DNA of 44,495 bases from a virus: positions 1-44,495 of the IMG/VR virus record IMGVR_UViG_3300032516_000056, one strand, 5' to 3'. The notes under the pieces are model-generated. The model saw nothing but the letters and a program-made list of their open reading frames with translations. It was not told the DNA's origin and did not search any database. Of the stretch, positions 1 through 44,495 are shown piece after piece. Numbering within the stretch: the first letter of the stretch is position 1; each line of letters starts with the position of its first letter. A program made the position numbers and the translations under genes.

Positions 1-306
1 CTAGCTGTAAAACTTCAAGAGCGCCGGCGGCCGCAGCAGCTCCATCGGGTACGATTTGCCGTCCGAGCCGGGCGCGATCTGCTGCAACCGCCAGTCGCCT
101 TTGCAGCAGAACCCCACGATCTCCCACCCCGGCCCTTTCGCTGCGGGCCATACGAGCGCGAGCAGCGTGCATTCGGCCCGCCCACCGGGCGGTATCGGCG
201 GCCGGCCCAGCGGCTCACCGCGCCTGGCGACGTGGACGTAGAGGTTGACGCCTGAAGTCAGCCGCAGGCTCACACCGTTGGTCGCTTCCGCTTCAGCAGA
301 CTCCAT
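1..306 (-). CDS. Hypothetical protein, about 101 aa
   Basis: Not recognised. The frame ends at a TAG at the window's first bases. I chose the ATG at 304-306 because it lies after the preceding gene. The frame stays open to an ATG at 463-465, which would overlap that gene by about 105 bases, and no GTG or TTG I checked lies between them. The protein is soluble-looking, with strand-like segments and no obvious motif or membrane segment. It is the last gene seen in the leftward early operon, downstream of the nuclease-like gene and the preQ0 genes. The start is uncertain because the residues just upstream of the chosen ATG also look protein-like. Confidence 0.45.
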   Translation of the reverse strand: MESAEAEATNGVSLRLTSGVNLYVHVARRGEPLGRPPIPPGGRAECTLLALVWPAAKGPGWEIVGFCCKGDWRLQQIAPGSDGKSYPMELLRPPALLKFYS

Positions 307-359
307 GACGATGGCGCGGAGCTGCTTGGCGACATCCGAGAGCGCGGCCGTTCGCGCGC

Positions 360-728
360 CTACTTCGACGTGAAGCGCACGCGACGCAGACGGTAGCGCC
401 CGTCCTTCGTCGTGAGGTCCGGAGCCGTCAACGCGCCCCGGCCTTTTCTTGGCACCTTGGACCATCCCCACACCTCCGCTCTGTTGCCCTCCGCAACCCA
501 CTCCCGGGCCAGGTCACTCTCGAGCAGCTTCTTGACGCGCGCGCTGACGTTCGGCGCTGACGTGGCCTGCACCAGCAAGATGCCGGCGCCGCCGTCCATG
601 AAGACCAGTAGGTCGGCGAACCCGAACAGGTCCCGCGTGATGCGGGCGCCGGGGATCCACGAGTCCACGCGCCCCGACCTCCATCCTCGCTCCTTGCAAT
701 ACGCTGACGACAGACCGCCCGGCGTCAT
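360..728 (-). CDS. Small nuclease-fold-like phage protein
   Basis: 122 aa. The start ATG overlaps the stop of the folE fusion by four bases (ATGA at 725-728), which fixes the start. The core has a DLFGFADLLVF segment, a hydrophobic strand ending in VQATS, then a helix with ARVKKL and a C-terminal EVWGWSK. The D...(E/Q)xT/K spacing, followed by a basic helix, resembles compact PD-(D/E)XK-type phage proteins that I know as hypothetical proteins, with Q in place of the usual acidic residue. Nuclease activity is therefore inference only. It is co-translated with the 7-deazaguanine genes, so it could act on DNA distinguished by that modification. It could equally be an unrelated small early protein. 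Confidence 0.6.
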   Translation of the reverse strand: MTPGGLSSAYCKERGWRSGRVDSWIPGARITRDLFGFADLLVFMDGGAGILLVQATSAPNVSARVKKLLESDLAREWVAEGNRAEVWGWSKVPRKGRGALTAPDLTTKDGRYRLRRVRFTSK

Positions 729-1627
729 CGGCGCACCCCATTGTGGCGAGAGACGCGGGCGATGTATTCCTGCCGAGCATTGGGATCGTCGCGCAGGGCA
801 CCGTAGAGAACCTGCGTCTCGGCCGAGACACCGCGCGCGCGCGCACCGCGGCACCCAATGCACTCGTGCTGTGCGGAGAGAGTGACGCCGACCCCGATCG
901 GGTCAAGGTGCGTCTGCATAGCCGCCGCGATCTGCTCCGTCAGGCGCTCCTGAACCTGCAACCGCGAGGCGTATGCCTCCACTACGCGCACCACCTTTGA
1001 GAACCCCACGATCTTCTCTCCTCGAGGCAGGTAGCCCACCGACGCTTCACCGACGAACGGCAGCATGTGATGCTCGCACAGCGATGAGAAGGCGATGCCG
1101 TTGAGCACGATCATCTCGTCGTAGTGCTGCTGGAACTTGGTGCCGAGCAGCTTGGCGACGTCCACCTTATAGCCGCGCGTCATCTCCAGCAGCGCCGACG
1201 TGACCCGGCGCGGCGTGTCGCGCAACCCGTCGCGCTTGGGGTCTTCGCCGACGAGCTGGAGCAGCCGCACCACGGCGTCCTCGGCACCCGTCTCGTGCTC
1301 CCACGGGAAGCGCACCCAGTCGGGCAGGACCTTCAGCGCGAGCCCAACCTCAACGTCGCCCCGGTTCCGTGCGAACAGCGCCACGCACCGGTTGCCGGCA
1401 TCAACGAAGCGCTTGATCGTTCGTCCGCTGTCGATGATGTCGTCCACCACGAAGCAGTCCTCGACGGGCTCATCGAGCGGCGCGTACCCCTCGGGGAAGC
1501 ACAGCATCGCGGCGACGATGGAACCGCCGGACGGGATGCCATAGACCGGCGGCCGCCCGAGCGCAGTCCAAACCTCGCGCAGCGCCTCCACGGCATCATT
1601 CGCGTCCTTCCACGTCAGTTGAATCAT
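725..1627 (-). CDS. folE: Phosphoribosyltransferase-GTP cyclohydrolase I fusion
   Basis: 300 aa with two domains. Residues 1-115 form a type I phosphoribosyltransferase: GIPSGG near 30-35, the PRPP loop VDDIIDSGRT at 61-70, and a closing VRFPWE. Residues about 116-300 are GTP cyclohydrolase I: an EDAVVRLL helix and DTPRRV, zinc ligands C184 and H187 in SSLCEHH, the catalytic His next to them, and the third ligand Cys256 in HECIGC. FolE makes 7,8-dihydroneopterin triphosphate from GTP, the first step towards preQ0. The ATG overlaps the queE stop (ATGA, 1624-1627). Standalone FolE is about 190-220 aa, so the N-terminal domain is an addition. It may feed FolE by salvaging guanine to GMP; this is inference. 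Confidence 0.93.
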   Translation of the reverse strand: MIQLTWKDANDAVEALREVWTALGRPPVYGIPSGGSIVAAMLCFPEGYAPLDEPVEDCFVVDDIIDSGRTIKRFVDAGNRCVALFARNRGDVEVGLALKVLPDWVRFPWEHETGAEDAVVRLLQLVGEDPKRDGLRDTPRRVTSALLEMTRGYKVDVAKLLGTKFQQHYDEMIVLNGIAFSSLCEHHMLPFVGEASVGYLPRGEKIVGFSKVVRVVEAYASRLQVQERLTEQIAAAMQTHLDPIGVGVTLSAQHECIGCRGARARGVSAETQVLYGALRDDPNARQEYIARVSRHNGVRR

Positions 1628-2283
1628 CGAACCCCCCATGCCTTGTGCTGCTGGACGCTGAGGCGCCAGCGCGGGTTTCGCTTCACCATGGCGATGCACC
1701 ACTGGATGGTCGCGTAAGGAACGCGATCGCCATCGGCCGCCGGCGAGATCTGATAGTGCTCGGCCTGGGCGCGGGGCGTCGGAAGTTCGCCACCAGCGGC
1801 GATGACGTATTTCAGCTCGTCGGCATAGAGCACCTTCAAGTCGGCCTCAGGGCACTTCGGCGACACGCAGATCCAGTCCAGCAGATTGCGCAGGCGCATC
1901 GGAATTGCGATGCTCCCATTGGTCTCGATCGCGAGATAAAAGCCGCGGACCTGGAACGAGTAGGCCAGCGCCGTGTCAAGCTGCAGCATCGGCTCGCCGC
2001 CGGTAAAGATGACCGACCGGGCACCGAACTGGAGCAGATCGCAAGGTGGCAGACCATTGCCGGCGAGCTCCGCCTCGGCCGCGCGGAGGATCTCCGCTGC
2101 TGTCATCTTCTCGCCGTGCGCGAAATCGGTGTCACAGTCGAAGCCGTGGGTCGCCAGTTTGCAGTTGAAGTTACAGCCGGCGAAGCGGACGAACACGTTG
2201 GGCGTGCCGGCTCGCACTCCCTCGCCTTGGAGCGAGTAGAAAATCTCCTTGATGCTGTAGCGCTTCTCGGGTTCAGGCGTCAT
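1624..2283 (-). CDS. queE: 7-carboxy-7-deazaguanine synthase (radical SAM)
   Basis: 219 aa. It converts 6-carboxytetrahydropterin to 7-carboxy-7-deazaguanine using S-adenosylmethionine and a [4Fe-4S] cluster. Visible motifs are EIFYSLQGEG at 13-22, the cluster cysteines in GCNFNC...FDCDTDF (C37, C41, C50), the TGGEP SAM-binding motif and an ETNGS strand. The cysteine spacing is wider than the classic CX3CX2C, as is usual in QueE proteins. The ATG at 2281-2283 lies 11 bases inside the queD stop region. It is the third enzyme of the preQ0 route encoded here, and its length is normal for the family. Confidence 0.95.
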   Translation of the reverse strand: MTPEPEKRYSIKEIFYSLQGEGVRAGTPNVFVRFAGCNFNCKLATHGFDCDTDFAHGEKMTAAEILRAAEAELAGNGLPPCDLLQFGARSVIFTGGEPMLQLDTALAYSFQVRGFYLAIETNGSIAIPMRLRNLLDWICVSPKCPEADLKVLYADELKYVIAAGGELPTPRAQAEHYQISPAADGDRVPYATIQWCIAMVKRNPRWRLSVQQHKAWGVR

Positions 2284-2683
2284 GGCTGGCCTTGGTAGGG
2301 ATGGACGCCGGGTCCGAGAACGGTTCGTACCGCGCGCGCGCCGTGCACGTCTCCTGCACGACGACGGCCGCGAGAAAGACGCGCTTCGTCGCCATGTACT
2401 CCCAGATGAACTTCGCCAGCGCTTCGGACGTCGGCGACGGCAAGAGCGTGGTCGCGTTGAGGTCGTGGTGATCGAGATAGTTGTCGAGCAGGTCGCGCGC
2501 CGCCTCTTTCAGGCGTCCAAAGTCGTACAGCATGCCGTCCTGCGGCCCGCCATCGTGCAGATGCGGACCAGTGTAGATCATGGTGGCCTTCCATGAATGC
2601 CCGTGCAGGCGCGCGCACTTGCCGTCGTGGTGCGGCAGCCGATGGGCGGCCTCGAACGGCAGATCCTTTTCGATTCTGAACAC
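2273..2683 (-). CDS. queD: 6-carboxy-5,6,7,8-tetrahydropterin synthase
   Basis: 136 aa. It converts dihydroneopterin triphosphate to 6-carboxytetrahydropterin. Zinc ligands are His14 (EAAHRL), His27 and His29 (LHGHSW); catalytic Cys23 precedes them, and a DHHDLN motif at 71-76 and Glu111 complete the site. The start codon is GTG at 2681-2683, supported by a strong AAAGGAGG just upstream on the minus strand. The gene begins directly after the queC stop and overlaps queE at its end. Length and motifs are normal for the family. Confidence 0.95.
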   Translation of the reverse strand: MFRIEKDLPFEAAHRLPHHDGKCARLHGHSWKATMIYTGPHLHDGGPQDGMLYDFGRLKEAARDLLDNYLDHHDLNATTLLPSPTSEALAKFIWEYMATKRVFLAAVVVQETCTARARYEPFSDPASIPTKASHDA

Positions 2684-3316
2684 TTAGTCGCCTCCTTTGG
2701 AATTAAGCGTCGCCATGGCTTCGGCGCGTTCCTGGCACGCGCGGCACTCACCGCACGGGGTACTGCTGGAGCCGTAGCAGCTCCAGAGCTTATTGAAATC
2801 AAAGAAGGCTTGCGCGGCCGCGCGAACCACTCTGGCCTTGCTCCACCCGCGCACGGGCCGAAGGATGAGCGGCGCAGCTACGCCCGGGCCAAGCGAGAGA
2901 TCGATGACTGCATCCATCGCGTTGAAGAACGCATCGCTTGAGTCGCCGAACGAGTACGGATCACAGGGCTTCACGGTCTCAGTCTTGTTGCCGACGATCA
3001 CCGCGACCGCCTTCTCGTCCACCGCGCGGGCGACCGTCAGGCTGAGCAGCACGGCGTTGCGCATCGGTACCCACTGCGGGAAGAACTCAAAGCCGGGCAG
3101 ACGAGGGATCTCGATGATGCGCAGCGGCATCGCGAGAGCGCGCGCCACATACTCGGCCGCCCGCCGCTCAGGCTCCGCGTAGGGTTGCCCGTAGTCGATG
3201 AAGACGCCGCACGGCGAGTACCCGATCCGCCGGGCTTCCAACGCAGCGACCGCGCTGTCGAGGCCGCCGCTGATCTGCGCCACCGCCCTCATGATCATCG
3301 GGTGCCGCCCTATCAT
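2684..3316 (-). CDS. queC: 7-cyano-7-deazaguanine (preQ0) synthase
   Basis: 210 aa. It is an ATP-dependent enzyme converting 7-carboxy-7-deazaguanine plus ammonia to preQ0. The PP-loop SGGLDS is at 16-21, and the C-terminal zinc cysteines are C180, C188, C191 and C194 (PCGECRAC). I chose the ATG at 3314-3316 because it overlaps the aminotransferase stop (ATGA, 3313-3316); the frame runs further upstream without a good start. There is no fused amidotransferase domain, so this is plain QueC rather than the Gat-QueC type linked with archaeosine-like bases. It supplies the base that the DpdA-like enzyme would insert. Confidence 0.95.
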   Translation of the reverse strand: MIGRHPMIMRAVAQISGGLDSAVAALEARRIGYSPCGVFIDYGQPYAEPERRAAEYVARALAMPLRIIEIPRLPGFEFFPQWVPMRNAVLLSLTVARAVDEKAVAVIVGNKTETVKPCDPYSFGDSSDAFFNAMDAVIDLSLGPGVAAPLILRPVRGWSKARVVRAAAQAFFDFNKLWSCYGSSSTPCGECRACQERAEAMATLNSKGGD

Positions 3317-4218
3317 CGCTTGCCTCCCTTCGCCCGCTTGAGGGCCTTGCGCAATCGCTCGTGCTGCGCGTCCGTCCCTGACCACAAGAACACCTGACGA
3401 TAGCCGAGCTCTGTGCGCCACAGATCGAACTCATCGAGGATGGCCCGCTGGCTGATCCGCACCGCGGCCGGGTCGATGGTGACGACGGGCCCGGTGCCGA
3501 TCACGGATGACGGCGGAAGCGCGTCGCGCAGTTTCTCACGGCGGCGGCGGATCTCGATGATGTGCGCGAGTGGATCAAACCGCGCCAGCCGCTCGTTGAG
3601 GTCAACAAGCAGGGAGATGGGCGGCGTTGTCGGAAGCTGTGGGAAGAAACGCCGGTGAGTGAACAGGTCTAGCCCGTCCCAGACCAAGCGCCCGGTGTAG
3701 GGCTCTGTGACGAACGGTCCCCAGTCGCTGACGAAGGCAAGCGACAGCCCGGGCAGCGCGCCGAGCTGCTTGCCCGCGGTCGTGACGGCGCAGAGGGTGC
3801 GGTCGGGAATCGCGTAGTACGGGAACCCGGAGACCATGTCGAGCAGCGTTGCCCCGGAGGTCATCACGCTGCTCACGCTCGTCTCATACTGCACGTCAGC
3901 GAACGGGATCTCGAAATCATCCCGCCCCGCGAGCTTCTTCTCCAGCACAACGGACGCGCGCAGGCGGTTGCCGAAGGTTCCGCGCGACGGCATCACCCGG
4001 ATCGGTTCACGGTGGCTGCGGACCATGGCTTGCACCGCGAGCGTCCCGCCGACAGGAAGGATCAAGACCGTGAAGCTCCACGGCACATGGAGCCGAGAAT
4101 GAACGCGCTCGACGATCTCCTCCATCAATTTCTCGAACGGGCGGCCGCGGTGGCTGGTCAGACCGCGATAGTTCGCGGAGTGGCACTCGCAGACGCGACG
4201 ATCATTTGGTCCGAACAT
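3313..4218 (-). CDS. Class V PLP-dependent aminotransferase-like protein in the 7-deazaguanine operon
   Basis: 301 aa. The order of motifs follows the class V aminotransferase fold: TSHRGRPFEKL near 21-31, a glycine-rich strand LILPVGGT at 52-59, RGTFGNR at 79-85, YETS at 111-114 (family H-N-E-T-S), LLDMVSGFPYYAIPD at 125-139 with PLP-binding Asp127, and TTAGKQLGALPG with Lys150 as the likely Schiff-base lysine, followed by TTPPISLL. It is somewhat shorter than the usual 350-400 aa. The start has AAGGAGG upstream and lies 17 bases inside dpdA; the stop overlaps queC. It sits inside the preQ0-DpdA operon, so a role in tailoring the modified base is inferred. A standard amino-acid aminotransferase is the alternative. 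Confidence 0.8.
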   Translation of the reverse strand: MFGPNDRRVCECHSANYRGLTSHRGRPFEKLMEEIVERVHSRLHVPWSFTVLILPVGGTLAVQAMVRSHREPIRVMPSRGTFGNRLRASVVLEKKLAGRDDFEIPFADVQYETSVSSVMTSGATLLDMVSGFPYYAIPDRTLCAVTTAGKQLGALPGLSLAFVSDWGPFVTEPYTGRLVWDGLDLFTHRRFFPQLPTTPPISLLVDLNERLARFDPLAHIIEIRRRREKLRDALPPSSVIGTGPVVTIDPAAVRISQRAILDEFDLWRTELGYRQVFLWSGTDAQHERLRKALKRAKGGKR

Positions 4219-4945
4219 TCAGCGCCTCCTTCGTGAGCATCGACTCGCACAGCGCGAGTTGCTTGCGCCATCGGAACCGCGCCCACGCGGCGCGCTTCTG
4301 ATGAGCGATGGCTTCGATCCAGTAATCCTTGTTGCGCCTCGAACGGATCGCCATCTGCGTCCCGGTGTAGCCGGCCCAGTTGCCGAACCCGCCCGGGGAC
4401 TTCACCCACGACGAAGCATCCACGGAGTGCCACGGCACAAGCCGGATATCGGCCCACGAGGCGTAGGCGAACCCGTGAATGGGCTTGGGCCAGACGCGCC
4501 GGAAGCACTCCATGATCCACTGGTGACGATTCTTGAGCTTGCCCGAGATCGCGATCTTCGGATGGCTGCGGGCGCACCACTCAAGCTGCGCCCACGGCTC
4601 GCCCTGATGAAAGGTCGGGATGGCCGGGACACCGGCGCTCCACATGGCATCGAGGTTGCGCTTGGTGCCCTCCACGTCCCGGATCACGTCCAAGCCGAAG
4701 ACCTCCGCGGCGTCCACGTCCTTGCAGATCGCGATGTAGTCGGCCAGCTCGATCTTCAGGCCGCTATAGAACGCGGAGAAGGCGCCGGAGTCCAGCACCC
4801 AGCGCGCGACGTTGTACTCGTGGCGGTTCTTCGTCCAATCCTTCAGCGACGGCAGAGAAACGAGGATATCCACCGCCTCCTCGCCGGCGTGGCGGCGCAG
4901 CGTCTCGTGACTGTTGAAGCCATAAGCCAGGTAGACGGCGGTCAT
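4202..4945 (-). CDS. dpdA: DpdA-like DNA-guanine transglycosylase
   Basis: 247 aa, related to tRNA-guanine transglycosylases. VLDSGAFSAF at 50-59 corresponds to the TGT active-site TDSGGFQ, with Asp52 as the general acid/base candidate. GLDVIRD at 84-90, PTFHQGEPW at 110-118 (TGT VQGG region), AISG at 132-135 and HGFAYAS follow, and SVDASSW at 174-180 carries Asp176, the likely nucleophile. The typical C-terminal TGT zinc site is not obvious, as in other short phage members. DpdA enzymes exchange guanine in DNA for preQ0 or a derivative. The ATG overlaps the ParB-like stop (ATGA, 4942-4945). Neighbouring queC, queD, queE and folE support DNA modification rather than tRNA modification. Confidence 0.85.
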   Translation of the reverse strand: MTAVYLAYGFNSHETLRRHAGEEAVDILVSLPSLKDWTKNRHEYNVARWVLDSGAFSAFYSGLKIELADYIAICKDVDAAEVFGLDVIRDVEGTKRNLDAMWSAGVPAIPTFHQGEPWAQLEWCARSHPKIAISGKLKNRHQWIMECFRRVWPKPIHGFAYASWADIRLVPWHSVDASSWVKSPGGFGNWAGYTGTQMAIRSRRNKDYWIEAIAHQKRAAWARFRWRKQLALCESMLTKEALNVRTK

Positions 4946-5568
4946 TTCGTCTTGCTCCCCTTGTACGCCGTGCAGAGCCGAACAAGCACGGCGCCGTCCG
5001 TGATGGTCTCCGCGAGCCCAGCGCGAATCGCCGCGGCGGTCGCGTCGAAGGTCGCACGCTCCTCCAGCGTCAGGCGAATCGGCACGCCCTCATGCGCGGG
5101 CTCGTTCTCGTGAGCCGGGCGCGGCGACCAGTCAGCGTTCAGAAGGGGCGTCCACTCAGCCTCCGACCATCCGAGGGCGGCCAGGTCAACGCCGGAATCC
5201 ATTAGCGCCTGCATCTGTTTTGACAGTCCCTCGAAGTCCCACGACGACAGCTCCGGCGCTCGGTTGTCAGCGATCGCCCACGCAGTGGCCTCAGCGTCGC
5301 TCAGGGCGCTTCGGCTTACCCAGATCTCCTTCCACCCGAGAGCCGCCGCCGCCTGATACGTCAGGTTGCCCGCGATGATGACGTTCTTCTTGCTCACCAC
5401 TATCGGCTTTTGCTGTCCGAACCGGGCGAGGATAGCCGTCAGGGTTTCGAGGGCGCGCGCGGGATGAGCGCGCACGTTCGCCGGGTCCTGATGCAGCTTC
5501 GACATTCTCAGGCAGAGCCGTGGCTCTTGCGCCGCGGCCGACGAGGGAGAAGATCTTTTGGATGGCAT
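4942..5568 (-). CDS. ParB/Sulfiredoxin-fold nuclease-like protein
   Basis: 208 aa. The ParB N-terminal-like fold is clear: SKLHQDPANVRAHP, QQKPIVVSKKN, IIAGNLTYQAA and LGWKEIWV, followed by AIADNRAPELSSWD and a D-x2-LGWSE segment. In phages this combination usually occurs next to DNA methylases or modification genes, acting as a CTP-binding or nuclease-like DNA-binding protein. The start at 5566-5568 has GGAGG about ten bases upstream. It overlaps the dpdA start by four bases, so the two proteins are probably made together. The first half lies in a different frame inside the 3' part of the upstream gene (278 shared bases), which is unusual. It could direct or restrict modification; that is inference. 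Confidence 0.8.
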   Translation of the reverse strand: MPSKRSSPSSAAAQEPRLCLRMSKLHQDPANVRAHPARALETLTAILARFGQQKPIVVSKKNVIIAGNLTYQAAAALGWKEIWVSRSALSDAEATAWAIADNRAPELSSWDFEGLSKQMQALMDSGVDLAALGWSEAEWTPLLNADWSPRPAHENEPAHEGVPIRLTLEERATFDATAAAIRAGLAETITDGAVLVRLCTAYKGSKTK

Positions 5569-5860
5569 CGTGCATTTCCTCCGGCGTAAGAGCGGGGCCC
5601 TCGTCCTGGGGCACCGCTGCGGTTGCGGCACGGCTCATTGTTATCCGCCGGACCGACTCGAGCAGTTCAGAGACGAACGGGTATGGCGTGCGGCGATCGG
5701 GGTTCATGGTCGCCACGAAGCTGCGCGCCGCTTCAAGGGTCTCGGCGTAAGGCAGGCGGCGGAGCTGATCCCAGTACGTGTCCCGGGTCTGCTGGAAGCT
5801 GCGCCGATGGCATGCGCCGTCGAGATAATCCATGAGGCGTCCGAAGTCGTCGTGAGTCAT
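5291..5860 (-). CDS. Helicase-loader-like replication protein with a long overlapping tail
   Basis: 189 aa as read. Residues 1-75 resemble small phage helicase-loader/inhibitor proteins: DDFGRLMDYL, a WDQLRRLPYAETLEAA helix pair and RTPYPFVSELLESV. These bind replicative helicase and load it at the origin. The start overlaps the initiator stop (ATGA, 5857-5860). From about residue 96 the frame runs antiparallel in sense to nothing conserved: it is a second reading of the ParB-like gene, rich in Arg, Gly, Glu and Pro. Family members are near 100-130 aa, so the tail may be a stop-codon loss, a genuine overlap, or a base error. Function from context (next to the initiator) is moderately supported. 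Confidence 0.6.
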   Translation of the reverse strand: MTHDDFGRLMDYLDGACHRRSFQQTRDTYWDQLRRLPYAETLEAARSFVATMNPDRRTPYPFVSELLESVRRITMSRAATAAVPQDEGPALTPEEMHDAIQKIFSLVGRGARATALPENVEAASGPGERARSSRARPRNPDGYPRPVRTAKADSGEQEERHHRGQPDVSGGGGSRVEGDLGKPKRPERR

Positions 5861-6594
5861 CGAGAGCCCTCGGTGTCGAAGTTGCGCGGCCCTTTGGAGC
5901 CGCCGGGCTTGTCGTCAAGGAACAGCTTCTGGTGGAGCCAGGTGCGGGCGTGGAGCATGTGCTTTTGCTCGTCGCGCTTGAGGTGAGCCTCGTCATCCAC
6001 CTGCCACGACAGGGCGTCCATGACCTGGGCGAAGACAGCTTCCGTGCGGACGAGCTTGGTGAACTCATCATGCGCTGCAATCTTGCCGGTCTTGCGCGGG
6101 TACTTCGCCCAAAACTCTTGCCACCAGACCTCCGCGCTGACATGGACCGCCCTCAGCGGTCGAGCGGCCGGGACGTCCGGCAGGTCGAAACCCGGTAAGG
6201 TCGGCGCGTCGATGAAGGTGAACTCGGGCACCGCGTCGTGGGTGGCGGCCAGCGCGTTGGTCTCGCACGGCGCGGGATGCTTGCTGATCTTCGCTCGCGG
6301 CGTCTGGTGCTTGAGCCAGTTCGTGAAGTAGGCATAGAGCTCCGTCTCGACGCGGTAAGCGACGATCTCCTTCGCCGCGGCAAGCTCCCCGAGCCATCGG
6401 GCGACGATGGACACGGGCCACGACTCAACGCGGCGCGGGAAGCAGGCGGCGAGCACGAGTCGGGGCTCGGCCTTGAATCGTCCGAAATCATCGGCCACCG
6501 TGATCAGCCTCCAGAACAACCGCTCGGCCTCGGCGCTGATGCTGTCGAGGCTGCGCGACGTGCGACACGATTCTCTGATGATCCTATTGGGCAT
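5857..6594 (-). CDS. Replication initiator protein, winged-helix type
   Basis: 245 aa. The N-terminal 110 residues match a common phage initiator pattern: PNRIIRESCRTS, AERLFWRLITVADDFGRF, LAACFPRR, then YRVETELYAYFTNWLKHQTPR and SKHPAP. The C-terminal half carries WWQEFWAKYPRKTGKIAA and a helical segment (TWLHQKLF), as in DnaD- or O-like proteins that recruit helicase. It should bind the origin and pass to the loader-like product encoded immediately downstream. It is separated from the upstream annealing-protein gene by a 112-base gap holding a strong hairpin. A GGAG lies about nine bases before the ATG. Confidence 0.8.
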   Translation of the reverse strand: MPNRIIRESCRTSRSLDSISAEAERLFWRLITVADDFGRFKAEPRLVLAACFPRRVESWPVSIVARWLGELAAAKEIVAYRVETELYAYFTNWLKHQTPRAKISKHPAPCETNALAATHDAVPEFTFIDAPTLPGFDLPDVPAARPLRAVHVSAEVWWQEFWAKYPRKTGKIAAHDEFTKLVRTEAVFAQVMDALSWQVDDEAHLKRDEQKHMLHARTWLHQKLFLDDKPGGSKGPRNFDTEGSR

Positions 6595-6621
6595 CGTCGC
6601 TGGACTCCGATGAAAGGGAAT

Positions 6622-6660
6622 GGCGGCGGCTCACGGGAGCGGACCGCATGAGCCGCCGCC
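6622..6660 (-). terminator. Strong hairpin between annealing-protein and initiator genes
   Basis: Two perfect 12-base arms (GGCGGCGGCTCA at 6622-6633 and its complement at 6649-6660) enclose a 15-base loop. On the minus strand the stem is followed by a partly T-rich ATTCCCTTTC. There is no true T-run, so it may work as a terminator, an attenuator or an RNA-stabilising stem separating recombination from replication genes. Confidence 0.55.
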
Positions 6661-6706
6661 GCCGGTCCGGGAGGTCGCGTGTTCCTCACCCCCGGTCCGA
6701 CAAGCC

Positions 6707-7759
6707 TTACGCGAGATCGTCCAGACCGCTGTTCTCCGATGCGCTAGACCGTCTCGTCCCTTTCTTCGCGGTGGCCTTGCCCTTCTTGCCCTTCTTGCCC
6801 TTCGGCTCCGCGCGCTCCGCGGGCTGCTCTCCGCGGGACTCCGCGGCCGCGCCCTTCATGTCGGTAGGCGTCACGGTATGCGACTCCGGCTCTTCGCTCT
6901 CATCGAAGCCGAACGCCTCACGCGCCGTCCGCCCCTCGGCCTTGATGGCGTTGTAGATGCCGCGAAGGTCGCCCAGCTCCTCGTCCGTGAAGCCTTCCGC
7001 GATCGGGTGACCGCACCATTCCTCGATGGTCGATGGGTCCACGCCGATCACCTTGAAGGCGCCGACCGTCTTGGTAGCCGCCGCCTCCTTGCCGCCCGCA
7101 TCCTTGACCACGCCGCGCACGTCGATCTCTCTCGCGCGCGCCCAGTACGCCGTGACGAGCCACCACGGCAGTGCGGCCACGATGGCGTTGCGGATCGCCT
7201 TGGACGAGCCCGCCTGCACCGTCTGATCGAGGTCGCGGTCCTGCATCTTGACCATGCGACCGCCGATCTTCTTCCACTTGCTCGCGCGGAAGCTGCGCTC
7301 GATCCGCACGTTGGTTTCCATGTCGAGGAAGACGCCGGAGAGCTGCACGTACTCCTCGGTGTCCAGCTCCTCGCGGACGCGGGCCACGGCGTTGCCCCAC
7401 CGACGCGCCAGGGCGTAGGCGGCCTTCACGCTCAAGCCCTCCACTCGCGTATCAGGGCACTGGTCACCCGGGCGACGAGAGCAGCCGTCGCGGCCGCTGT
7501 GCTTCTTGTATTTGATCGAGTACCAGACCTTCGATGCGAGCTGCGGGACACGCTCCAGCTCCGCGATGCTGTCCTTGAGCACCTTGTCCTCGTTGCGGGG
7601 GCGCTGAATGGCGACGCTCATCTGCGTCTCGTTCTCGATGCGCATGAGCACTGCGCCGCTCGTCACGATGCGCTCGGCCGCTGACGTGCCCGGCACCATG
7701 GCCCCGGTGGAGGGGTCCATCAGCTCGGCGTCCTGGTCGACTTCCCTGCTCCGCTCCAT
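6707..7759 (-). CDS. Probable single-strand annealing recombination protein
   Basis: 350 aa. The central part reads EGLSVKAAYALARRWGN, a beta-rich VQLSGVFLDMETN segment, then RDLDQTVQAGSSKAIRNAI and LPWWLV. I recognise this order from a phage family near nucleases, usually unnamed or called recombination protein, and similar in layout to single-strand annealing proteins. The pairing with a Cas4/RecB-like exonuclease two genes upstream supports a two-component recombination system. The tail is Lys/Gly-rich (PKGKKGKKGK) and ends in acidic GLDDLA, like tails that contact SSB partners. AAGGAG precedes the ATG. The annealing function is inferred from context and memory of the family. Confidence 0.6.
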   Translation of the reverse strand: MERSREVDQDAELMDPSTGAMVPGTSAAERIVTSGAVLMRIENETQMSVAIQRPRNEDKVLKDSIAELERVPQLASKVWYSIKYKKHSGRDGCSRRPGDQCPDTRVEGLSVKAAYALARRWGNAVARVREELDTEEYVQLSGVFLDMETNVRIERSFRASKWKKIGGRMVKMQDRDLDQTVQAGSSKAIRNAIVAALPWWLVTAYWARAREIDVRGVVKDAGGKEAAATKTVGAFKVIGVDPSTIEEWCGHPIAEGFTDEELGDLRGIYNAIKAEGRTAREAFGFDESEEPESHTVTPTDMKGAAAESRGEQPAERAEPKGKKGKKGKATAKKGTRRSSASENSGLDDLA

Positions 7760-7760
7760 G

Positions 7761-8081
7761 TTACGTCTCCTTCGTGGAATGGCCCGGCTGCTTCTTGGGG
7801 CCGCTGTTGATGCTGATCGGTTTCGCGTAGACCGAGAACAGTTCGCCGTCCTGCGCCACGACCATCACGCCGGGGCCCAGGATAGTAACCCTCGTCACGT
7901 CCTTCATGCCACGCAGCGCGGCAGCGACGGCCTCCGCGCGCTCCGGTTTGATGAAGGCGCACAGGGAGGGTGCCTTGGACCGTACCGCGTCCTTCACCGC
8001 CTGGACCTGCGACGGGGCGACGGTGCCCTGCTCGGCCGCGGAAGGTTCCGGGCTCGGCGTGCCTTTCGCTTTTGTAGTCAT
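7761..8081 (-). CDS. Hypothetical 106-aa protein between nuclease and annealing genes
   Basis: Not recognised. The start ATG shares a base with the nuclease stop (TGATG, 8079-8083) and has GGAGG upstream. The N-terminus is disordered and rich in Pro, Ser and Glu. Residues about 40-90 look folded, with VKDAVRSKAPSL, then ERAEAVAAALRGM and a strand VTILGPGVMVV. The C-terminus is polar. Its position between the exonuclease and the annealing protein suggests an accessory role in recombination, possibly a small DNA- or partner-binding protein. Confidence 0.6.
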   Translation of the reverse strand: MTTKAKGTPSPEPSAAEQGTVAPSQVQAVKDAVRSKAPSLCAFIKPERAEAVAAALRGMKDVTRVTILGPGVMVVAQDGELFSVYAKPISINSGPKKQPGHSTKET

Positions 8082-8917
8082 CAGCGTGCCTCCGCTGCGA
8101 GCATTCCTCGCGTGAACTTGCACGTGGTTCCGAAGAAGCCGCAGAATCGCGGACTGCACTTCCACGATGCGCGGTCCGCCGGGATGGCGATGCCCGCCAC
8201 GATCCCGGCGTTGACGGCGACGACGCGGTCGAGGTACGCCTGCGCCTTGATCGGTGAGTAGTGCGTGGTCAGCGGGATGTACTTCTGGTCGCCGTCAGGA
8301 TTCTTCTTCGAGGGCTTGTAGTAGATCAGGTTGTCGAGGACCATGGCTGCAGGCGGCCGCTTCTGCTTGGCGATGTAGGTGAGCGCGTACTGTTGAAGCT
8401 GAAGGCTGGTCTCCGCGGCCGACTCCTCCGGTGTGCGCGTGCTGGTCTTGGTGTCGCGGATCACGTGGTCAGTCTCCGCGATGTCGAGCACAGCGTCGAT
8501 GGGCGGAAGCCCTTCAACGCGGACCCGGATCTTCTCCTCGACGCTCGCGGGCTTGATCACCCTGGCCGGCCCCGCGTGGTGCAAGCGCGAGAGCCGCAAG
8601 GCAACGTCCTTCGTCTCGCCCTTGACGCGGCTCAGTCCGCGAGCCGCCTCCTCGGGCTCGAGTTTAACCTCCTGAGTGAAACCGCCGTCTACCTGCTCCG
8701 AGACGATCGCGTCCAGGTCGTCCGAGTGCAGCAGCGCGCCGCTGTCGCGCTTGCTTCGAAGGTCATCAGCGACCGCGGCATGCACAGCGCGGCCCCGGAT
8801 GAGCGGTGGGGACGACGGCTCCGAAATCTTCTCGACGTAGCGCAGCCGCCATCGCTCGCCGCAGTGCTGATACATCTCGATCTGCGACACCGATAGGTGC
8901 CGCTCGGTCTTCTCCAT
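8081..8917 (-). CDS. PD-(D/E)XK exonuclease, RecB/Cas4-like, probable Fe-S protein
   Basis: 278 aa. The motifs are in order: SVSQIEMYQHCGERWRL with Cys19, GRAVHAAV with His46, IDAVLDIAE with Asp145, RDTKTST with Asp155 and Lys157, and LQLQQYAL near 172-179. A C-terminal cysteine cluster (C254, C259, C266) plus Cys19 fits the four-cysteine iron-sulfur site of Cas4 and AddB-type nucleases. It should resect DNA ends to feed the annealing protein. I chose the ATG at 8915-8917, with AAGGAG nine bases upstream; an ATG at 9008-9010 lacks a ribosome site. This is the first clear enzyme gene of the leftward operon. Confidence 0.85.
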   Translation of the reverse strand: MEKTERHLSVSQIEMYQHCGERWRLRYVEKISEPSSPPLIRGRAVHAAVADDLRSKRDSGALLHSDDLDAIVSEQVDGGFTQEVKLEPEEAARGLSRVKGETKDVALRLSRLHHAGPARVIKPASVEEKIRVRVEGLPPIDAVLDIAETDHVIRDTKTSTRTPEESAAETSLQLQQYALTYIAKQKRPPAAMVLDNLIYYKPSKKNPDGDQKYIPLTTHYSPIKAQAYLDRVVAVNAGIVAGIAIPADRASWKCSPRFCGFFGTTCKFTRGMLAAEAR

Positions 8918-9031
8918 GACGATCCGCTCCTTCTGCTGTGGTGAGGATGCACGGCGACCGGGCCTTTTCCGCGTGGCGCCTTCCGCTGTCGCCAGCATTA
9001 TGCGCTCCATCGCACCCGATCGCCGCGCTGT

Positions 9032-9220
9032 TCAGTTCGTCCGCCGATCGGTGTCCATCTGGACGCGCTCGCGGTTCAGAACGTGGCATACAGAGCAGGT
9101 GGAACCGGGCGCGCATCCTTTGGTCACCAGGAAGGCCACAGCGGCGGTGAGGCTGATTATGCGCCGCGCGAGCCACGCCGCGGTCGCTCCGTTGGCAGGC
9201 GCTGCAACGAGCGGCAGCAT
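9032..9220 (-). CDS. Possible small membrane protein, first gene after the divergent promoter
   Basis: 62 aa, low certainty. The ATG at 9218-9220 has a GAGAGGGGG about ten bases upstream. The product has two hydrophobic segments (LPLVAAPANGATAAW and a stretch around ISLTAAVAFLV) followed by CSVCHVL. That layout could be a membrane anchor with a CxxC. A longer start at 9244 is possible. It lies alone in the 600-base region between the exonuclease and the plus-strand genes, so it may also be chance reading. Confidence 0.35.
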   Translation of the reverse strand: MLPLVAAPANGATAAWLARRIISLTAAVAFLVTKGCAPGSTCSVCHVLNRERVQMDTDRRTN

Positions 9221-9311
9221 CAACAAGGCACCCCCTCTCTCCATGACGGGAAACGCCGCGCGCCGTGATGACACGCGAGGGTGCGCAGGACGTGCCCTTG
9301 CACCGGTACAC

Positions 9312-9340
9312 ATGATGATAGGGCGCGCCCCGCATGTCAA
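9312..9340 (-). promoter_or_regulatory. Predicted leftward early promoter
   Basis: On the minus strand TTGACA lies at 9335-9340, and 17 bases downstream is CATCAT (9312-9317), four of six matches to a -10 box. It would drive the recombination, replication and 7-deazaguanine operon. A direct 25-base repeat lies just upstream. Weak -10; this is a sequence-based guess. Confidence 0.45.
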
Positions 9341-9345
9341 GAGCC

Positions 9346-9370
9346 GTAACCCGTTGCGAATATGGGAGAT
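9346..9370 (+). repeat. 25-base box, copy 1
   Basis: GTAACCCGTTGCGAA followed directly by TATGGGAGAT. It shares 20 of 25 positions with copy 2 at 9424-9448, with no gaps; both are in the divergent promoter region, and its parts recur at the terminase promoter (42921-42982). A regulator-binding site is likely. Confidence 0.6.
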
Positions 9371-9423
9371 GGGCCGCCTACTGATGCGTCCCTGTCGGCA
9401 CCGGCGCATCGACTCAGGCGCTC

Positions 9424-9448
9424 GTAACTCGTTGAAAGCATGGGAGAT
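9424..9448 (+). repeat. 25-base box, copy 2
   Basis: GTAACTCGTTGAAAG then CATGGGAGAT. It ends 18 bases before the TTGACA of the rightward promoter. Conserved parts are GTAAC, CGTTG and ATGGGAGAT, separated by variable bases. Confidence 0.6.
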
Positions 9449-9466
9449 CTTCGGTGCTGAAAAGTG

Positions 9467-9496
9467 TTGACAGCGGGACCCCGCGGGACGTATCGT
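9467..9496 (+). promoter_or_regulatory. Predicted rightward early promoter
   Basis: A perfect TTGACA (9467-9472), an 18-base spacer and TATCGT (9491-9496). It stands about 60 bases before the first plus-strand gene. The spacer contains the palindrome GCGGG-AC-CCCGC. This is the clearest promoter in the window. Confidence 0.65.
9473..9484 (+). promoter_or_regulatory. Palindromic operator candidate in promoter spacer
   Basis: GCGGGACCCCGC is a 5-base inverted repeat with a two-base centre, placed between the -35 and -10 elements, where a bound protein would block RNA polymerase. Confidence 0.4.
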
Positions 9497-9556
9497 ATAC
9501 GCGATGTTGAGTGATGTTGATTGATGGTGAACGCACGACACGAGGGAGCGGCGATG

Positions 9557-9880
9557 ATGACGAAAGCGGACAGGGTGGCGGAGGCGGATCGATTCCTGAC
9601 GCGCGAACAGCGCGCGCAGCGGGAGAACATGAAGCGCGCGGCGATCTTGGGGCCGAGCGTGATAACGGAGCGTGACGGCGTTCGGTACTCGTTGCAGATC
9701 AATCGCGTTGACACTGTGAATTGGGCGCCGACCGTCATCGTGCGAGCGACGAGCGACGCCGAAGCGAAGCAGGTCAGCGTCGAGTGGAGCACGCGGCGTG
9801 GGTTGATGGGTTCGTGGCGCCTGGTGAAACGGCCCTTCAGCCCGCAAGCAGTCATCGTGTCGTACTTCGAGGTGAGGTGA
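9557..9880 (+). CDS. Hypothetical early protein, 107 aa
   Basis: Not recognised. The ATG at 9557 is preceded by GAGGGAG at good spacing; ATGs at 9554 and 9524 are alternatives. The N-terminus is charged and helical (ADRVAEADRFLTREQRAQREN); the rest is strand-rich with polar ends. It is the first gene of the rightward operon, directly behind the predicted promoter, so it is probably strongly expressed early. The stop shares a base with the next start. Confidence 0.65.
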   Translation: MTKADRVAEADRFLTREQRAQRENMKRAAILGPSVITERDGVRYSLQINRVDTVNWAPTVIVRATSDAEAKQVSVEWSTRRGLMGSWRLVKRPFSPQAVIVSYFEVR

Positions 9881-10149
9881 TGACGAAGCGGCAGGGTGGG
9901 TTGAGCGATGCAGCGCGGCAGCGCATCGCGGTGTTGCACGGGTTTGAGCAGGAGCTGGGATCGATCCTTCGAGGCACCTTTGATGATTACCGGGACGACC
10001 GGACGCAGGCGCGCACCACGCGCGCGCTGGATCGGTTGCAGGTCGCGGTGAGTTGCAGCGTGCTTCGGCCGAGCAGCAAGGATCAGTTCGACGCGGCGAT
10101 CAGGTCGGTGCGCGGTATCGTCAACGCAGCAGTCAACGAGGCGAGGTGA
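9880..10149 (+). CDS. Hypothetical helical early protein, 89 aa
   Basis: Not recognised. The start overlaps the previous stop by one base (TGATG, 9878-9882) and has GAGGTGAGG upstream. The product is almost entirely helical and charged, with DAARQRIAVLHGFEQELGS and a closing DAAIRSVRGIVNAAVNEAR. It could be a small partner-binding or DNA-binding protein. It is the second gene of the rightward operon. Confidence 0.65.
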   Translation: MTKRQGGLSDAARQRIAVLHGFEQELGSILRGTFDDYRDDRTQARTTRALDRLQVAVSCSVLRPSSKDQFDAAIRSVRGIVNAAVNEAR

Positions 10150-10152
10150 GCG

Positions 10153-10467
10153 ATGGTCACAGCGACGAGTCGGATGAAAGAGCGGGTGGAGAGAGCGCAG
10201 GCAGATCAGGCCGTGGCGGTTGCCCGGATGCGCTCGCTGTTGGACGACATTTCGGATCGAGCGGCGCGGATCGAGGATCAGCTCTCGCACGTCATCCCGG
10301 GAATGCAGGGCTCGATGCCGGCGGTGGACATCAGCATCCTGCTGCTCAAGGGCCGCTACTTCACCAACGAGTGCGCGGACATCGAGGCGCAGGCGAGGGA
10401 GTACGACAAGCAGCAATACCTGATCGACGCCCTGCACGTTCAGATGGAGCGCGAGCAGCAGAGCTGA
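10153..10467 (+). CDS. Hypothetical coiled-coil early protein, 104 aa
   Basis: Not recognised. It is helical and charged, with long amphipathic helices at 7-45 and 68-100. Residues 63-71 read ILLLKGRYF; the DNA coding LLKGRYF contains a 22-base stretch shared exactly (opposite strand) with a capsid-module gene at 38516-38537. The start has GAGGTGAG upstream. A hairpin follows its stop. Confidence 0.65.
   Translation: MVTATSRMKERVERAQADQAVAVARMRSLLDDISDRAARIEDQLSHVIPGMQGSMPAVDISILLLKGRYFTNECADIEAQAREYDKQQYLIDALHVQMEREQQS
10341..10362 (+). repeat. 22-base exact repeat, early copy
   Basis: Identical, on the opposite strand, to 38516-38537, 28 kb away. Both copies code for the same peptide LLKGRYF in otherwise different proteins, in the same frame. 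Confidence 0.6.
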
Positions 10468-10472
10468 GGGGA

Positions 10473-10492
10473 GGGCGCGCAGCGACGCGCCC
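10473..10492 (+). terminator. Hairpin after early gene 3
   Basis: GGGCGCG (10473-10479), a six-base loop and CGCGCCC (10486-10492), five bases after a stop codon. No T-run follows, so it may be a weak terminator or an RNA end-protecting stem. Confidence 0.4.
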
Positions 10493-10604
10493 GGTAAAGC
10501 GCGGAGTCGGTACCCCAAGCCCGACGGAAAGGAGGCAGTGGACGAGACGCGCAGGGTTGAACGTCAACGCACGACACAGCGCGAGAGCGCGAGGAGCGGA
10601 ACAC

Positions 10605-10979
10605 ATGGCACAGACAGCGACGGCGAAAGCGGACACGACGGGCAAGGCGGCGAAGGTGAAGAAGGCCACGCAGCGGTTCGTGGGCATCCTGTACGACCAG
10701 ACGGTGGTGTGCAGCCGGACGGCGTGGCGCGCGATGATGACGGACATGCTCGAGAACGGCAAGGTGACCACGGTGCCGAAGGGAACGCGGACCCTGGGCA
10801 AGCCAGTGGACATTACTCGGCTGAGCAAGAAAGACATCGAGCACCAGCTCTCGATGGTGAAGATCACGGCGACGAGCGAGAAGATCGCGAAGCGCATCAG
10901 CAAGATGGAGGAGCGGCTGGCGAAGCTCAAGGCGGACAAGGCGGCGGCTGAGGCGGCGGAGAAGGGCACCGCGAAGTAG
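10605..10979 (+). CDS. Hypothetical basic coiled-coil protein, 124 aa
   Basis: Not recognised. GAGGAG lies eight bases before the ATG at 10605. The first 20 residues are Lys/Ala/Thr-rich (KAAKVKKATQ), the middle is a folded segment with FVGILYDQTVV and ITRLSKKDIEHQLSM, and the end is a charged coiled coil (RISKMEERLAKLKADKAAAE). Such layouts are seen in small DNA-binding proteins, but no domain is identified. A 12-base sequence in its leader (10566-10577) matches the leader of the first gene (9530-9541). Confidence 0.7.
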   Translation: MAQTATAKADTTGKAAKVKKATQRFVGILYDQTVVCSRTAWRAMMTDMLENGKVTTVPKGTRTLGKPVDITRLSKKDIEHQLSMVKITATSEKIAKRISKMEERLAKLKADKAAAEAAEKGTAK

Positions 10980-11002
10980 GGCGCGACAACAGCAACGACA
11001 CG

Positions 11003-11034
11003 CGACCCGGGAGCGCGCAACGTGCCCCGGGTCG
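11003..11034 (+). terminator. Hairpin between early genes
   Basis: Perfect 9-base arms CGACCCGGG (11003-11011) and CCCGGGTCG (11026-11034) with a 14-base loop, between two plus-strand genes. There is no T-run; terminator or processing stem. Confidence 0.45.
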
Positions 11035-11056
11035 TCATGTCTTGGAGGGATAGAAC

Positions 11057-11452
11057 ATGGCCCTGAACGGATTCGGTGACGGTGGCGCCCCGCAGTCGAT
11101 GAAGCTGAGGCTGCTCGCTGCGGCGCACGTCATCAGCAAGCAACGGCGCAACGAGCGCACCGTCTACGAGGCGGCGCGCAAGGACGGCTTGTCCTTGGAC
11201 AAGTCTCAGGCGGTCATGGTCTCGTCGGCGATCGTGGCACAGCGGAAGATCGTCGGCGCGTTCCTCGGGTTGAACATCGCGACCGACCAGTACGACCACT
11301 GGGTGGTGCGCAACTTCTCCGCGCGCACCATCGAGCGCGTGAGGCTGCTGCTTCGGGAGAACGAGCGTGAGGCGATCTACGCGGCCGTCACGGTGGCGCA
11401 GCAGACGGCTTTCTACATCGAGCAGATGAAGCGCGACGGGAGGTTGTCGTGA
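11057..11452 (+). CDS. Hypothetical early protein, 131 aa
   Basis: Not recognised. GGAGGG precedes the ATG. It is mainly helical and charged, with SMKLRLLAAAHVISKQRRN and an ending EREAIYAAVTVAQQTAFY. Residues 10-60 could be a helix-turn-helix-like region, but no motif is firm. Its stop overlaps the start of the radC-like gene (GTGA, 11449-11452), suggesting that the two are translated together. Confidence 0.65.
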   Translation: MALNGFGDGGAPQSMKLRLLAAAHVISKQRRNERTVYEAARKDGLSLDKSQAVMVSSAIVAQRKIVGAFLGLNIATDQYDHWVVRNFSARTIERVRLLLRENEREAIYAAVTVAQQTAFYIEQMKRDGRLS

Positions 11453-11871
11453 AGCATCTCATCTGCGAGGGCTGCCGGAAGAAGTACAGGACGGAGAGCC
11501 CGACCGTCTCATCCCCGCGCGAGGTCTACGCGAGGGTCAAGCGGTTGGCGACGGCGAAGTCGGAGCGCCTGATCGTGCTGTACCTCGACGAGCAGAATCA
11601 CGTCATCGACCGCAAGGTGGTCTCGGTCGGTGGGCTCAACACCACGCGCACTCACCCGAGGGAGATCATGCGGCCGGCGATCGCCTGCGGTGCGCTCGGC
11701 TTCATCCTTGCCCACAACCACCCGAGTGGATCACTGGAGGCGAGCCAGGACGACGTGGACTTCACCAGAGCGATCAGGCGGGCGGCAGAGATCGTCGGCA
11801 TCGGCCTCTACGACCACGTCATAGTCTCATCGGCCGGGTTCGTCAGCATGAAGGAAGGAGGGACGCTGTGA
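11449..11871 (+). CDS. RadC-like JAB-domain protein
   Basis: 140 aa. The JAMM metal site is intact: Glu39 in KSERLIV, His89 and His91 in AHNHPSG, Ser99 and Asp102 in SLEASQDD. YARVKRLA and STRTHPREI-like regions follow the RadC domain plan. A CEGC at 6-9 might bind zinc. Full RadC has an N-terminal helix-hairpin-helix domain; this protein lacks it. RadC-like JAB proteins are frequent in phages and mobile elements, some of them in anti-restriction settings, but no enzyme activity is established. The start is GTG, sharing bases with the previous stop. Confidence 0.88.
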   Translation: MKHLICEGCRKKYRTESPTVSSPREVYARVKRLATAKSERLIVLYLDEQNHVIDRKVVSVGGLNTTRTHPREIMRPAIACGALGFILAHNHPSGSLEASQDDVDFTRAIRRAAEIVGIGLYDHVIVSSAGFVSMKEGGTL

Positions 11872-12095
11872 TGGGCCGCCCCGTGGTCTTCATCGAGTTT
11901 CACGACGAGGGGCCGGACGACCTCGGCCGCCGTCACTACTCGCTGCACTGGACGGACCCGGCTGGCATCTTCAGGGAGGACCTGAGTAAGGACGGCAAGC
12001 CCTGCGGGTTCCGGCGCTCGCAGCATTTCTTCTCGCGGCCACCGGCGTCGTGCTGGGGCGGGTGGCGCGTCGAGGAAAGGAAGCCAACGGCATGA
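11871..12095 (+). CDS. Hypothetical early protein, 74 aa
   Basis: Not recognised. The ATG at 11871 overlaps the radC-like stop and has AAGGAGGG upstream. The product is Trp- and aromatic-rich (FIEFHDEG, HYSLHWTD, SCWGGW) and probably folds into a small beta domain. It has two cysteines, not clearly metal-binding. It overlaps the next start by four bases. Confidence 0.6.
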   Translation: MGRPVVFIEFHDEGPDDLGRRHYSLHWTDPAGIFREDLSKDGKPCGFRRSQHFFSRPPASCWGGWRVEERKPTA

Positions 12096-12331
12096 GCGAT
12101 GACGGATGGATCTGTGACGCGGCGCAGCTGCGCAACGTGCTCGCCGTGATGGGTGCGGACAGGAACGCGGAGGGCGGCTTCGTCGTGACGGGCCAGGTTG
12201 CTTCCTTCATGGGCGCCGGCGAGGAGTTCGTGATCGGGAGCGACGCCCAGTACTACGTCAACGGTCAGGCGAGGAGCCTCGTGTCGGCCCTCGCGCTGAC
12301 GTCTTACGGCTCAGCCGTGGTGGTGATCTGA
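12092..12331 (+). CDS. Hypothetical early protein, 79 aa
   Basis: Not recognised. The start overlaps the previous stop (ATGA, 12092-12095). It has a helical N-half (AAQLRNVLAVMG) and a strand-rich C-half (FVIGSDAQYYVNGQ, YGSAVVVI). No motif is recognised. The stop shares a base with the next start. Confidence 0.55.
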   Translation: MSDDGWICDAAQLRNVLAVMGADRNAEGGFVVTGQVASFMGAGEEFVIGSDAQYYVNGQARSLVSALALTSYGSAVVVI

Positions 12332-12525
12332 TGGCGGTACCGGAGCGGACGTTCACGCTGGAGCAGATCGAGGAAGCGGACGCCGACTGCGTGGGGTTCT
12401 GCGTGGCCTGCGGAGAGGAGCACTCCGGCATCGAGCCGGACGCAAGGGAAGGCGAGTGCGAGGTCTGCGGAGCGTTCAAAGTCTACGGCGCCGCGGAGAT
12501 CGCCGTCATGGGGCTGGTGGTTTGA
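12331..12525 (+). CDS. Small zinc-ribbon protein 1, 64 aa
   Basis: CVACGEEH at 24-31 and CEVCG at 43-47 give a four-cysteine zinc ribbon (C-x2-C...C-x2-C). The start overlaps the previous stop (TGATG). It is the first of three small cysteine-rich proteins in a row, all in the early block, a common place for host-takeover or anti-defence factors. Function unknown. Confidence 0.65.
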   Translation: MAVPERTFTLEQIEEADADCVGFCVACGEEHSGIEPDAREGECEVCGAFKVYGAAEIAVMGLVV

Positions 12526-12749
12526 TGGCAACGCAACCGACGAGGTTTGAGGGCGCGCGCCAGTGTAAGGGCTGCCGGCGCGAGCGGATCGTGGTTCAGA
12601 CGTTGGAGCAGCGGCGCAAGCCGTGGTTCTGCCGGGAGTGCCGCGAGCAGGGCAAGGACAAGACGCGGATCTGCGGGTGCTGTACAGAGGGCGGCTGCGA
12701 GGCTTGCGCTCCGACGTGCCCGGTGCACTGCAAGCGAAAGGAGGGGTGA
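12525..12749 (+). CDS. Small zinc-binding protein 2, 74 aa
   Basis: It has up to twelve cysteines: CKGC, CREC, CGCC, CEAC, then CPVHC. They could bind two or three zinc ions. The start overlaps the previous stop. The Lys/Arg content suggests nucleic-acid or protein contact. Function unknown. Confidence 0.65.
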   Translation: MATQPTRFEGARQCKGCRRERIVVQTLEQRRKPWFCRECREQGKDKTRICGCCTEGGCEACAPTCPVHCKRKEG

Positions 12750-12751
12750 TT

Positions 12752-12967
12752 ATGGCGCTTGCTCGATTCATCGTTCGCCACGCAGGCTACACGCTCCTGA
12801 GAAACGACGTGAAGCGGTTTCCGATGGGGCCCGGCGAGTGCCGGTGGTGCGGGCAGGAGCGGCGTGTGACATACGACTACCGCGCGCCGGGCCAGCTCGA
12901 CTACCGGCTGAACCGGCCGACCCATCGCTTCTGCGGGCTTGAGTGTTTCAAGGTGTTCTGGTACTGA
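12752..12967 (+). CDS. Small zinc-ribbon protein 3, 71 aa
   Basis: CRWCGQ at 29-34 and FCGLECF near 62-68 form a C-x2-C...C-x3-C metal site. AAAGGAGGGG lies before the ATG. It ends the small-protein run. Function unknown, perhaps a treble-clef or ribbon domain. Confidence 0.65.
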   Translation: MALARFIVRHAGYTLLRNDVKRFPMGPGECRWCGQERRVTYDYRAPGQLDYRLNRPTHRFCGLECFKVFWY

Positions 12968-13055
12968 CGTGGGGAGCGGGTCCGGGTTCAATGCTGCTCC
13001 ATCCGGCCCCGCAGCGTCTCCCCTCCCTAACTGAGCAGCGCCAAGGAGGTTCGTC

Positions 13056-14219
13056 ATGGAGTTGTTCCATGCTAACAGACAGTGGGCAGAGCGTCCACCG
13101 GACGAGCGGTTCTGGAACGTCGAGGAGATGGCGGAAGCCTGCATCGGTTACGCCAAGAACGCCCGGGAAGCGGAGACGCCGTTTAACCGGCTGACGTGCG
13201 TGGCCGGCGAGAACGAGAACATCATGGTGCAGGGGCCGGAGCGCATTCCGGCGACGCTGACGAACTGGAGCTTCAAGCAGCTCTCGGCGCGCGCCGGTGC
13301 GCCCGCGGAGTACCTGCAGAAGCTTCCGGTGAAGCTGGCGACGGGCAATCTGAACTTCGGGCTGTCTCATAGTCGGTCCACGGCGCTAATGCTACTGCAC
13401 CCGGTGAGCAGCCAGGAGTCGGACACGCGCCTGATCCTGCGAGCCGCGACGACCGATCGCTACGAGCGGTTCTGGAACTGGGAGATCTGCGACCGGCTGC
13501 TCGACCTGCCGCCGGGATGGAGGACGCCGCCGGCGAGACCGAACGGTGCGGACCCGCGGTCGCGTCCGGCGACGCAGGCCGACGTCCTGGACTCGAAGGG
13601 CGGCGGTGGAGGGCTGAGCATCAGCGTGGGAGACATGATCGCGCCGAGCGGGCTGTACGCCTCGGACCACGATATGTTCGGATTCTTCATCAACGAGGGC
13701 GCCCGGATCAAGGACGGCACGGACGGCGGTATGTCGCGTGGCTTCTTCGTCAGCAACAGCGAGGTCGGCGATGGGTCGTTCTGGTTCCTGACGTTCATGT
13801 ATCGGCACGTCTGCGGCAATCACATCGTCTGGGGCGCGTCCGGAGTGCAGGAGCTTCGGATCCCGCACGTCGGCAGGATCCGGGAGCGGATCGACGACAG
13901 CTTAATCGCGGAGGTCCGCAAGTACGCCGACGCCTCAGCGTCGTTCGACGAGGCCATGGTCGAGCGGGCGAAGCGGTTCTCGCTCGGCACGAACAAGGAC
14001 GAGGTGCTGGATCTGATTTTCGGCAAGAAGCTGATGAGCCGGAAGCAGGCGGGCGCGGCGTTCGAGATCGCTCAGGAGCACGACTACTACGACGGCGACG
14101 CCCGCACGGCGTGGGGCTTCGCGCAGGGAGTGACGCGTCTGGCGCAGCAGACCGCGCACACCGATCGGCGCGTGGACATGGACCGCACGGCGTCGAAAAT
14201 CCTCACGATGGCGTTCTGA
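13056..14219 (+). CDS. DUF932 family protein
   Basis: 387 aa, of the size of the DUF932/phage-plasmid-like protein family found in many phages and mobile elements. A folded N-terminal region carries SFKQLSARAGAPAEYLQKLP; a central segment (SGLYASDHDMFGFF, SRGFFVSNSEVGDGS, YRHVCGNHIVWG) is typical, and a helical tail follows. AAGGAGG precedes the start. A 17-base sequence encoding ERFWN occurs twice in the gene (about 13100 and 13465). The biochemical role is unknown; members are proposed to be DNA-associated early or transfer proteins. It belongs to the rightward early operon. Confidence 0.8.
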   Translation: MELFHANRQWAERPPDERFWNVEEMAEACIGYAKNAREAETPFNRLTCVAGENENIMVQGPERIPATLTNWSFKQLSARAGAPAEYLQKLPVKLATGNLNFGLSHSRSTALMLLHPVSSQESDTRLILRAATTDRYERFWNWEICDRLLDLPPGWRTPPARPNGADPRSRPATQADVLDSKGGGGGLSISVGDMIAPSGLYASDHDMFGFFINEGARIKDGTDGGMSRGFFVSNSEVGDGSFWFLTFMYRHVCGNHIVWGASGVQELRIPHVGRIRERIDDSLIAEVRKYADASASFDEAMVERAKRFSLGTNKDEVLDLIFGKKLMSRKQAGAAFEIAQEHDYYDGDARTAWGFAQGVTRLAQQTAHTDRRVDMDRTASKILTMAF

Positions 14220-14286
14220 TTCGGCGCGGCGGCGGGGCGGGCATCGGGCTCGCCTCGTCGCTGCTCTGTCATGGAGGAAGAAGCGA

Positions 14287-14955
14287 ATGAGCGAGAGCAT
14301 GATCACCGTCAGTCGGCCCAAGACCAAGGGCCTCGTGGACGCGCTGATGCCGTTCGTCAAGCAGGCGCTCGCGTTCAAGATCACCTCATCGGAGCTGTAC
14401 GAGACGGCAAGCGCGCGCATCAGTGCCCTTCGCCAAGGGGCGGCGCGGGTGAAGCTCCTCTTCGAGCCAGCCCGCACGGCCATCGACGACGCCAAGAAGG
14501 AGATCCTTAAGGCGCGGGACGATCTGGCTCAGCCGCTGATCGATGCCGCGGAGGCGTACTCGGATGGGTGCGACGTCTGGAAGCGGCACGTCGAGTTGGA
14601 AGCGGAGAGGGAGCGCAAGAAGATCGAGGCGTCGGTCAAGCGCGAGGTCGCCACGCTCGTCAAGACCGGCCTCGTGGAGAAGTCGGACGCCAAGCAGATG
14701 ACCGAGACCAAGGTTGACAGGCTCGTGGAGAGCCGCGTCTCGGCCGAGACACCGAGCGTGGCACGGGAGCGGACGAACTGGAGCGCCGAGGTCGAGGATG
14801 AGCGCGCGGCGGTGGCCCACGCGCTGTCGCGTCCGGAACTGCTCAAGTACGTGATGATGAATATGATCGAGCTCAACGCGCTGGCGAGGGAGAAGAAGCA
14901 GGCCGACCTGGGTTTCCCGGGCGTCAAGGGCGTGGCGAGCGTCACTCGGTACTGA
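14287..14955 (+). CDS. Coiled-coil phage early protein, 222 aa
   Basis: It matches a hypothetical family I know from phage early regions, usually next to recombination genes. A long helical region at about 60-150 (LDAAEAYSDGCDVWKRHVE, ELEAERERKKIEASV) is followed by RERTNWSAEVEDERA and an end GFPGVKGVASV. GGAGGAAG lies about nine bases before the start. It could be a DNA-end or partner-binding helper; function is not established. Confidence 0.7.
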   Translation: MSESMITVSRPKTKGLVDALMPFVKQALAFKITSSELYETASARISALRQGAARVKLLFEPARTAIDDAKKEILKARDDLAQPLIDAAEAYSDGCDVWKRHVELEAERERKKIEASVKREVATLVKTGLVEKSDAKQMTETKVDRLVESRVSAETPSVARERTNWSAEVEDERAAVAHALSRPELLKYVMMNMIELNALAREKKQADLGFPGVKGVASVTRY

Positions 14956-14970
14956 GCATCAGGTCGAAGT

Positions 14971-14983
14971 CACGAAACTCGTG
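14971..14983 (+). promoter_or_regulatory. Small inverted repeat upstream of the RHH gene
   Basis: CACGA-AAC-TCGTG, 25 bases before the RHH start. Ribbon-helix-helix proteins often bind short inverted repeats upstream of their own genes, so self-control is possible. It is short and could be chance. Confidence 0.25.
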
Positions 14984-15008
14984 TAGCCTCATTTCAAGGA
15001 GGATGGCG

Positions 15009-15200
15009 ATGGCAATCCGGAGGAAGGGAAGCAAGAAAACGGCCGCTCCGACGCAGATCTCCTTCCGCGTCGACTCGGCGGTGCTCAAGCTCATCGACCG
15101 AGCAGCGGCGATGAGGGCGCAGAAGCGGCAGGACTTCGTGCGGCAGGCCGTCACGCTTCGCGCTCAGAGCGTGGTCGATGGCGGGGGGCTGTCGGAGTAG
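15009..15200 (+). CDS. Ribbon-helix-helix DNA-binding protein
   Basis: 63 aa. The pattern TQISFRVDSAVLKLIDRAA then QKRQDFVRQAV is a ribbon-helix-helix fold of the CopG/DUF1778 antitoxin-like type: an amphipathic strand followed by two helices. AAGGAGG lies six bases before the chosen ATG; an ATG at 15003 is too close to the ribosome site. No partner toxin is seen nearby, so it is more likely a phage regulator, the only clear one in the window. It is the last gene of the rightward block. Confidence 0.8.
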   Translation: MAIRRKGSKKTAAPTQISFRVDSAVLKLIDRAAAMRAQKRQDFVRQAVTLRAQSVVDGGGLSE

Positions 15201-15230
15201 GCGCGGGGCACGTCGGGCACGTTGCAGGGC

Positions 15231-15267
15231 AAGGGCGGGGCGCTCACGATGGTGGGGCCCCGCCCTT
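15231..15267. terminator. Bidirectional terminator at the convergent junction
   Basis: Perfect 11-base arms AAGGGCGGGGC (15231-15241) and GCCCCGCCCTT (15257-15267) with a 15-base loop. It lies just behind the RHH gene and before the convergent late operon. The A-rich entry and T-rich exit suit both directions, although neither run is long. Confidence 0.6.
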
Positions 15268-15438
15268 CGTGTCTTCGCTAGATTGCTCTGCGCGCAAGGG
15301 AACCCGGGGTAGGCGGGGCGTCAGGGCGGGGCGACGTGTAAAACGTCGGGGTGGGGCAGGGAGGGCGCTGTGGGGCAGCGCAGGGCCCTTGACGGCGACG
15401 CCCCGGAAACCGCCCCGAATCGTCACGCCGGGCGCGGC
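15268..15438. other. Intergenic convergent region with hairpin and G-quadruplex motif
   Basis: Nothing coding is seen. A hairpin CGACGT-GTAAA-ACGTCG (15332-15348) runs directly into GGGGTGGGGCAGGGAGGG (15348-15365 on the plus strand), four tight G-runs that fit an intramolecular G-quadruplex. The rest is GC-rich with repeated GGCGGGGC pieces (15313-15332). Confidence 0.5.
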
Positions 15439-16227
15439 CTATTTCGCGGCTCCGAGCTTGAGGCCGCACGTCAGGCCAGCGAATATTTCGACCTCGCGGC
15501 CATCATGATCTCCGGTGATGGGGACGCCGCACCCGATGCCCGCCACGCACCCTGCCCAAGCCAGGGGTCCGGAGGCGGCCGGTAGCACCCGGTCAACCTC
15601 TGAGACGTGGCGCTCCCAAGAGGCCACGTCCTGGCGGCAGACGTCGAGCTGTCGCTGATATGAACCGCGGCTGGAGAGATACCCCTCGGCTTCCTGCTGA
15701 CTTCCCTCGACGGCATCGCAGGCCAAGGTGACGCTGCGCTGGAGCAGCACGATCGCCTTACCCGCCCGGTCGAGCAGTTCATCGGTGGGAGCGCGCGCGG
15801 CCAGCTCGCCGAGCAGGTTGGCAAGGGCGGGTGGGGGCGTGCATTCCTGAGCAGACGCGCCCGGGGTCCAGAGCGCCGCCAGGAGCCCTATCCCTGCGAG
15901 GAGCTTCACGACTGGCGAGCCCGGGGGCTTGTCCAGCCCCTCCAGTTCCTTGTTGATGTCTTTCATCGAACTAAGGGCTCCTGCGGCCTTCTGGGCCCCG
16001 GCCGCCGCGCTCTGGTCAGCCTGCTTCTGCGAGGACTCGAGCTGCGCCTTCTGGGGGTCTCGGGCCGCGATCTCCTCCTTCGCTCGGGTCTCCGAAGCGG
16101 CTATGGTCTCGCGGGCGGCGCTGGCCTGAGCCGACTTCTTGAAGTGAAGGAAGGCAAAGACCGCCGCCACCAACAGACCGATGCCGCCGATAAGGTAGGG
16201 CGCGAACTGCGCGAATAATTGCTCCAC
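15439..16227 (-). CDS. Spanin-like membrane protein of the lysis module
   Basis: 262 aa. The start is a GTG with AAGGGAG eight bases upstream. Residues 8-28 form a membrane span (YLIGGIGLLVAAVFAFLHF), followed by an Ala/Gln/Lys-rich coiled coil to about residue 80. A second hydrophobic segment (VVKLLAGIGLLAALW, followed by GASA|QEC) looks like a signal or second span, and a second helical region follows. N-terminal anchor plus periplasmic coiled coil is the spanin plan, but there is no lipobox, and the two-part layout looks like a fusion of Rz and Rz1-like pieces. It lies beside the holins and ends the late operon. The exact role is inferred. Confidence 0.55.
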   Translation of the reverse strand: MEQLFAQFAPYLIGGIGLLVAAVFAFLHFKKSAQASAARETIAASETRAKEEIAARDPQKAQLESSQKQADQSAAAGAQKAAGALSSMKDINKELEGLDKPPGSPVVKLLAGIGLLAALWTPGASAQECTPPPALANLLGELAARAPTDELLDRAGKAIVLLQRSVTLACDAVEGSQQEAEGYLSSRGSYQRQLDVCRQDVASWERHVSEVDRVLPAASGPLAWAGCVAGIGCGVPITGDHDGREVEIFAGLTCGLKLGAAK

Positions 16228-16250
16228 GTGGAACACTCCCTTCTGCCGCC

Positions 16251-17330
16251 TCAGGTGGGCGGCGCTGCCATCGGGAGTGCCGGTTGCGCTCCCCAGTGAG
16301 CGATCCGAGCCTCCGCGATCTTGACGTATTCCGCCTCGCGCTCGATGCCGATGAACTTGAAGCCCTCCATCTCTGCCGCGCATCCGGTCGTCCCGCTCCC
16401 CGCGAACGGGTCCAGCACGGTCCCGCCCGGTGGTGTCACGAGTCGGCAGAGCCACCGCATGAGCGAGAGCGGCTTGACGGTGGGATGGTGGTTCGCGGCG
16501 GGGACGGAACGCCCCTTGCCGTCAGATAAATCATCCTCTTGCCCGCCCCGCACTCCCATAGTAGAACGGATCGCAGCCTCCCGCAGCCCAGCCTCCCGCT
16601 CGCTCCGGCTCGCCTTCGCGCAGTAGTAGAAGCGCGACGGGCCGCCGGAGTCGCCGAAACCCACGACGAGGCCGGGAGTCCTTTCCTCTCCCCTCATGAT
16701 ATCCGTGATCCCTCCGGAGTGATCTCCGCGCGTCCCGAAACCGCCACCTACCGCGCCTGCCTCCTCATCCAGCATCCCCGCCGCTTCCTCGTCCAGGCAG
16801 ACGTTCGCGGGCCAGCGGCCGGAAGGTGGATTCGCTGCATACGCAATCTGGCGGTCACGACTCGATCCGAGCAGGGACATTCCCGATCCCCTGCCGTCAT
16901 TGGGAGATACGCATGGAGTCACTGTCCCTGGTACGCTTGGTGCTGTGTCTAACCTACACGCCTCCACCTGCAACTCCCCCGGCCCCTTCTTGCGCGCCAT
17001 GATCACCGGCTCCCACGCGGGCTTGAGGCAGCGCCTCCCCTTCGGGAAGCCGGAGCCGTAGAGCCAGCACAGCGTATCGCGCATCTCCCATCCGGCATCC
17101 TCGACGGCGCACGCGAGCCGATGCCATGTCCGCGTCCCGCCGAAGGCCAGCAGGTAGGAGCCGGGCCGGGCCACGCGGAGGGCTGCGGCCCAGAACGGCG
17201 CACCGGGGACGCCATGATCCCACGTCTTGCCCATGAACTTGAGTCCGTAGGGCGGATCGGTGACGACTGAATCGACGGACTCGGCATCGAGCCGAGCCAT
17301 CACATCGAGGCAGTCGCCGGAGAGGATCAC
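16251..17330 (-). CDS. DNA adenine-type methyltransferase, beta class
   Basis: 359 aa. The catalytic DPPYGL (motif IV) is at 25-30 and the SAM-binding DPFAGSGTTG (motif I) is near 310, the order of the beta class. DPPY favours N6-adenine (or N4-cytosine). An inserted central region of about 120 residues with WPANVCLDEEA is seen in related phage enzymes and may be the target-recognition part. The start overlaps the holin stop (ATGA, 17327-17330). It has no restriction partner nearby, so it probably protects phage DNA or alters regulation, as a second layer above the 7-deazaguanine modification. It is inside the lysis cluster, an unusual place. Confidence 0.92.
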   Translation of the reverse strand: MILSGDCLDVMARLDAESVDSVVTDPPYGLKFMGKTWDHGVPGAPFWAAALRVARPGSYLLAFGGTRTWHRLACAVEDAGWEMRDTLCWLYGSGFPKGRRCLKPAWEPVIMARKKGPGELQVEACRLDTAPSVPGTVTPCVSPNDGRGSGMSLLGSSRDRQIAYAANPPSGRWPANVCLDEEAAGMLDEEAGAVGGGFGTRGDHSGGITDIMRGEERTPGLVVGFGDSGGPSRFYYCAKASRSEREAGLREAAIRSTMGVRGGQEDDLSDGKGRSVPAANHHPTVKPLSLMRWLCRLVTPPGGTVLDPFAGSGTTGCAAEMEGFKFIGIEREAEYVKIAEARIAHWGAQPALPMAAPPT

Positions 17331-17662
17331 TGCCCCGTCTTCCTGAAGCTCTCCGCGATCTTCGACGGCAGCAGCGCGTTGTAAATCTTGTCATGCGCGA
17401 GGCCAGCGATGAGGGTACTCACCAATCCGAGGAAGGCGGCACCGATCCAGCCTTTGGCCCCAGTCACGCCCGGCTCCCCGATCCACGTCAGGTAGTAGCC
17501 CAACATCCCACCAAGCGGCCCCAGGATCACGGCGATCGTCTGCTGGGGCACTGGCCGAAGAAACGGTATGCCTTTGCCGAGCGCCTGCGTCACGATCCAG
17601 ATCGCGGCGGCAAGCGTCGGGCATTGAATCAGAAGTGATCCGATCTTGTCAGCCTCGTTCAT
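17327..17662 (-). CDS. Holin-like membrane protein
   Basis: 111 aa with two or three hydrophobic segments (LLIQCPTLAAAIWIVTQAL, TIAVILGPLGGMLGYYL, WIGAAFLGLVSTLIAGLA) and a charged C-terminus. Size, membrane layout and place between endolysin and spanin-like genes fit a holin. AAGGGAGG lies upstream of the start, which overlaps the previous stop (TGATG, 17660-17664). Confidence 0.75.
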   Translation of the reverse strand: MNEADKIGSLLIQCPTLAAAIWIVTQALGKGIPFLRPVPQQTIAVILGPLGGMLGYYLTWIGEPGVTGAKGWIGAAFLGLVSTLIAGLAHDKIYNALLPSKIAESFRKTGQ

Positions 17663-17964
17663 CACATCCTCCCTTTCTCCGTTGATTGCCGGTGCGTGTT
17701 GATGTCTTGACGGAGCAGCGCTACTTCGGTTTTCATGTCCGACACGGTGAGACGCAGCGCCCCGACGACGACGGTCAACTCTGGGATCGCTTCCACCCGG
17801 ACCTCTATCGTCGCCATGCGCTTGTCGATGTCGCTCCACTTCCTTCCAGCCTCAGCAACATGGGTGAAGTACATCATGATGAAGGTGCAGATCGCTGCGG
17901 TGAGCGCGCTGCACATGGCGATCAGGAACTTCTGGAGTCCGTTCAGTGGCGTCGCATTGGTCAT
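17662..17964 (-). CDS. Second holin/XhlA-like membrane protein
   Basis: 100 aa. One membrane span near residues 10-34 (FLIAMCSALTAAICTFIMMYF) is followed by a coiled coil (DKRMATIEVRVEAIPE, MKTEVALLRQDIN). This is the hemolysin XhlA/antiholin layout. GGAGACG lies before the ATG; a GTG three bases upstream is also possible. It lies directly before the holin-like gene, so the two may act as a pair setting lysis time. Confidence 0.7.
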   Translation of the reverse strand: MTNATPLNGLQKFLIAMCSALTAAICTFIMMYFTHVAEAGRKWSDIDKRMATIEVRVEAIPELTVVVGALRLTVSDMKTEVALLRQDINTHRQSTEKGRM

Positions 17965-17994
17965 CACCGTCTCCTGGCGGTTCGTTCCGTGCTA

Positions 17995-18243
17995 CTACTC
18001 GGCCGGCGTGAAGTCCACGTAGTACGACTTGCCGACCTCGAACTGGTCGGATGCTGCCGGGTTGCGAATGCCCATCGAGATCGTGCCGTAGGGCGTGAAG
18101 CGGCCGAAGATCGAATCCTCTGCCGAGTACGGGTTGCTCAGGTCGCTCGGCCCGCTCGCGTCGCCGCGGTTCACTGCTTGAAGGTTGATGCTGACTTCGT
18201 CTCCCTCTGTCTTCGCGGTCACGGTGAACTTTGCTCGCACCAT
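17995..18243 (-). CDS. Small conserved phage protein, 82 aa
   Basis: A strand-rich protein beginning MVRAKFTVTAKTE and ending GKSYYVDFTPAE, with SIFGRFTPYGTISMGI in the middle. I recognise this as a small unnamed phage family near lysis or tail genes. GGAGGAAAG precedes the ATG. Function unknown. Confidence 0.7.
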   Translation of the reverse strand: MVRAKFTVTAKTEGDEVSINLQAVNRGDASGPSDLSNPYSAEDSIFGRFTPYGTISMGIRNPAASDQFEVGKSYYVDFTPAE

Positions 18244-18273
18244 CTGCTTTCCTCCTGCGGGCGATGCCCGCTT

Positions 18274-18858
18274 CTATGTGGTGACGGGCGGCGGCCGCTT
18301 CACCTGAGCATAGAGGGCCGCCGCTTCAGCGTAGTGCTGGGCCAGGTCAGATTCATACTTCGGGTTGTGGTGGTCGTCCCTGAAGTTGCCAGTGTTGTAT
18401 CCGTCCCCCACCTGCTGGATGGTCATGGCAGGAGCCATGAGCGCCGGCTTGGGCGCCGAGGGCCAGAACCGGAAGACGCGCCTGTTGAGGTATTCCACGA
18501 CCCAGTGCAGGCACTGGTCGGGCTCGTAGAGCCCCCATGGGTGCGCGAAGCCGCCGCCGCGGTAACCAAGCTCGTAGGCGACCGGGTACATGATCTGCCA
18601 CGGTCCCCAACTCGATGCTGCGCACCGGCCATACTTCTTCACCAGCATTCTGAGCCAGCCGTTGCCCGGGTTCTCGTAGTAGTAGCCGCCGACGTAGTAC
18701 CCCTTCTCATCCCTCGGAGCGCAGTCGGTCCCCCAATTCGACTCGTTGCCCGTAAGCGCGGCCAGCAGCGCGCGGGGTTCGATCAGGCAGCCTTGCGGTA
18801 TCCGCACCGTGGGCGCGAGGGAGTCGATGGCGACGAGGATTGCGGTGTCGATGATCAT
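18274..18858 (-). CDS. Endolysin, lytic transglycosylase-like
   Basis: 194 aa. ALLAALTGNESNWG at 31-44 carries the catalytic-type Glu39, and SSWGPWQIMYPVAYELGYRG matches the SLT motif in which the chain packs around the glycan. GYNTGNF and a helical end follow. It would cut peptidoglycan for release. The start overlaps the previous stop (ATGA, 18855-18858). No signal peptide, so it depends on the holins. It lies in the lysis cluster. Confidence 0.75.
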   Translation of the reverse strand: MIIDTAILVAIDSLAPTVRIPQGCLIEPRALLAALTGNESNWGTDCAPRDEKGYYVGGYYYENPGNGWLRMLVKKYGRCAASSWGPWQIMYPVAYELGYRGGGFAHPWGLYEPDQCLHWVVEYLNRRVFRFWPSAPKPALMAPAMTIQQVGDGYNTGNFRDDHHNPKYESDLAQHYAEAAALYAQVKRPPPVTT

Positions 18859-19088
18859 GGCGACTCCACCCGCATCGGCGACTCGCGACGCCCGCCGTTG
18901 CTCACGCACACCTCGACTCCCGCGCTCACGCCGACGTTGCCCGCCGCGTCACGCGCCTCGGCCCAGAGGATGTGCAGCGCGCCGGGAGCGCACGTGGGGA
19001 TCGTCTGCACGTAGGCGGGCGGGCGCGGCGGCGTCTCCAACGGCTGCGTCGGGATGAGGATCGCCGCGAGCAACAAGGCTCGGATCAT
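18855..19088 (-). CDS. Exported small protein, 77 aa
   Basis: An N-terminal hydrophobic segment (RALLLAAILIPT) looks like a signal peptide. The mature part, with ALHILWAEARDAAGNVG and VEVCVSNGG, resembles a piece of an immunoglobulin-like or fibronectin-type domain. The start overlaps the next upstream stop (ATGA, 19085-19088). Function unknown. Confidence 0.6.
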   Translation of the reverse strand: MIRALLLAAILIPTQPLETPPRPPAYVQTIPTCAPGALHILWAEARDAAGNVGVSAGVEVCVSNGGRRESPMRVESP

Positions 19089-20809
19089 ACCGCCGCCTCA
19101 AGAGCCAGCACCCACAGGGCGGCCTCGATCACCCATATCTGGCGCCCGCCGCCGGTGGGATTGTACGGTACGGTTCGCAGCGCCGCCGAGTCGAAGACAT
19201 ACGCCTGCACGTCAAGCTGCCACGTCGGGTTCCCGGCGCCGTCGATGGCGACGAAGGCGTTGGGGTCGCACGTCAGGCAGTCGAGCAGCCAATTGGACGC
19301 ACAGATGACGCGGACGCCGTCGCGCAGCGGGACGCAGTGCTTCTCCGAACGGTAGGAGCCGTGGGCGCAGTCGGACGCCGAGCAGCAGTCCGACTTGCCG
19401 ATCAGCCCCTTCGTGCAGACGCCGTATATCGGCGGCGCGTGCCCGCAGTCGGCTCCTGTGCATACGCCGGTGACCGAGGTGAGGCTATGCGTCCGGCCGA
19501 GCCGTTCCACCTGCCCCGAGCCGTCCAGCTTCACGGCGATCATCTCGTCCTCGTAGCGCCTCCGCTTCGCGGGGTCCGGGTCAGAGCTGAGGTAATTCGT
19601 GTTCGGGTCCTGCACCGGGTAGCAGGAGACGTATGCCCATCCTGGGCGGTCGATGTTGCGCAGCGAGATGTGATGGGAGTATGCCTCCTGCTTGTCGTCG
19701 TAGGCCGGCCCCCCGCTGGCCCGCGGCAGGGTCAGACCGATGCTCACCGCTCCGGTGCCAAGATCGACGCCCACCACGCTGCCGACTGTGGGGCTCTGTG
19801 GATTGCCGTCCGGTGGGTTCGGGCACCACGACCGCTTCTGCCCGACGATGAAGTCGCCGCTCCACCCACCCGGGCCCGTGTCGGCGTGCGCGAGGGAGAA
19901 GATGGAGCCGGTGGCAGGGTTGACGCCGGTTGGATGTCCGACGCTCCAGAGCGTGCACTCGGGGATGCCTGAGTCGTAAACGTGCGGCGTGAGGACGAGC
20001 GTGCCGAGGTCCGCGTCGTAGACCCGGGCGAGGTCGTTGACCATCACCACCGCGTAGTGCCCGCTGTGATTGATCGAGGCATTATCGATGTCGCAGTCGG
20101 TCAACCCGCTCGAATTGAGCAGGCCGCACGGGGCGGTGTCCGTAACGGGGCCGATGCGGCTGTTGTTCGGGTCGTATGGGTTCAGGTCCACCACGCGGAT
20201 CTGCGTGCTGTGGGTGAGCAGGACGTACCTGCCGTCGTCCGTCAGGTTCCCCTCGCCTGCGCCGATCCCGTCGATGCTCCATCCGGTCAGGGTCCATGAT
20301 CGATCGAGATGGCAGTCGACCGGGTCGAAGACGTAGAGCAGCGTCCCCGAGGCGCCGACCAGCGTGTGAGGGAAGTTCGGATCGGGGCTCCAGCGGTAGT
20401 CGTTGCCGGGGAAGGCGTCGCCGGCGCCAGCGCAGTCGGAGAGCGGCTTGATCGGGAGGTAGCTGGTCGCATCGAGCAGGAAGGCCCCGGCCGCGCTCTC
20501 GTCACCGTCGTGCATGTCCATCAGAAGGTACTGACCTGATGAGTCGAGCGGCTGTGTCTTGGAGTAGTGCGGCCGTCCGTTGCTCCAGTAGGAGACGGTC
20601 GATGACCCGGTCCACGAGATGAGCGTGCCGTTGTCGCCCGTGATGCGGGTCCTGTCCGTGCCGAAGGTCGGGTCGGTCATCGTGACGAGGTAGGCTGGCT
20701 TGGCCTCGCGCACGATCGGATAGGTGAGCCACGGGTCGATGATGGGCCACGCAAAGACGAGACCGCAGGCGAGGAGCATCGCCGCCACCAGCGCGAGCCG
20801 CCGGGTCAC
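19085..20809 (-). CDS. Exported beta-propeller-like protein
   Basis: 574 aa. The start is GTG, overlapping the previous stop (GTGA, 20806-20809). Residues 4-24 are hydrophobic (LALVAAMLLACGLVFAW), a signal or anchor. The rest has repeated strand blocks with SGQYLLMDMHDGD, DDGRYVLLTHSTQ, SGHYAVVMVNDLARVYD and HISLRNIDRPGWAYVSC, each like a blade of a YVTN/WD-type propeller. It has many cysteines, including CCSASDCAHG near the C-terminus, suggesting disulphides outside the cytoplasm. It lies between tail-fibre genes and the endolysin. It may be a virion tip protein or a secreted binding protein; no enzyme site is evident. Confidence 0.65.
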   Translation of the reverse strand: MTRRLALVAAMLLACGLVFAWPIIDPWLTYPIVREAKPAYLVTMTDPTFGTDRTRITGDNGTLISWTGSSTVSYWSNGRPHYSKTQPLDSSGQYLLMDMHDGDESAAGAFLLDATSYLPIKPLSDCAGAGDAFPGNDYRWSPDPNFPHTLVGASGTLLYVFDPVDCHLDRSWTLTGWSIDGIGAGEGNLTDDGRYVLLTHSTQIRVVDLNPYDPNNSRIGPVTDTAPCGLLNSSGLTDCDIDNASINHSGHYAVVMVNDLARVYDADLGTLVLTPHVYDSGIPECTLWSVGHPTGVNPATGSIFSLAHADTGPGGWSGDFIVGQKRSWCPNPPDGNPQSPTVGSVVGVDLGTGAVSIGLTLPRASGGPAYDDKQEAYSHHISLRNIDRPGWAYVSCYPVQDPNTNYLSSDPDPAKRRRYEDEMIAVKLDGSGQVERLGRTHSLTSVTGVCTGADCGHAPPIYGVCTKGLIGKSDCCSASDCAHGSYRSEKHCVPLRDGVRVICASNWLLDCLTCDPNAFVAIDGAGNPTWQLDVQAYVFDSAALRTVPYNPTGGGRQIWVIEAALWVLALEAAV

Positions 20810-21285
20810 GGTGCGGTCCTCGTCGCGCAGATCAAATAATTCATGTCCGCCGAAGGAGTGTTGTTGACCGAGAAGATGAGCGCGCGCCCGGCGACGATAC
20901 TGCCGCCCGACGTGACCGCCTTCTTGTCTAGCGCCACGCCCTCGTCGGTGCAGGTCACCACGGGCAGGACCGCATTGGCGTTGCTGTCGAAGAATGCTAT
21001 CTGCGCGAGCGTACCGCACCCTCCTGCTCCTGGCTTCTGGCATCGGCACCAGACCGTCGTCACGGTGAACGCAGCGCCGGCGTTGTCGTACAGGAATGCC
21101 TGATTGACCACGGCAGGCATCTTGTAGAGCGAGGAGCAGATCGTCAGTGGGGCTGCGTCATGGGTTCGCTGCGTGAGCGCCTTACCAGCCTGAGCGAAGC
21201 ACGGCGAGAAGCACGCGACGGCGAGCAGGGCGACGAGTAGCCCCCCGGCAACGCCAAGCAGGGCAGCCTTTCTCTCAAGGGTCAT
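20806..21285 (-). CDS. Exported hypothetical protein, 159 aa
   Basis: The N-terminus has a signal peptide (KAALLGVAGGLLVALLAVACFS, cleavage near FAQA). The mature part is strand-rich (FLYDNAGAAFTVTTVWCRCQ, GRALIFSVNNTP) with seven or eight cysteines. It resembles a small virion-associated or secreted binding domain. Start overlaps the upstream stop (ATGA, 21282-21285). Confidence 0.65.
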   Translation of the reverse strand: MTLERKAALLGVAGGLLVALLAVACFSPCFAQAGKALTQRTHDAAPLTICSSLYKMPAVVNQAFLYDNAGAAFTVTTVWCRCQKPGAGGCGTLAQIAFFDSNANAVLPVVTCTDEGVALDKKAVTSGGSIVAGRALIFSVNNTPSADMNYLICATRTAP

Positions 21286-22010
21286 GCTGAGTACCTCATG
21301 GCGATGACGGGAACGGCCCCGCCGTTGGGCCCGCCGTAGCCGAAGCTGATCGCCGGGTCCGGCAGCGGCCCGTAGGTGCCGACGCCGACGACGTGAGTGT
21401 GGGTCGAGTCGCGGAAGTCCCAGAACCCGGTGCCCCAGACGGGCGCTTGGCAATACCACGGGACGCCGGCGAGCACGGGTCCGGTCGTCGCGCAGTCGTG
21501 CCAGAAGGCGAAGTAGTAAAGCGTGTCCGGGTCGAGCGCCTGGTCGATGGTGATGATCTTCTGCCCGGTCGTCGTGACGTCCACCTGGCCGGCGTCAAGG
21601 ACGAGAGCGCCGGGGGCCAGCTCGAGGTCGGAGACCGCGCGATAGATCCCGAGCCGCGCCTTCCCTGTCCCGGCTCCTGCAGTCCCGGCGGTCTGAACCT
21701 GAATGCCGATGCGGTCGATCCGCCCGCCGCGACCGGAAGCGTGCGGCACCTCATAGATGTATCCCCGCGGAGCAGGGCCCCAGTCGGAGAACGCACCACC
21801 GCTGGTCTGCCCGGCGATGTAGTACTGCTGAGCATAGCCGCTCGCCCCGATCTCCCTGTACCAGAGAATGTCCCGCGGCGTGGCCTGCACCACCGATCCA
21901 TCCGGCCTGGATACTCGCGGCTGGCCTGTGGCCGGGTCGATGAAGATGTCCGCGTAGCCCGTGGCCGGGAGGACTGTCGGGATGGCCGGGACCAGGCGGA
22001 CTCGCTTCAT
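21282..22010 (-). CDS. Tail tip/fibre-associated protein
   Basis: 242 aa. A strand-rich protein with no firm motif: early YADIFIDPATGQPRVSRPDGS, then a jelly-roll-like segment with IGIQVQTAGTAGAG and KARLGIYRAVSD, as in carbohydrate-binding tail proteins. Start overlaps the previous stop (ATGA, 22007-22010). It may be a receptor-binding part of the tail tip. Confidence 0.65.
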   Translation of the reverse strand: MKRVRLVPAIPTVLPATGYADIFIDPATGQPRVSRPDGSVVQATPRDILWYREIGASGYAQQYYIAGQTSGGAFSDWGPAPRGYIYEVPHASGRGGRIDRIGIQVQTAGTAGAGTGKARLGIYRAVSDLELAPGALVLDAGQVDVTTTGQKIITIDQALDPDTLYYFAFWHDCATTGPVLAGVPWYCQAPVWGTGFWDFRDSTHTHVVGVGTYGPLPDPAISFGYGGPNGGAVPVIAMRYSA

Positions 22011-22696
22011 GCCGTGCGCTTCCAGAAGTAGACGACGATGTATGGCTGCACGACCGACGTTGCGCTGCCAGTGAAGGCGTGATTATGAGAGGATCCAGCT
22101 CCGTGCGCGCTCAGAGTCCCAGATCGCACAGTCCAAATATCCTCTCCCGCAGATGCGTGGTCTTCAGAGTGAGTGTGGGTGGGGTGGGTGTGAGCATTCT
22201 CCGCTGCGTTGCTCCCGGCTGCCGCGACGGTCTTCGCCCCTCCGGTCTCCCCTGTGGTATCAAAAGCCGTGTCGCCCGAATCCAGGCCGACGAGCGTCCG
22301 ACCGGCGCCGTACGCGCCCCAGGTCCCGAAGCCGAGAGCCGCGGCGACGGCTGCAGAGTCGGCATAGACCGCCTCGGTGATGTAGAGGCCGCCGACCTTC
22401 ACGAACTCCTGCGCCGGGATGTCGATCCACTTGACCCCCAGGGCCTCGGCCGAGTCGCAGACTAGGATCTGCCCATTGGTGCCAATCGGCAGGCGCCCAG
22501 GCGTCACCGCGGCCGCGCCGGCGATCAGGTCGCCCTTCGCAGTGACGATCGACTTCTCTATTGCCGCCTCGGCGAAGGCGCAGACCGTGCCGTCGTCGAG
22601 GATGGCCTTCATCTGACCGTCCGCTGAATCGACGTAGAGGATCGCCTTGCCCGAGGCGGGAGTCTCCGGCGCCTCGATGCCGGTCAGTTCAATCAT
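22007..22696 (-). CDS. Tail fibre protein with His-rich tip
   Basis: 229 aa. The N-half has GQMKAILDDGTVCAFAEAA and repeated turns typical of fibre shafts. NAHTHPTHTHSEDH near 170 and GAGSSHNHAFTG near 208 are His-rich; in other phage tips such histidines bind metal at the trimer knob. The end (VQPYIVVYFWKRTA) is a known phage tail-collar/fibre finish. Start ATG at 22694-22696 has GGAGG upstream and overlaps the previous stop. Confidence 0.8.
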   Translation of the reverse strand: MIELTGIEAPETPASGKAILYVDSADGQMKAILDDGTVCAFAEAAIEKSIVTAKGDLIAGAAAVTPGRLPIGTNGQILVCDSAEALGVKWIDIPAQEFVKVGGLYITEAVYADSAAVAAALGFGTWGAYGAGRTLVGLDSGDTAFDTTGETGGAKTVAAAGSNAAENAHTHPTHTHSEDHASAGEDIWTVRSGTLSAHGAGSSHNHAFTGSATSVVQPYIVVYFWKRTA

Positions 22697-22941
22697 GGCA
22701 GGACCTCCAGAATAGCGTCGGCTTCGATGACGAGCTTGCCGCCTACCGCGACCTCGAACTTGCGCGGCACGAGGATACACCAACCGGTCGGGAGCGTGAC
22801 GGTCAGCCCTTGCGGGACATAGCAGCGCACCCTCCACGCTGTCTGCTCTGCCATCGCGTCGCCGGCCAGACGAGCGTCAGCTTCTGATCGCGCGTGAGTC
22901 TCCAGGTCCGTCAGGTTCTGCCGACCTGTCACAGTCGCCAC
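22693..22941 (-). CDS. Small tail-region protein, 82 aa
   Basis: The start is a GTG and lies 13 bases inside the upstream gene; its ribosome site is weak. The product begins with a polar helix and ends in strands (YVPQGLTVTLPTG, KLVIEADAILEVL). Function unknown; probably a tail-tip accessory protein. Confidence 0.6.
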   Translation of the reverse strand: MATVTGRQNLTDLETHARSEADARLAGDAMAEQTAWRVRCYVPQGLTVTLPTGWCILVPRKFEVAVGGKLVIEADAILEVLP

Positions 22942-24503
22942 CCCGCCCGGAACAGGTCCGTGGACTGGCAGCGATGGATAGTCCCGGTGCGGCCGCCGAG
23001 CACGAACACTCCGAAGTTCTGAAGCGTGCCATCCCTGTCCGCCCTCGCAAGCCGCTCCAGCCGATAGACTCCGTTGATGACGTTGCCGAGCACGTCGGCA
23101 TGATACCCATCCGGCTCGTCAAGATAGTCGAGCTTGATGGTGTTGGATAAGGCAAGCGTGTTGGCGATCTCGTGCATGACGACCAGGTGCCCGCCCGTGG
23201 CTCCCATCCCCTTCGGCTGGTACAGCGTCACGATGCTGTCGTACAGGATGCTGTTGACGACGGGCACAGTGACGATCGTTGCCGAGTAAGCTCTCTGGAG
23301 TAGCTGGCGCTCCTGCAGTTCACGGTCGCGGAACTTCATCCGACGCCACCATGCCGAAGACAGGAGTGCCCCCGTCGAGCGCGCGGCCAAGGGGTGGTCC
23401 TGCCAGTTGGGTCGTAGGCCCTGCCGCCCGGCCAGCGGTTGCGCGCTCCAGTGGTGCGTACAGGCCATGCTCCACGGGATCTGGCAGTTCGTTGACTTGG
23501 CCGCGGTGGAGTTCGTCAGCCAGAGCCGCAAGGTCGCGTCCTTCCCTCGCATCGGCGCGAGGTTTACCTGAACGGTTACCTCCTCATCTGTGGCGCTCGT
23601 CGAGCTGGCGTCCTCGGACACGTTGGCATTGGCGAATGGGAATTCCGCCTGCATCTCCTCGCAGTCGATGACCGCATACGCAGTTCCGCCAGCCGTCGTG
23701 CGCAGCAGCACCTGAAGGTTCAGGACCTCGGCGTGGAGTGGGACGTGGATTTTTGACAGCACGAACCCTTGCCACGATGGAAAGGTGTACGAGGAGCCCT
23801 GCGGCGAGAAGGCGTAGACAGCAGAGCGACGCCGCAGCCGTTCGTCGCGGTTGTAGAACATCCGGGCCGCGTCCTGGGTGTGTCCCTTATCTGCGGTCAG
23901 GTGTGTTGCATCAAGCAGATCACATGCCGGCAAGGGCGGCGAGACGCTGCTCCAGTCCGCAGTCGAGAACAGAAGCGCGGACAGGTTGTTGCTGTCCGAG
24001 GCCACGGTCGAGGGCAGAGGGTCAGCGAGCAGCTTCCCAGAGGGGAGCCGTAGCTGGATCGTGTCGCCAGAAGCGCCGGCGTGCCCCGCGTAGATCTCCG
24101 CGCCGTAGACGCCCTCGGGGAGCGAGCTGATGTCGAAGTCGGTGACGACCGCTGGATATGCCGAGACGTTCGTGTCTTTGATCGGGGTCTCGAGCGCGGC
24201 GTTGTTATTGAACCGCACGACGCTCCATGTGCGAACGGCGCCGATCCCGTTCTTGGCGACGTAGTAGGAGAAGGACACCTTTTTAACAAAGGCGGGCTTA
24301 AAAAAGCGGACCTTCACTCCGGTCGCCACGCGGCTCGGGTACGTCTGATTGAGCCCTGTCTTGGCGAGGTTCACTGCCTGCTGAGTGCAGGCGTCGCGGG
24401 TCAGGCAGTCGTCGTTGTCGCGGAAGGCGCGGCCCTTCTCTATGGCCTGGTGGCCGGTGTCCGGGTCGTCCTGAGTGGCAATGGTGGTCCAGACCTCAGC
24501 CAT
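22929..24503 (-). CDS. Large tail-tip protein, 524 aa
   Basis: Strand-rich; motifs include SFSYYVAKNGIGAVRTW and SSLPEGVYGAEIYAG, and a C-terminal WAYSATIVTVPVV-like region with YLDEPDGYHADVLG. It has no enzyme motif. Start overlaps the hub gene stop (ATGA, 24500-24503). Its place after the hub suggests a tip or baseplate component that carries the fibres. Confidence 0.65.
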   Translation of the reverse strand: MAEVWTTIATQDDPDTGHQAIEKGRAFRDNDDCLTRDACTQQAVNLAKTGLNQTYPSRVATGVKVRFFKPAFVKKVSFSYYVAKNGIGAVRTWSVVRFNNNAALETPIKDTNVSAYPAVVTDFDISSLPEGVYGAEIYAGHAGASGDTIQLRLPSGKLLADPLPSTVASDSNNLSALLFSTADWSSVSPPLPACDLLDATHLTADKGHTQDAARMFYNRDERLRRRSAVYAFSPQGSSYTFPSWQGFVLSKIHVPLHAEVLNLQVLLRTTAGGTAYAVIDCEEMQAEFPFANANVSEDASSTSATDEEVTVQVNLAPMRGKDATLRLWLTNSTAAKSTNCQIPWSMACTHHWSAQPLAGRQGLRPNWQDHPLAARSTGALLSSAWWRRMKFRDRELQERQLLQRAYSATIVTVPVVNSILYDSIVTLYQPKGMGATGGHLVVMHEIANTLALSNTIKLDYLDEPDGYHADVLGNVINGVYRLERLARADRDGTLQNFGVFVLGGRTGTIHRCQSTDLFRAGWRL

Positions 24504-26128
24504 CAGAATGTGTAGTAGCCGTCCTCGGCTCCAGCGTTGACCTTGTTGTTGGTGTCGCCCCAGTAGGCGTACAGCTTCTCGGCCGCCGTGGCAGCGCCGT
24601 AGTCGGCCATCGTCATTGGCCCGATGTATGCGTACCGGCGGAAGGTGGTGTCGAGCAGCTTCACGTCGATCAGCGCGCGGCGGTAATCTGGGTTCACCTC
24701 GACCACCTCGAAAATTTGATCAGAGAGCCCCATTGTCCCGGCGCGGACATTCAGCAGGGCATCGTGGCTGACGCGAACCATATCCCCAAGCTGTAGACCG
24801 CGCTTGGTGAAGATGAGCGGGGCAGTGACGAGGACCGGCGGTATCCGGTAGCGGTTGAGCACCCTGGCCGCGACCTCCTGCGCAATCTCGTTGCCATTGA
24901 GCGCACTGCGCAGGCCCGAGCTTCGGATCTCGTAGAGCTTCACCTGCTTGGTGACAGACTGGTCGGAAGTGCTCTCGAACGTCAGCGGACCGGCGTATCG
25001 GCTCTTGGCGAGGTTGAAGTCGATGGAGACCTTCACCTGGTTGACGTGCTCCTCGATGCGCCGCTCCCACTGGGGGAAGGTGTTCATGTGCTCCTTGTAG
25101 ACTTTGGCAAGGACCTCGACCACGGGACCCGGCGGGACGAAGACGCGCAGGCCGAGTAGGCCAGAACCGTTGACCGTAGGCCAGAATGCCAGCGGGTAAA
25201 TCTCTGCCTCGAAAAAGCTGCGCGCGGTGACCGGTGCATCCCAGAGGAAGTCCACGTCGAAGTTGCTCAGGAATTGATCACGCGTCGCTGCCAGACCGGC
25301 CAGATCGATCTCAGAGGGCGAGATGCCGAGGCCCTCTGGGTTGTTACCGTAGTCAATCAGCGGGAAGTTTGACGCGCCAGTCTTGTCGAAGGTCCCCGTC
25401 AGCAGGGCATACCAGACGTTGACGATGTTGCCACGCACGAACGGTGCCGACGTGAGCGTGTCGTACAAGAGCCCCCATGAATAGTTCAGCGGACTCGCGA
25501 AGGTGAGAAACGTATTGGGCTCGTCGATGGCGGCGACCTGAACCTTCTCATATTGCGAGCCGTTCTGCCTGTGCAGGACGTACCAGTTGCCGACAACGAA
25601 CCCCTCTGTGGATCGGACCTTCATGTTGTAGTAGCCCTGCGTGGCGTCCTGCTCGAGTTCCGTGGTGACAACGGTCGTGGCGCTCGCCATTAGATTTTCC
25701 TCGTAGCGGCGCTTGCGCTCTGCCACTATCACCTCGAACGTCAGCGGAGCGACCAGCTTGACCTCTCGGATCTCCCCGGAGAACATCGGCGTGTACTCGC
25801 TGACCGGCTCGTCGCGGTAAGCGCCGAACACCGTGACGTTGCGGTTGATGATGGTCGGAAGGGTTGGCGACGCCTTTTCCGTCGAGAGCAGATCGGTCCA
25901 CTCCCGGTCAACGTCAATGAACCGCAGGCGCAGCTCCCCGATGGTGGCCCTGTTGTTCATGGGCGACAAGCTCTGCGCGTTGCCGGCCGGATAGTCCATG
26001 CAGCAGACCACTTCGTCGGTGGCGCCCTTTACGGGGTGGACGGCGTAGACCTTCCCGGTGATGCCCTCAATGGTGCAGTAGTAGTTGGGGGCGTTCACTC
26101 GGTCGGCGGTCTTGGTCGCGTAGGTCAT
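24503..26128 (-). CDS. Tail hub/baseplate protein
   Basis: 541 aa. The length, position and content (YYCTIEGITGKVY, IGELRLRFIDVDREW, EIREVKLVAPLTFEVIVAERKR, VNQVKVSIDFN, LQLGDMVRVSHDA) resemble tail hub proteins near the distal tail. The hub attaches the tip to the tube. Start overlaps the minor tail gene stop (ATGA, 26125-26128). Confidence 0.65.
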   Translation of the reverse strand: MTYATKTADRVNAPNYYCTIEGITGKVYAVHPVKGATDEVVCCMDYPAGNAQSLSPMNNRATIGELRLRFIDVDREWTDLLSTEKASPTLPTIINRNVTVFGAYRDEPVSEYTPMFSGEIREVKLVAPLTFEVIVAERKRRYEENLMASATTVVTTELEQDATQGYYNMKVRSTEGFVVGNWYVLHRQNGSQYEKVQVAAIDEPNTFLTFASPLNYSWGLLYDTLTSAPFVRGNIVNVWYALLTGTFDKTGASNFPLIDYGNNPEGLGISPSEIDLAGLAATRDQFLSNFDVDFLWDAPVTARSFFEAEIYPLAFWPTVNGSGLLGLRVFVPPGPVVEVLAKVYKEHMNTFPQWERRIEEHVNQVKVSIDFNLAKSRYAGPLTFESTSDQSVTKQVKLYEIRSSGLRSALNGNEIAQEVAARVLNRYRIPPVLVTAPLIFTKRGLQLGDMVRVSHDALLNVRAGTMGLSDQIFEVVEVNPDYRRALIDVKLLDTTFRRYAYIGPMTMADYGAATAAEKLYAYWGDTNNKVNAGAEDGYYTF

Positions 26129-26793
26129 GGCGTCACGATCTGCGCCTGCGAGCGGAAGCGCAGCGACATTCTCATGAGGTGCCCCGGCTCCTCGACGAGC
26201 GGGTACTCCGACTGAAGAACCGCGCTGTTCGGGTAGCCGTAGCGCGAGCGCACCTGCTCGCCGGCGGCATGGGCGAAGGTGAGTGGGTTACTGAAGTGAA
26301 GGCGCCAGATATCCGACCCCGGAGGGTTCTCGTCCGCGCTGGTGGAGAGGAAGGCATCGCGCTTGGCGATGTCGTAGAGAGCGGTGCTTGGGTGGACGAC
26401 GTACTCGCGCGGCGTCTTGAAGGGGGTGCCAACCGAGACACAGTAAACATCCATCCACGTCTCACCGGGCGTGCAGGTGACGACGGTCCCGACGTCCGTC
26501 TGGTCCGCTTCGCCCCAGAAGTCAAACAGGTGCCCGGACGCTGCGTGGCTCCACCATGCTCGTACCTGGTCAGCGAACAGCTGGTCCCACTCCCCGAGGT
26601 ATTCCGATGCCACCTCGTCGTAGCCTCCGATTGGGTAGTGCGCCTGCACGCCGCCCGGGGTCTCCTGTTGGTAGAAGGACAGCATCAGCTTCGTTTTGAA
26701 GTCGGTGAGGAAGTCGGGGTAAACAATCTCCTGCGCGGCGACCGCCGGCGGCAGCCACCTGATCATCGGCTCTTTGGCGTAATAAGTGGTCAT
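26125..26793 (-). CDS. Minor tail protein A
   Basis: 222 aa. WDQLFADQVRAWWSHAASGHLFDFWGEADQ and an end LMRMSLRFRSQ mark it. It shares layout and C-terminal pattern with the next upstream gene (26793-27455), suggesting a duplication. Both lie between the tape measure and the hub, where distal tail proteins are usual. The start shares bases with the previous stop (TAATG). Confidence 0.65.
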   Translation of the reverse strand: MTTYYAKEPMIRWLPPAVAAQEIVYPDFLTDFKTKLMLSFYQQETPGGVQAHYPIGGYDEVASEYLGEWDQLFADQVRAWWSHAASGHLFDFWGEADQTDVGTVVTCTPGETWMDVYCVSVGTPFKTPREYVVHPSTALYDIAKRDAFLSTSADENPPGSDIWRLHFSNPLTFAHAAGEQVRSRYGYPNSAVLQSEYPLVEEPGHLMRMSLRFRSQAQIVTP

Positions 26794-27455
26794 TACGGCT
26801 CTGCCACGACTGCTCGCCCGGCGATAGTCTTGATGCGGAGGGCCAGCGTCATCTGGAGCCCGCCTCCTGGCTCCGTGATCGGCCAGACATCATCAGCCAC
26901 CATGCACTGCGGGGAGTACCACTCGGAGCGAACCCGCGCCCCGACTTCCCATCCGAAGATCATCGCTAATCCATCCTGATTGGCTCCGGTGACTGTGAGC
27001 GATGGGGCTGAGGAGACATCCTTCGCGGTGATGAGGGCCGCCTCCTGCTGCCACCCATCATTAACCGACTCAATGACGATCCGCTCCCCAACCGTGAAAG
27101 CCGCGGAGGATGCGACCTTCAGGAGCGTATCTCCCCCGGCAGAGGCCACGCGGACGGAGGAGAGGGCTGCACGAGCCGAATCCCGTGCGAAGGAGAAGAC
27201 CCCGCCGCGTGCCGCGAAGGACCAGAAGCCGACCACCTGGTCGTAGAACTCCTCATCGTAGGCCATCTTCTCGAGCGTCGCGGTGAAGTCGTCCTCGAAG
27301 TGCTCGAAGTGCACCATCAGCACGCCACCCTGAGACTCATTGACCACGCGCGCGGCGTTGCGGAACATCCCGGTGAGGTTGCTCAGCTCCTCGGGGAAGT
27401 CCAGCGTCACCGCCGCGTGTCCGCTCGGCGTGCAGACGATGCGCGGGTTTCCCAT
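26793..27455 (-). CDS. Minor tail protein B
   Basis: 220 aa, related in layout to protein A: FEDDFTATLEKMAYDEEFYDQVVGFWSFAARGG and a final QMTLALRIKTIAGR. It has a VITAKDVSSAPSLTVTGAN strand region. It begins just after the tape measure gene and probably belongs to the distal tail. Confidence 0.65.
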   Translation of the reverse strand: MGNPRIVCTPSGHAAVTLDFPEELSNLTGMFRNAARVVNESQGGVLMVHFEHFEDDFTATLEKMAYDEEFYDQVVGFWSFAARGGVFSFARDSARAALSSVRVASAGGDTLLKVASSAAFTVGERIVIESVNDGWQQEAALITAKDVSSAPSLTVTGANQDGLAMIFGWEVGARVRSEWYSPQCMVADDVWPITEPGGGLQMTLALRIKTIAGRAVVAEP

Positions 27456-29461
27456 CAGCCGACGACCTCCGTGGCGACGACCTCAAGACCGTACTCACGG
27501 GCGAGCCGGTTCTGCATCGCGCAATACTTCTCGACGGTCGACCGATCGATCAGGCCGGTGAAATGATTGTGGACCTGAAAGCTCGCACCGGCCGCGCCTC
27601 CCCCGGTCGAACCTTCCAGCGTGCGCTCGATGGCCTCCACGACAGGCGTCCGCAGGACCACCTCGCCAGGCATCAGCATCGCTCGGACGGAGTCGCGAGG
27701 GATTCGCGGCCCCGGGATCTGTGCACCGTGCTGAGCACGGACGTAGCCGCCCTCCGCGAATCGCGGCACGTTCTGAGCGGCAGTTGACGTGTACGGGTTG
27801 ATGGTCTCACCACCGCCGCTGGCCCCGGCGATGGCCGTCGAGACGATCTTGAGGATGATCGCGTAGATGATGGCCTCGATGAACTGCGCGATGAGTTGCC
27901 TGAAGAAGTCCCCCCATGCGATCTTGGCTCCGAAGGCGGCCTTGACCAGCGTGGCGCCGATGGTCGCCGCGAGCCCCGCGATCTGATCGTACAGGTTGCG
28001 CTGAATCTCCAGGCCGGCGTTGTTCCACAGCTCCCACTTGTACCGCTCGTGCAGGTCGCGGATGATCTGCTTGCCGCGCACCAGCGCTTTTTCCTCCTCG
28101 ATGGCCTGAAGCTTCTTCGCGCCGAGGATCTGCAGCTCATACTCGTGCTGGAGCTGCGCGTCACCGAGCTGATTGGCGACCGAGTCGTTGGCAGCCTGCA
28201 TCGTTGGGATCATTTCCACCCACGACTGCCCGTACCTCTTCTGCCCCTCAACCAGCATCATCTCCGAGACGAGGATCTGATTGGTGAAGGTCCATCCCTC
28301 GCGCTGCTTATCAGCCCACGCCGCGGTGTGGCCCTGGCCGGCAATCGAGGCTTCCCGAGCACGCTGGATCGTTCCGAGCCAGACCATGCCGGCGTCTGAC
28401 GCGGCCTTAATCGCGTCGACCATCCATTGCGTCTGGGCCTGCAGCTCCGCGAGCTTGTCGGTGGAGAGCTTCCCTTCCACGCCGGCGGCCGCCGGTGCCA
28501 TCGGTGCGGTGTATTCCCATTCGCGGCTGCCCGAGTCGGACCGCTTGGCCGGGAGAATGGCATCCATGCCCAGTAGGTCCAGCAGCAGGCGGATCTGCGG
28601 CTCCCTATTGGCGACGGCGTTGAGGAACCCCGTGATCTCATCGAGCTTGGCTGTGATACCGGACGTCCCCGCAGTTACAAAGAAATCGATCCATTGCCCG
28701 AGCAGGTCCCGCGTCTTTTCCTGCGCGAGAGCCACTGCCATCTTGGACAGCGAGTCGGCGATGTTGGCTAGGCTGCCCTTGGCTGCGTTGGATTCGGTGA
28801 ATAGCTTACCGACCCCCTCCTGTACCTCGTCCCATTGATCTGCGACCTCCTTGAGCTTTCCGCGGAAGGACTCTGCTGCCGCCAGCGCCCGCCCCCCCAT
28901 GCGCTCTTCGATCAGCCTGAGGACTTCGGCGAACTTCTCTGACTTCGGGATGTTGTCGGCAATGACTATCCCGTAGCGGCCGAGCATCGCCGTGTTCCCC
29001 TGCGCTGCTTTGGCGACCAGGGTGGCGGCGCTCTGGAGATCAATGCTCAATGTCTCGGCCAGATCCGCAGCTGCGCTCGTAGCCCGATCCAGACCCGCAC
29101 CCGATAGCCGGCCCAGGGTGATGAGGAGCATCTGCGCCGCCTCGACTTCGTCGTCCACGAAGTTCGTGGTGCGCATCATCTCGTTTGCGTAGGACTGCAG
29201 GTGCTCGCGCGTGCGCTTCGTGGTGTCGCCACGGGCCTTGAGCGCGGCGTCAAGTGCGATGTCGGCTTTTTCCTGTGCGAAGGTGGCCTCGATGCACTCT
29301 TTGAGCGTGGAGACGAGACCTTTCACGAGCGCCTGAGCCCCCTTGAAGGTCGCGTATCCAAGAGCGAGGTTCTTCAGCGCGCCGGCGGCACCCTGCAACT
29401 GCGCCGTCGCGTGGTCTTGCACTGCGAGGATGATGTCCAGCCTGTCAGTCGAGCTTGCCAT
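27455..29461 (-). CDS. Tail tape measure protein
   Basis: 668 aa, the longest tail gene. Long helices (AAQMLLITLGRLSGAG, RTREHLQSYANEMM) and alanine-rich hydrophobic segments (WGDFFRQLIAQFIEAIIYAIIL, about 530-570) are typical. It sets tail length and reaches the membrane at DNA entry. At about 1.5 A per residue, the tail would be near 100 nm long. It starts four bases after the chaperone frameshift extension ends. RBS not obvious, so it may be coupled. Confidence 0.88.
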   Translation of the reverse strand: MASSTDRLDIILAVQDHATAQLQGAAGALKNLALGYATFKGAQALVKGLVSTLKECIEATFAQEKADIALDAALKARGDTTKRTREHLQSYANEMMRTTNFVDDEVEAAQMLLITLGRLSGAGLDRATSAAADLAETLSIDLQSAATLVAKAAQGNTAMLGRYGIVIADNIPKSEKFAEVLRLIEERMGGRALAAAESFRGKLKEVADQWDEVQEGVGKLFTESNAAKGSLANIADSLSKMAVALAQEKTRDLLGQWIDFFVTAGTSGITAKLDEITGFLNAVANREPQIRLLLDLLGMDAILPAKRSDSGSREWEYTAPMAPAAAGVEGKLSTDKLAELQAQTQWMVDAIKAASDAGMVWLGTIQRAREASIAGQGHTAAWADKQREGWTFTNQILVSEMMLVEGQKRYGQSWVEMIPTMQAANDSVANQLGDAQLQHEYELQILGAKKLQAIEEEKALVRGKQIIRDLHERYKWELWNNAGLEIQRNLYDQIAGLAATIGATLVKAAFGAKIAWGDFFRQLIAQFIEAIIYAIILKIVSTAIAGASGGGETINPYTSTAAQNVPRFAEGGYVRAQHGAQIPGPRIPRDSVRAMLMPGEVVLRTPVVEAIERTLEGSTGGGAAGASFQVHNHFTGLIDRSTVEKYCAMQNRLAREYGLEVVATEVVG

Positions 29462-29464
29462 CGG

Positions 29465-29641
29465 TCACACCTTTTTCGTGCCTTCCTTGTATGCGAGCAG
29501 ATCGATGTTCAGCTCCCAGGGTTCTCCTCGCAGGAAGGCAGAGGGCCGGACACCGTAGCACTCGGCGAGGAAGTGGAGAGTCCGGAGGATTCCCCGCTTC
29601 CTTCGGTAGGGCGCACCCTCGCTGCCTCGGTCTTGCTGATT
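29465..29641 (-). CDS. Tail assembly chaperone, C-terminal part in the -1 frame
   Basis: Beginning at NQQDRGSEGAPYRRKRGIL, this frame encodes RTLHFLAECYGVRPSAFLRG and PWELNIDLLAYKEGTKKV, then stops four bases before the tape measure start. It is the conserved T-type end of phage tail chaperones. The frame is shifted by -1 from the upstream ORF (29509-29994), and has no ATG, GTG or TTG in its visible part, so a ribosomal frameshift is the likely way to make it. No textbook X-XXY-YYZ slip site is seen. It is a C-terminal extension, not a separate gene. Confidence 0.75.
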   Translation of the reverse strand, partial: NQQDRGSEGAPYRRKRGILRTLHFLAECYGVRPSAFLRGEPWELNIDLLAYKEGTKKV

Positions 29642-29994
29642 CCGGACAGCTCGAGTATGGCCGTGACGAGCACCGGCTGATCCTCCGTGGGGATGTCTGC
29701 CACCTCGATCTCGTCGGGGCCTGTGCCGATGGGAGGACAGACGAGGCCGGCGGTCAGGATCTTGGAGAAGTGCGCGGCGATCTGCGGCCCGCGAGTCTTG
29801 AGGATGGCCTCGGCCTTCTCCCTCGGAATGTCCGTTCCGTCTCCGGCGAGCGATTCCAGGTCCGGAAGCTGGCCGTAGATGGGCGTGAGGTCCATGAGCA
29901 GGATGCGTCGGACGAGGTATCCGTTGCCGCTCGGTCCGTCCACACGCTTGCGCGCACGCTCCTTGATGGTCTTGGCACTGGTCAGGTCATTCAT
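29509..29994 (-). CDS. Tail assembly chaperone, upstream part
   Basis: 161 aa as read. LVRRILLMDLTPIYGQLPDLES, EKAEAILKTRGPQIAAHFSKIL and TEDQPVLVTAILELSG match chaperones that lie just before the tape measure. The last 40 residues (from about SKTEAARVRPTEG) look like an unshifted tail read of the T frame. The short form is the abundant product; a -1 shift would make the longer form that binds tape measure. No good canonical slip site was found. Confidence 0.8.
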   Translation of the reverse strand: MNDLTSAKTIKERARKRVDGPSGNGYLVRRILLMDLTPIYGQLPDLESLAGDGTDIPREKAEAILKTRGPQIAAHFSKILTAGLVCPPIGTGPDEIEVADIPTEDQPVLVTAILELSGISKTEAARVRPTEGSGESSGLSTSSPSATVSGPLPSCEENPGS

Positions 29995-30075
29995 CTGCTT
30001 CCCCCGTGGAATGGTCTCGCGCCGCCCGCCTCCGGCCCGGGGGAAACCACAGCCAGAGGCGAGCGACGCGAGAGG

Positions 30076-31038
30076 TCAGGTGATAGTTGTCGTCCCGTTG
30101 ATGAGCGTGGCCTTGCACACCTCCGCGCCCCCGGTGACGTTGTACATGGCCTCGAACTGCATCTGGACCGAGATCGGCCCCGGACCGCCAACGACTGGCG
30201 TTTGCCCGGTGATGACGCAGCGCGGGAACTCGAAGTCCAGCGACTCATTCGTCGACGCGGACGAGCCCGAGATCGCCGAGCCGGTGAGGATCAGGTTGAG
30301 CTTCACGTCGGTTCGGTTGACGTACTTGTTGTAGAGAGTCACGTCCTCGAACTCGATTTTGACCGTGCCGCTGACCTGCATCTGGCCGTTGCGGGACAAC
30401 TCCTTTATGAGCTTGGAGCCGAGTTTCCGGCGGTCCGAGAACAGGTTGTTGTTGATCGTGAACTCGAATGCCACGCAGTCGAAAGCCGTGGTGTCCAGCT
30501 TCACGACCGCCTGCGTGTAGAGGATGGGCGCCTCGGCCGGGTATGTCGGCGTGCTGGCCGCCACCTGCGTCTCGTCATCCCCGACGCAGGAGAGCGTCAC
30601 CGTGAGCATCTTGTCGATTTCCATTGCGAACTTGGCCTGGTTGATCTTGCAGCCCTCGTACAGGAACGCCTGAACGTCTCGCTCGACCTCGATGGACAGC
30701 CCGGGCAGCAACGCGATGGCCGGGATGAATGTGTGGGTGTAGACGGTCACGGCGGTCGGGCCGGTCGTGGGCGACACCGTGTGAAAAAGCTGCTTGAACA
30801 GCTGCTCAAACCCCGCGTAGTGCAGTTCGAGCGTCACGTCGCCCTCGACGAACCTCTTCCCCTCGTACACCCGGCGCTTGCTCAGGCCACGGAATGACTG
30901 AGGGAATGTCGGGTTGGTGCGCAGCTGAAGGCTCTCGCTGACCAGCTCCCCGAACTTGGTGCGCGCGGCCGGAGTCCCCCAGGTCGTCTCCGGCGCCCAC
31001 CCAACGTATGACTGAATGCCGAGCCCTGGCTGACCCAT
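30076..31038 (-). CDS. Major tail protein
   Basis: 320 aa. PGLGIQSYVGWAPETTWGTPAARTKFGELVS near the N-terminus and YEGKRFVEGDVTLELHYAGFEQLFKQLFH fit the tail tube family. It is followed by VERDVQAFLYEGCKINQAKFAMEID. The ATG at 31036-31038 has AAAGGAGG upstream; an earlier GTG at 31045 is too close. Many copies form the tube. It lies upstream of the chaperone, as usual. Confidence 0.9.
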   Translation of the reverse strand: MGQPGLGIQSYVGWAPETTWGTPAARTKFGELVSESLQLRTNPTFPQSFRGLSKRRVYEGKRFVEGDVTLELHYAGFEQLFKQLFHTVSPTTGPTAVTVYTHTFIPAIALLPGLSIEVERDVQAFLYEGCKINQAKFAMEIDKMLTVTLSCVGDDETQVAASTPTYPAEAPILYTQAVVKLDTTAFDCVAFEFTINNNLFSDRRKLGSKLIKELSRNGQMQVSGTVKIEFEDVTLYNKYVNRTDVKLNLILTGSAISGSSASTNESLDFEFPRCVITGQTPVVGGPGPISVQMQFEAMYNVTGGAEVCKATLINGTTTIT

Positions 31039-31039
31039 C

Positions 31040-31213
31040 TCACTCACCTCCTTTGCGCGCCTTGCGCTCCGTCACCGCCTCGATCCACTCGCCCACGCGC
31101 GCAGCCAGTTCTTTGCCGAGCGCGTCCTCGACCTCGACTGTGGCCCCGCGGGCCACTACTCCGACGCCGGGCAGCTCCACCGCCGCCATCGGCCCGCAGT
31201 AGGTCACCTTCAT
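31040..31213 (-). CDS. Small head-tail region protein, 57 aa
   Basis: Translated by hand. It begins MKVTYCGPMAAVELPGVG and contains VVARGATVEVEDALGKELAA, then an acidic-basic helix. GGGAG lies before the ATG at 31211-31213. It ends two bases before the major tail protein start. Small proteins of this pattern occur in head-tail modules; function unknown. Confidence 0.7.
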   Translation of the reverse strand: MKVTYCGPMAAVELPGVGVVARGATVEVEDALGKELAARVGEWIEAVTERKARKGGE

Positions 31214-31356
31214 CGCCGTCTCTCCCTCAGCGCCCGGTTCATGTCTCGGATCGCGGCCGCCGCACGCTTAGCCTCCGCAGTGACCGCTTGAAGCTTCTTC
31301 ATCGTCATGGCCCAGTCGGTGAGCAGAATCTTCATCTTCACCCGCGTCTGAGCCAT
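31210..31356 (-). CDS. Small helical protein, 48 aa
   Basis: Translated by hand: MAQTRVKMKILLTDWAMTM followed by a basic helix with KLQAVTAEAKRAA and ending LRERRR. The start has GAGGAG upstream and overlaps the previous stop (TGATG); the end overlaps the next start (ATGA, 31210-31213). Function unknown. Confidence 0.65.
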   Translation of the reverse strand: MAQTRVKMKILLTDWAMTMKKLQAVTAEAKRAAAAIRDMNRALRERRR

Positions 31357-31823
31357 CAGATTTCTCCTCGCGCCATCCGGTACGTCACGGCGATCGTCAT
31401 GTTCGCCATGCCATACGGAGCCTGAATTCCCGCGTCCGTCACCATCGGGGTGTAGTTGCGAGCGATGACGCTGATCACATATGCCAGCCCCAGCCCGGTT
31501 GGCAGGCCCTCGACGGCTCGCACAACGTCATAGGCCCATCGCTCTGCTTGCAACTGCGGGTTGGTCACGGCAGTCACGAAAAGCCGCAGCTGTAGCAATG
31601 CCGTCGCCTCACGTCCGAACGGCCCATCTGTCGCATGAGCGAGATGCCGCTCCTCAAAGCCGACGCCGATGATGTATGCGGCGGGCATCGAGGTTGCGTC
31701 ATCCGCCATCGCTGCTGCGCGCGCGCATGACCCTGCATCGAAGTTGTATCCGCCGGCCACCGAGATGCCCTCGATGCGCGACAGCACGGCGTCAGCGATC
31801 GTCTTGAGGCGAGGGTCAGACAC
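31356..31823 (-). CDS. Tail terminator-like protein
   Basis: 155 aa, starting with GTG after GGAGG. DAVLSRIEGISVAGGY, MPAAYIIGVGFEERHL, RLFVTAVTNPQLQAERWAYDVVRAVEG and MANMTIAVTYRMARGE fit proteins that cap the tail tube or join it to the head. It lies between the HK97 gp10-like and major tail genes, the usual place of the tail terminator. Confidence 0.75.
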   Translation of the reverse strand: MSDPRLKTIADAVLSRIEGISVAGGYNFDAGSCARAAAMADDATSMPAAYIIGVGFEERHLAHATDGPFGREATALLQLRLFVTAVTNPQLQAERWAYDVVRAVEGLPTGLGLAYVISVIARNYTPMVTDAGIQAPYGMANMTIAVTYRMARGEI

Positions 31824-32283
31824 TCACGCCTCCGATCTTCAGAATGCCGGTGTACACCTTGCGGACCTCGTTGGTCGCGGCGTCCTTCTTCGAGACGAAG
31901 GCCGGTCGCATGTACGGTCTGGCTGGCATACGGACCATCTTCACGAACACCATCTGGCCGTCGTACCCCTTGAACCTCAGGAACCCCCCGGGCTTCTTCG
32001 GGTGGATCTCACCGCCGAACTCGTGGATGGGGCCGTAGACGACGGGGCGCAGGAATCCGGCTTTGACGGTGAGAGTGGCGATCTTCTTCGCACCGAGGGC
32101 CGTGCGGAGTCGGTTCGAGACCACACCCAGGTGCCCAGGGCGGGGGCCCATGACGTTGCGCTGCGCCTCCTCCGCGATGATGAGACCGCCGCGGAGCAGT
32201 GCGCGCTCGACCTCGCGCGGACCATCCGCGATCGCCTTGTCGAGCTTCGCCGTCAGTTGCTGCATGCCCTTGATCTCTGCCAT
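31816..32283 (-). CDS. HK97 gp10-like tail completion protein
   Basis: 155 aa. GMQQLTAKLDKAI at the start, a basic YGPIHEFGGEIHPK, and a RPYMRPAF close to the end are family marks of HK97 gp10-type proteins, which act in head-tail joining. Start overlaps the previous stop (TGATG, 32281-32285). Confidence 0.85.
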   Translation of the reverse strand: MAEIKGMQQLTAKLDKAIADGPREVERALLRGGLIIAEEAQRNVMGPRPGHLGVVSNRLRTALGAKKIATLTVKAGFLRPVVYGPIHEFGGEIHPKKPGGFLRFKGYDGQMVFVKMVRMPARPYMRPAFVSKKDAATNEVRKVYTGILKIGGVSV

Positions 32284-33182
32284 CAGCCCGCCATCCCGCC
32301 AAGCGCATAGATCGCGAAGCGATCGCGGAGCGCCTTCTGCCTGTCACCGACCGGGTAGTAGACAATCGATCCGTCCATCAGGCTCTTGGAGGCCACGCCC
32401 TCATTCTTTCGGGTGCGCCAGTCCTCCACGATTGTCTGAATGACCCGATGCTCAAGGTCCTCGGGGACCGTCGCGTAGCCGGCGACGTAGACCGCCTTGA
32501 GCGCCTGCGGGTAGCGGGAGAAGTCCATGCTCGCCAGCCGCGTCACTTCACCGATCCGTGCATCCACGACGTACTCGGTCGGATCGAGCAGCGTCGATGC
32601 CGGATATGCGCAGTCGGGATCCTCGTGCAGCGAGGTGAAGGAGATCACCGGCCAGTCGCGCAGCCGAAACGATGGTCGGCCGCGGCCGTCGTGGATCTCC
32701 GTCAGCGTGGTCTGCGTGAGCGCCCGCCTGGTGATGCGCTTCACGGTGGCAGAGATCCGGCTGATGAGCCGGGTTAGGTATGCGTCGTCCCCCGTCTCCG
32801 ACACTGGGAGCCGAAGCGTTTCGCGCACCGCCGCCAGCGTCGTCAGATCCGACGTGGCCCCGGCGTAGGCCGGCAGCGCGTCGTAAGACTGGACGAGCCA
32901 ATCGGCTTCGCGGCCGGACTGCCCGGTGCCTGACTCCACGATCTTGAGCCAGTAAGTCTTGGGCGGAGAGCCACCCTTCGTCGGCGTGAATGTGGCCTTG
33001 TAGTATCCGGCCGTCGCCTGCTCCGTGATGGTGACGGTCTCCGTGGCGGCGCCGTCTTCGTCTCGAAGCGTGACGGCAAGCAAGGCGGCCTGTCCGGTCA
33101 GGAGGTTGTAGGAGCTGTCGACCACGTCGAACAGGACGGTGAGCTGCTGGCCCTTCTGCGAGGCGATGAGGGTGGCTGACAC
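32283..33182 (-). CDS. Head-tail connector with added beta domain
   Basis: 299 aa. Residues about 110-299 (TTLAAVRETLRLP, DDAYLTRLISRISATVKRIT, KAVYVAGYATVP, VIQTIVEDWRTRKNEG) match gp6-like head-tail connector proteins. Residues 1-105 form a strand-rich domain (LFDVVDSSYNLLTGQAALL, TGYYKATFTPTKGG) not present in short members and similar to BppU-like domains. The start is GTG, with a weak ribosome site. A perfect 7-base hairpin begins directly before it. Confidence 0.75.
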   Translation of the reverse strand: MSATLIASQKGQQLTVLFDVVDSSYNLLTGQAALLAVTLRDEDGAATETVTITEQATAGYYKATFTPTKGGSPPKTYWLKIVESGTGQSGREADWLVQSYDALPAYAGATSDLTTLAAVRETLRLPVSETGDDAYLTRLISRISATVKRITRRALTQTTLTEIHDGRGRPSFRLRDWPVISFTSLHEDPDCAYPASTLLDPTEYVVDARIGEVTRLASMDFSRYPQALKAVYVAGYATVPEDLEHRVIQTIVEDWRTRKNEGVASKSLMDGSIVYYPVGDRQKALRDRFAIYALGGMAG

Positions 33183-33202
33183 GGGTCACTGGCCTGTGAC
33201 CC
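33183..33202 (-). terminator. Hairpin just upstream of connector gene
   Basis: GGGTCAC (33183-33189), a 6-base loop and GTGACCC (33196-33202). It abuts the GTG start codon of the connector, so it may hide the ribosome site or end an upstream transcript. Confidence 0.45.
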
Positions 33203-33237
33203 TGCGGGCCGGGCGAGTGCGGGATTAGATCACTCTC

Positions 33238-33294
33238 TTGACCGCCCCGTGCCAGCCCCGCTGCCGGCACCGCTGATCAGGCGTGGGCGGTCAA
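33238..33294 (-). repeat. 10-base perfect inverted repeat between structural genes
   Basis: TTGACCGCCC (33238-33247) and GGGCGGTCAA (33285-33294), 37 bases apart, with a smaller GTGCC...GGCAC pair inside. It lies in the 118-base gap between the connector and the small paralog 1. It may be a terminator, a promoter/operator, or a protein-binding site. Confidence 0.5.
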
Positions 33295-33299
33295 TGCTA

Positions 33300-33518
33300 T
33301 CACTTCCGGCGGCCGAGCCCTCCCAATCCGCTCACGACGCTGGACACCACGATGCCTGGGTCCGGCGGCCGCTCCACGGTGTTGAGTGCGACAGCCCCGG
33401 GGTCCACGACGGTTGCGACCGAAGCGACCACCAGCTCCGTCGCCACCTGATCGTCAACGTCGAAGACGTCATCGGTGAGATAGTTGCCGGCGTCCTGCAC
33501 GATCTGAACTCGCGCCAT
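33300..33518 (-). CDS. Small head-region paralog 1, 72 aa
   Basis: RVQIVQDAGNYLTDDVFDVDDQVATELV resembles the start of the next gene, so the two are tandem paralogs. The end is Gly/Pro-rich. AAGGAGG lies upstream. Function unknown; may be a small head or decoration protein. Confidence 0.65.
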   Translation of the reverse strand: MARVQIVQDAGNYLTDDVFDVDDQVATELVVASVATVVDPGAVALNTVERPPDPGIVVSSVVSGLGGLGRRK

Positions 33519-33551
33519 TGATGGAGCCCTCCTTCGCCCCTTGTGGTGCGC

Positions 33552-33737
33552 CTACTTCTTCGGGTGAGCGACTTCGGTTTGACGAGCCGGAGCGGCGTCT
33601 GCCTTCACCTGCTTCTCAGTGCCGACGATCTTTGCCGTGCCATCGGCCACCAGCTGCCTCGCCACCTGCTCGTCGATCTCGAACTCGGCGTCCTGCTGAT
33701 ACTCGCCGACCGTCCTGACGATCCGGATCTTCAGCAT
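33552..33737 (-). CDS. Small head-region paralog 2, 61 aa
   Basis: KIRIVRTVGEYQQDAEFEIDEQVARQLV aligns with paralog 1 at the same positions. The C-terminus is Lys/Ala-rich. GGGGGATT lies before the ATG. Function unknown. Confidence 0.65.
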   Translation of the reverse strand: MLKIRIVRTVGEYQQDAEFEIDEQVARQLVADGTAKIVGTEKQVKADAAPARQTEVAHPKK

Positions 33738-33739
33738 GG

Positions 33740-34618
33740 TCAAATCCCCCTGCACGGATTGTAGAGGTGGGCGACGCATGCCAGCGCCAATGCTGGCGCT
33801 CCAGCTATCCCCGTCAACGCAAGGACGATGAGTGGCGGCGCCGCCCAACCAAAGAGACGCGCGCGGTCCTGCGACCTGAGCATCTGGCCGTAGCCGAGCG
33901 CAAGCGACAGCACGACGCCGGCGACGAGTGCCGGTGCCGGTTGGCAGAAGAACAGCATCACAGGGATCGCGCCCCATGGGAGCACCATGTCGGCCCAGCC
34001 GAGCCAGTGCCCACGATGAACCCGCAGCGCCTCGGCAACGGGGCGCGCCAGCCACGGCGTGCCGGGTGGAATCAGCCCCGCTTTCCTCCACCACCCCGCA
34101 GCCAGCAGTCCCAGGAGGGGCCACGGCGATAGGCAGAACGCGGCAGCGAAGATGGGTCCCGCTTCCTTCGATGCACCGCAGAGCAGGGCAGCGGCCACGC
34201 CCCACGCGGGATGTCCTTCGAGGGTCAAGCAGGCCGAGAGGAGGGCAAGCGCGAAGGCTGGCGGGTCCACCAGCACGGGAAGCAGGACGTTGACGCGGAA
34301 GAACCCGGGAAGCCCGCAGAGCAGCGCGGCCGCCGCCACGCATTGAACCCCAGAGAGCCCGTGGATGCGGGCGAACCACGCGACGAGCGGCCCCCATGCG
34401 ATGAGGCTCACCGCAGACATGATCTGCCACGCCATAATGCGCTTGTTGCAGGCGAGCGGCCAGAGCCACCTGAAGCAGTACGGCCTCGGCGTCGGCTCTC
34501 CCTTCGCCACCGCGACGTAGAACGCGCCATCGGGAGACATGCGCTGCGTCTCGTCGAGGCGGACCAGGAGGTAGAACAGCGCGGAGACGACGGTCGCGAG
34601 TGCGAGCATCAGCATCAT
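33740..34618 (-). CDS. Polytopic membrane protein, possible GT-C glycosyltransferase
   Basis: 292 aa with about seven or eight membrane segments: LMLALATVVSALFYLLVRL, then SAVSLIAWGPLVAWF, CVAAAALLCGLPGFF, and others to the end. Early residues SPDGAFYVAVAKGEPTPRPYCFRWLWPLA resemble the loop of GT-C enzymes (acidic DG followed by aromatic and Arg-x-Leu). It lies between a Tat-signal protein and two small head proteins, with a GT-A enzyme nearby, suggesting a surface sugar-modifying set. The start is the ATG overlapping the previous stop (34615-34618). The enzyme class is a guess. Confidence 0.5.
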   Translation of the reverse strand: MMLMLALATVVSALFYLLVRLDETQRMSPDGAFYVAVAKGEPTPRPYCFRWLWPLACNKRIMAWQIMSAVSLIAWGPLVAWFARIHGLSGVQCVAAAALLCGLPGFFRVNVLLPVLVDPPAFALALLSACLTLEGHPAWGVAAALLCGASKEAGPIFAAAFCLSPWPLLGLLAAGWWRKAGLIPPGTPWLARPVAEALRVHRGHWLGWADMVLPWGAIPVMLFFCQPAPALVAGVVLSLALGYGQMLRSQDRARLFGWAAPPLIVLALTGIAGAPALALACVAHLYNPCRGI

Positions 34619-34932
34619 CGGTCGCCCTCCTCGCGCCCGATCACGATCGTCCGCTGGCACATCTCGCAGGCGTCGATCCTGTGTGCCAGACCCTCGACAT
34701 GGTATCCGACCACCCCGCCCGTTCCCTGGCTGATACTTGGCACCGGTCGCGCCCCATACGAGTACCCGGCCATAGAAGTAACAGCGGACCCGTATTCCGA
34801 CTCAGTGGCGAACGGAGGCCACTTCACCTTGCGCGGCGCCGGGGTGGCCGCGGGCGATGGCTTTACTCCGATGCCGATGGCGGCTGCGACTCCGGCGAGC
34901 GCACCAAGGAACCCCCGTCGAGTGGTCGTCAT
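34615..34932 (-). CDS. Tat-signal protein, 105 aa
   Basis: TTTRRGFLGALAGVAAAIGI at 2-21 is a twin-arginine signal (RRxFL, then hydrophobic). The mature part has aromatic-rich KWPPFATESEYGSA and a C-terminal HRIDACEMCQRTI, a possible metal pair. A Tat signal is unusual in a capsid operon; it implies a folded protein exported by the host. Overlaps both neighbours by ATGA. Confidence 0.65.
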   Translation of the reverse strand: MTTTRRGFLGALAGVAAAIGIGVKPSPAATPAPRKVKWPPFATESEYGSAVTSMAGYSYGARPVPSISQGTGGVVGYHVEGLAHRIDACEMCQRTIVIGREEGDR

Positions 34933-35783
34933 GCGGCACCTCCCGCCTCTGCCCCGCCCGGTGCCCGCTCATTGGCTGCCGCCTGAATCGCTGCATGCTC
35001 CTTCTCGACCTCGCTCTCCATGCCAGCCTTGCCGTGCGCGTAGCCGACCTGATACCCCGACCGCTGGTTGAGCGCGGCGATGGCGAGCAGCGTCTCGTAC
35101 ACCCTCCCCAGAAGCACGGCCTTGGAGTGGTCGAAGGTGACGGTCGGAATCGCAAGGACCTTGAATCCAGCGGCGCGAGCGACGCGACAGAAGTAGACGT
35201 CGCAGCTCATCATCACACCGCCCTCCGGGGTCGGCGGCTCAATAAAGGGCGCGTTGCCAATCTTCTCGAACACCCGGCGATGGACGACGAGGCAGTGGGT
35301 TCCGCAGGCGTCAATCTCGTACTCCTTCGACTGAAGCTGCTCAGGCGTCGGGATGATGGTGTTGGAGTGTCCGGCGTCGTCGAGGCGAAACTGATTGAAC
35401 TGGATTCTCTTTTCCGGCGCGCGCTTGTCGTCCCACATCCACGTCAGCCCGGTCACGATGTCGCCTCTGCCGAACAGGTCGAACCAGTTGTCGGGCGGCA
35501 CGGCGTCGTGGTCCCAGAACGCGATGTACTCGTAGTCGGTCTCGTCCATGAACTTCCGGACGCAGGCGTTGAGCGCGACGGTGATCGGTTGCGTCGCGAG
35601 CATGCCGAAGGGCTCGACGGCCCACGGAAAGTCTGGACGGACCGCGAGCGCCCCACCGGCCATCGCGTGCAGAAGCTGCTCGACTCGATTGAACCCGCCG
35701 ACCGAGGGCAGGCACAGCAGCACGCCCTTCTTGCGCGCGTAAGACCCGCGCAGCATGTTCCTGATGTTCGCCATCTTGCCCAT
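34929..35783 (-). CDS. GT-A family glycosyltransferase
   Basis: 284 aa. GVLLCLPSVGGFNRVEQLL and YIAFWDHDAVPPDNWF, with the DHD pair as the metal/sugar-nucleotide site, mark a GT2-like enzyme. CGTHCLVVHRRVFEKIG and DVYFCRVARAAGFKV follow the GT-A order. Related phage enzymes modify capsid or host surface sugars. GGAGG precedes the start. It lies straight after the capsid gene. Confidence 0.8.
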   Translation of the reverse strand: MGKMANIRNMLRGSYARKKGVLLCLPSVGGFNRVEQLLHAMAGGALAVRPDFPWAVEPFGMLATQPITVALNACVRKFMDETDYEYIAFWDHDAVPPDNWFDLFGRGDIVTGLTWMWDDKRAPEKRIQFNQFRLDDAGHSNTIIPTPEQLQSKEYEIDACGTHCLVVHRRVFEKIGNAPFIEPPTPEGGVMMSCDVYFCRVARAAGFKVLAIPTVTFDHSKAVLLGRVYETLLAIAALNQRSGYQVGYAHGKAGMESEVEKEHAAIQAAANERAPGGAEAGGAA

Positions 35784-35822
35784 GACTGCCTTTCCTCCGC
35801 ATCCCCCGCAGTTCGTGAATCA

Positions 35823-35858
35823 GGGCCGGCGACCCTGCGGAGGCGAGGCCGCCGGCCC
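35823..35858 (-). terminator. Hairpin behind the capsid gene
   Basis: GGGCCGGCG (35823-35831) and CGCCGGCCC (35850-35858) with an 18-base loop, between the capsid gene and the glycosyltransferase. It may reduce transcription after the highly expressed capsid gene. No T-run. Confidence 0.5.
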
Positions 35859-35876
35859 ATCGTCACCTCGACGGCG

Positions 35877-37244
35877 CTACGTCGTGGTGATGTCCTTGAC
35901 GACGACGAACGACTTGGGAACTCCGACCACGGCGCCAGTGCGCTTGATGACCCGCACCTTCACCTGGTCGTTGCTGAACAGCGAGTACGGGTCGGTCGCG
36001 AACGTCAGACCGAGCAGGTCGCCGATGATCAGCTTCTTCCAGTTGCCGAAGTACAGGTTGGTCAGCGTGGTGCCCGAGCCCTTGGTGCGGTCGCTCTTGA
36101 TGCCCGAGTGCACGAAGGCCGGGTAGCCGAGCAGCATGCCGCGAGCGCCCGCGGGCAGCTGCGTCCTCATCTCCGCGTTGGGGAGCTGGAACGCCGGCAT
36201 GTTGTTGGTGTCGGTCAGGCCGAACGCCTGCACCGCCCCGGCGGGCGACATGAACCATGCCGCGTTCTGACGGGAGTCCACGTCGAGGCACGCGAACAGC
36301 GCGGCGACGAGCTTGGACTTGTAGGTGAGGACGTCGCCGTTGGTGGTCGCGGCGATGGTCTTGACGCCCGTCGCGGCATTGACGCCGGTCCAGTTCGTCC
36401 CGGTGCCCTCGATCGCCTCGGTGTCCTCGAGCCGGCCGATGGCCTCTGCGATGGCTCCGTAGAGGAAGTCTGCCAGCGCGATGGCCGAGTCCTGAATCAG
36501 CTCGGAGTCCAGCGTCGCGATCCCGGCGAGCTTCTTCGCCGTGAGGCTCTTCTGCGACCAGTTCGTGGTCGCGGCAGAGTCCGTGATTCCCGCGCCGCCG
36601 GCGATGAATGCCGCGGTGAAGTCGGTGTCGAGCGACGGGATCTTGTGCTCCTTCGACACCATCGGCATGACGCGAGCGACCTGCCGGATGTAGCTGTTGT
36701 CCTGCACCTGGCGCAGGACCTCGGCCTCGACGGGAGTCAGGATCAACTCGCCGCCGTACCCGGACGTGTTCTCGCCCATCGCCGCCTGCGCGACCAGCTG
36801 GGCGCCGAATCCCTTCTGCAGGTTGTCGATCTCCTTGCTGTACTCGGCGTACTTCTCGGGCTTGCTCATCGCCCCCTGGCGCATGATCTCCCGCTGCACC
36901 CAGATGGAGTGCGCGGCGTAGACGATCGGATCGCGCCTGCCGAACTTGGCGATGTTCTGCGAGCTGTTGAGGTGCATGTCGGCGATGGTGATGTTGCCGC
37001 GGAGGTGAGCCGGGATGGCCTCCAGCAGCGAGTTGCGACCGTCCGCGCCGATCTCCGCTCGCTTCTTGGCCGTCGCATCCACGTCGCGCAGCCACTCCTC
37101 CTGCCGCTTCTGCGTGCTCTTGAGCTCCTCGAACTTCACCTGCAGGGTGCCCAGGTCCTCGGCCCCCTTGTCCATCCGCTCGATGGCGGTGGTGATGTTC
37201 TTGTTTGTCTCGACCAGAGACGCCTCGAGTTTCGTCAGATCCAT
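35877..37244 (-). CDS. Major capsid protein, HK97 fold
   Basis: 455 aa. A helical N-terminal region of about 75 residues (LEASLVETNKNITTAIE, KSTQKRQEEWL) is a scaffold-like delta domain that the protease would remove. The rest shows the HK97 order: GGELILTPVEAEVLRQV, RVMPMVSKEHKIPS, LDSELIQDSAIALADFLYGAIAEAIGR, GTGTNWTG and WFMSPAGAV, LLGYPAFV. It forms the shell. The strong genes around it (protease, portal) support the call. Confidence 0.92.
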   Translation of the reverse strand: MDLTKLEASLVETNKNITTAIERMDKGAEDLGTLQVKFEELKSTQKRQEEWLRDVDATAKKRAEIGADGRNSLLEAIPAHLRGNITIADMHLNSSQNIAKFGRRDPIVYAAHSIWVQREIMRQGAMSKPEKYAEYSKEIDNLQKGFGAQLVAQAAMGENTSGYGGELILTPVEAEVLRQVQDNSYIRQVARVMPMVSKEHKIPSLDTDFTAAFIAGGAGITDSAATTNWSQKSLTAKKLAGIATLDSELIQDSAIALADFLYGAIAEAIGRLEDTEAIEGTGTNWTGVNAATGVKTIAATTNGDVLTYKSKLVAALFACLDVDSRQNAAWFMSPAGAVQAFGLTDTNNMPAFQLPNAEMRTQLPAGARGMLLGYPAFVHSGIKSDRTKGSGTTLTNLYFGNWKKLIIGDLLGLTFATDPYSLFSNDQVKVRVIKRTGAVVGVPKSFVVVKDITTT

Positions 37245-37253
37245 TCGCTTTCC

Positions 37254-38189
37254 CTACCCTCTGCGCGTGATGCGCCTCAGAGCGGTCGCCGTCGCCAGAC
37301 GGAACCGGTTGAAGTCCAGCAGCGCAATCTGCGAGCGCAGGGAGTCGGGAAGCTCCTCTGGAGGGAGGGCCGACTGCGAGGCTGAAGCAGGCTGGAACGG
37401 TTGAGTGAGCAGCACGGCCGTCTCCGGCCGGATGATTCCTTTCTTGGCGGCCTGAGTGACCGCGTCGCTGTTGGCACCGATGTGCGTGCCGCTGTACTCC
37501 TTGAGCCGAGTGGAGATGGCGCGCAGGCCGACGTAGCGATCGCCCTCCTCGATGGTCTCCGTTTTGTCGAGGTAGACGCCCACCGACCAGTCCGTCATGT
37601 ACCCGTCCGCATAGAGCCCGAACAGATCCCGGGCGAAGGCAGTCGGGGCGAACTGCGTCACCGCGTGCAGCTTCTTGTTCTTGCCGCTGCCCTTGAAGCT
37701 CAGGTCCAGGTTCTTGCCGATGGTCGGGATGGACGGCACCGAGCCGTGGTCCCACATGACGGTGCCGTGGTACTCGGAGAGGTTCCATCCGCTCTGAACG
37801 ATCTCCAGCCCGGTGTCGCTGCGCTTGCCGGAGCTGATGACGTGGCGCAGGATCATCTTCTCGCGATCCACTACGCTGATGTCCTGAGTGTAGAACGGGA
37901 CGCACATCATCCCGTTGTGCATCAGCACGGCGCCCGCCTGCTCTGCGGCGTCGAGAGCCGCCTGCTCCTCCGACAGCGGCTCGTCGTCCGGGTCGGGCAC
38001 GGCCTCGTACTCGATGCCGTCTCCCGGCGGGAGATTCTGTTCGACCGGCTCCGGAAACAGCACGACGTAGCTCGCATCCTCGTTGACCGCCGCCGGCGCC
38101 GCCACGGCCACGGCAGCGAAGAAGGCGGCGATGCTCTCCGGGGTCCACCCGCCGATGGTCTTGCTGAACCTGACTGCGCTGATCTTCAT
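37254..38189 (-). CDS. Prohead protease, U35-like
   Basis: 311 aa. GTVMWDHG carries the His of the catalytic pair and TDWSVGVYL the Ser; SGTHIGANSDAV matches the closing family pattern. An added N-terminal region of about 90 residues (to about QEQA) is longer than in small HK97 proteases. It would mature the capsid. I chose the ATG at 38187-38189 after GAGGTGAGG; an earlier in-frame start would overlap the upstream gene. Confidence 0.85.
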   Translation of the reverse strand: MKISAVRFSKTIGGWTPESIAAFFAAVAVAAPAAVNEDASYVVLFPEPVEQNLPPGDGIEYEAVPDPDDEPLSEEQAALDAAEQAGAVLMHNGMMCVPFYTQDISVVDREKMILRHVISSGKRSDTGLEIVQSGWNLSEYHGTVMWDHGSVPSIPTIGKNLDLSFKGSGKNKKLHAVTQFAPTAFARDLFGLYADGYMTDWSVGVYLDKTETIEEGDRYVGLRAISTRLKEYSGTHIGANSDAVTQAAKKGIIRPETAVLLTQPFQPASASQSALPPEELPDSLRSQIALLDFNRFRLATATALRRITRRG

Positions 38190-38194
38190 CGTCC

Positions 38195-38893
38195 TCACCT
38201 CGCAGCGAACAAGAGCATCCCGCTCAGGATAAGCGTCGAGACGAGCATCCCGACGCACTGCAACACTTCCCCCGGGAGATCGTCCGCTGCGGAGAGCTGC
38301 TTCGGCTCCTCCGGCGGCACGAAGTAGATGCCGAACCCCTCACGCCGGAACACCTTGCTCGGGTCTAACCCGCCGAGTCGCGCCGCCGCCTGAACGTATG
38401 CCGAGCCCCATCCGGTGATGACAAGGAACGCCCCTGGCTTGAGCCGCGTGAGCGTGTTCGCCACGTCCGATGCGACGCGGTCGTACCGGGCGCGCGCGTT
38501 GATGTACCCGGCATCGAAGTAGCGGCCCTTGAGCAGCTGGCTCTGTTTGAACAGCGCGGCGAACCCCTCGCAAGCTGCACGGTCGGAGACGCCCGGCGGC
38601 GCCGTCACGCGCGCCTCGCCATTGCGGTCCAGCGCGACCAGTTCTCGCACCCCCTCGCTGATGGCGCGGATGGCATCCTCATCCTCGACGCCCACTGCCA
38701 GCGCCGTCCGCTCGACGAACATCACGGCGAGTAAGTGCGGCTCGAGGCGCCCGGGCATGAACTCGGCTTGGGCGGGGGTAGGGAGGGCCGACTGGCCGAC
38801 GACGTGCGCACCGTCGCAGGGGTCACCAGTCGCGGGCATGTTTGTACCCTGCTCGCTCAATCGAACGCCCTCCCACATCCCGATCTCTTTCAT
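38195..38893 (-). CDS. Hypothetical head-module protein, 232 aa
   Basis: Not recognised. GGAGAGGG lies just before the ATG at 38891-38893. The middle has AAFVERTALAVGVEDED-type folding and VTAPPGVSDRAACEGF, the end has a membrane-like segment (LQCVGMLVSTLILSGMLLF). It includes LLKGRYF, encoded by a 22-base stretch found exactly in an early gene on the other strand. Position between portal and protease suggests a head accessory role. Confidence 0.6.
   Translation of the reverse strand: MKEIGMWEGVRLSEQGTNMPATGDPCDGAHVVGQSALPTPAQAEFMPGRLEPHLLAVMFVERTALAVGVEDEDAIRAISEGVRELVALDRNGEARVTAPPGVSDRAACEGFAALFKQSQLLKGRYFDAGYINARARYDRVASDVANTLTRLKPGAFLVITGWGSAYVQAAARLGGLDPSKVFRREGFGIYFVPPEEPKQLSAADDLPGEVLQCVGMLVSTLILSGMLLFAAR
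38516..38537 (-). repeat. 22-base exact repeat, late copy
   Basis: The reverse complement is identical to 10341-10362. See the early copy. Confidence 0.6.
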
Positions 38894-38944
38894 ACCCTCT
38901 CCACCACGCCGATCCCGTGCGTCGTCCGAAGCGCCTCCACGCCT

Positions 38945-38974
38945 ACGATACTGCACGAGGCAACTGCCTGTCTA
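38945..38974 (-). promoter_or_regulatory. Candidate internal late promoter
   Basis: On the minus strand TAGACA (38969-38974), 18 bases and TATCGT (38945-38950), the same -10 and spacing as the early rightward promoter. The spacer holds the palindrome AGGCA-AC-TGCCT (38958-38969). It would drive the head-module protein, protease and capsid. Confidence 0.4.
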
Positions 38975-38994
38975 ACGTCGTCCGAGTTCCATGA

Positions 38995-41049
38995 TCAGTT
39001 CACCACCGCGGCCGCGATGCAGCGGCAATTGCAGGCGTCCTCTGGCCCGGCCCCTGGCTCCAGCGGGTACAGAAGGCCGTTGGAAAACGGCTCCCCGATG
39101 GTCGTCTGCTCCCCGTCAATCATGTGATTCTCGCGGACCTTGTCATCGCGGGCCGTCAGCCACTCGTGCGTGGTGATGCCAGCCTCGCGCTTCGTCTCCT
39201 CGCGAGCCTCGGAGAAGGACGCCATCGTCTCGGTGCGGGCGACCACCTTGGCCTGCCCGATGTATTCCTCTCGGTGCTTCGCCAGCACCCGCGCCGCCAG
39301 ATCCGTGACGGTCTCGCCCTTCTTGATGCCCTCGGCAAGGGTGTCGCGCATTCGTCCGGCCATCTTGCTCGACGCACCGACGATTTCCACCTTGCGCGCC
39401 TTGATGATTTTCGTCACCGTGGGGTCCAGCAGATCCCATTGAGAGATTCCCGCCTTCGGCTGGATCTCTGCGATGACGCTGCGCCGCCCTGACGTTGCCG
39501 CCTGCCTTGCGCCCGGCTCTGACACGGTCCACGCATGAGCGCCGGCCTCGGAATCCGGTGGCACAAGATCGCCGGCGGCCGACTGCGCGGTGCGACCTGA
39601 CTGCGGCGTGTATGCCTTCACGCGGCGCATGGTCTCGTCGCGCAGCCAATCAACCTGCTTGCGCCAGCTGCCGAGCATGCGCCGCTCTGCGCCGTCAGCG
39701 ATGGTGATCAGCCGGAGCCACTTGCCGGATCGAGTGACCTCTCGCTGCACCTCGGCCGACTGCCCCTGCTGAGGTGCGGGGATGACGGGATCCTCGATTG
39801 GCCCCATGCCTCCCGGCCCAGGGTCCTCTTTCAACCACGGGTATTCGTCGAGGTCGAAGCCGAGCTCCAGCTTGCTGTTGATGGCCTCAAAGGGGACGCG
39901 CATATCGTAGAACGCCTTCGCTGTGCGAGACAGAGACTCGAGGTTCTGGTACAGCGCACGGCACGACGTACGGTCGAACTTCGCGGTGTACCTCTGGCCG
40001 AACCGCTTGAGCAACTGCGTCTGCACCGCCGACTCGATGCGCAGCGCCATCGGGAAGACGGTAAACAGGAAGACGTACTCAAGCTGTGATCCCATGTTCG
40101 CGTAGTTGGCATATTCGAGAATGCCCTGCAGGGCGGGGACCGAGCCGAGCGTGCCCGCGATGTTCTCGCGGTTGAGGCGGGAGAGCTTGTCGAAGTCCAT
40201 GTCTCGCTGCGTCGCTCCCACCCTCGCCACCTTCATCCCGGGGTGCAGCACCAGCGTCGAGTGCTCGTCCTCGTCGGCGAAGTTTTCGTCGAGGTCCTTC
40301 TTCATGCGAGTTTCGGCCTCGGGTCCGATCAGTCCAGAGCCCTCCATCGACTGCTCGATGACTGTGCCGGGGCCTCCGCGCTTGAGCAGCCGGATATTGG
40401 TCAGGGCGGCCATGTGCGCCGAGTCCAGGTCGCCGGCGATGGCTTCGATTTCGGACATACCCCATACGGTGTCGTAGGGGTTGTCCATCTTGATGTGCAC
40501 CGTCTCGCCGTGCGTGAGGTTCTTGGACGAGCCGCGCGTGCGCAGCGTGTAGCCCATGTGCCTGCCCGTCCCCATGTCGTACCACGGCGTCACTCGCGGC
40601 ATCGGAAGCGAGACCAGGTATCGCGGGAACTCCTCTGGCCCCCCCGATGACAGCCGGGCGAGACCATCGTGCATCCACACCGCGTTGCCGAACAGGTAGA
40701 GGTCCATCGATGTTCGCGCCCACAGCTCCCGGCCGCTGGTGTTTTCGTTGGGGTAGATGAAGGTCTGCATCAGCGCGTCTGTGTCGGGCAGCGCGTCGTT
40801 GGATCCCTCCGGTACGAGTTGGAACGGGATGGAGGCGAGGATGTCGGACAGCACGCGGACGCCGCGGTGCAGCGTGCCGTTCTGCTTGTACGGCTGCGTC
40901 ACCTTGTGCTCGTCGGACATGATGCCCGGAACGTCGGCGCCGCGGTCGAACCAGCGCGGGTCGTAGCTTTGAGCGGTGCGCCCTGCTGCGCTGCGGTATC
41001 CTGCCGCCAGCTCCCCTATCGCTTTGCCGATCCCGCGCATGATCTTCAT
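38995..41049 (-). CDS. Portal-MuF minor head fusion protein
   Basis: 684 aa. Residues 1 to about 430 form the portal: QNGTLHRGVRVLSDILASIPF, WARTSMDLYLFGNAVW, HGETVHIKMDNPYDTVWG, TLGSVPALQGILEYANYANM. Residues about 450-684 form the MuF-type minor head part: MAGRMRDTLAEGIKKGET, ARTETMASFSEAREETK, and HEWLTARDDKVRENHM then CNCRCIAA. The two are often separate genes. The portal is the DNA channel; MuF joins in early head assembly. Start overlaps terminase stop (ATGA, 41046-41049). Confidence 0.92.
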   Translation of the reverse strand: MKIMRGIGKAIGELAAGYRSAAGRTAQSYDPRWFDRGADVPGIMSDEHKVTQPYKQNGTLHRGVRVLSDILASIPFQLVPEGSNDALPDTDALMQTFIYPNENTSGRELWARTSMDLYLFGNAVWMHDGLARLSSGGPEEFPRYLVSLPMPRVTPWYDMGTGRHMGYTLRTRGSSKNLTHGETVHIKMDNPYDTVWGMSEIEAIAGDLDSAHMAALTNIRLLKRGGPGTVIEQSMEGSGLIGPEAETRMKKDLDENFADEDEHSTLVLHPGMKVARVGATQRDMDFDKLSRLNRENIAGTLGSVPALQGILEYANYANMGSQLEYVFLFTVFPMALRIESAVQTQLLKRFGQRYTAKFDRTSCRALYQNLESLSRTAKAFYDMRVPFEAINSKLELGFDLDEYPWLKEDPGPGGMGPIEDPVIPAPQQGQSAEVQREVTRSGKWLRLITIADGAERRMLGSWRKQVDWLRDETMRRVKAYTPQSGRTAQSAAGDLVPPDSEAGAHAWTVSEPGARQAATSGRRSVIAEIQPKAGISQWDLLDPTVTKIIKARKVEIVGASSKMAGRMRDTLAEGIKKGETVTDLAARVLAKHREEYIGQAKVVARTETMASFSEAREETKREAGITTHEWLTARDDKVRENHMIDGEQTTIGEPFSNGLLYPLEPGAGPEDACNCRCIAAAVVN

Positions 41050-42299
41050 CCGCTCACCCTCATCCTCTGGAGCCTGCCCGAGAACCGCTGAGCGATCGTG
41101 CGGCAGGCGTTGCCGATGACCAGCGCCATGACCGTATCATCGTGACTGCCCTGAGGCGCCTTGTAGACGTAGTTGCCGGAGGGCGTGCGGGTGCGGCGGA
41201 AGGACTTGATCTCGGCCTGCAGCGGCGGGAGAGGAGCGAGGCGCATGCGGCCGAACTCGATGTCACCGGCCGTGTCCACGACCGCCTGGTGCTTCGACTG
41301 GCTGGTTGTCGTCCACGGGTAGACCTTGACGCCCATCTTACGGAGCCACTGATACACGGGGCGCCCCGGTCCGTTGATCTCGATGGCGCACACCGCATCG
41401 TTCCACGCCTTCGACAGATCGGCGGCGATCTGCGCCACAGCCGGGTACTCCATCCTGCGGAATCGGCGCATAAAGGTGACGTCTCGCGTCGAGCCGTCCG
41501 CGGTGATCGGCAGCATGACCGTGTAGTCGGTGGTCTCCGCGAGGTCGATGCCGATGATGTACTTCATGCCCTCGACCGGCGCCGGGTTCGACGCGAGCGA
41601 CGTGGCGGCGTCCACGTTGGCGAAGACCGCAAGCTCCGACTCCAGCCACTCGGCTTCCCAGATCGACTTGAACTGCCACGACGGCGCGTGAGTGCGCTCG
41701 TCCTCGATCATCTCCTTGAAGGCGCGACCTGCTGCTGTCTTGCCGCCGCCCAGGGCGAGGTACTTGTCCATCCACGTCCACTTGTAGAAGCCCCAGTCGC
41801 TTTGAGGGTCGGCGGCGATGTCGCACAGACGCTTGAACTCGCCCTCGATGTCGCCGGTGTTGCCGATGAGCCGCACGGGGCCCATGGTCGATGAGCGACG
41901 GGCGCGCAGGACGCCCCACGCTGCCGTGGTCAGCTCATGCGCCTCGTCGCAGACGAGCGATCGGATGGAGGGGCCTGACAGGTTCTCCGGCTTCTCCCAC
42001 GACACGAACTGAATGGTGGAGCCGTTGATCAGGCGGATGCTCCGGTTGCCGCTCGACGTGATGGGCGTGCCCAGCAGGAGGCCGCTGCGCTGCGCTCCCG
42101 CCTTGATGGTGCTGAACCCGGGCATGACCTGCTTGTAGGTCGGCGCCGCCCACCAGTGCAGACCACGCAGGGCGAGAGCGATGGCGATGCTCCAGCACGC
42201 GACGCTGCGGGTCTTGCCGAGCTGCGGGGCGCTAAGAGTCACCACCCTCCTCCTGCGGTCCTCGGCCAGCCGGCGCTGGTACGGTCGGAGCCCCAGCAT
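41046..42299 (-). CDS. Terminase large subunit
   Basis: 417 aa from the ATG at 42297-42299. LRPYQRR at the start, a deviant Walker A SAPQLGKT at 23-30, Walker B SLVCDEAHEL and the nuclease IGIDLAETTDYT are in order. It cuts and packages the DNA. The frame also runs to an ATG at 42357-42359, but that piece reads the acidic tail of the small subunit in another frame. Starts GTG near 42308 and 42314 are alternatives. It overlaps the small subunit by about 68 bases. Confidence 0.9.
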   Translation of the reverse strand: MLGLRPYQRRLAEDRRRRVVTLSAPQLGKTRSVACWSIAIALALRGLHWWAAPTYKQVMPGFSTIKAGAQRSGLLLGTPITSSGNRSIRLINGSTIQFVSWEKPENLSGPSIRSLVCDEAHELTTAAWGVLRARRSSTMGPVRLIGNTGDIEGEFKRLCDIAADPQSDWGFYKWTWMDKYLALGGGKTAAGRAFKEMIEDERTHAPSWQFKSIWEAEWLESELAVFANVDAATSLASNPAPVEGMKYIIGIDLAETTDYTVMLPITADGSTRDVTFMRRFRRMEYPAVAQIAADLSKAWNDAVCAIEINGPGRPVYQWLRKMGVKVYPWTTTSQSKHQAVVDTAGDIEFGRMRLAPLPPLQAEIKSFRRTRTPSGNYVYKAPQGSHDDTVMALVIGNACRTIAQRFSGRLQRMRVSG

Positions 42300-42876
42300 C
42301 CTCACCGCCACCGTTCTCGGTTCCGGCGGACTCGCTGTCGTCGTCGGTTGGGGCATCATCGGGGAACGTCACCACGTAGGTGTCGGCGGCGTGGTCGGCC
42401 GACGGGCCAGTCGGGACTTGCAGCATGCGCCACTGGTCGTACTCAAGCCGTCGAAGGCGGTCGATGAGCGATTCGATGATCTCGGTATACGGTCGGATCT
42501 GCACGCGGCGATTCGCGCCGGTGCCGGTCGCAGAGATGACCTGCCCGCCGCCGGGCGTTTGCTGCTGGAGCTTCGTGGTGCGGGCAATGTAGGCGCGAAC
42601 GAGGCGGATCTCGTGCTCGAGATCCCCGATGGTCGCGTCTCGGTAGTCTTCGGACATCCCTTCGAGGATGAGGTACTTCGCGTAGATGCCCGTGGAGGGA
42701 GGGTGGCCGCCGTTCTCGGGTGAGCCATGCGGTGTGATCTGCTTTCCGCCCCCGTGCATCCGGCACCGCGTGGCGCCTCCGTGCAGCGGGTATGCCTGGC
42801 ACGTCGTGGCCCCAGAGCGTGATGCTCGCGTCTTCGCTCCGCAACGTGCCCGAGGCTTGCTTCCCTGTGTCGCAAT
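42232..42876 (-). CDS. Terminase small subunit, apparent ATT start
   Basis: 214 aa from ATT at 42874-42876. From there: ATQGSKPRARCGAKTR, SGATTCQAYPLHGG, ATRCRMHGGGKQ, the C...C...CxxH zinc-like head of this terminase family. No ATG, GTG or TTG occurs in frame between the upstream TGA (42886-42888) and the ATG at 42759, which is already inside the motif; a single CTG is too late. GAGG lies seven bases before the ATT. Later: RDATIGDLEHEIRLVRAYI, then an acidic, Gly/Pro-rich tail. It binds the packaging site and works with the large subunit. Confidence 0.8.
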   Translation of the reverse strand: MATQGSKPRARCGAKTRASRSGATTCQAYPLHGGATRCRMHGGGKQITPHGSPENGGHPPSTGIYAKYLILEGMSEDYRDATIGDLEHEIRLVRAYIARTTKLQQQTPGGGQVISATGTGANRRVQIRPYTEIIESLIDRLRRLEYDQWRMLQVPTGPSADHAADTYVVTFPDDAPTDDDSESAGTENGGGEDAGAPTVPAPAGRGPQEEGGDS

Positions 42877-42920
42877 CGCCGGACCTCAGCTCCGCATGAG
42901 TCCATCCCCGAGCCAGCGTG

Positions 42921-42982
42921 CTAACTCGTTGCGAACCTACGCCGCAGCGGTCGCGGTGTCAAGCGGTAGGTGTATGGGAGAT
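42921..42982 (-). promoter_or_regulatory. Late promoter region with split box copy 3
   Basis: On the minus strand TTGACA (42957-42962), a 17-base spacer and TAGGTT (42934-42939) lie about 60 bases before the terminase start. On the plus strand TAACTCGTTGCGAA (42922-42935) and TATGGGAGAT (42973-42982) match the two parts of the 25-base boxes at 9.35-9.45 kb but are separated by 37 bases. Confidence 0.55.
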
Positions 42983-43023
42983 CGCGCGACGATGCGAACC
43001 CTCACGCGCTCGCGCGGTGGTCC

Positions 43024-43755
43024 CTACGCTTTTCCTTCCCTCTCATTCCGTTGCAGCTCAGCAAGTTGCAGCAATCGAGCGTCGGTTTCCCATGGTCGTC
43101 CGGGCAGGATGCGGGTCGGTGATGCGAGGGTGCTCTTTTTTTCGATGAGCAGGAAGCCAGTCGGTGCGCAGAGCATGATTGCCGGTATTACGAAGCGGCT
43201 GCCATAACCCCAGTTCTTGATCTCGCCATTGAGCAGGAAGCCGTGCCGGCTGGTGAACCCGACGTAGTGAACCTCGTGCAGGTCCTGAGGGTCGGTGGCG
43301 ACCACGAGCATGAAGAACTCTGCCCGCAGTTCGTTCATCTTCGTGATGTAGAGGTACGGGTTCTCCGGATGAGTGTTCAACTTCACCTGGCAGACGTAAC
43401 CTCGGATGATGAGATCTTCAACGCCTCCGTCTCCTCTCAGGCCGAGGGCGCCCGCAACCGCGCCCTCGCCGTAGTACCTCGACACGGCGTACTCGGCGAC
43501 CAGCCCACGGAAGTTCATTTCGAGATCGCTCTGCCGCTGGTCCACCCGCGCGTTCTTTACCCTACCGACCTTGCGGTCGTTTCTACCTCGGGCCTCCTTC
43601 AGGAAACCCGCAAGCTCCTCGGTGGTAAAGACCACCACCGCAGCAGTCGTCTCGGTGCCCTGCGCGTCGTCGGGCGGCGGCGCAGGTCCGGACGTTCGGG
43701 TTGCCTCGCGGGTCCCGCGTCCCGATCCCAGTCCCGCGCCGCCGCGTCTTGTCAT
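43024..43755 (-). CDS. PD-(D/E)XK nuclease-like protein
   Basis: 243 aa. After a disordered N-terminus of about 45 residues come NFRGLVAEYAVSRYYG with Glu88, GLRGDGGVEDLIIRG with Asp109/Asp114 and VCQVKLN with Gln123/Lys125, the order of phage PD-(D/E)XK folds. It lies just upstream of the terminase promoter region. It may cut host DNA or process ends. Start overlaps the previous stop (ATGA, 43752-43755). Confidence 0.75.
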   Translation of the reverse strand: MTRRGGAGLGSGRGTREATRTSGPAPPPDDAQGTETTAAVVVFTTEELAGFLKEARGRNDRKVGRVKNARVDQRQSDLEMNFRGLVAEYAVSRYYGEGAVAGALGLRGDGGVEDLIIRGYVCQVKLNTHPENPYLYITKMNELRAEFFMLVVATDPQDLHEVHYVGFTSRHGFLLNGEIKNWGYGSRFVIPAIMLCAPTGFLLIEKKSTLASPTRILPGRPWETDARLLQLAELQRNEREGKA

Positions 43756-43961
43756 CTGCGATCCTGCGCTTCGTTGTGCGGGTTCAGACCGGGGCTCGGA
43801 ACCGCCCCGTTGTTCTCGATGACCGCCCACGACAGGACGCCTGCCCCTTCGACGCGCAGACGGAATCGAATCTCACCGTCTGGCAGCTCCGGGTGCTCGG
43901 TCACTCGCAGAATGGCCTGCACCGCGTCGGCTATCGCCCGCTTCTGCCTGATACTGAACAT
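43752..43961 (-). CDS. Small conserved phage protein, 69 aa
   Basis: MFSIRQKRAIADAVQAILRV then HPELPDGEIRFRLRVEGA and VIENNGAVPSPGLNPHNE, a pattern I know from unnamed phage proteins. AAAGGAGAG precedes the start at 43961. It begins inside the zinc-ribbon gene's end. Function unknown. Confidence 0.75.
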   Translation of the reverse strand: MFSIRQKRAIADAVQAILRVTEHPELPDGEIRFRLRVEGAGVLSWAVIENNGAVPSPGLNPHNEAQDRR

Positions 43962-44359
43962 CGCTCGCTCTCCTTTCCGGCTCTCGCCTTGCACAGCTCC
44001 ACGACCCGCTCGCACGTTGCCTGATCGAACATGCCGATGTGGGTCTGAGTGAACAGGATGCCCAGGGCCCCGGCCAGCCACTCGTAGGCTTTCATGCGCG
44101 CCGGCGGCGGCTTGCCTTTCCACAGCACGTCGAAGGCGGCGTGTGCTTCGATGCGCGCCTTCTTCAGGGGCTCGTTGGCTGGTGTGCCCAGGGGCCGTCC
44201 GTCAGGGTGGCAGCCCACCGTCGCGGTGCACGTCGGATAACCGCTGCACCCGTAGAACAGACCGTACCGGGAGTCTCTTCGCCGCATGGAGCCACCGCAG
44301 TATGGGCACGCCATCTTGACCGGGGGAAGAATCCCCGCCTTCACAGCTCGCGCCTTCAT
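43931..44359 (-). CDS. Zinc-ribbon DUF3268-like protein
   Basis: 142 aa. MACPYCGGSMRRRDSRYGLF and FYGCSGYPTCTATVGCH form a topoisomerase-type C4 ribbon. DGRPLGTPANEPLKKARIEAHAAFD and a helical end follow, as in DUF3268 proteins. Start ATG at 44357-44359 has GGGAG upstream and overlaps the upstream stop (ATGA). It may bind DNA. Confidence 0.8.
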   Translation of the reverse strand: MKARAVKAGILPPVKMACPYCGGSMRRRDSRYGLFYGCSGYPTCTATVGCHPDGRPLGTPANEPLKKARIEAHAAFDVLWKGKPPPARMKAYEWLAGALGILFTQTHIGMFDQATCERVVELCKARAGKESERCSVSGRSGR

Positions 44360-44495
44360 CGCCCGTCTCCCGGAAACTCCCTCACGCGCAGATCCTTGGG
44401 CCACTCGGCCATGTCGCCGCCCTTGCGGTCCTCCGTCGTCCACTGGATGATGCCGGGCCGTCCGTCTGGATCTGGCTCCCTGACGTTCGCCCCGA
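44356..44495 (-). CDS. C-terminal fragment of a Gp37/Gp68-like (DUF5131) protein
   Basis: Cut by the window edge; about 46 codons remain. They read NVREPDPDGRPGIIQWTT, then EDRKGGDMAEWPKDLRVREF, a family ending I recognise from phage Gp37/Gp68 (DUF5131) proteins, radical-SAM-like in fold. The stop overlaps the next start. Function unknown. Confidence 0.6.
   Translation of the reverse strand, partial: GANVREPDPDGRPGIIQWTTEDRKGGDMAEWPKDLRVREFPGDGR

Follow-up and report, generated by a model that had tools for sequence, protein, structure and literature searches.

A tight minus-strand operon in a 44.5-kb virus record (the window, analysed here over its whole length) appears to build a DNA base by joining an amine to 7-carboxy-7-deazaguanine (CDG), and it probably by-passes preQ0. 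Terminase and portal genes identify the record as that of a tailed phage. The operon runs parB-dpdA-AT-queC-queD-queE-folE, where AT encodes a class V PLP-dependent aminotransferase-like enzyme and the queC product, here termed QueC*, is an altered QueC. We assign a probability of roughly 55% to the following route: FolE, QueD and QueE would convert GTP to CDG; AT would form a small amine by transamination of some aldehyde or ketone; QueC*, acting like Cap9, would adenylate the CDG carboxylate and ligate that amine to it instead of ammonia; and DpdA would exchange the product, an N-substituted 7-carboxamido-7-deazaguanine, for guanine in DNA, where the modified base presumably blocks host restriction enzymes. 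These chemical steps are deduced from sequence and structural models, which show the gene content and order, the folds, the recurrent AT-QueC pairing and the altered QueC motif. Phage 7-deazaguanine bases described so far derive from preQ0 or its close neighbours. The base of this phage is probably new, as the initial annotation had suggested it may be.

The operon carries dpdA together with folE, queD and queE, the gene set that marks 7-deazaguanine DNA modification. All of its genes lie on the minus strand. The first encodes a ParB-like protein (4942 to 5631); several related phages also have a parB gene ahead of dpdA, and homologues were found directly upstream of dpdA in loci L010, L101 and L012 and in mycobacteriophages. 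DpdA (4202 to 4945; 247 amino acids; phrog_887, E = 1.3e-26) belongs to the DNA 7-deazaguanine transglycosylase family, a phage queuine-transglycosylase-like family, retains the conserved motifs DSGAF and D-[SA]-S, and gave tblastn matches in 220 phage records. QueD (2273 to 2683; PF01242, E = 3.4e-30) is of the 6-carboxytetrahydropterin synthase family, and QueE (1624 to 2283) is a CDG synthase of the Cx14CxxC type (TIGR04508, E = 2.8e-44, under the model's cut-off). FolE (725 to 1702), a GTP cyclohydrolase I (PF01227, E = 3.9e-62), has an N-terminal phosphoribosyltransferase-like domain (PF00156, E = 5.7e-4); its start is likely the ATG at 1627, which gives a 4-nt overlap with queE. The same fusion is present in L015, and in L106 a separate phosphoribosyltransferase gene adjoins folE. 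In L095 (6424 to 7995), folE is seemingly split by an intein-like insert, as is the ThyX gene of L103 (10783 to 12438). Elsewhere in the window, positions 16251 to 17330 encode a DNA methyltransferase (phrog_67, E = 2e-67), and the phage may thus have a second DNA modification.

AT is encoded by an intact ORF with an ATG start (3313 to 4218; 301 amino acids). It overlaps dpdA by 17 nt (4202 to 4218) and queC by 4 nt (ATGA, with the queC ATG at 3316); overlaps with both genes had been noted initially. The interval first given, 3313 to 4945, covers dpdA as well as AT. The residues on which the class V assignment had been based, Lys150, Asp127 and YETS (Y111-E-T-S114), were found at those positions. 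As a single sequence, AT matched no Pfam or PHROG family, and its class V matches were weak. When a profile of the AT family was run against the PDB, it matched class V transaminases with E values of 1e-21 to 1e-18 (3f0h, 9.8e-22; PntC-AEPT, 9.8e-19), and an AlphaFold (AF2) model (pLDDT, 88.7; pTM, 0.88) matched class V transaminases in Foldseek, with the aminoethylphosphonate:pyruvate transaminase 7e7g at the top (E = 5e-14). Given these profile matches and the agreeing predicted fold, AT is not a chance ORF. In an alignment of 21 family members, D127 (codon at 3838 to 3840), the predicted partner of the PLP pyridine nitrogen, S130, and K150 (3769 to 3771), the predicted Schiff-base lysine, are invariant, and E112, T113 and S116 are nearly so. 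The lysine, the Asp and the modelled fold support classification of AT as a class V (fold type I) PLP enzyme.

The nearest matches of AT, by profile and by structure, are aminoethylphosphonate and serine/phosphoserine transaminases. AT shares its fold and PLP site with PhnW and PntC-AEPT (7e7g and 6pd1), but it is shorter, and the Arg near the C terminus (RI[GSC] motif) with which amino-acid and PhnW-type transaminases bind the substrate carboxylate is absent. At this site the window AT has Gln275 (codon at 3394 to 3396) and the family has Gln (Lys or His in two members), where PhnW-type controls have Arg; the substrate is thus not an obvious amino acid, and ordinary amino-acid transamination by AT is, on this residue, uncertain. 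The initial annotation had held that closest homologs among ordinary amino-acid transaminases would speak against its proposal; AT and its relatives instead form a group of their own. Since AEP transaminases are the nearest structures, an ordinary phosphonate (AEP) pathway was weighed and set aside. The operon has no recognised phosphonate gene, and the test for phosphonate metabolism, which covered PEP mutase in six genomes with cellular AT relatives, gave one sub-cut-off match. Class V also contains the cysteine desulfurases, and the structural neighbours of QueC* include the PP-loop thiolases TtuA, MnmA and LarE, so that AT might donate sulfur in the manner of a cysteine desulfurase to a QueC* that acts as a PP-loop thiolase, with a thioamide or thiocarboxylate as the base. 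No Cys column is conserved in the 21-member alignment, which ruled out a cysteine desulfurase identity for AT, and QueC* retains the four zinc-site Cys residues typical of QueC, not the LarE/TtuA pattern; together with the transaminase character of the nearest AT matches, this makes a sulfur-containing base highly improbable.

Single-sequence searches with AT found no relatives in phages, plasmids, IMG/VR (exact peptide patterns) or 50 DpdA-bearing records. Relatives surfaced only when a DNA motif of the PLP site (Asp127...Lys150) was used as the query; its scan of IMG/VR gave one AT relative, 31% identical (E = 1.2e-20 in the contig search), and the initial view of AT as confined to this contig was given up. 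Aligning the two sequences led to 13 other IMG/VR loci, and the next alignment yielded two more. By these pattern-based scans, which miss distant relatives, 15 independent viral AT loci were counted, nine of them 7-deazaguanine operons and six without que genes. The nine are the window, L101/L102, L095/L097, L096, L105 (the contig of L091), L106, L099/L100, L121 and L125. AT directly adjoins queC in all nine, in several gene orders, with that of L101/L102 identical to the window's. The transglycosylase of L106 is divergent and TGT-like and was not matched by the DpdA profile, and the available part of L121, a contig fragment, lacks dpdA. Between AT and queD in the dpdA operon of L099 (8876 to 9867) lie HAD-like and cytidine/guanine-deaminase-like genes.

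L121 and L125 came from a search with QueC* alone, and AT was directly upstream in both; found through the neighbouring QueC rather than through AT, they are independent support for the pairing, yet such a search enriches for que loci. Membership of AT in an operon with dpdA, queC, queD, queE and folE is supported, as is its linkage to the deazaguanine pathway, and the pairing recurs in other phages. Among dpdA phages at large AT is rare: none of 80 loci picked by DpdA alone carries it. No isolate phage with the AT-QueC* pair was found among 50,697 records. Cellular AT relatives are also rare: scanning 84,980 species gave seven loci, and these are surface-polymer loci that include TagF-like proteins and nucleotidyltransferases. 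This company would fit a metabolic passenger, an enzyme of phosphonate or surface-polymer metabolism that is in the operon by chance. Such an origin is very unlikely given the direct adjacency to queC in nine independent loci of differing gene order, the overlapping operon genes and the covariation of a QueC motif with AT.

QueC* (2684 to 3316; PF06508, E = 2.8e-27) is the operon's only QueC. A 2026 survey with mutagenesis defined the signature of preQ0-making QueC as YxQxHxxE, VPxRN and YPDC (PMC13329287). The window protein has YGQPYAEPE, VPMRN and FGDSSDAFF; VPxRN is thus present, whereas the His of YxQxHxxE and YPDC are absent, and the label of a preQ0 operon that had been applied initially is not supported. 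In place of the canonical YPDC region is the motif DPYSFGDS (2939 to 2962). A set of 85 distinct QueC-family proteins was compared, 9 beside AT and 76 from loci without AT. The motif DP[YFW][SC]xxD[SC] was present in 8/9 AT-linked QueCs and in 0/76 others; conversely, [YF][PS]D[CN] was found in 68 of the 76 others and the His of YxQxHxxE in 56, and neither occurred in any of the nine. QueC* retains SGGxDS, RN, the base-binding aromatic and Asp, and four Zn cysteines. Judged by its residues, then, the window QueC keeps in kind the positions predicted to hold the base, has lost the preQ0 features and has the spacing of Cap9.

In the QueC tree, whose long branches limit detail, the eight motif-bearing AT-linked QueCs and the QueC of L123 form one clade (support, 100/99); L123 lacks the motif, retains DCR and has no AT at its locus. 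The ninth AT-linked QueC (L099) is separate and divergent, so that this tree has at least two origins of the AT-QueC link. Because eight of the nine form one clade, few independent events underlie the motif association. Among named phages, those whose QueCs are nearest (Saguaro, Rinkes and Knocker) lack AT, and their QueCs carry the canonical YPDC. Mycobacterium phage Knocker is an isolated phage whose gp4 (L156, 2544 to 3188), like a similar gene of L011 (3786 to 4448), lies next to queC and codes for a Cys-rich protein (CGGCC) that may have a tailoring function.

Ligases of the Cap9 type have as hallmarks a protein substrate with an MGG-type N terminus and a Cap10 partner. Cap9 of type IV CBASS deazaguanylation (PMC13279940, PMC11996544) conjugates CDG to the amine of an N-terminal glycine and carries the motifs Y/FxQ(x)5E, RN and YxDCxxxF (PMC13329287, PMC13279940), in which the Tyr stacks on the base and the Asp reads its Watson-Crick edge (PMC13279940). 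QueC* resembles it in the QueC fold, YxQ(x)5E, RN and aromatic-x-D-[CS]-xxx-F: YGQPYAEPE and RN match, and FGDSSDAFF fits by spacing but has F where Cap9 has Y and S where it has C, a likeness of motif only. When an AF2 model of QueC* was searched in Foldseek, the Cap9-NDG complex (9nto) was the top structural match (E = 4.9e-11) and Bacillus subtilis QueC was second (1.7e-9), a modest lead since the TM-scores on the query were equal; the sequence profile placed canonical QueC slightly above Cap9. Whereas the target of Cap9 is a protein N terminus, QueC* is encoded alongside dpdA and AT in an operon for a DNA base. From the motif changes, the Cap9 spacing and the Foldseek rank, we infer QueC* to be a CDG-amine ligase whose amine is supplied by AT.

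Among known phage systems, the DpdA/preQ0 DNA modification systems of phages such as CAjan and Rosebush (Hutinet 2019, PMC6884629) have the same dpdA, folE, queD, queE and QueC-family gene in one operon; the window operon adds AT, and its QueC lacks the preQ0-synthase motifs. The archaeosine-type modification of phage 9g likewise uses an altered QueC, Gat-QueC, to reach a base other than preQ0, but QueC* has a PLP partner instead of an amidotransferase domain, and DPYSFxDS where Gat-QueC has YPDN. In Gat-QueC, a phage QueC is indeed fused to a domain that supplies nitrogen (PMC6884629), and the tight coupling of AT and queC in translation could similarly mean that AT passes ammonia or an aminated carrier to QueC*, with plain ADG or preQ0 as the product. 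Release of ammonia is not normal for transaminases, and a nitrogen supplier would leave unexplained both the changed substrate motif of QueC and the presence of AT beside ATP-grasp ligases; we consider this role quite unlikely.

The ATP-grasp association was found in the AT loci without que genes. In L094, L098, L103/L104, L116 and L117, AT adjoins a RimK-like ATP-grasp protein, and PIG-L and glycosyltransferase-like genes are also present; the remaining one, L107, has a nucleotidyltransferase. The L094, L098, L103, L116 and L117 clusters also encode a HAD-like protein and are candidates for glycan or DNA hypermodification. Seven records whose AT relative lies apart from que genes were checked for dpdA elsewhere, and none had it. 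The que and ATP-grasp contexts interleave in the AT tree, and the clade of the window AT (98/97) comprises five que and three ATP-grasp members. Such switching of AT between ATP-dependent ligases, including RimK-like partners without detectable dpdA, argues for AT as the maker of an amine that a ligase then uses, and against a role in reshaping deazaguanine.

This bears on the initial proposal that a transaminase turns a 7-formyl-7-deazaguanine into an aminomethyl base. In that case QueC* would still make preQ0 or 7-amido-7-deazaguanine, as its retained catalytic, base-binding and zinc residues would allow, and AT would later convert a deazaguanine aldehyde, whether free or already within DNA, to an aminomethyl-type base; some other hypermodified phage bases are indeed acted on by PLP enzymes. 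The operon has no recognised enzyme for making a 7-formyl base, the canonical preQ0 signature is lost from QueC*, and same-clade AT relatives are found in phage records where neither dpdA nor que genes were detected. An aminomethyl base is accordingly unlikely, and a CDG amide is more likely than a transaminated 7-formyl base. A second initial suggestion, that AT attaches an amino acid-like group, comes near the best explanation, except that the predicted attaching enzyme is QueC* and not AT. As had been stated, no aminotransferase among the known 7-deazaguanine tailoring enzymes is described in the literature searched.

Synthesis of a CDG amide has a parallel in CmoX/CmoY, by which a carboxyl on phage cytosine is ligated to glycine to give 5cxmC-glycine (PMC12783734). 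The shared principle is a carboxyl handle on the base, an amine and an ATP-dependent amide ligase; the base, the ligase family (AsnB-like) and the site of ligation (on DNA) differ from those of the window system. Counted for the CDG amide route were the AT-queC adjacency (9/9), the motif distribution, AT at L121 and L125, the Cap9 spacing and Foldseek rank, the ATP-grasp relatives and this parallel. Counted against it were the single clade of eight QueCs, the modest Foldseek preference, a profile that favours QueC, the lost substrate Arg, L123 without AT and the lack of an isolate phage. There is about an even chance that the operon represents a new class, N-substituted 7-carboxamido-7-deazaguanines formed from CDG with no preQ0, in which QueC has turned amide ligase and the amine comes from a PLP enzyme that also serves ATP-grasp ligases elsewhere. 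If so, the AT-QueC* pair would be a general means of hanging amines on the CDG carboxyl, parallel to carboxymethylcytosine in phage DNA and to Cap9 in bacterial immunity, with one reaction serving attack and defence. DP[YFW][SC]xxD[SC] adjoining AT would then provide a sequence signature for finding such phages, plus a short list of candidate enzymes.

Other departures from the ordinary queC arrangement were observed among the dpdA operons. In L015, an asparagine-synthase-like gene with a glutaminase domain (3679 to 4935) lies between queC and queD, and the QueC has FPDAT in place of YPDC; by analogy with CmoY for carboxymethylcytosine, the asparagine-synthase-like protein is possibly another amide ligase. 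The operon of L010 (8463 to 9287) has two DpdAs and a SAM methyltransferase, with no QueC recognised between DpdA and QueD, and its product may be CDG or methylated CDG. In L017 (7662 to 9007), a 199-amino-acid protein and a very divergent ATP-pyrophosphatase adjoin dpdA and replace the ordinary queC.
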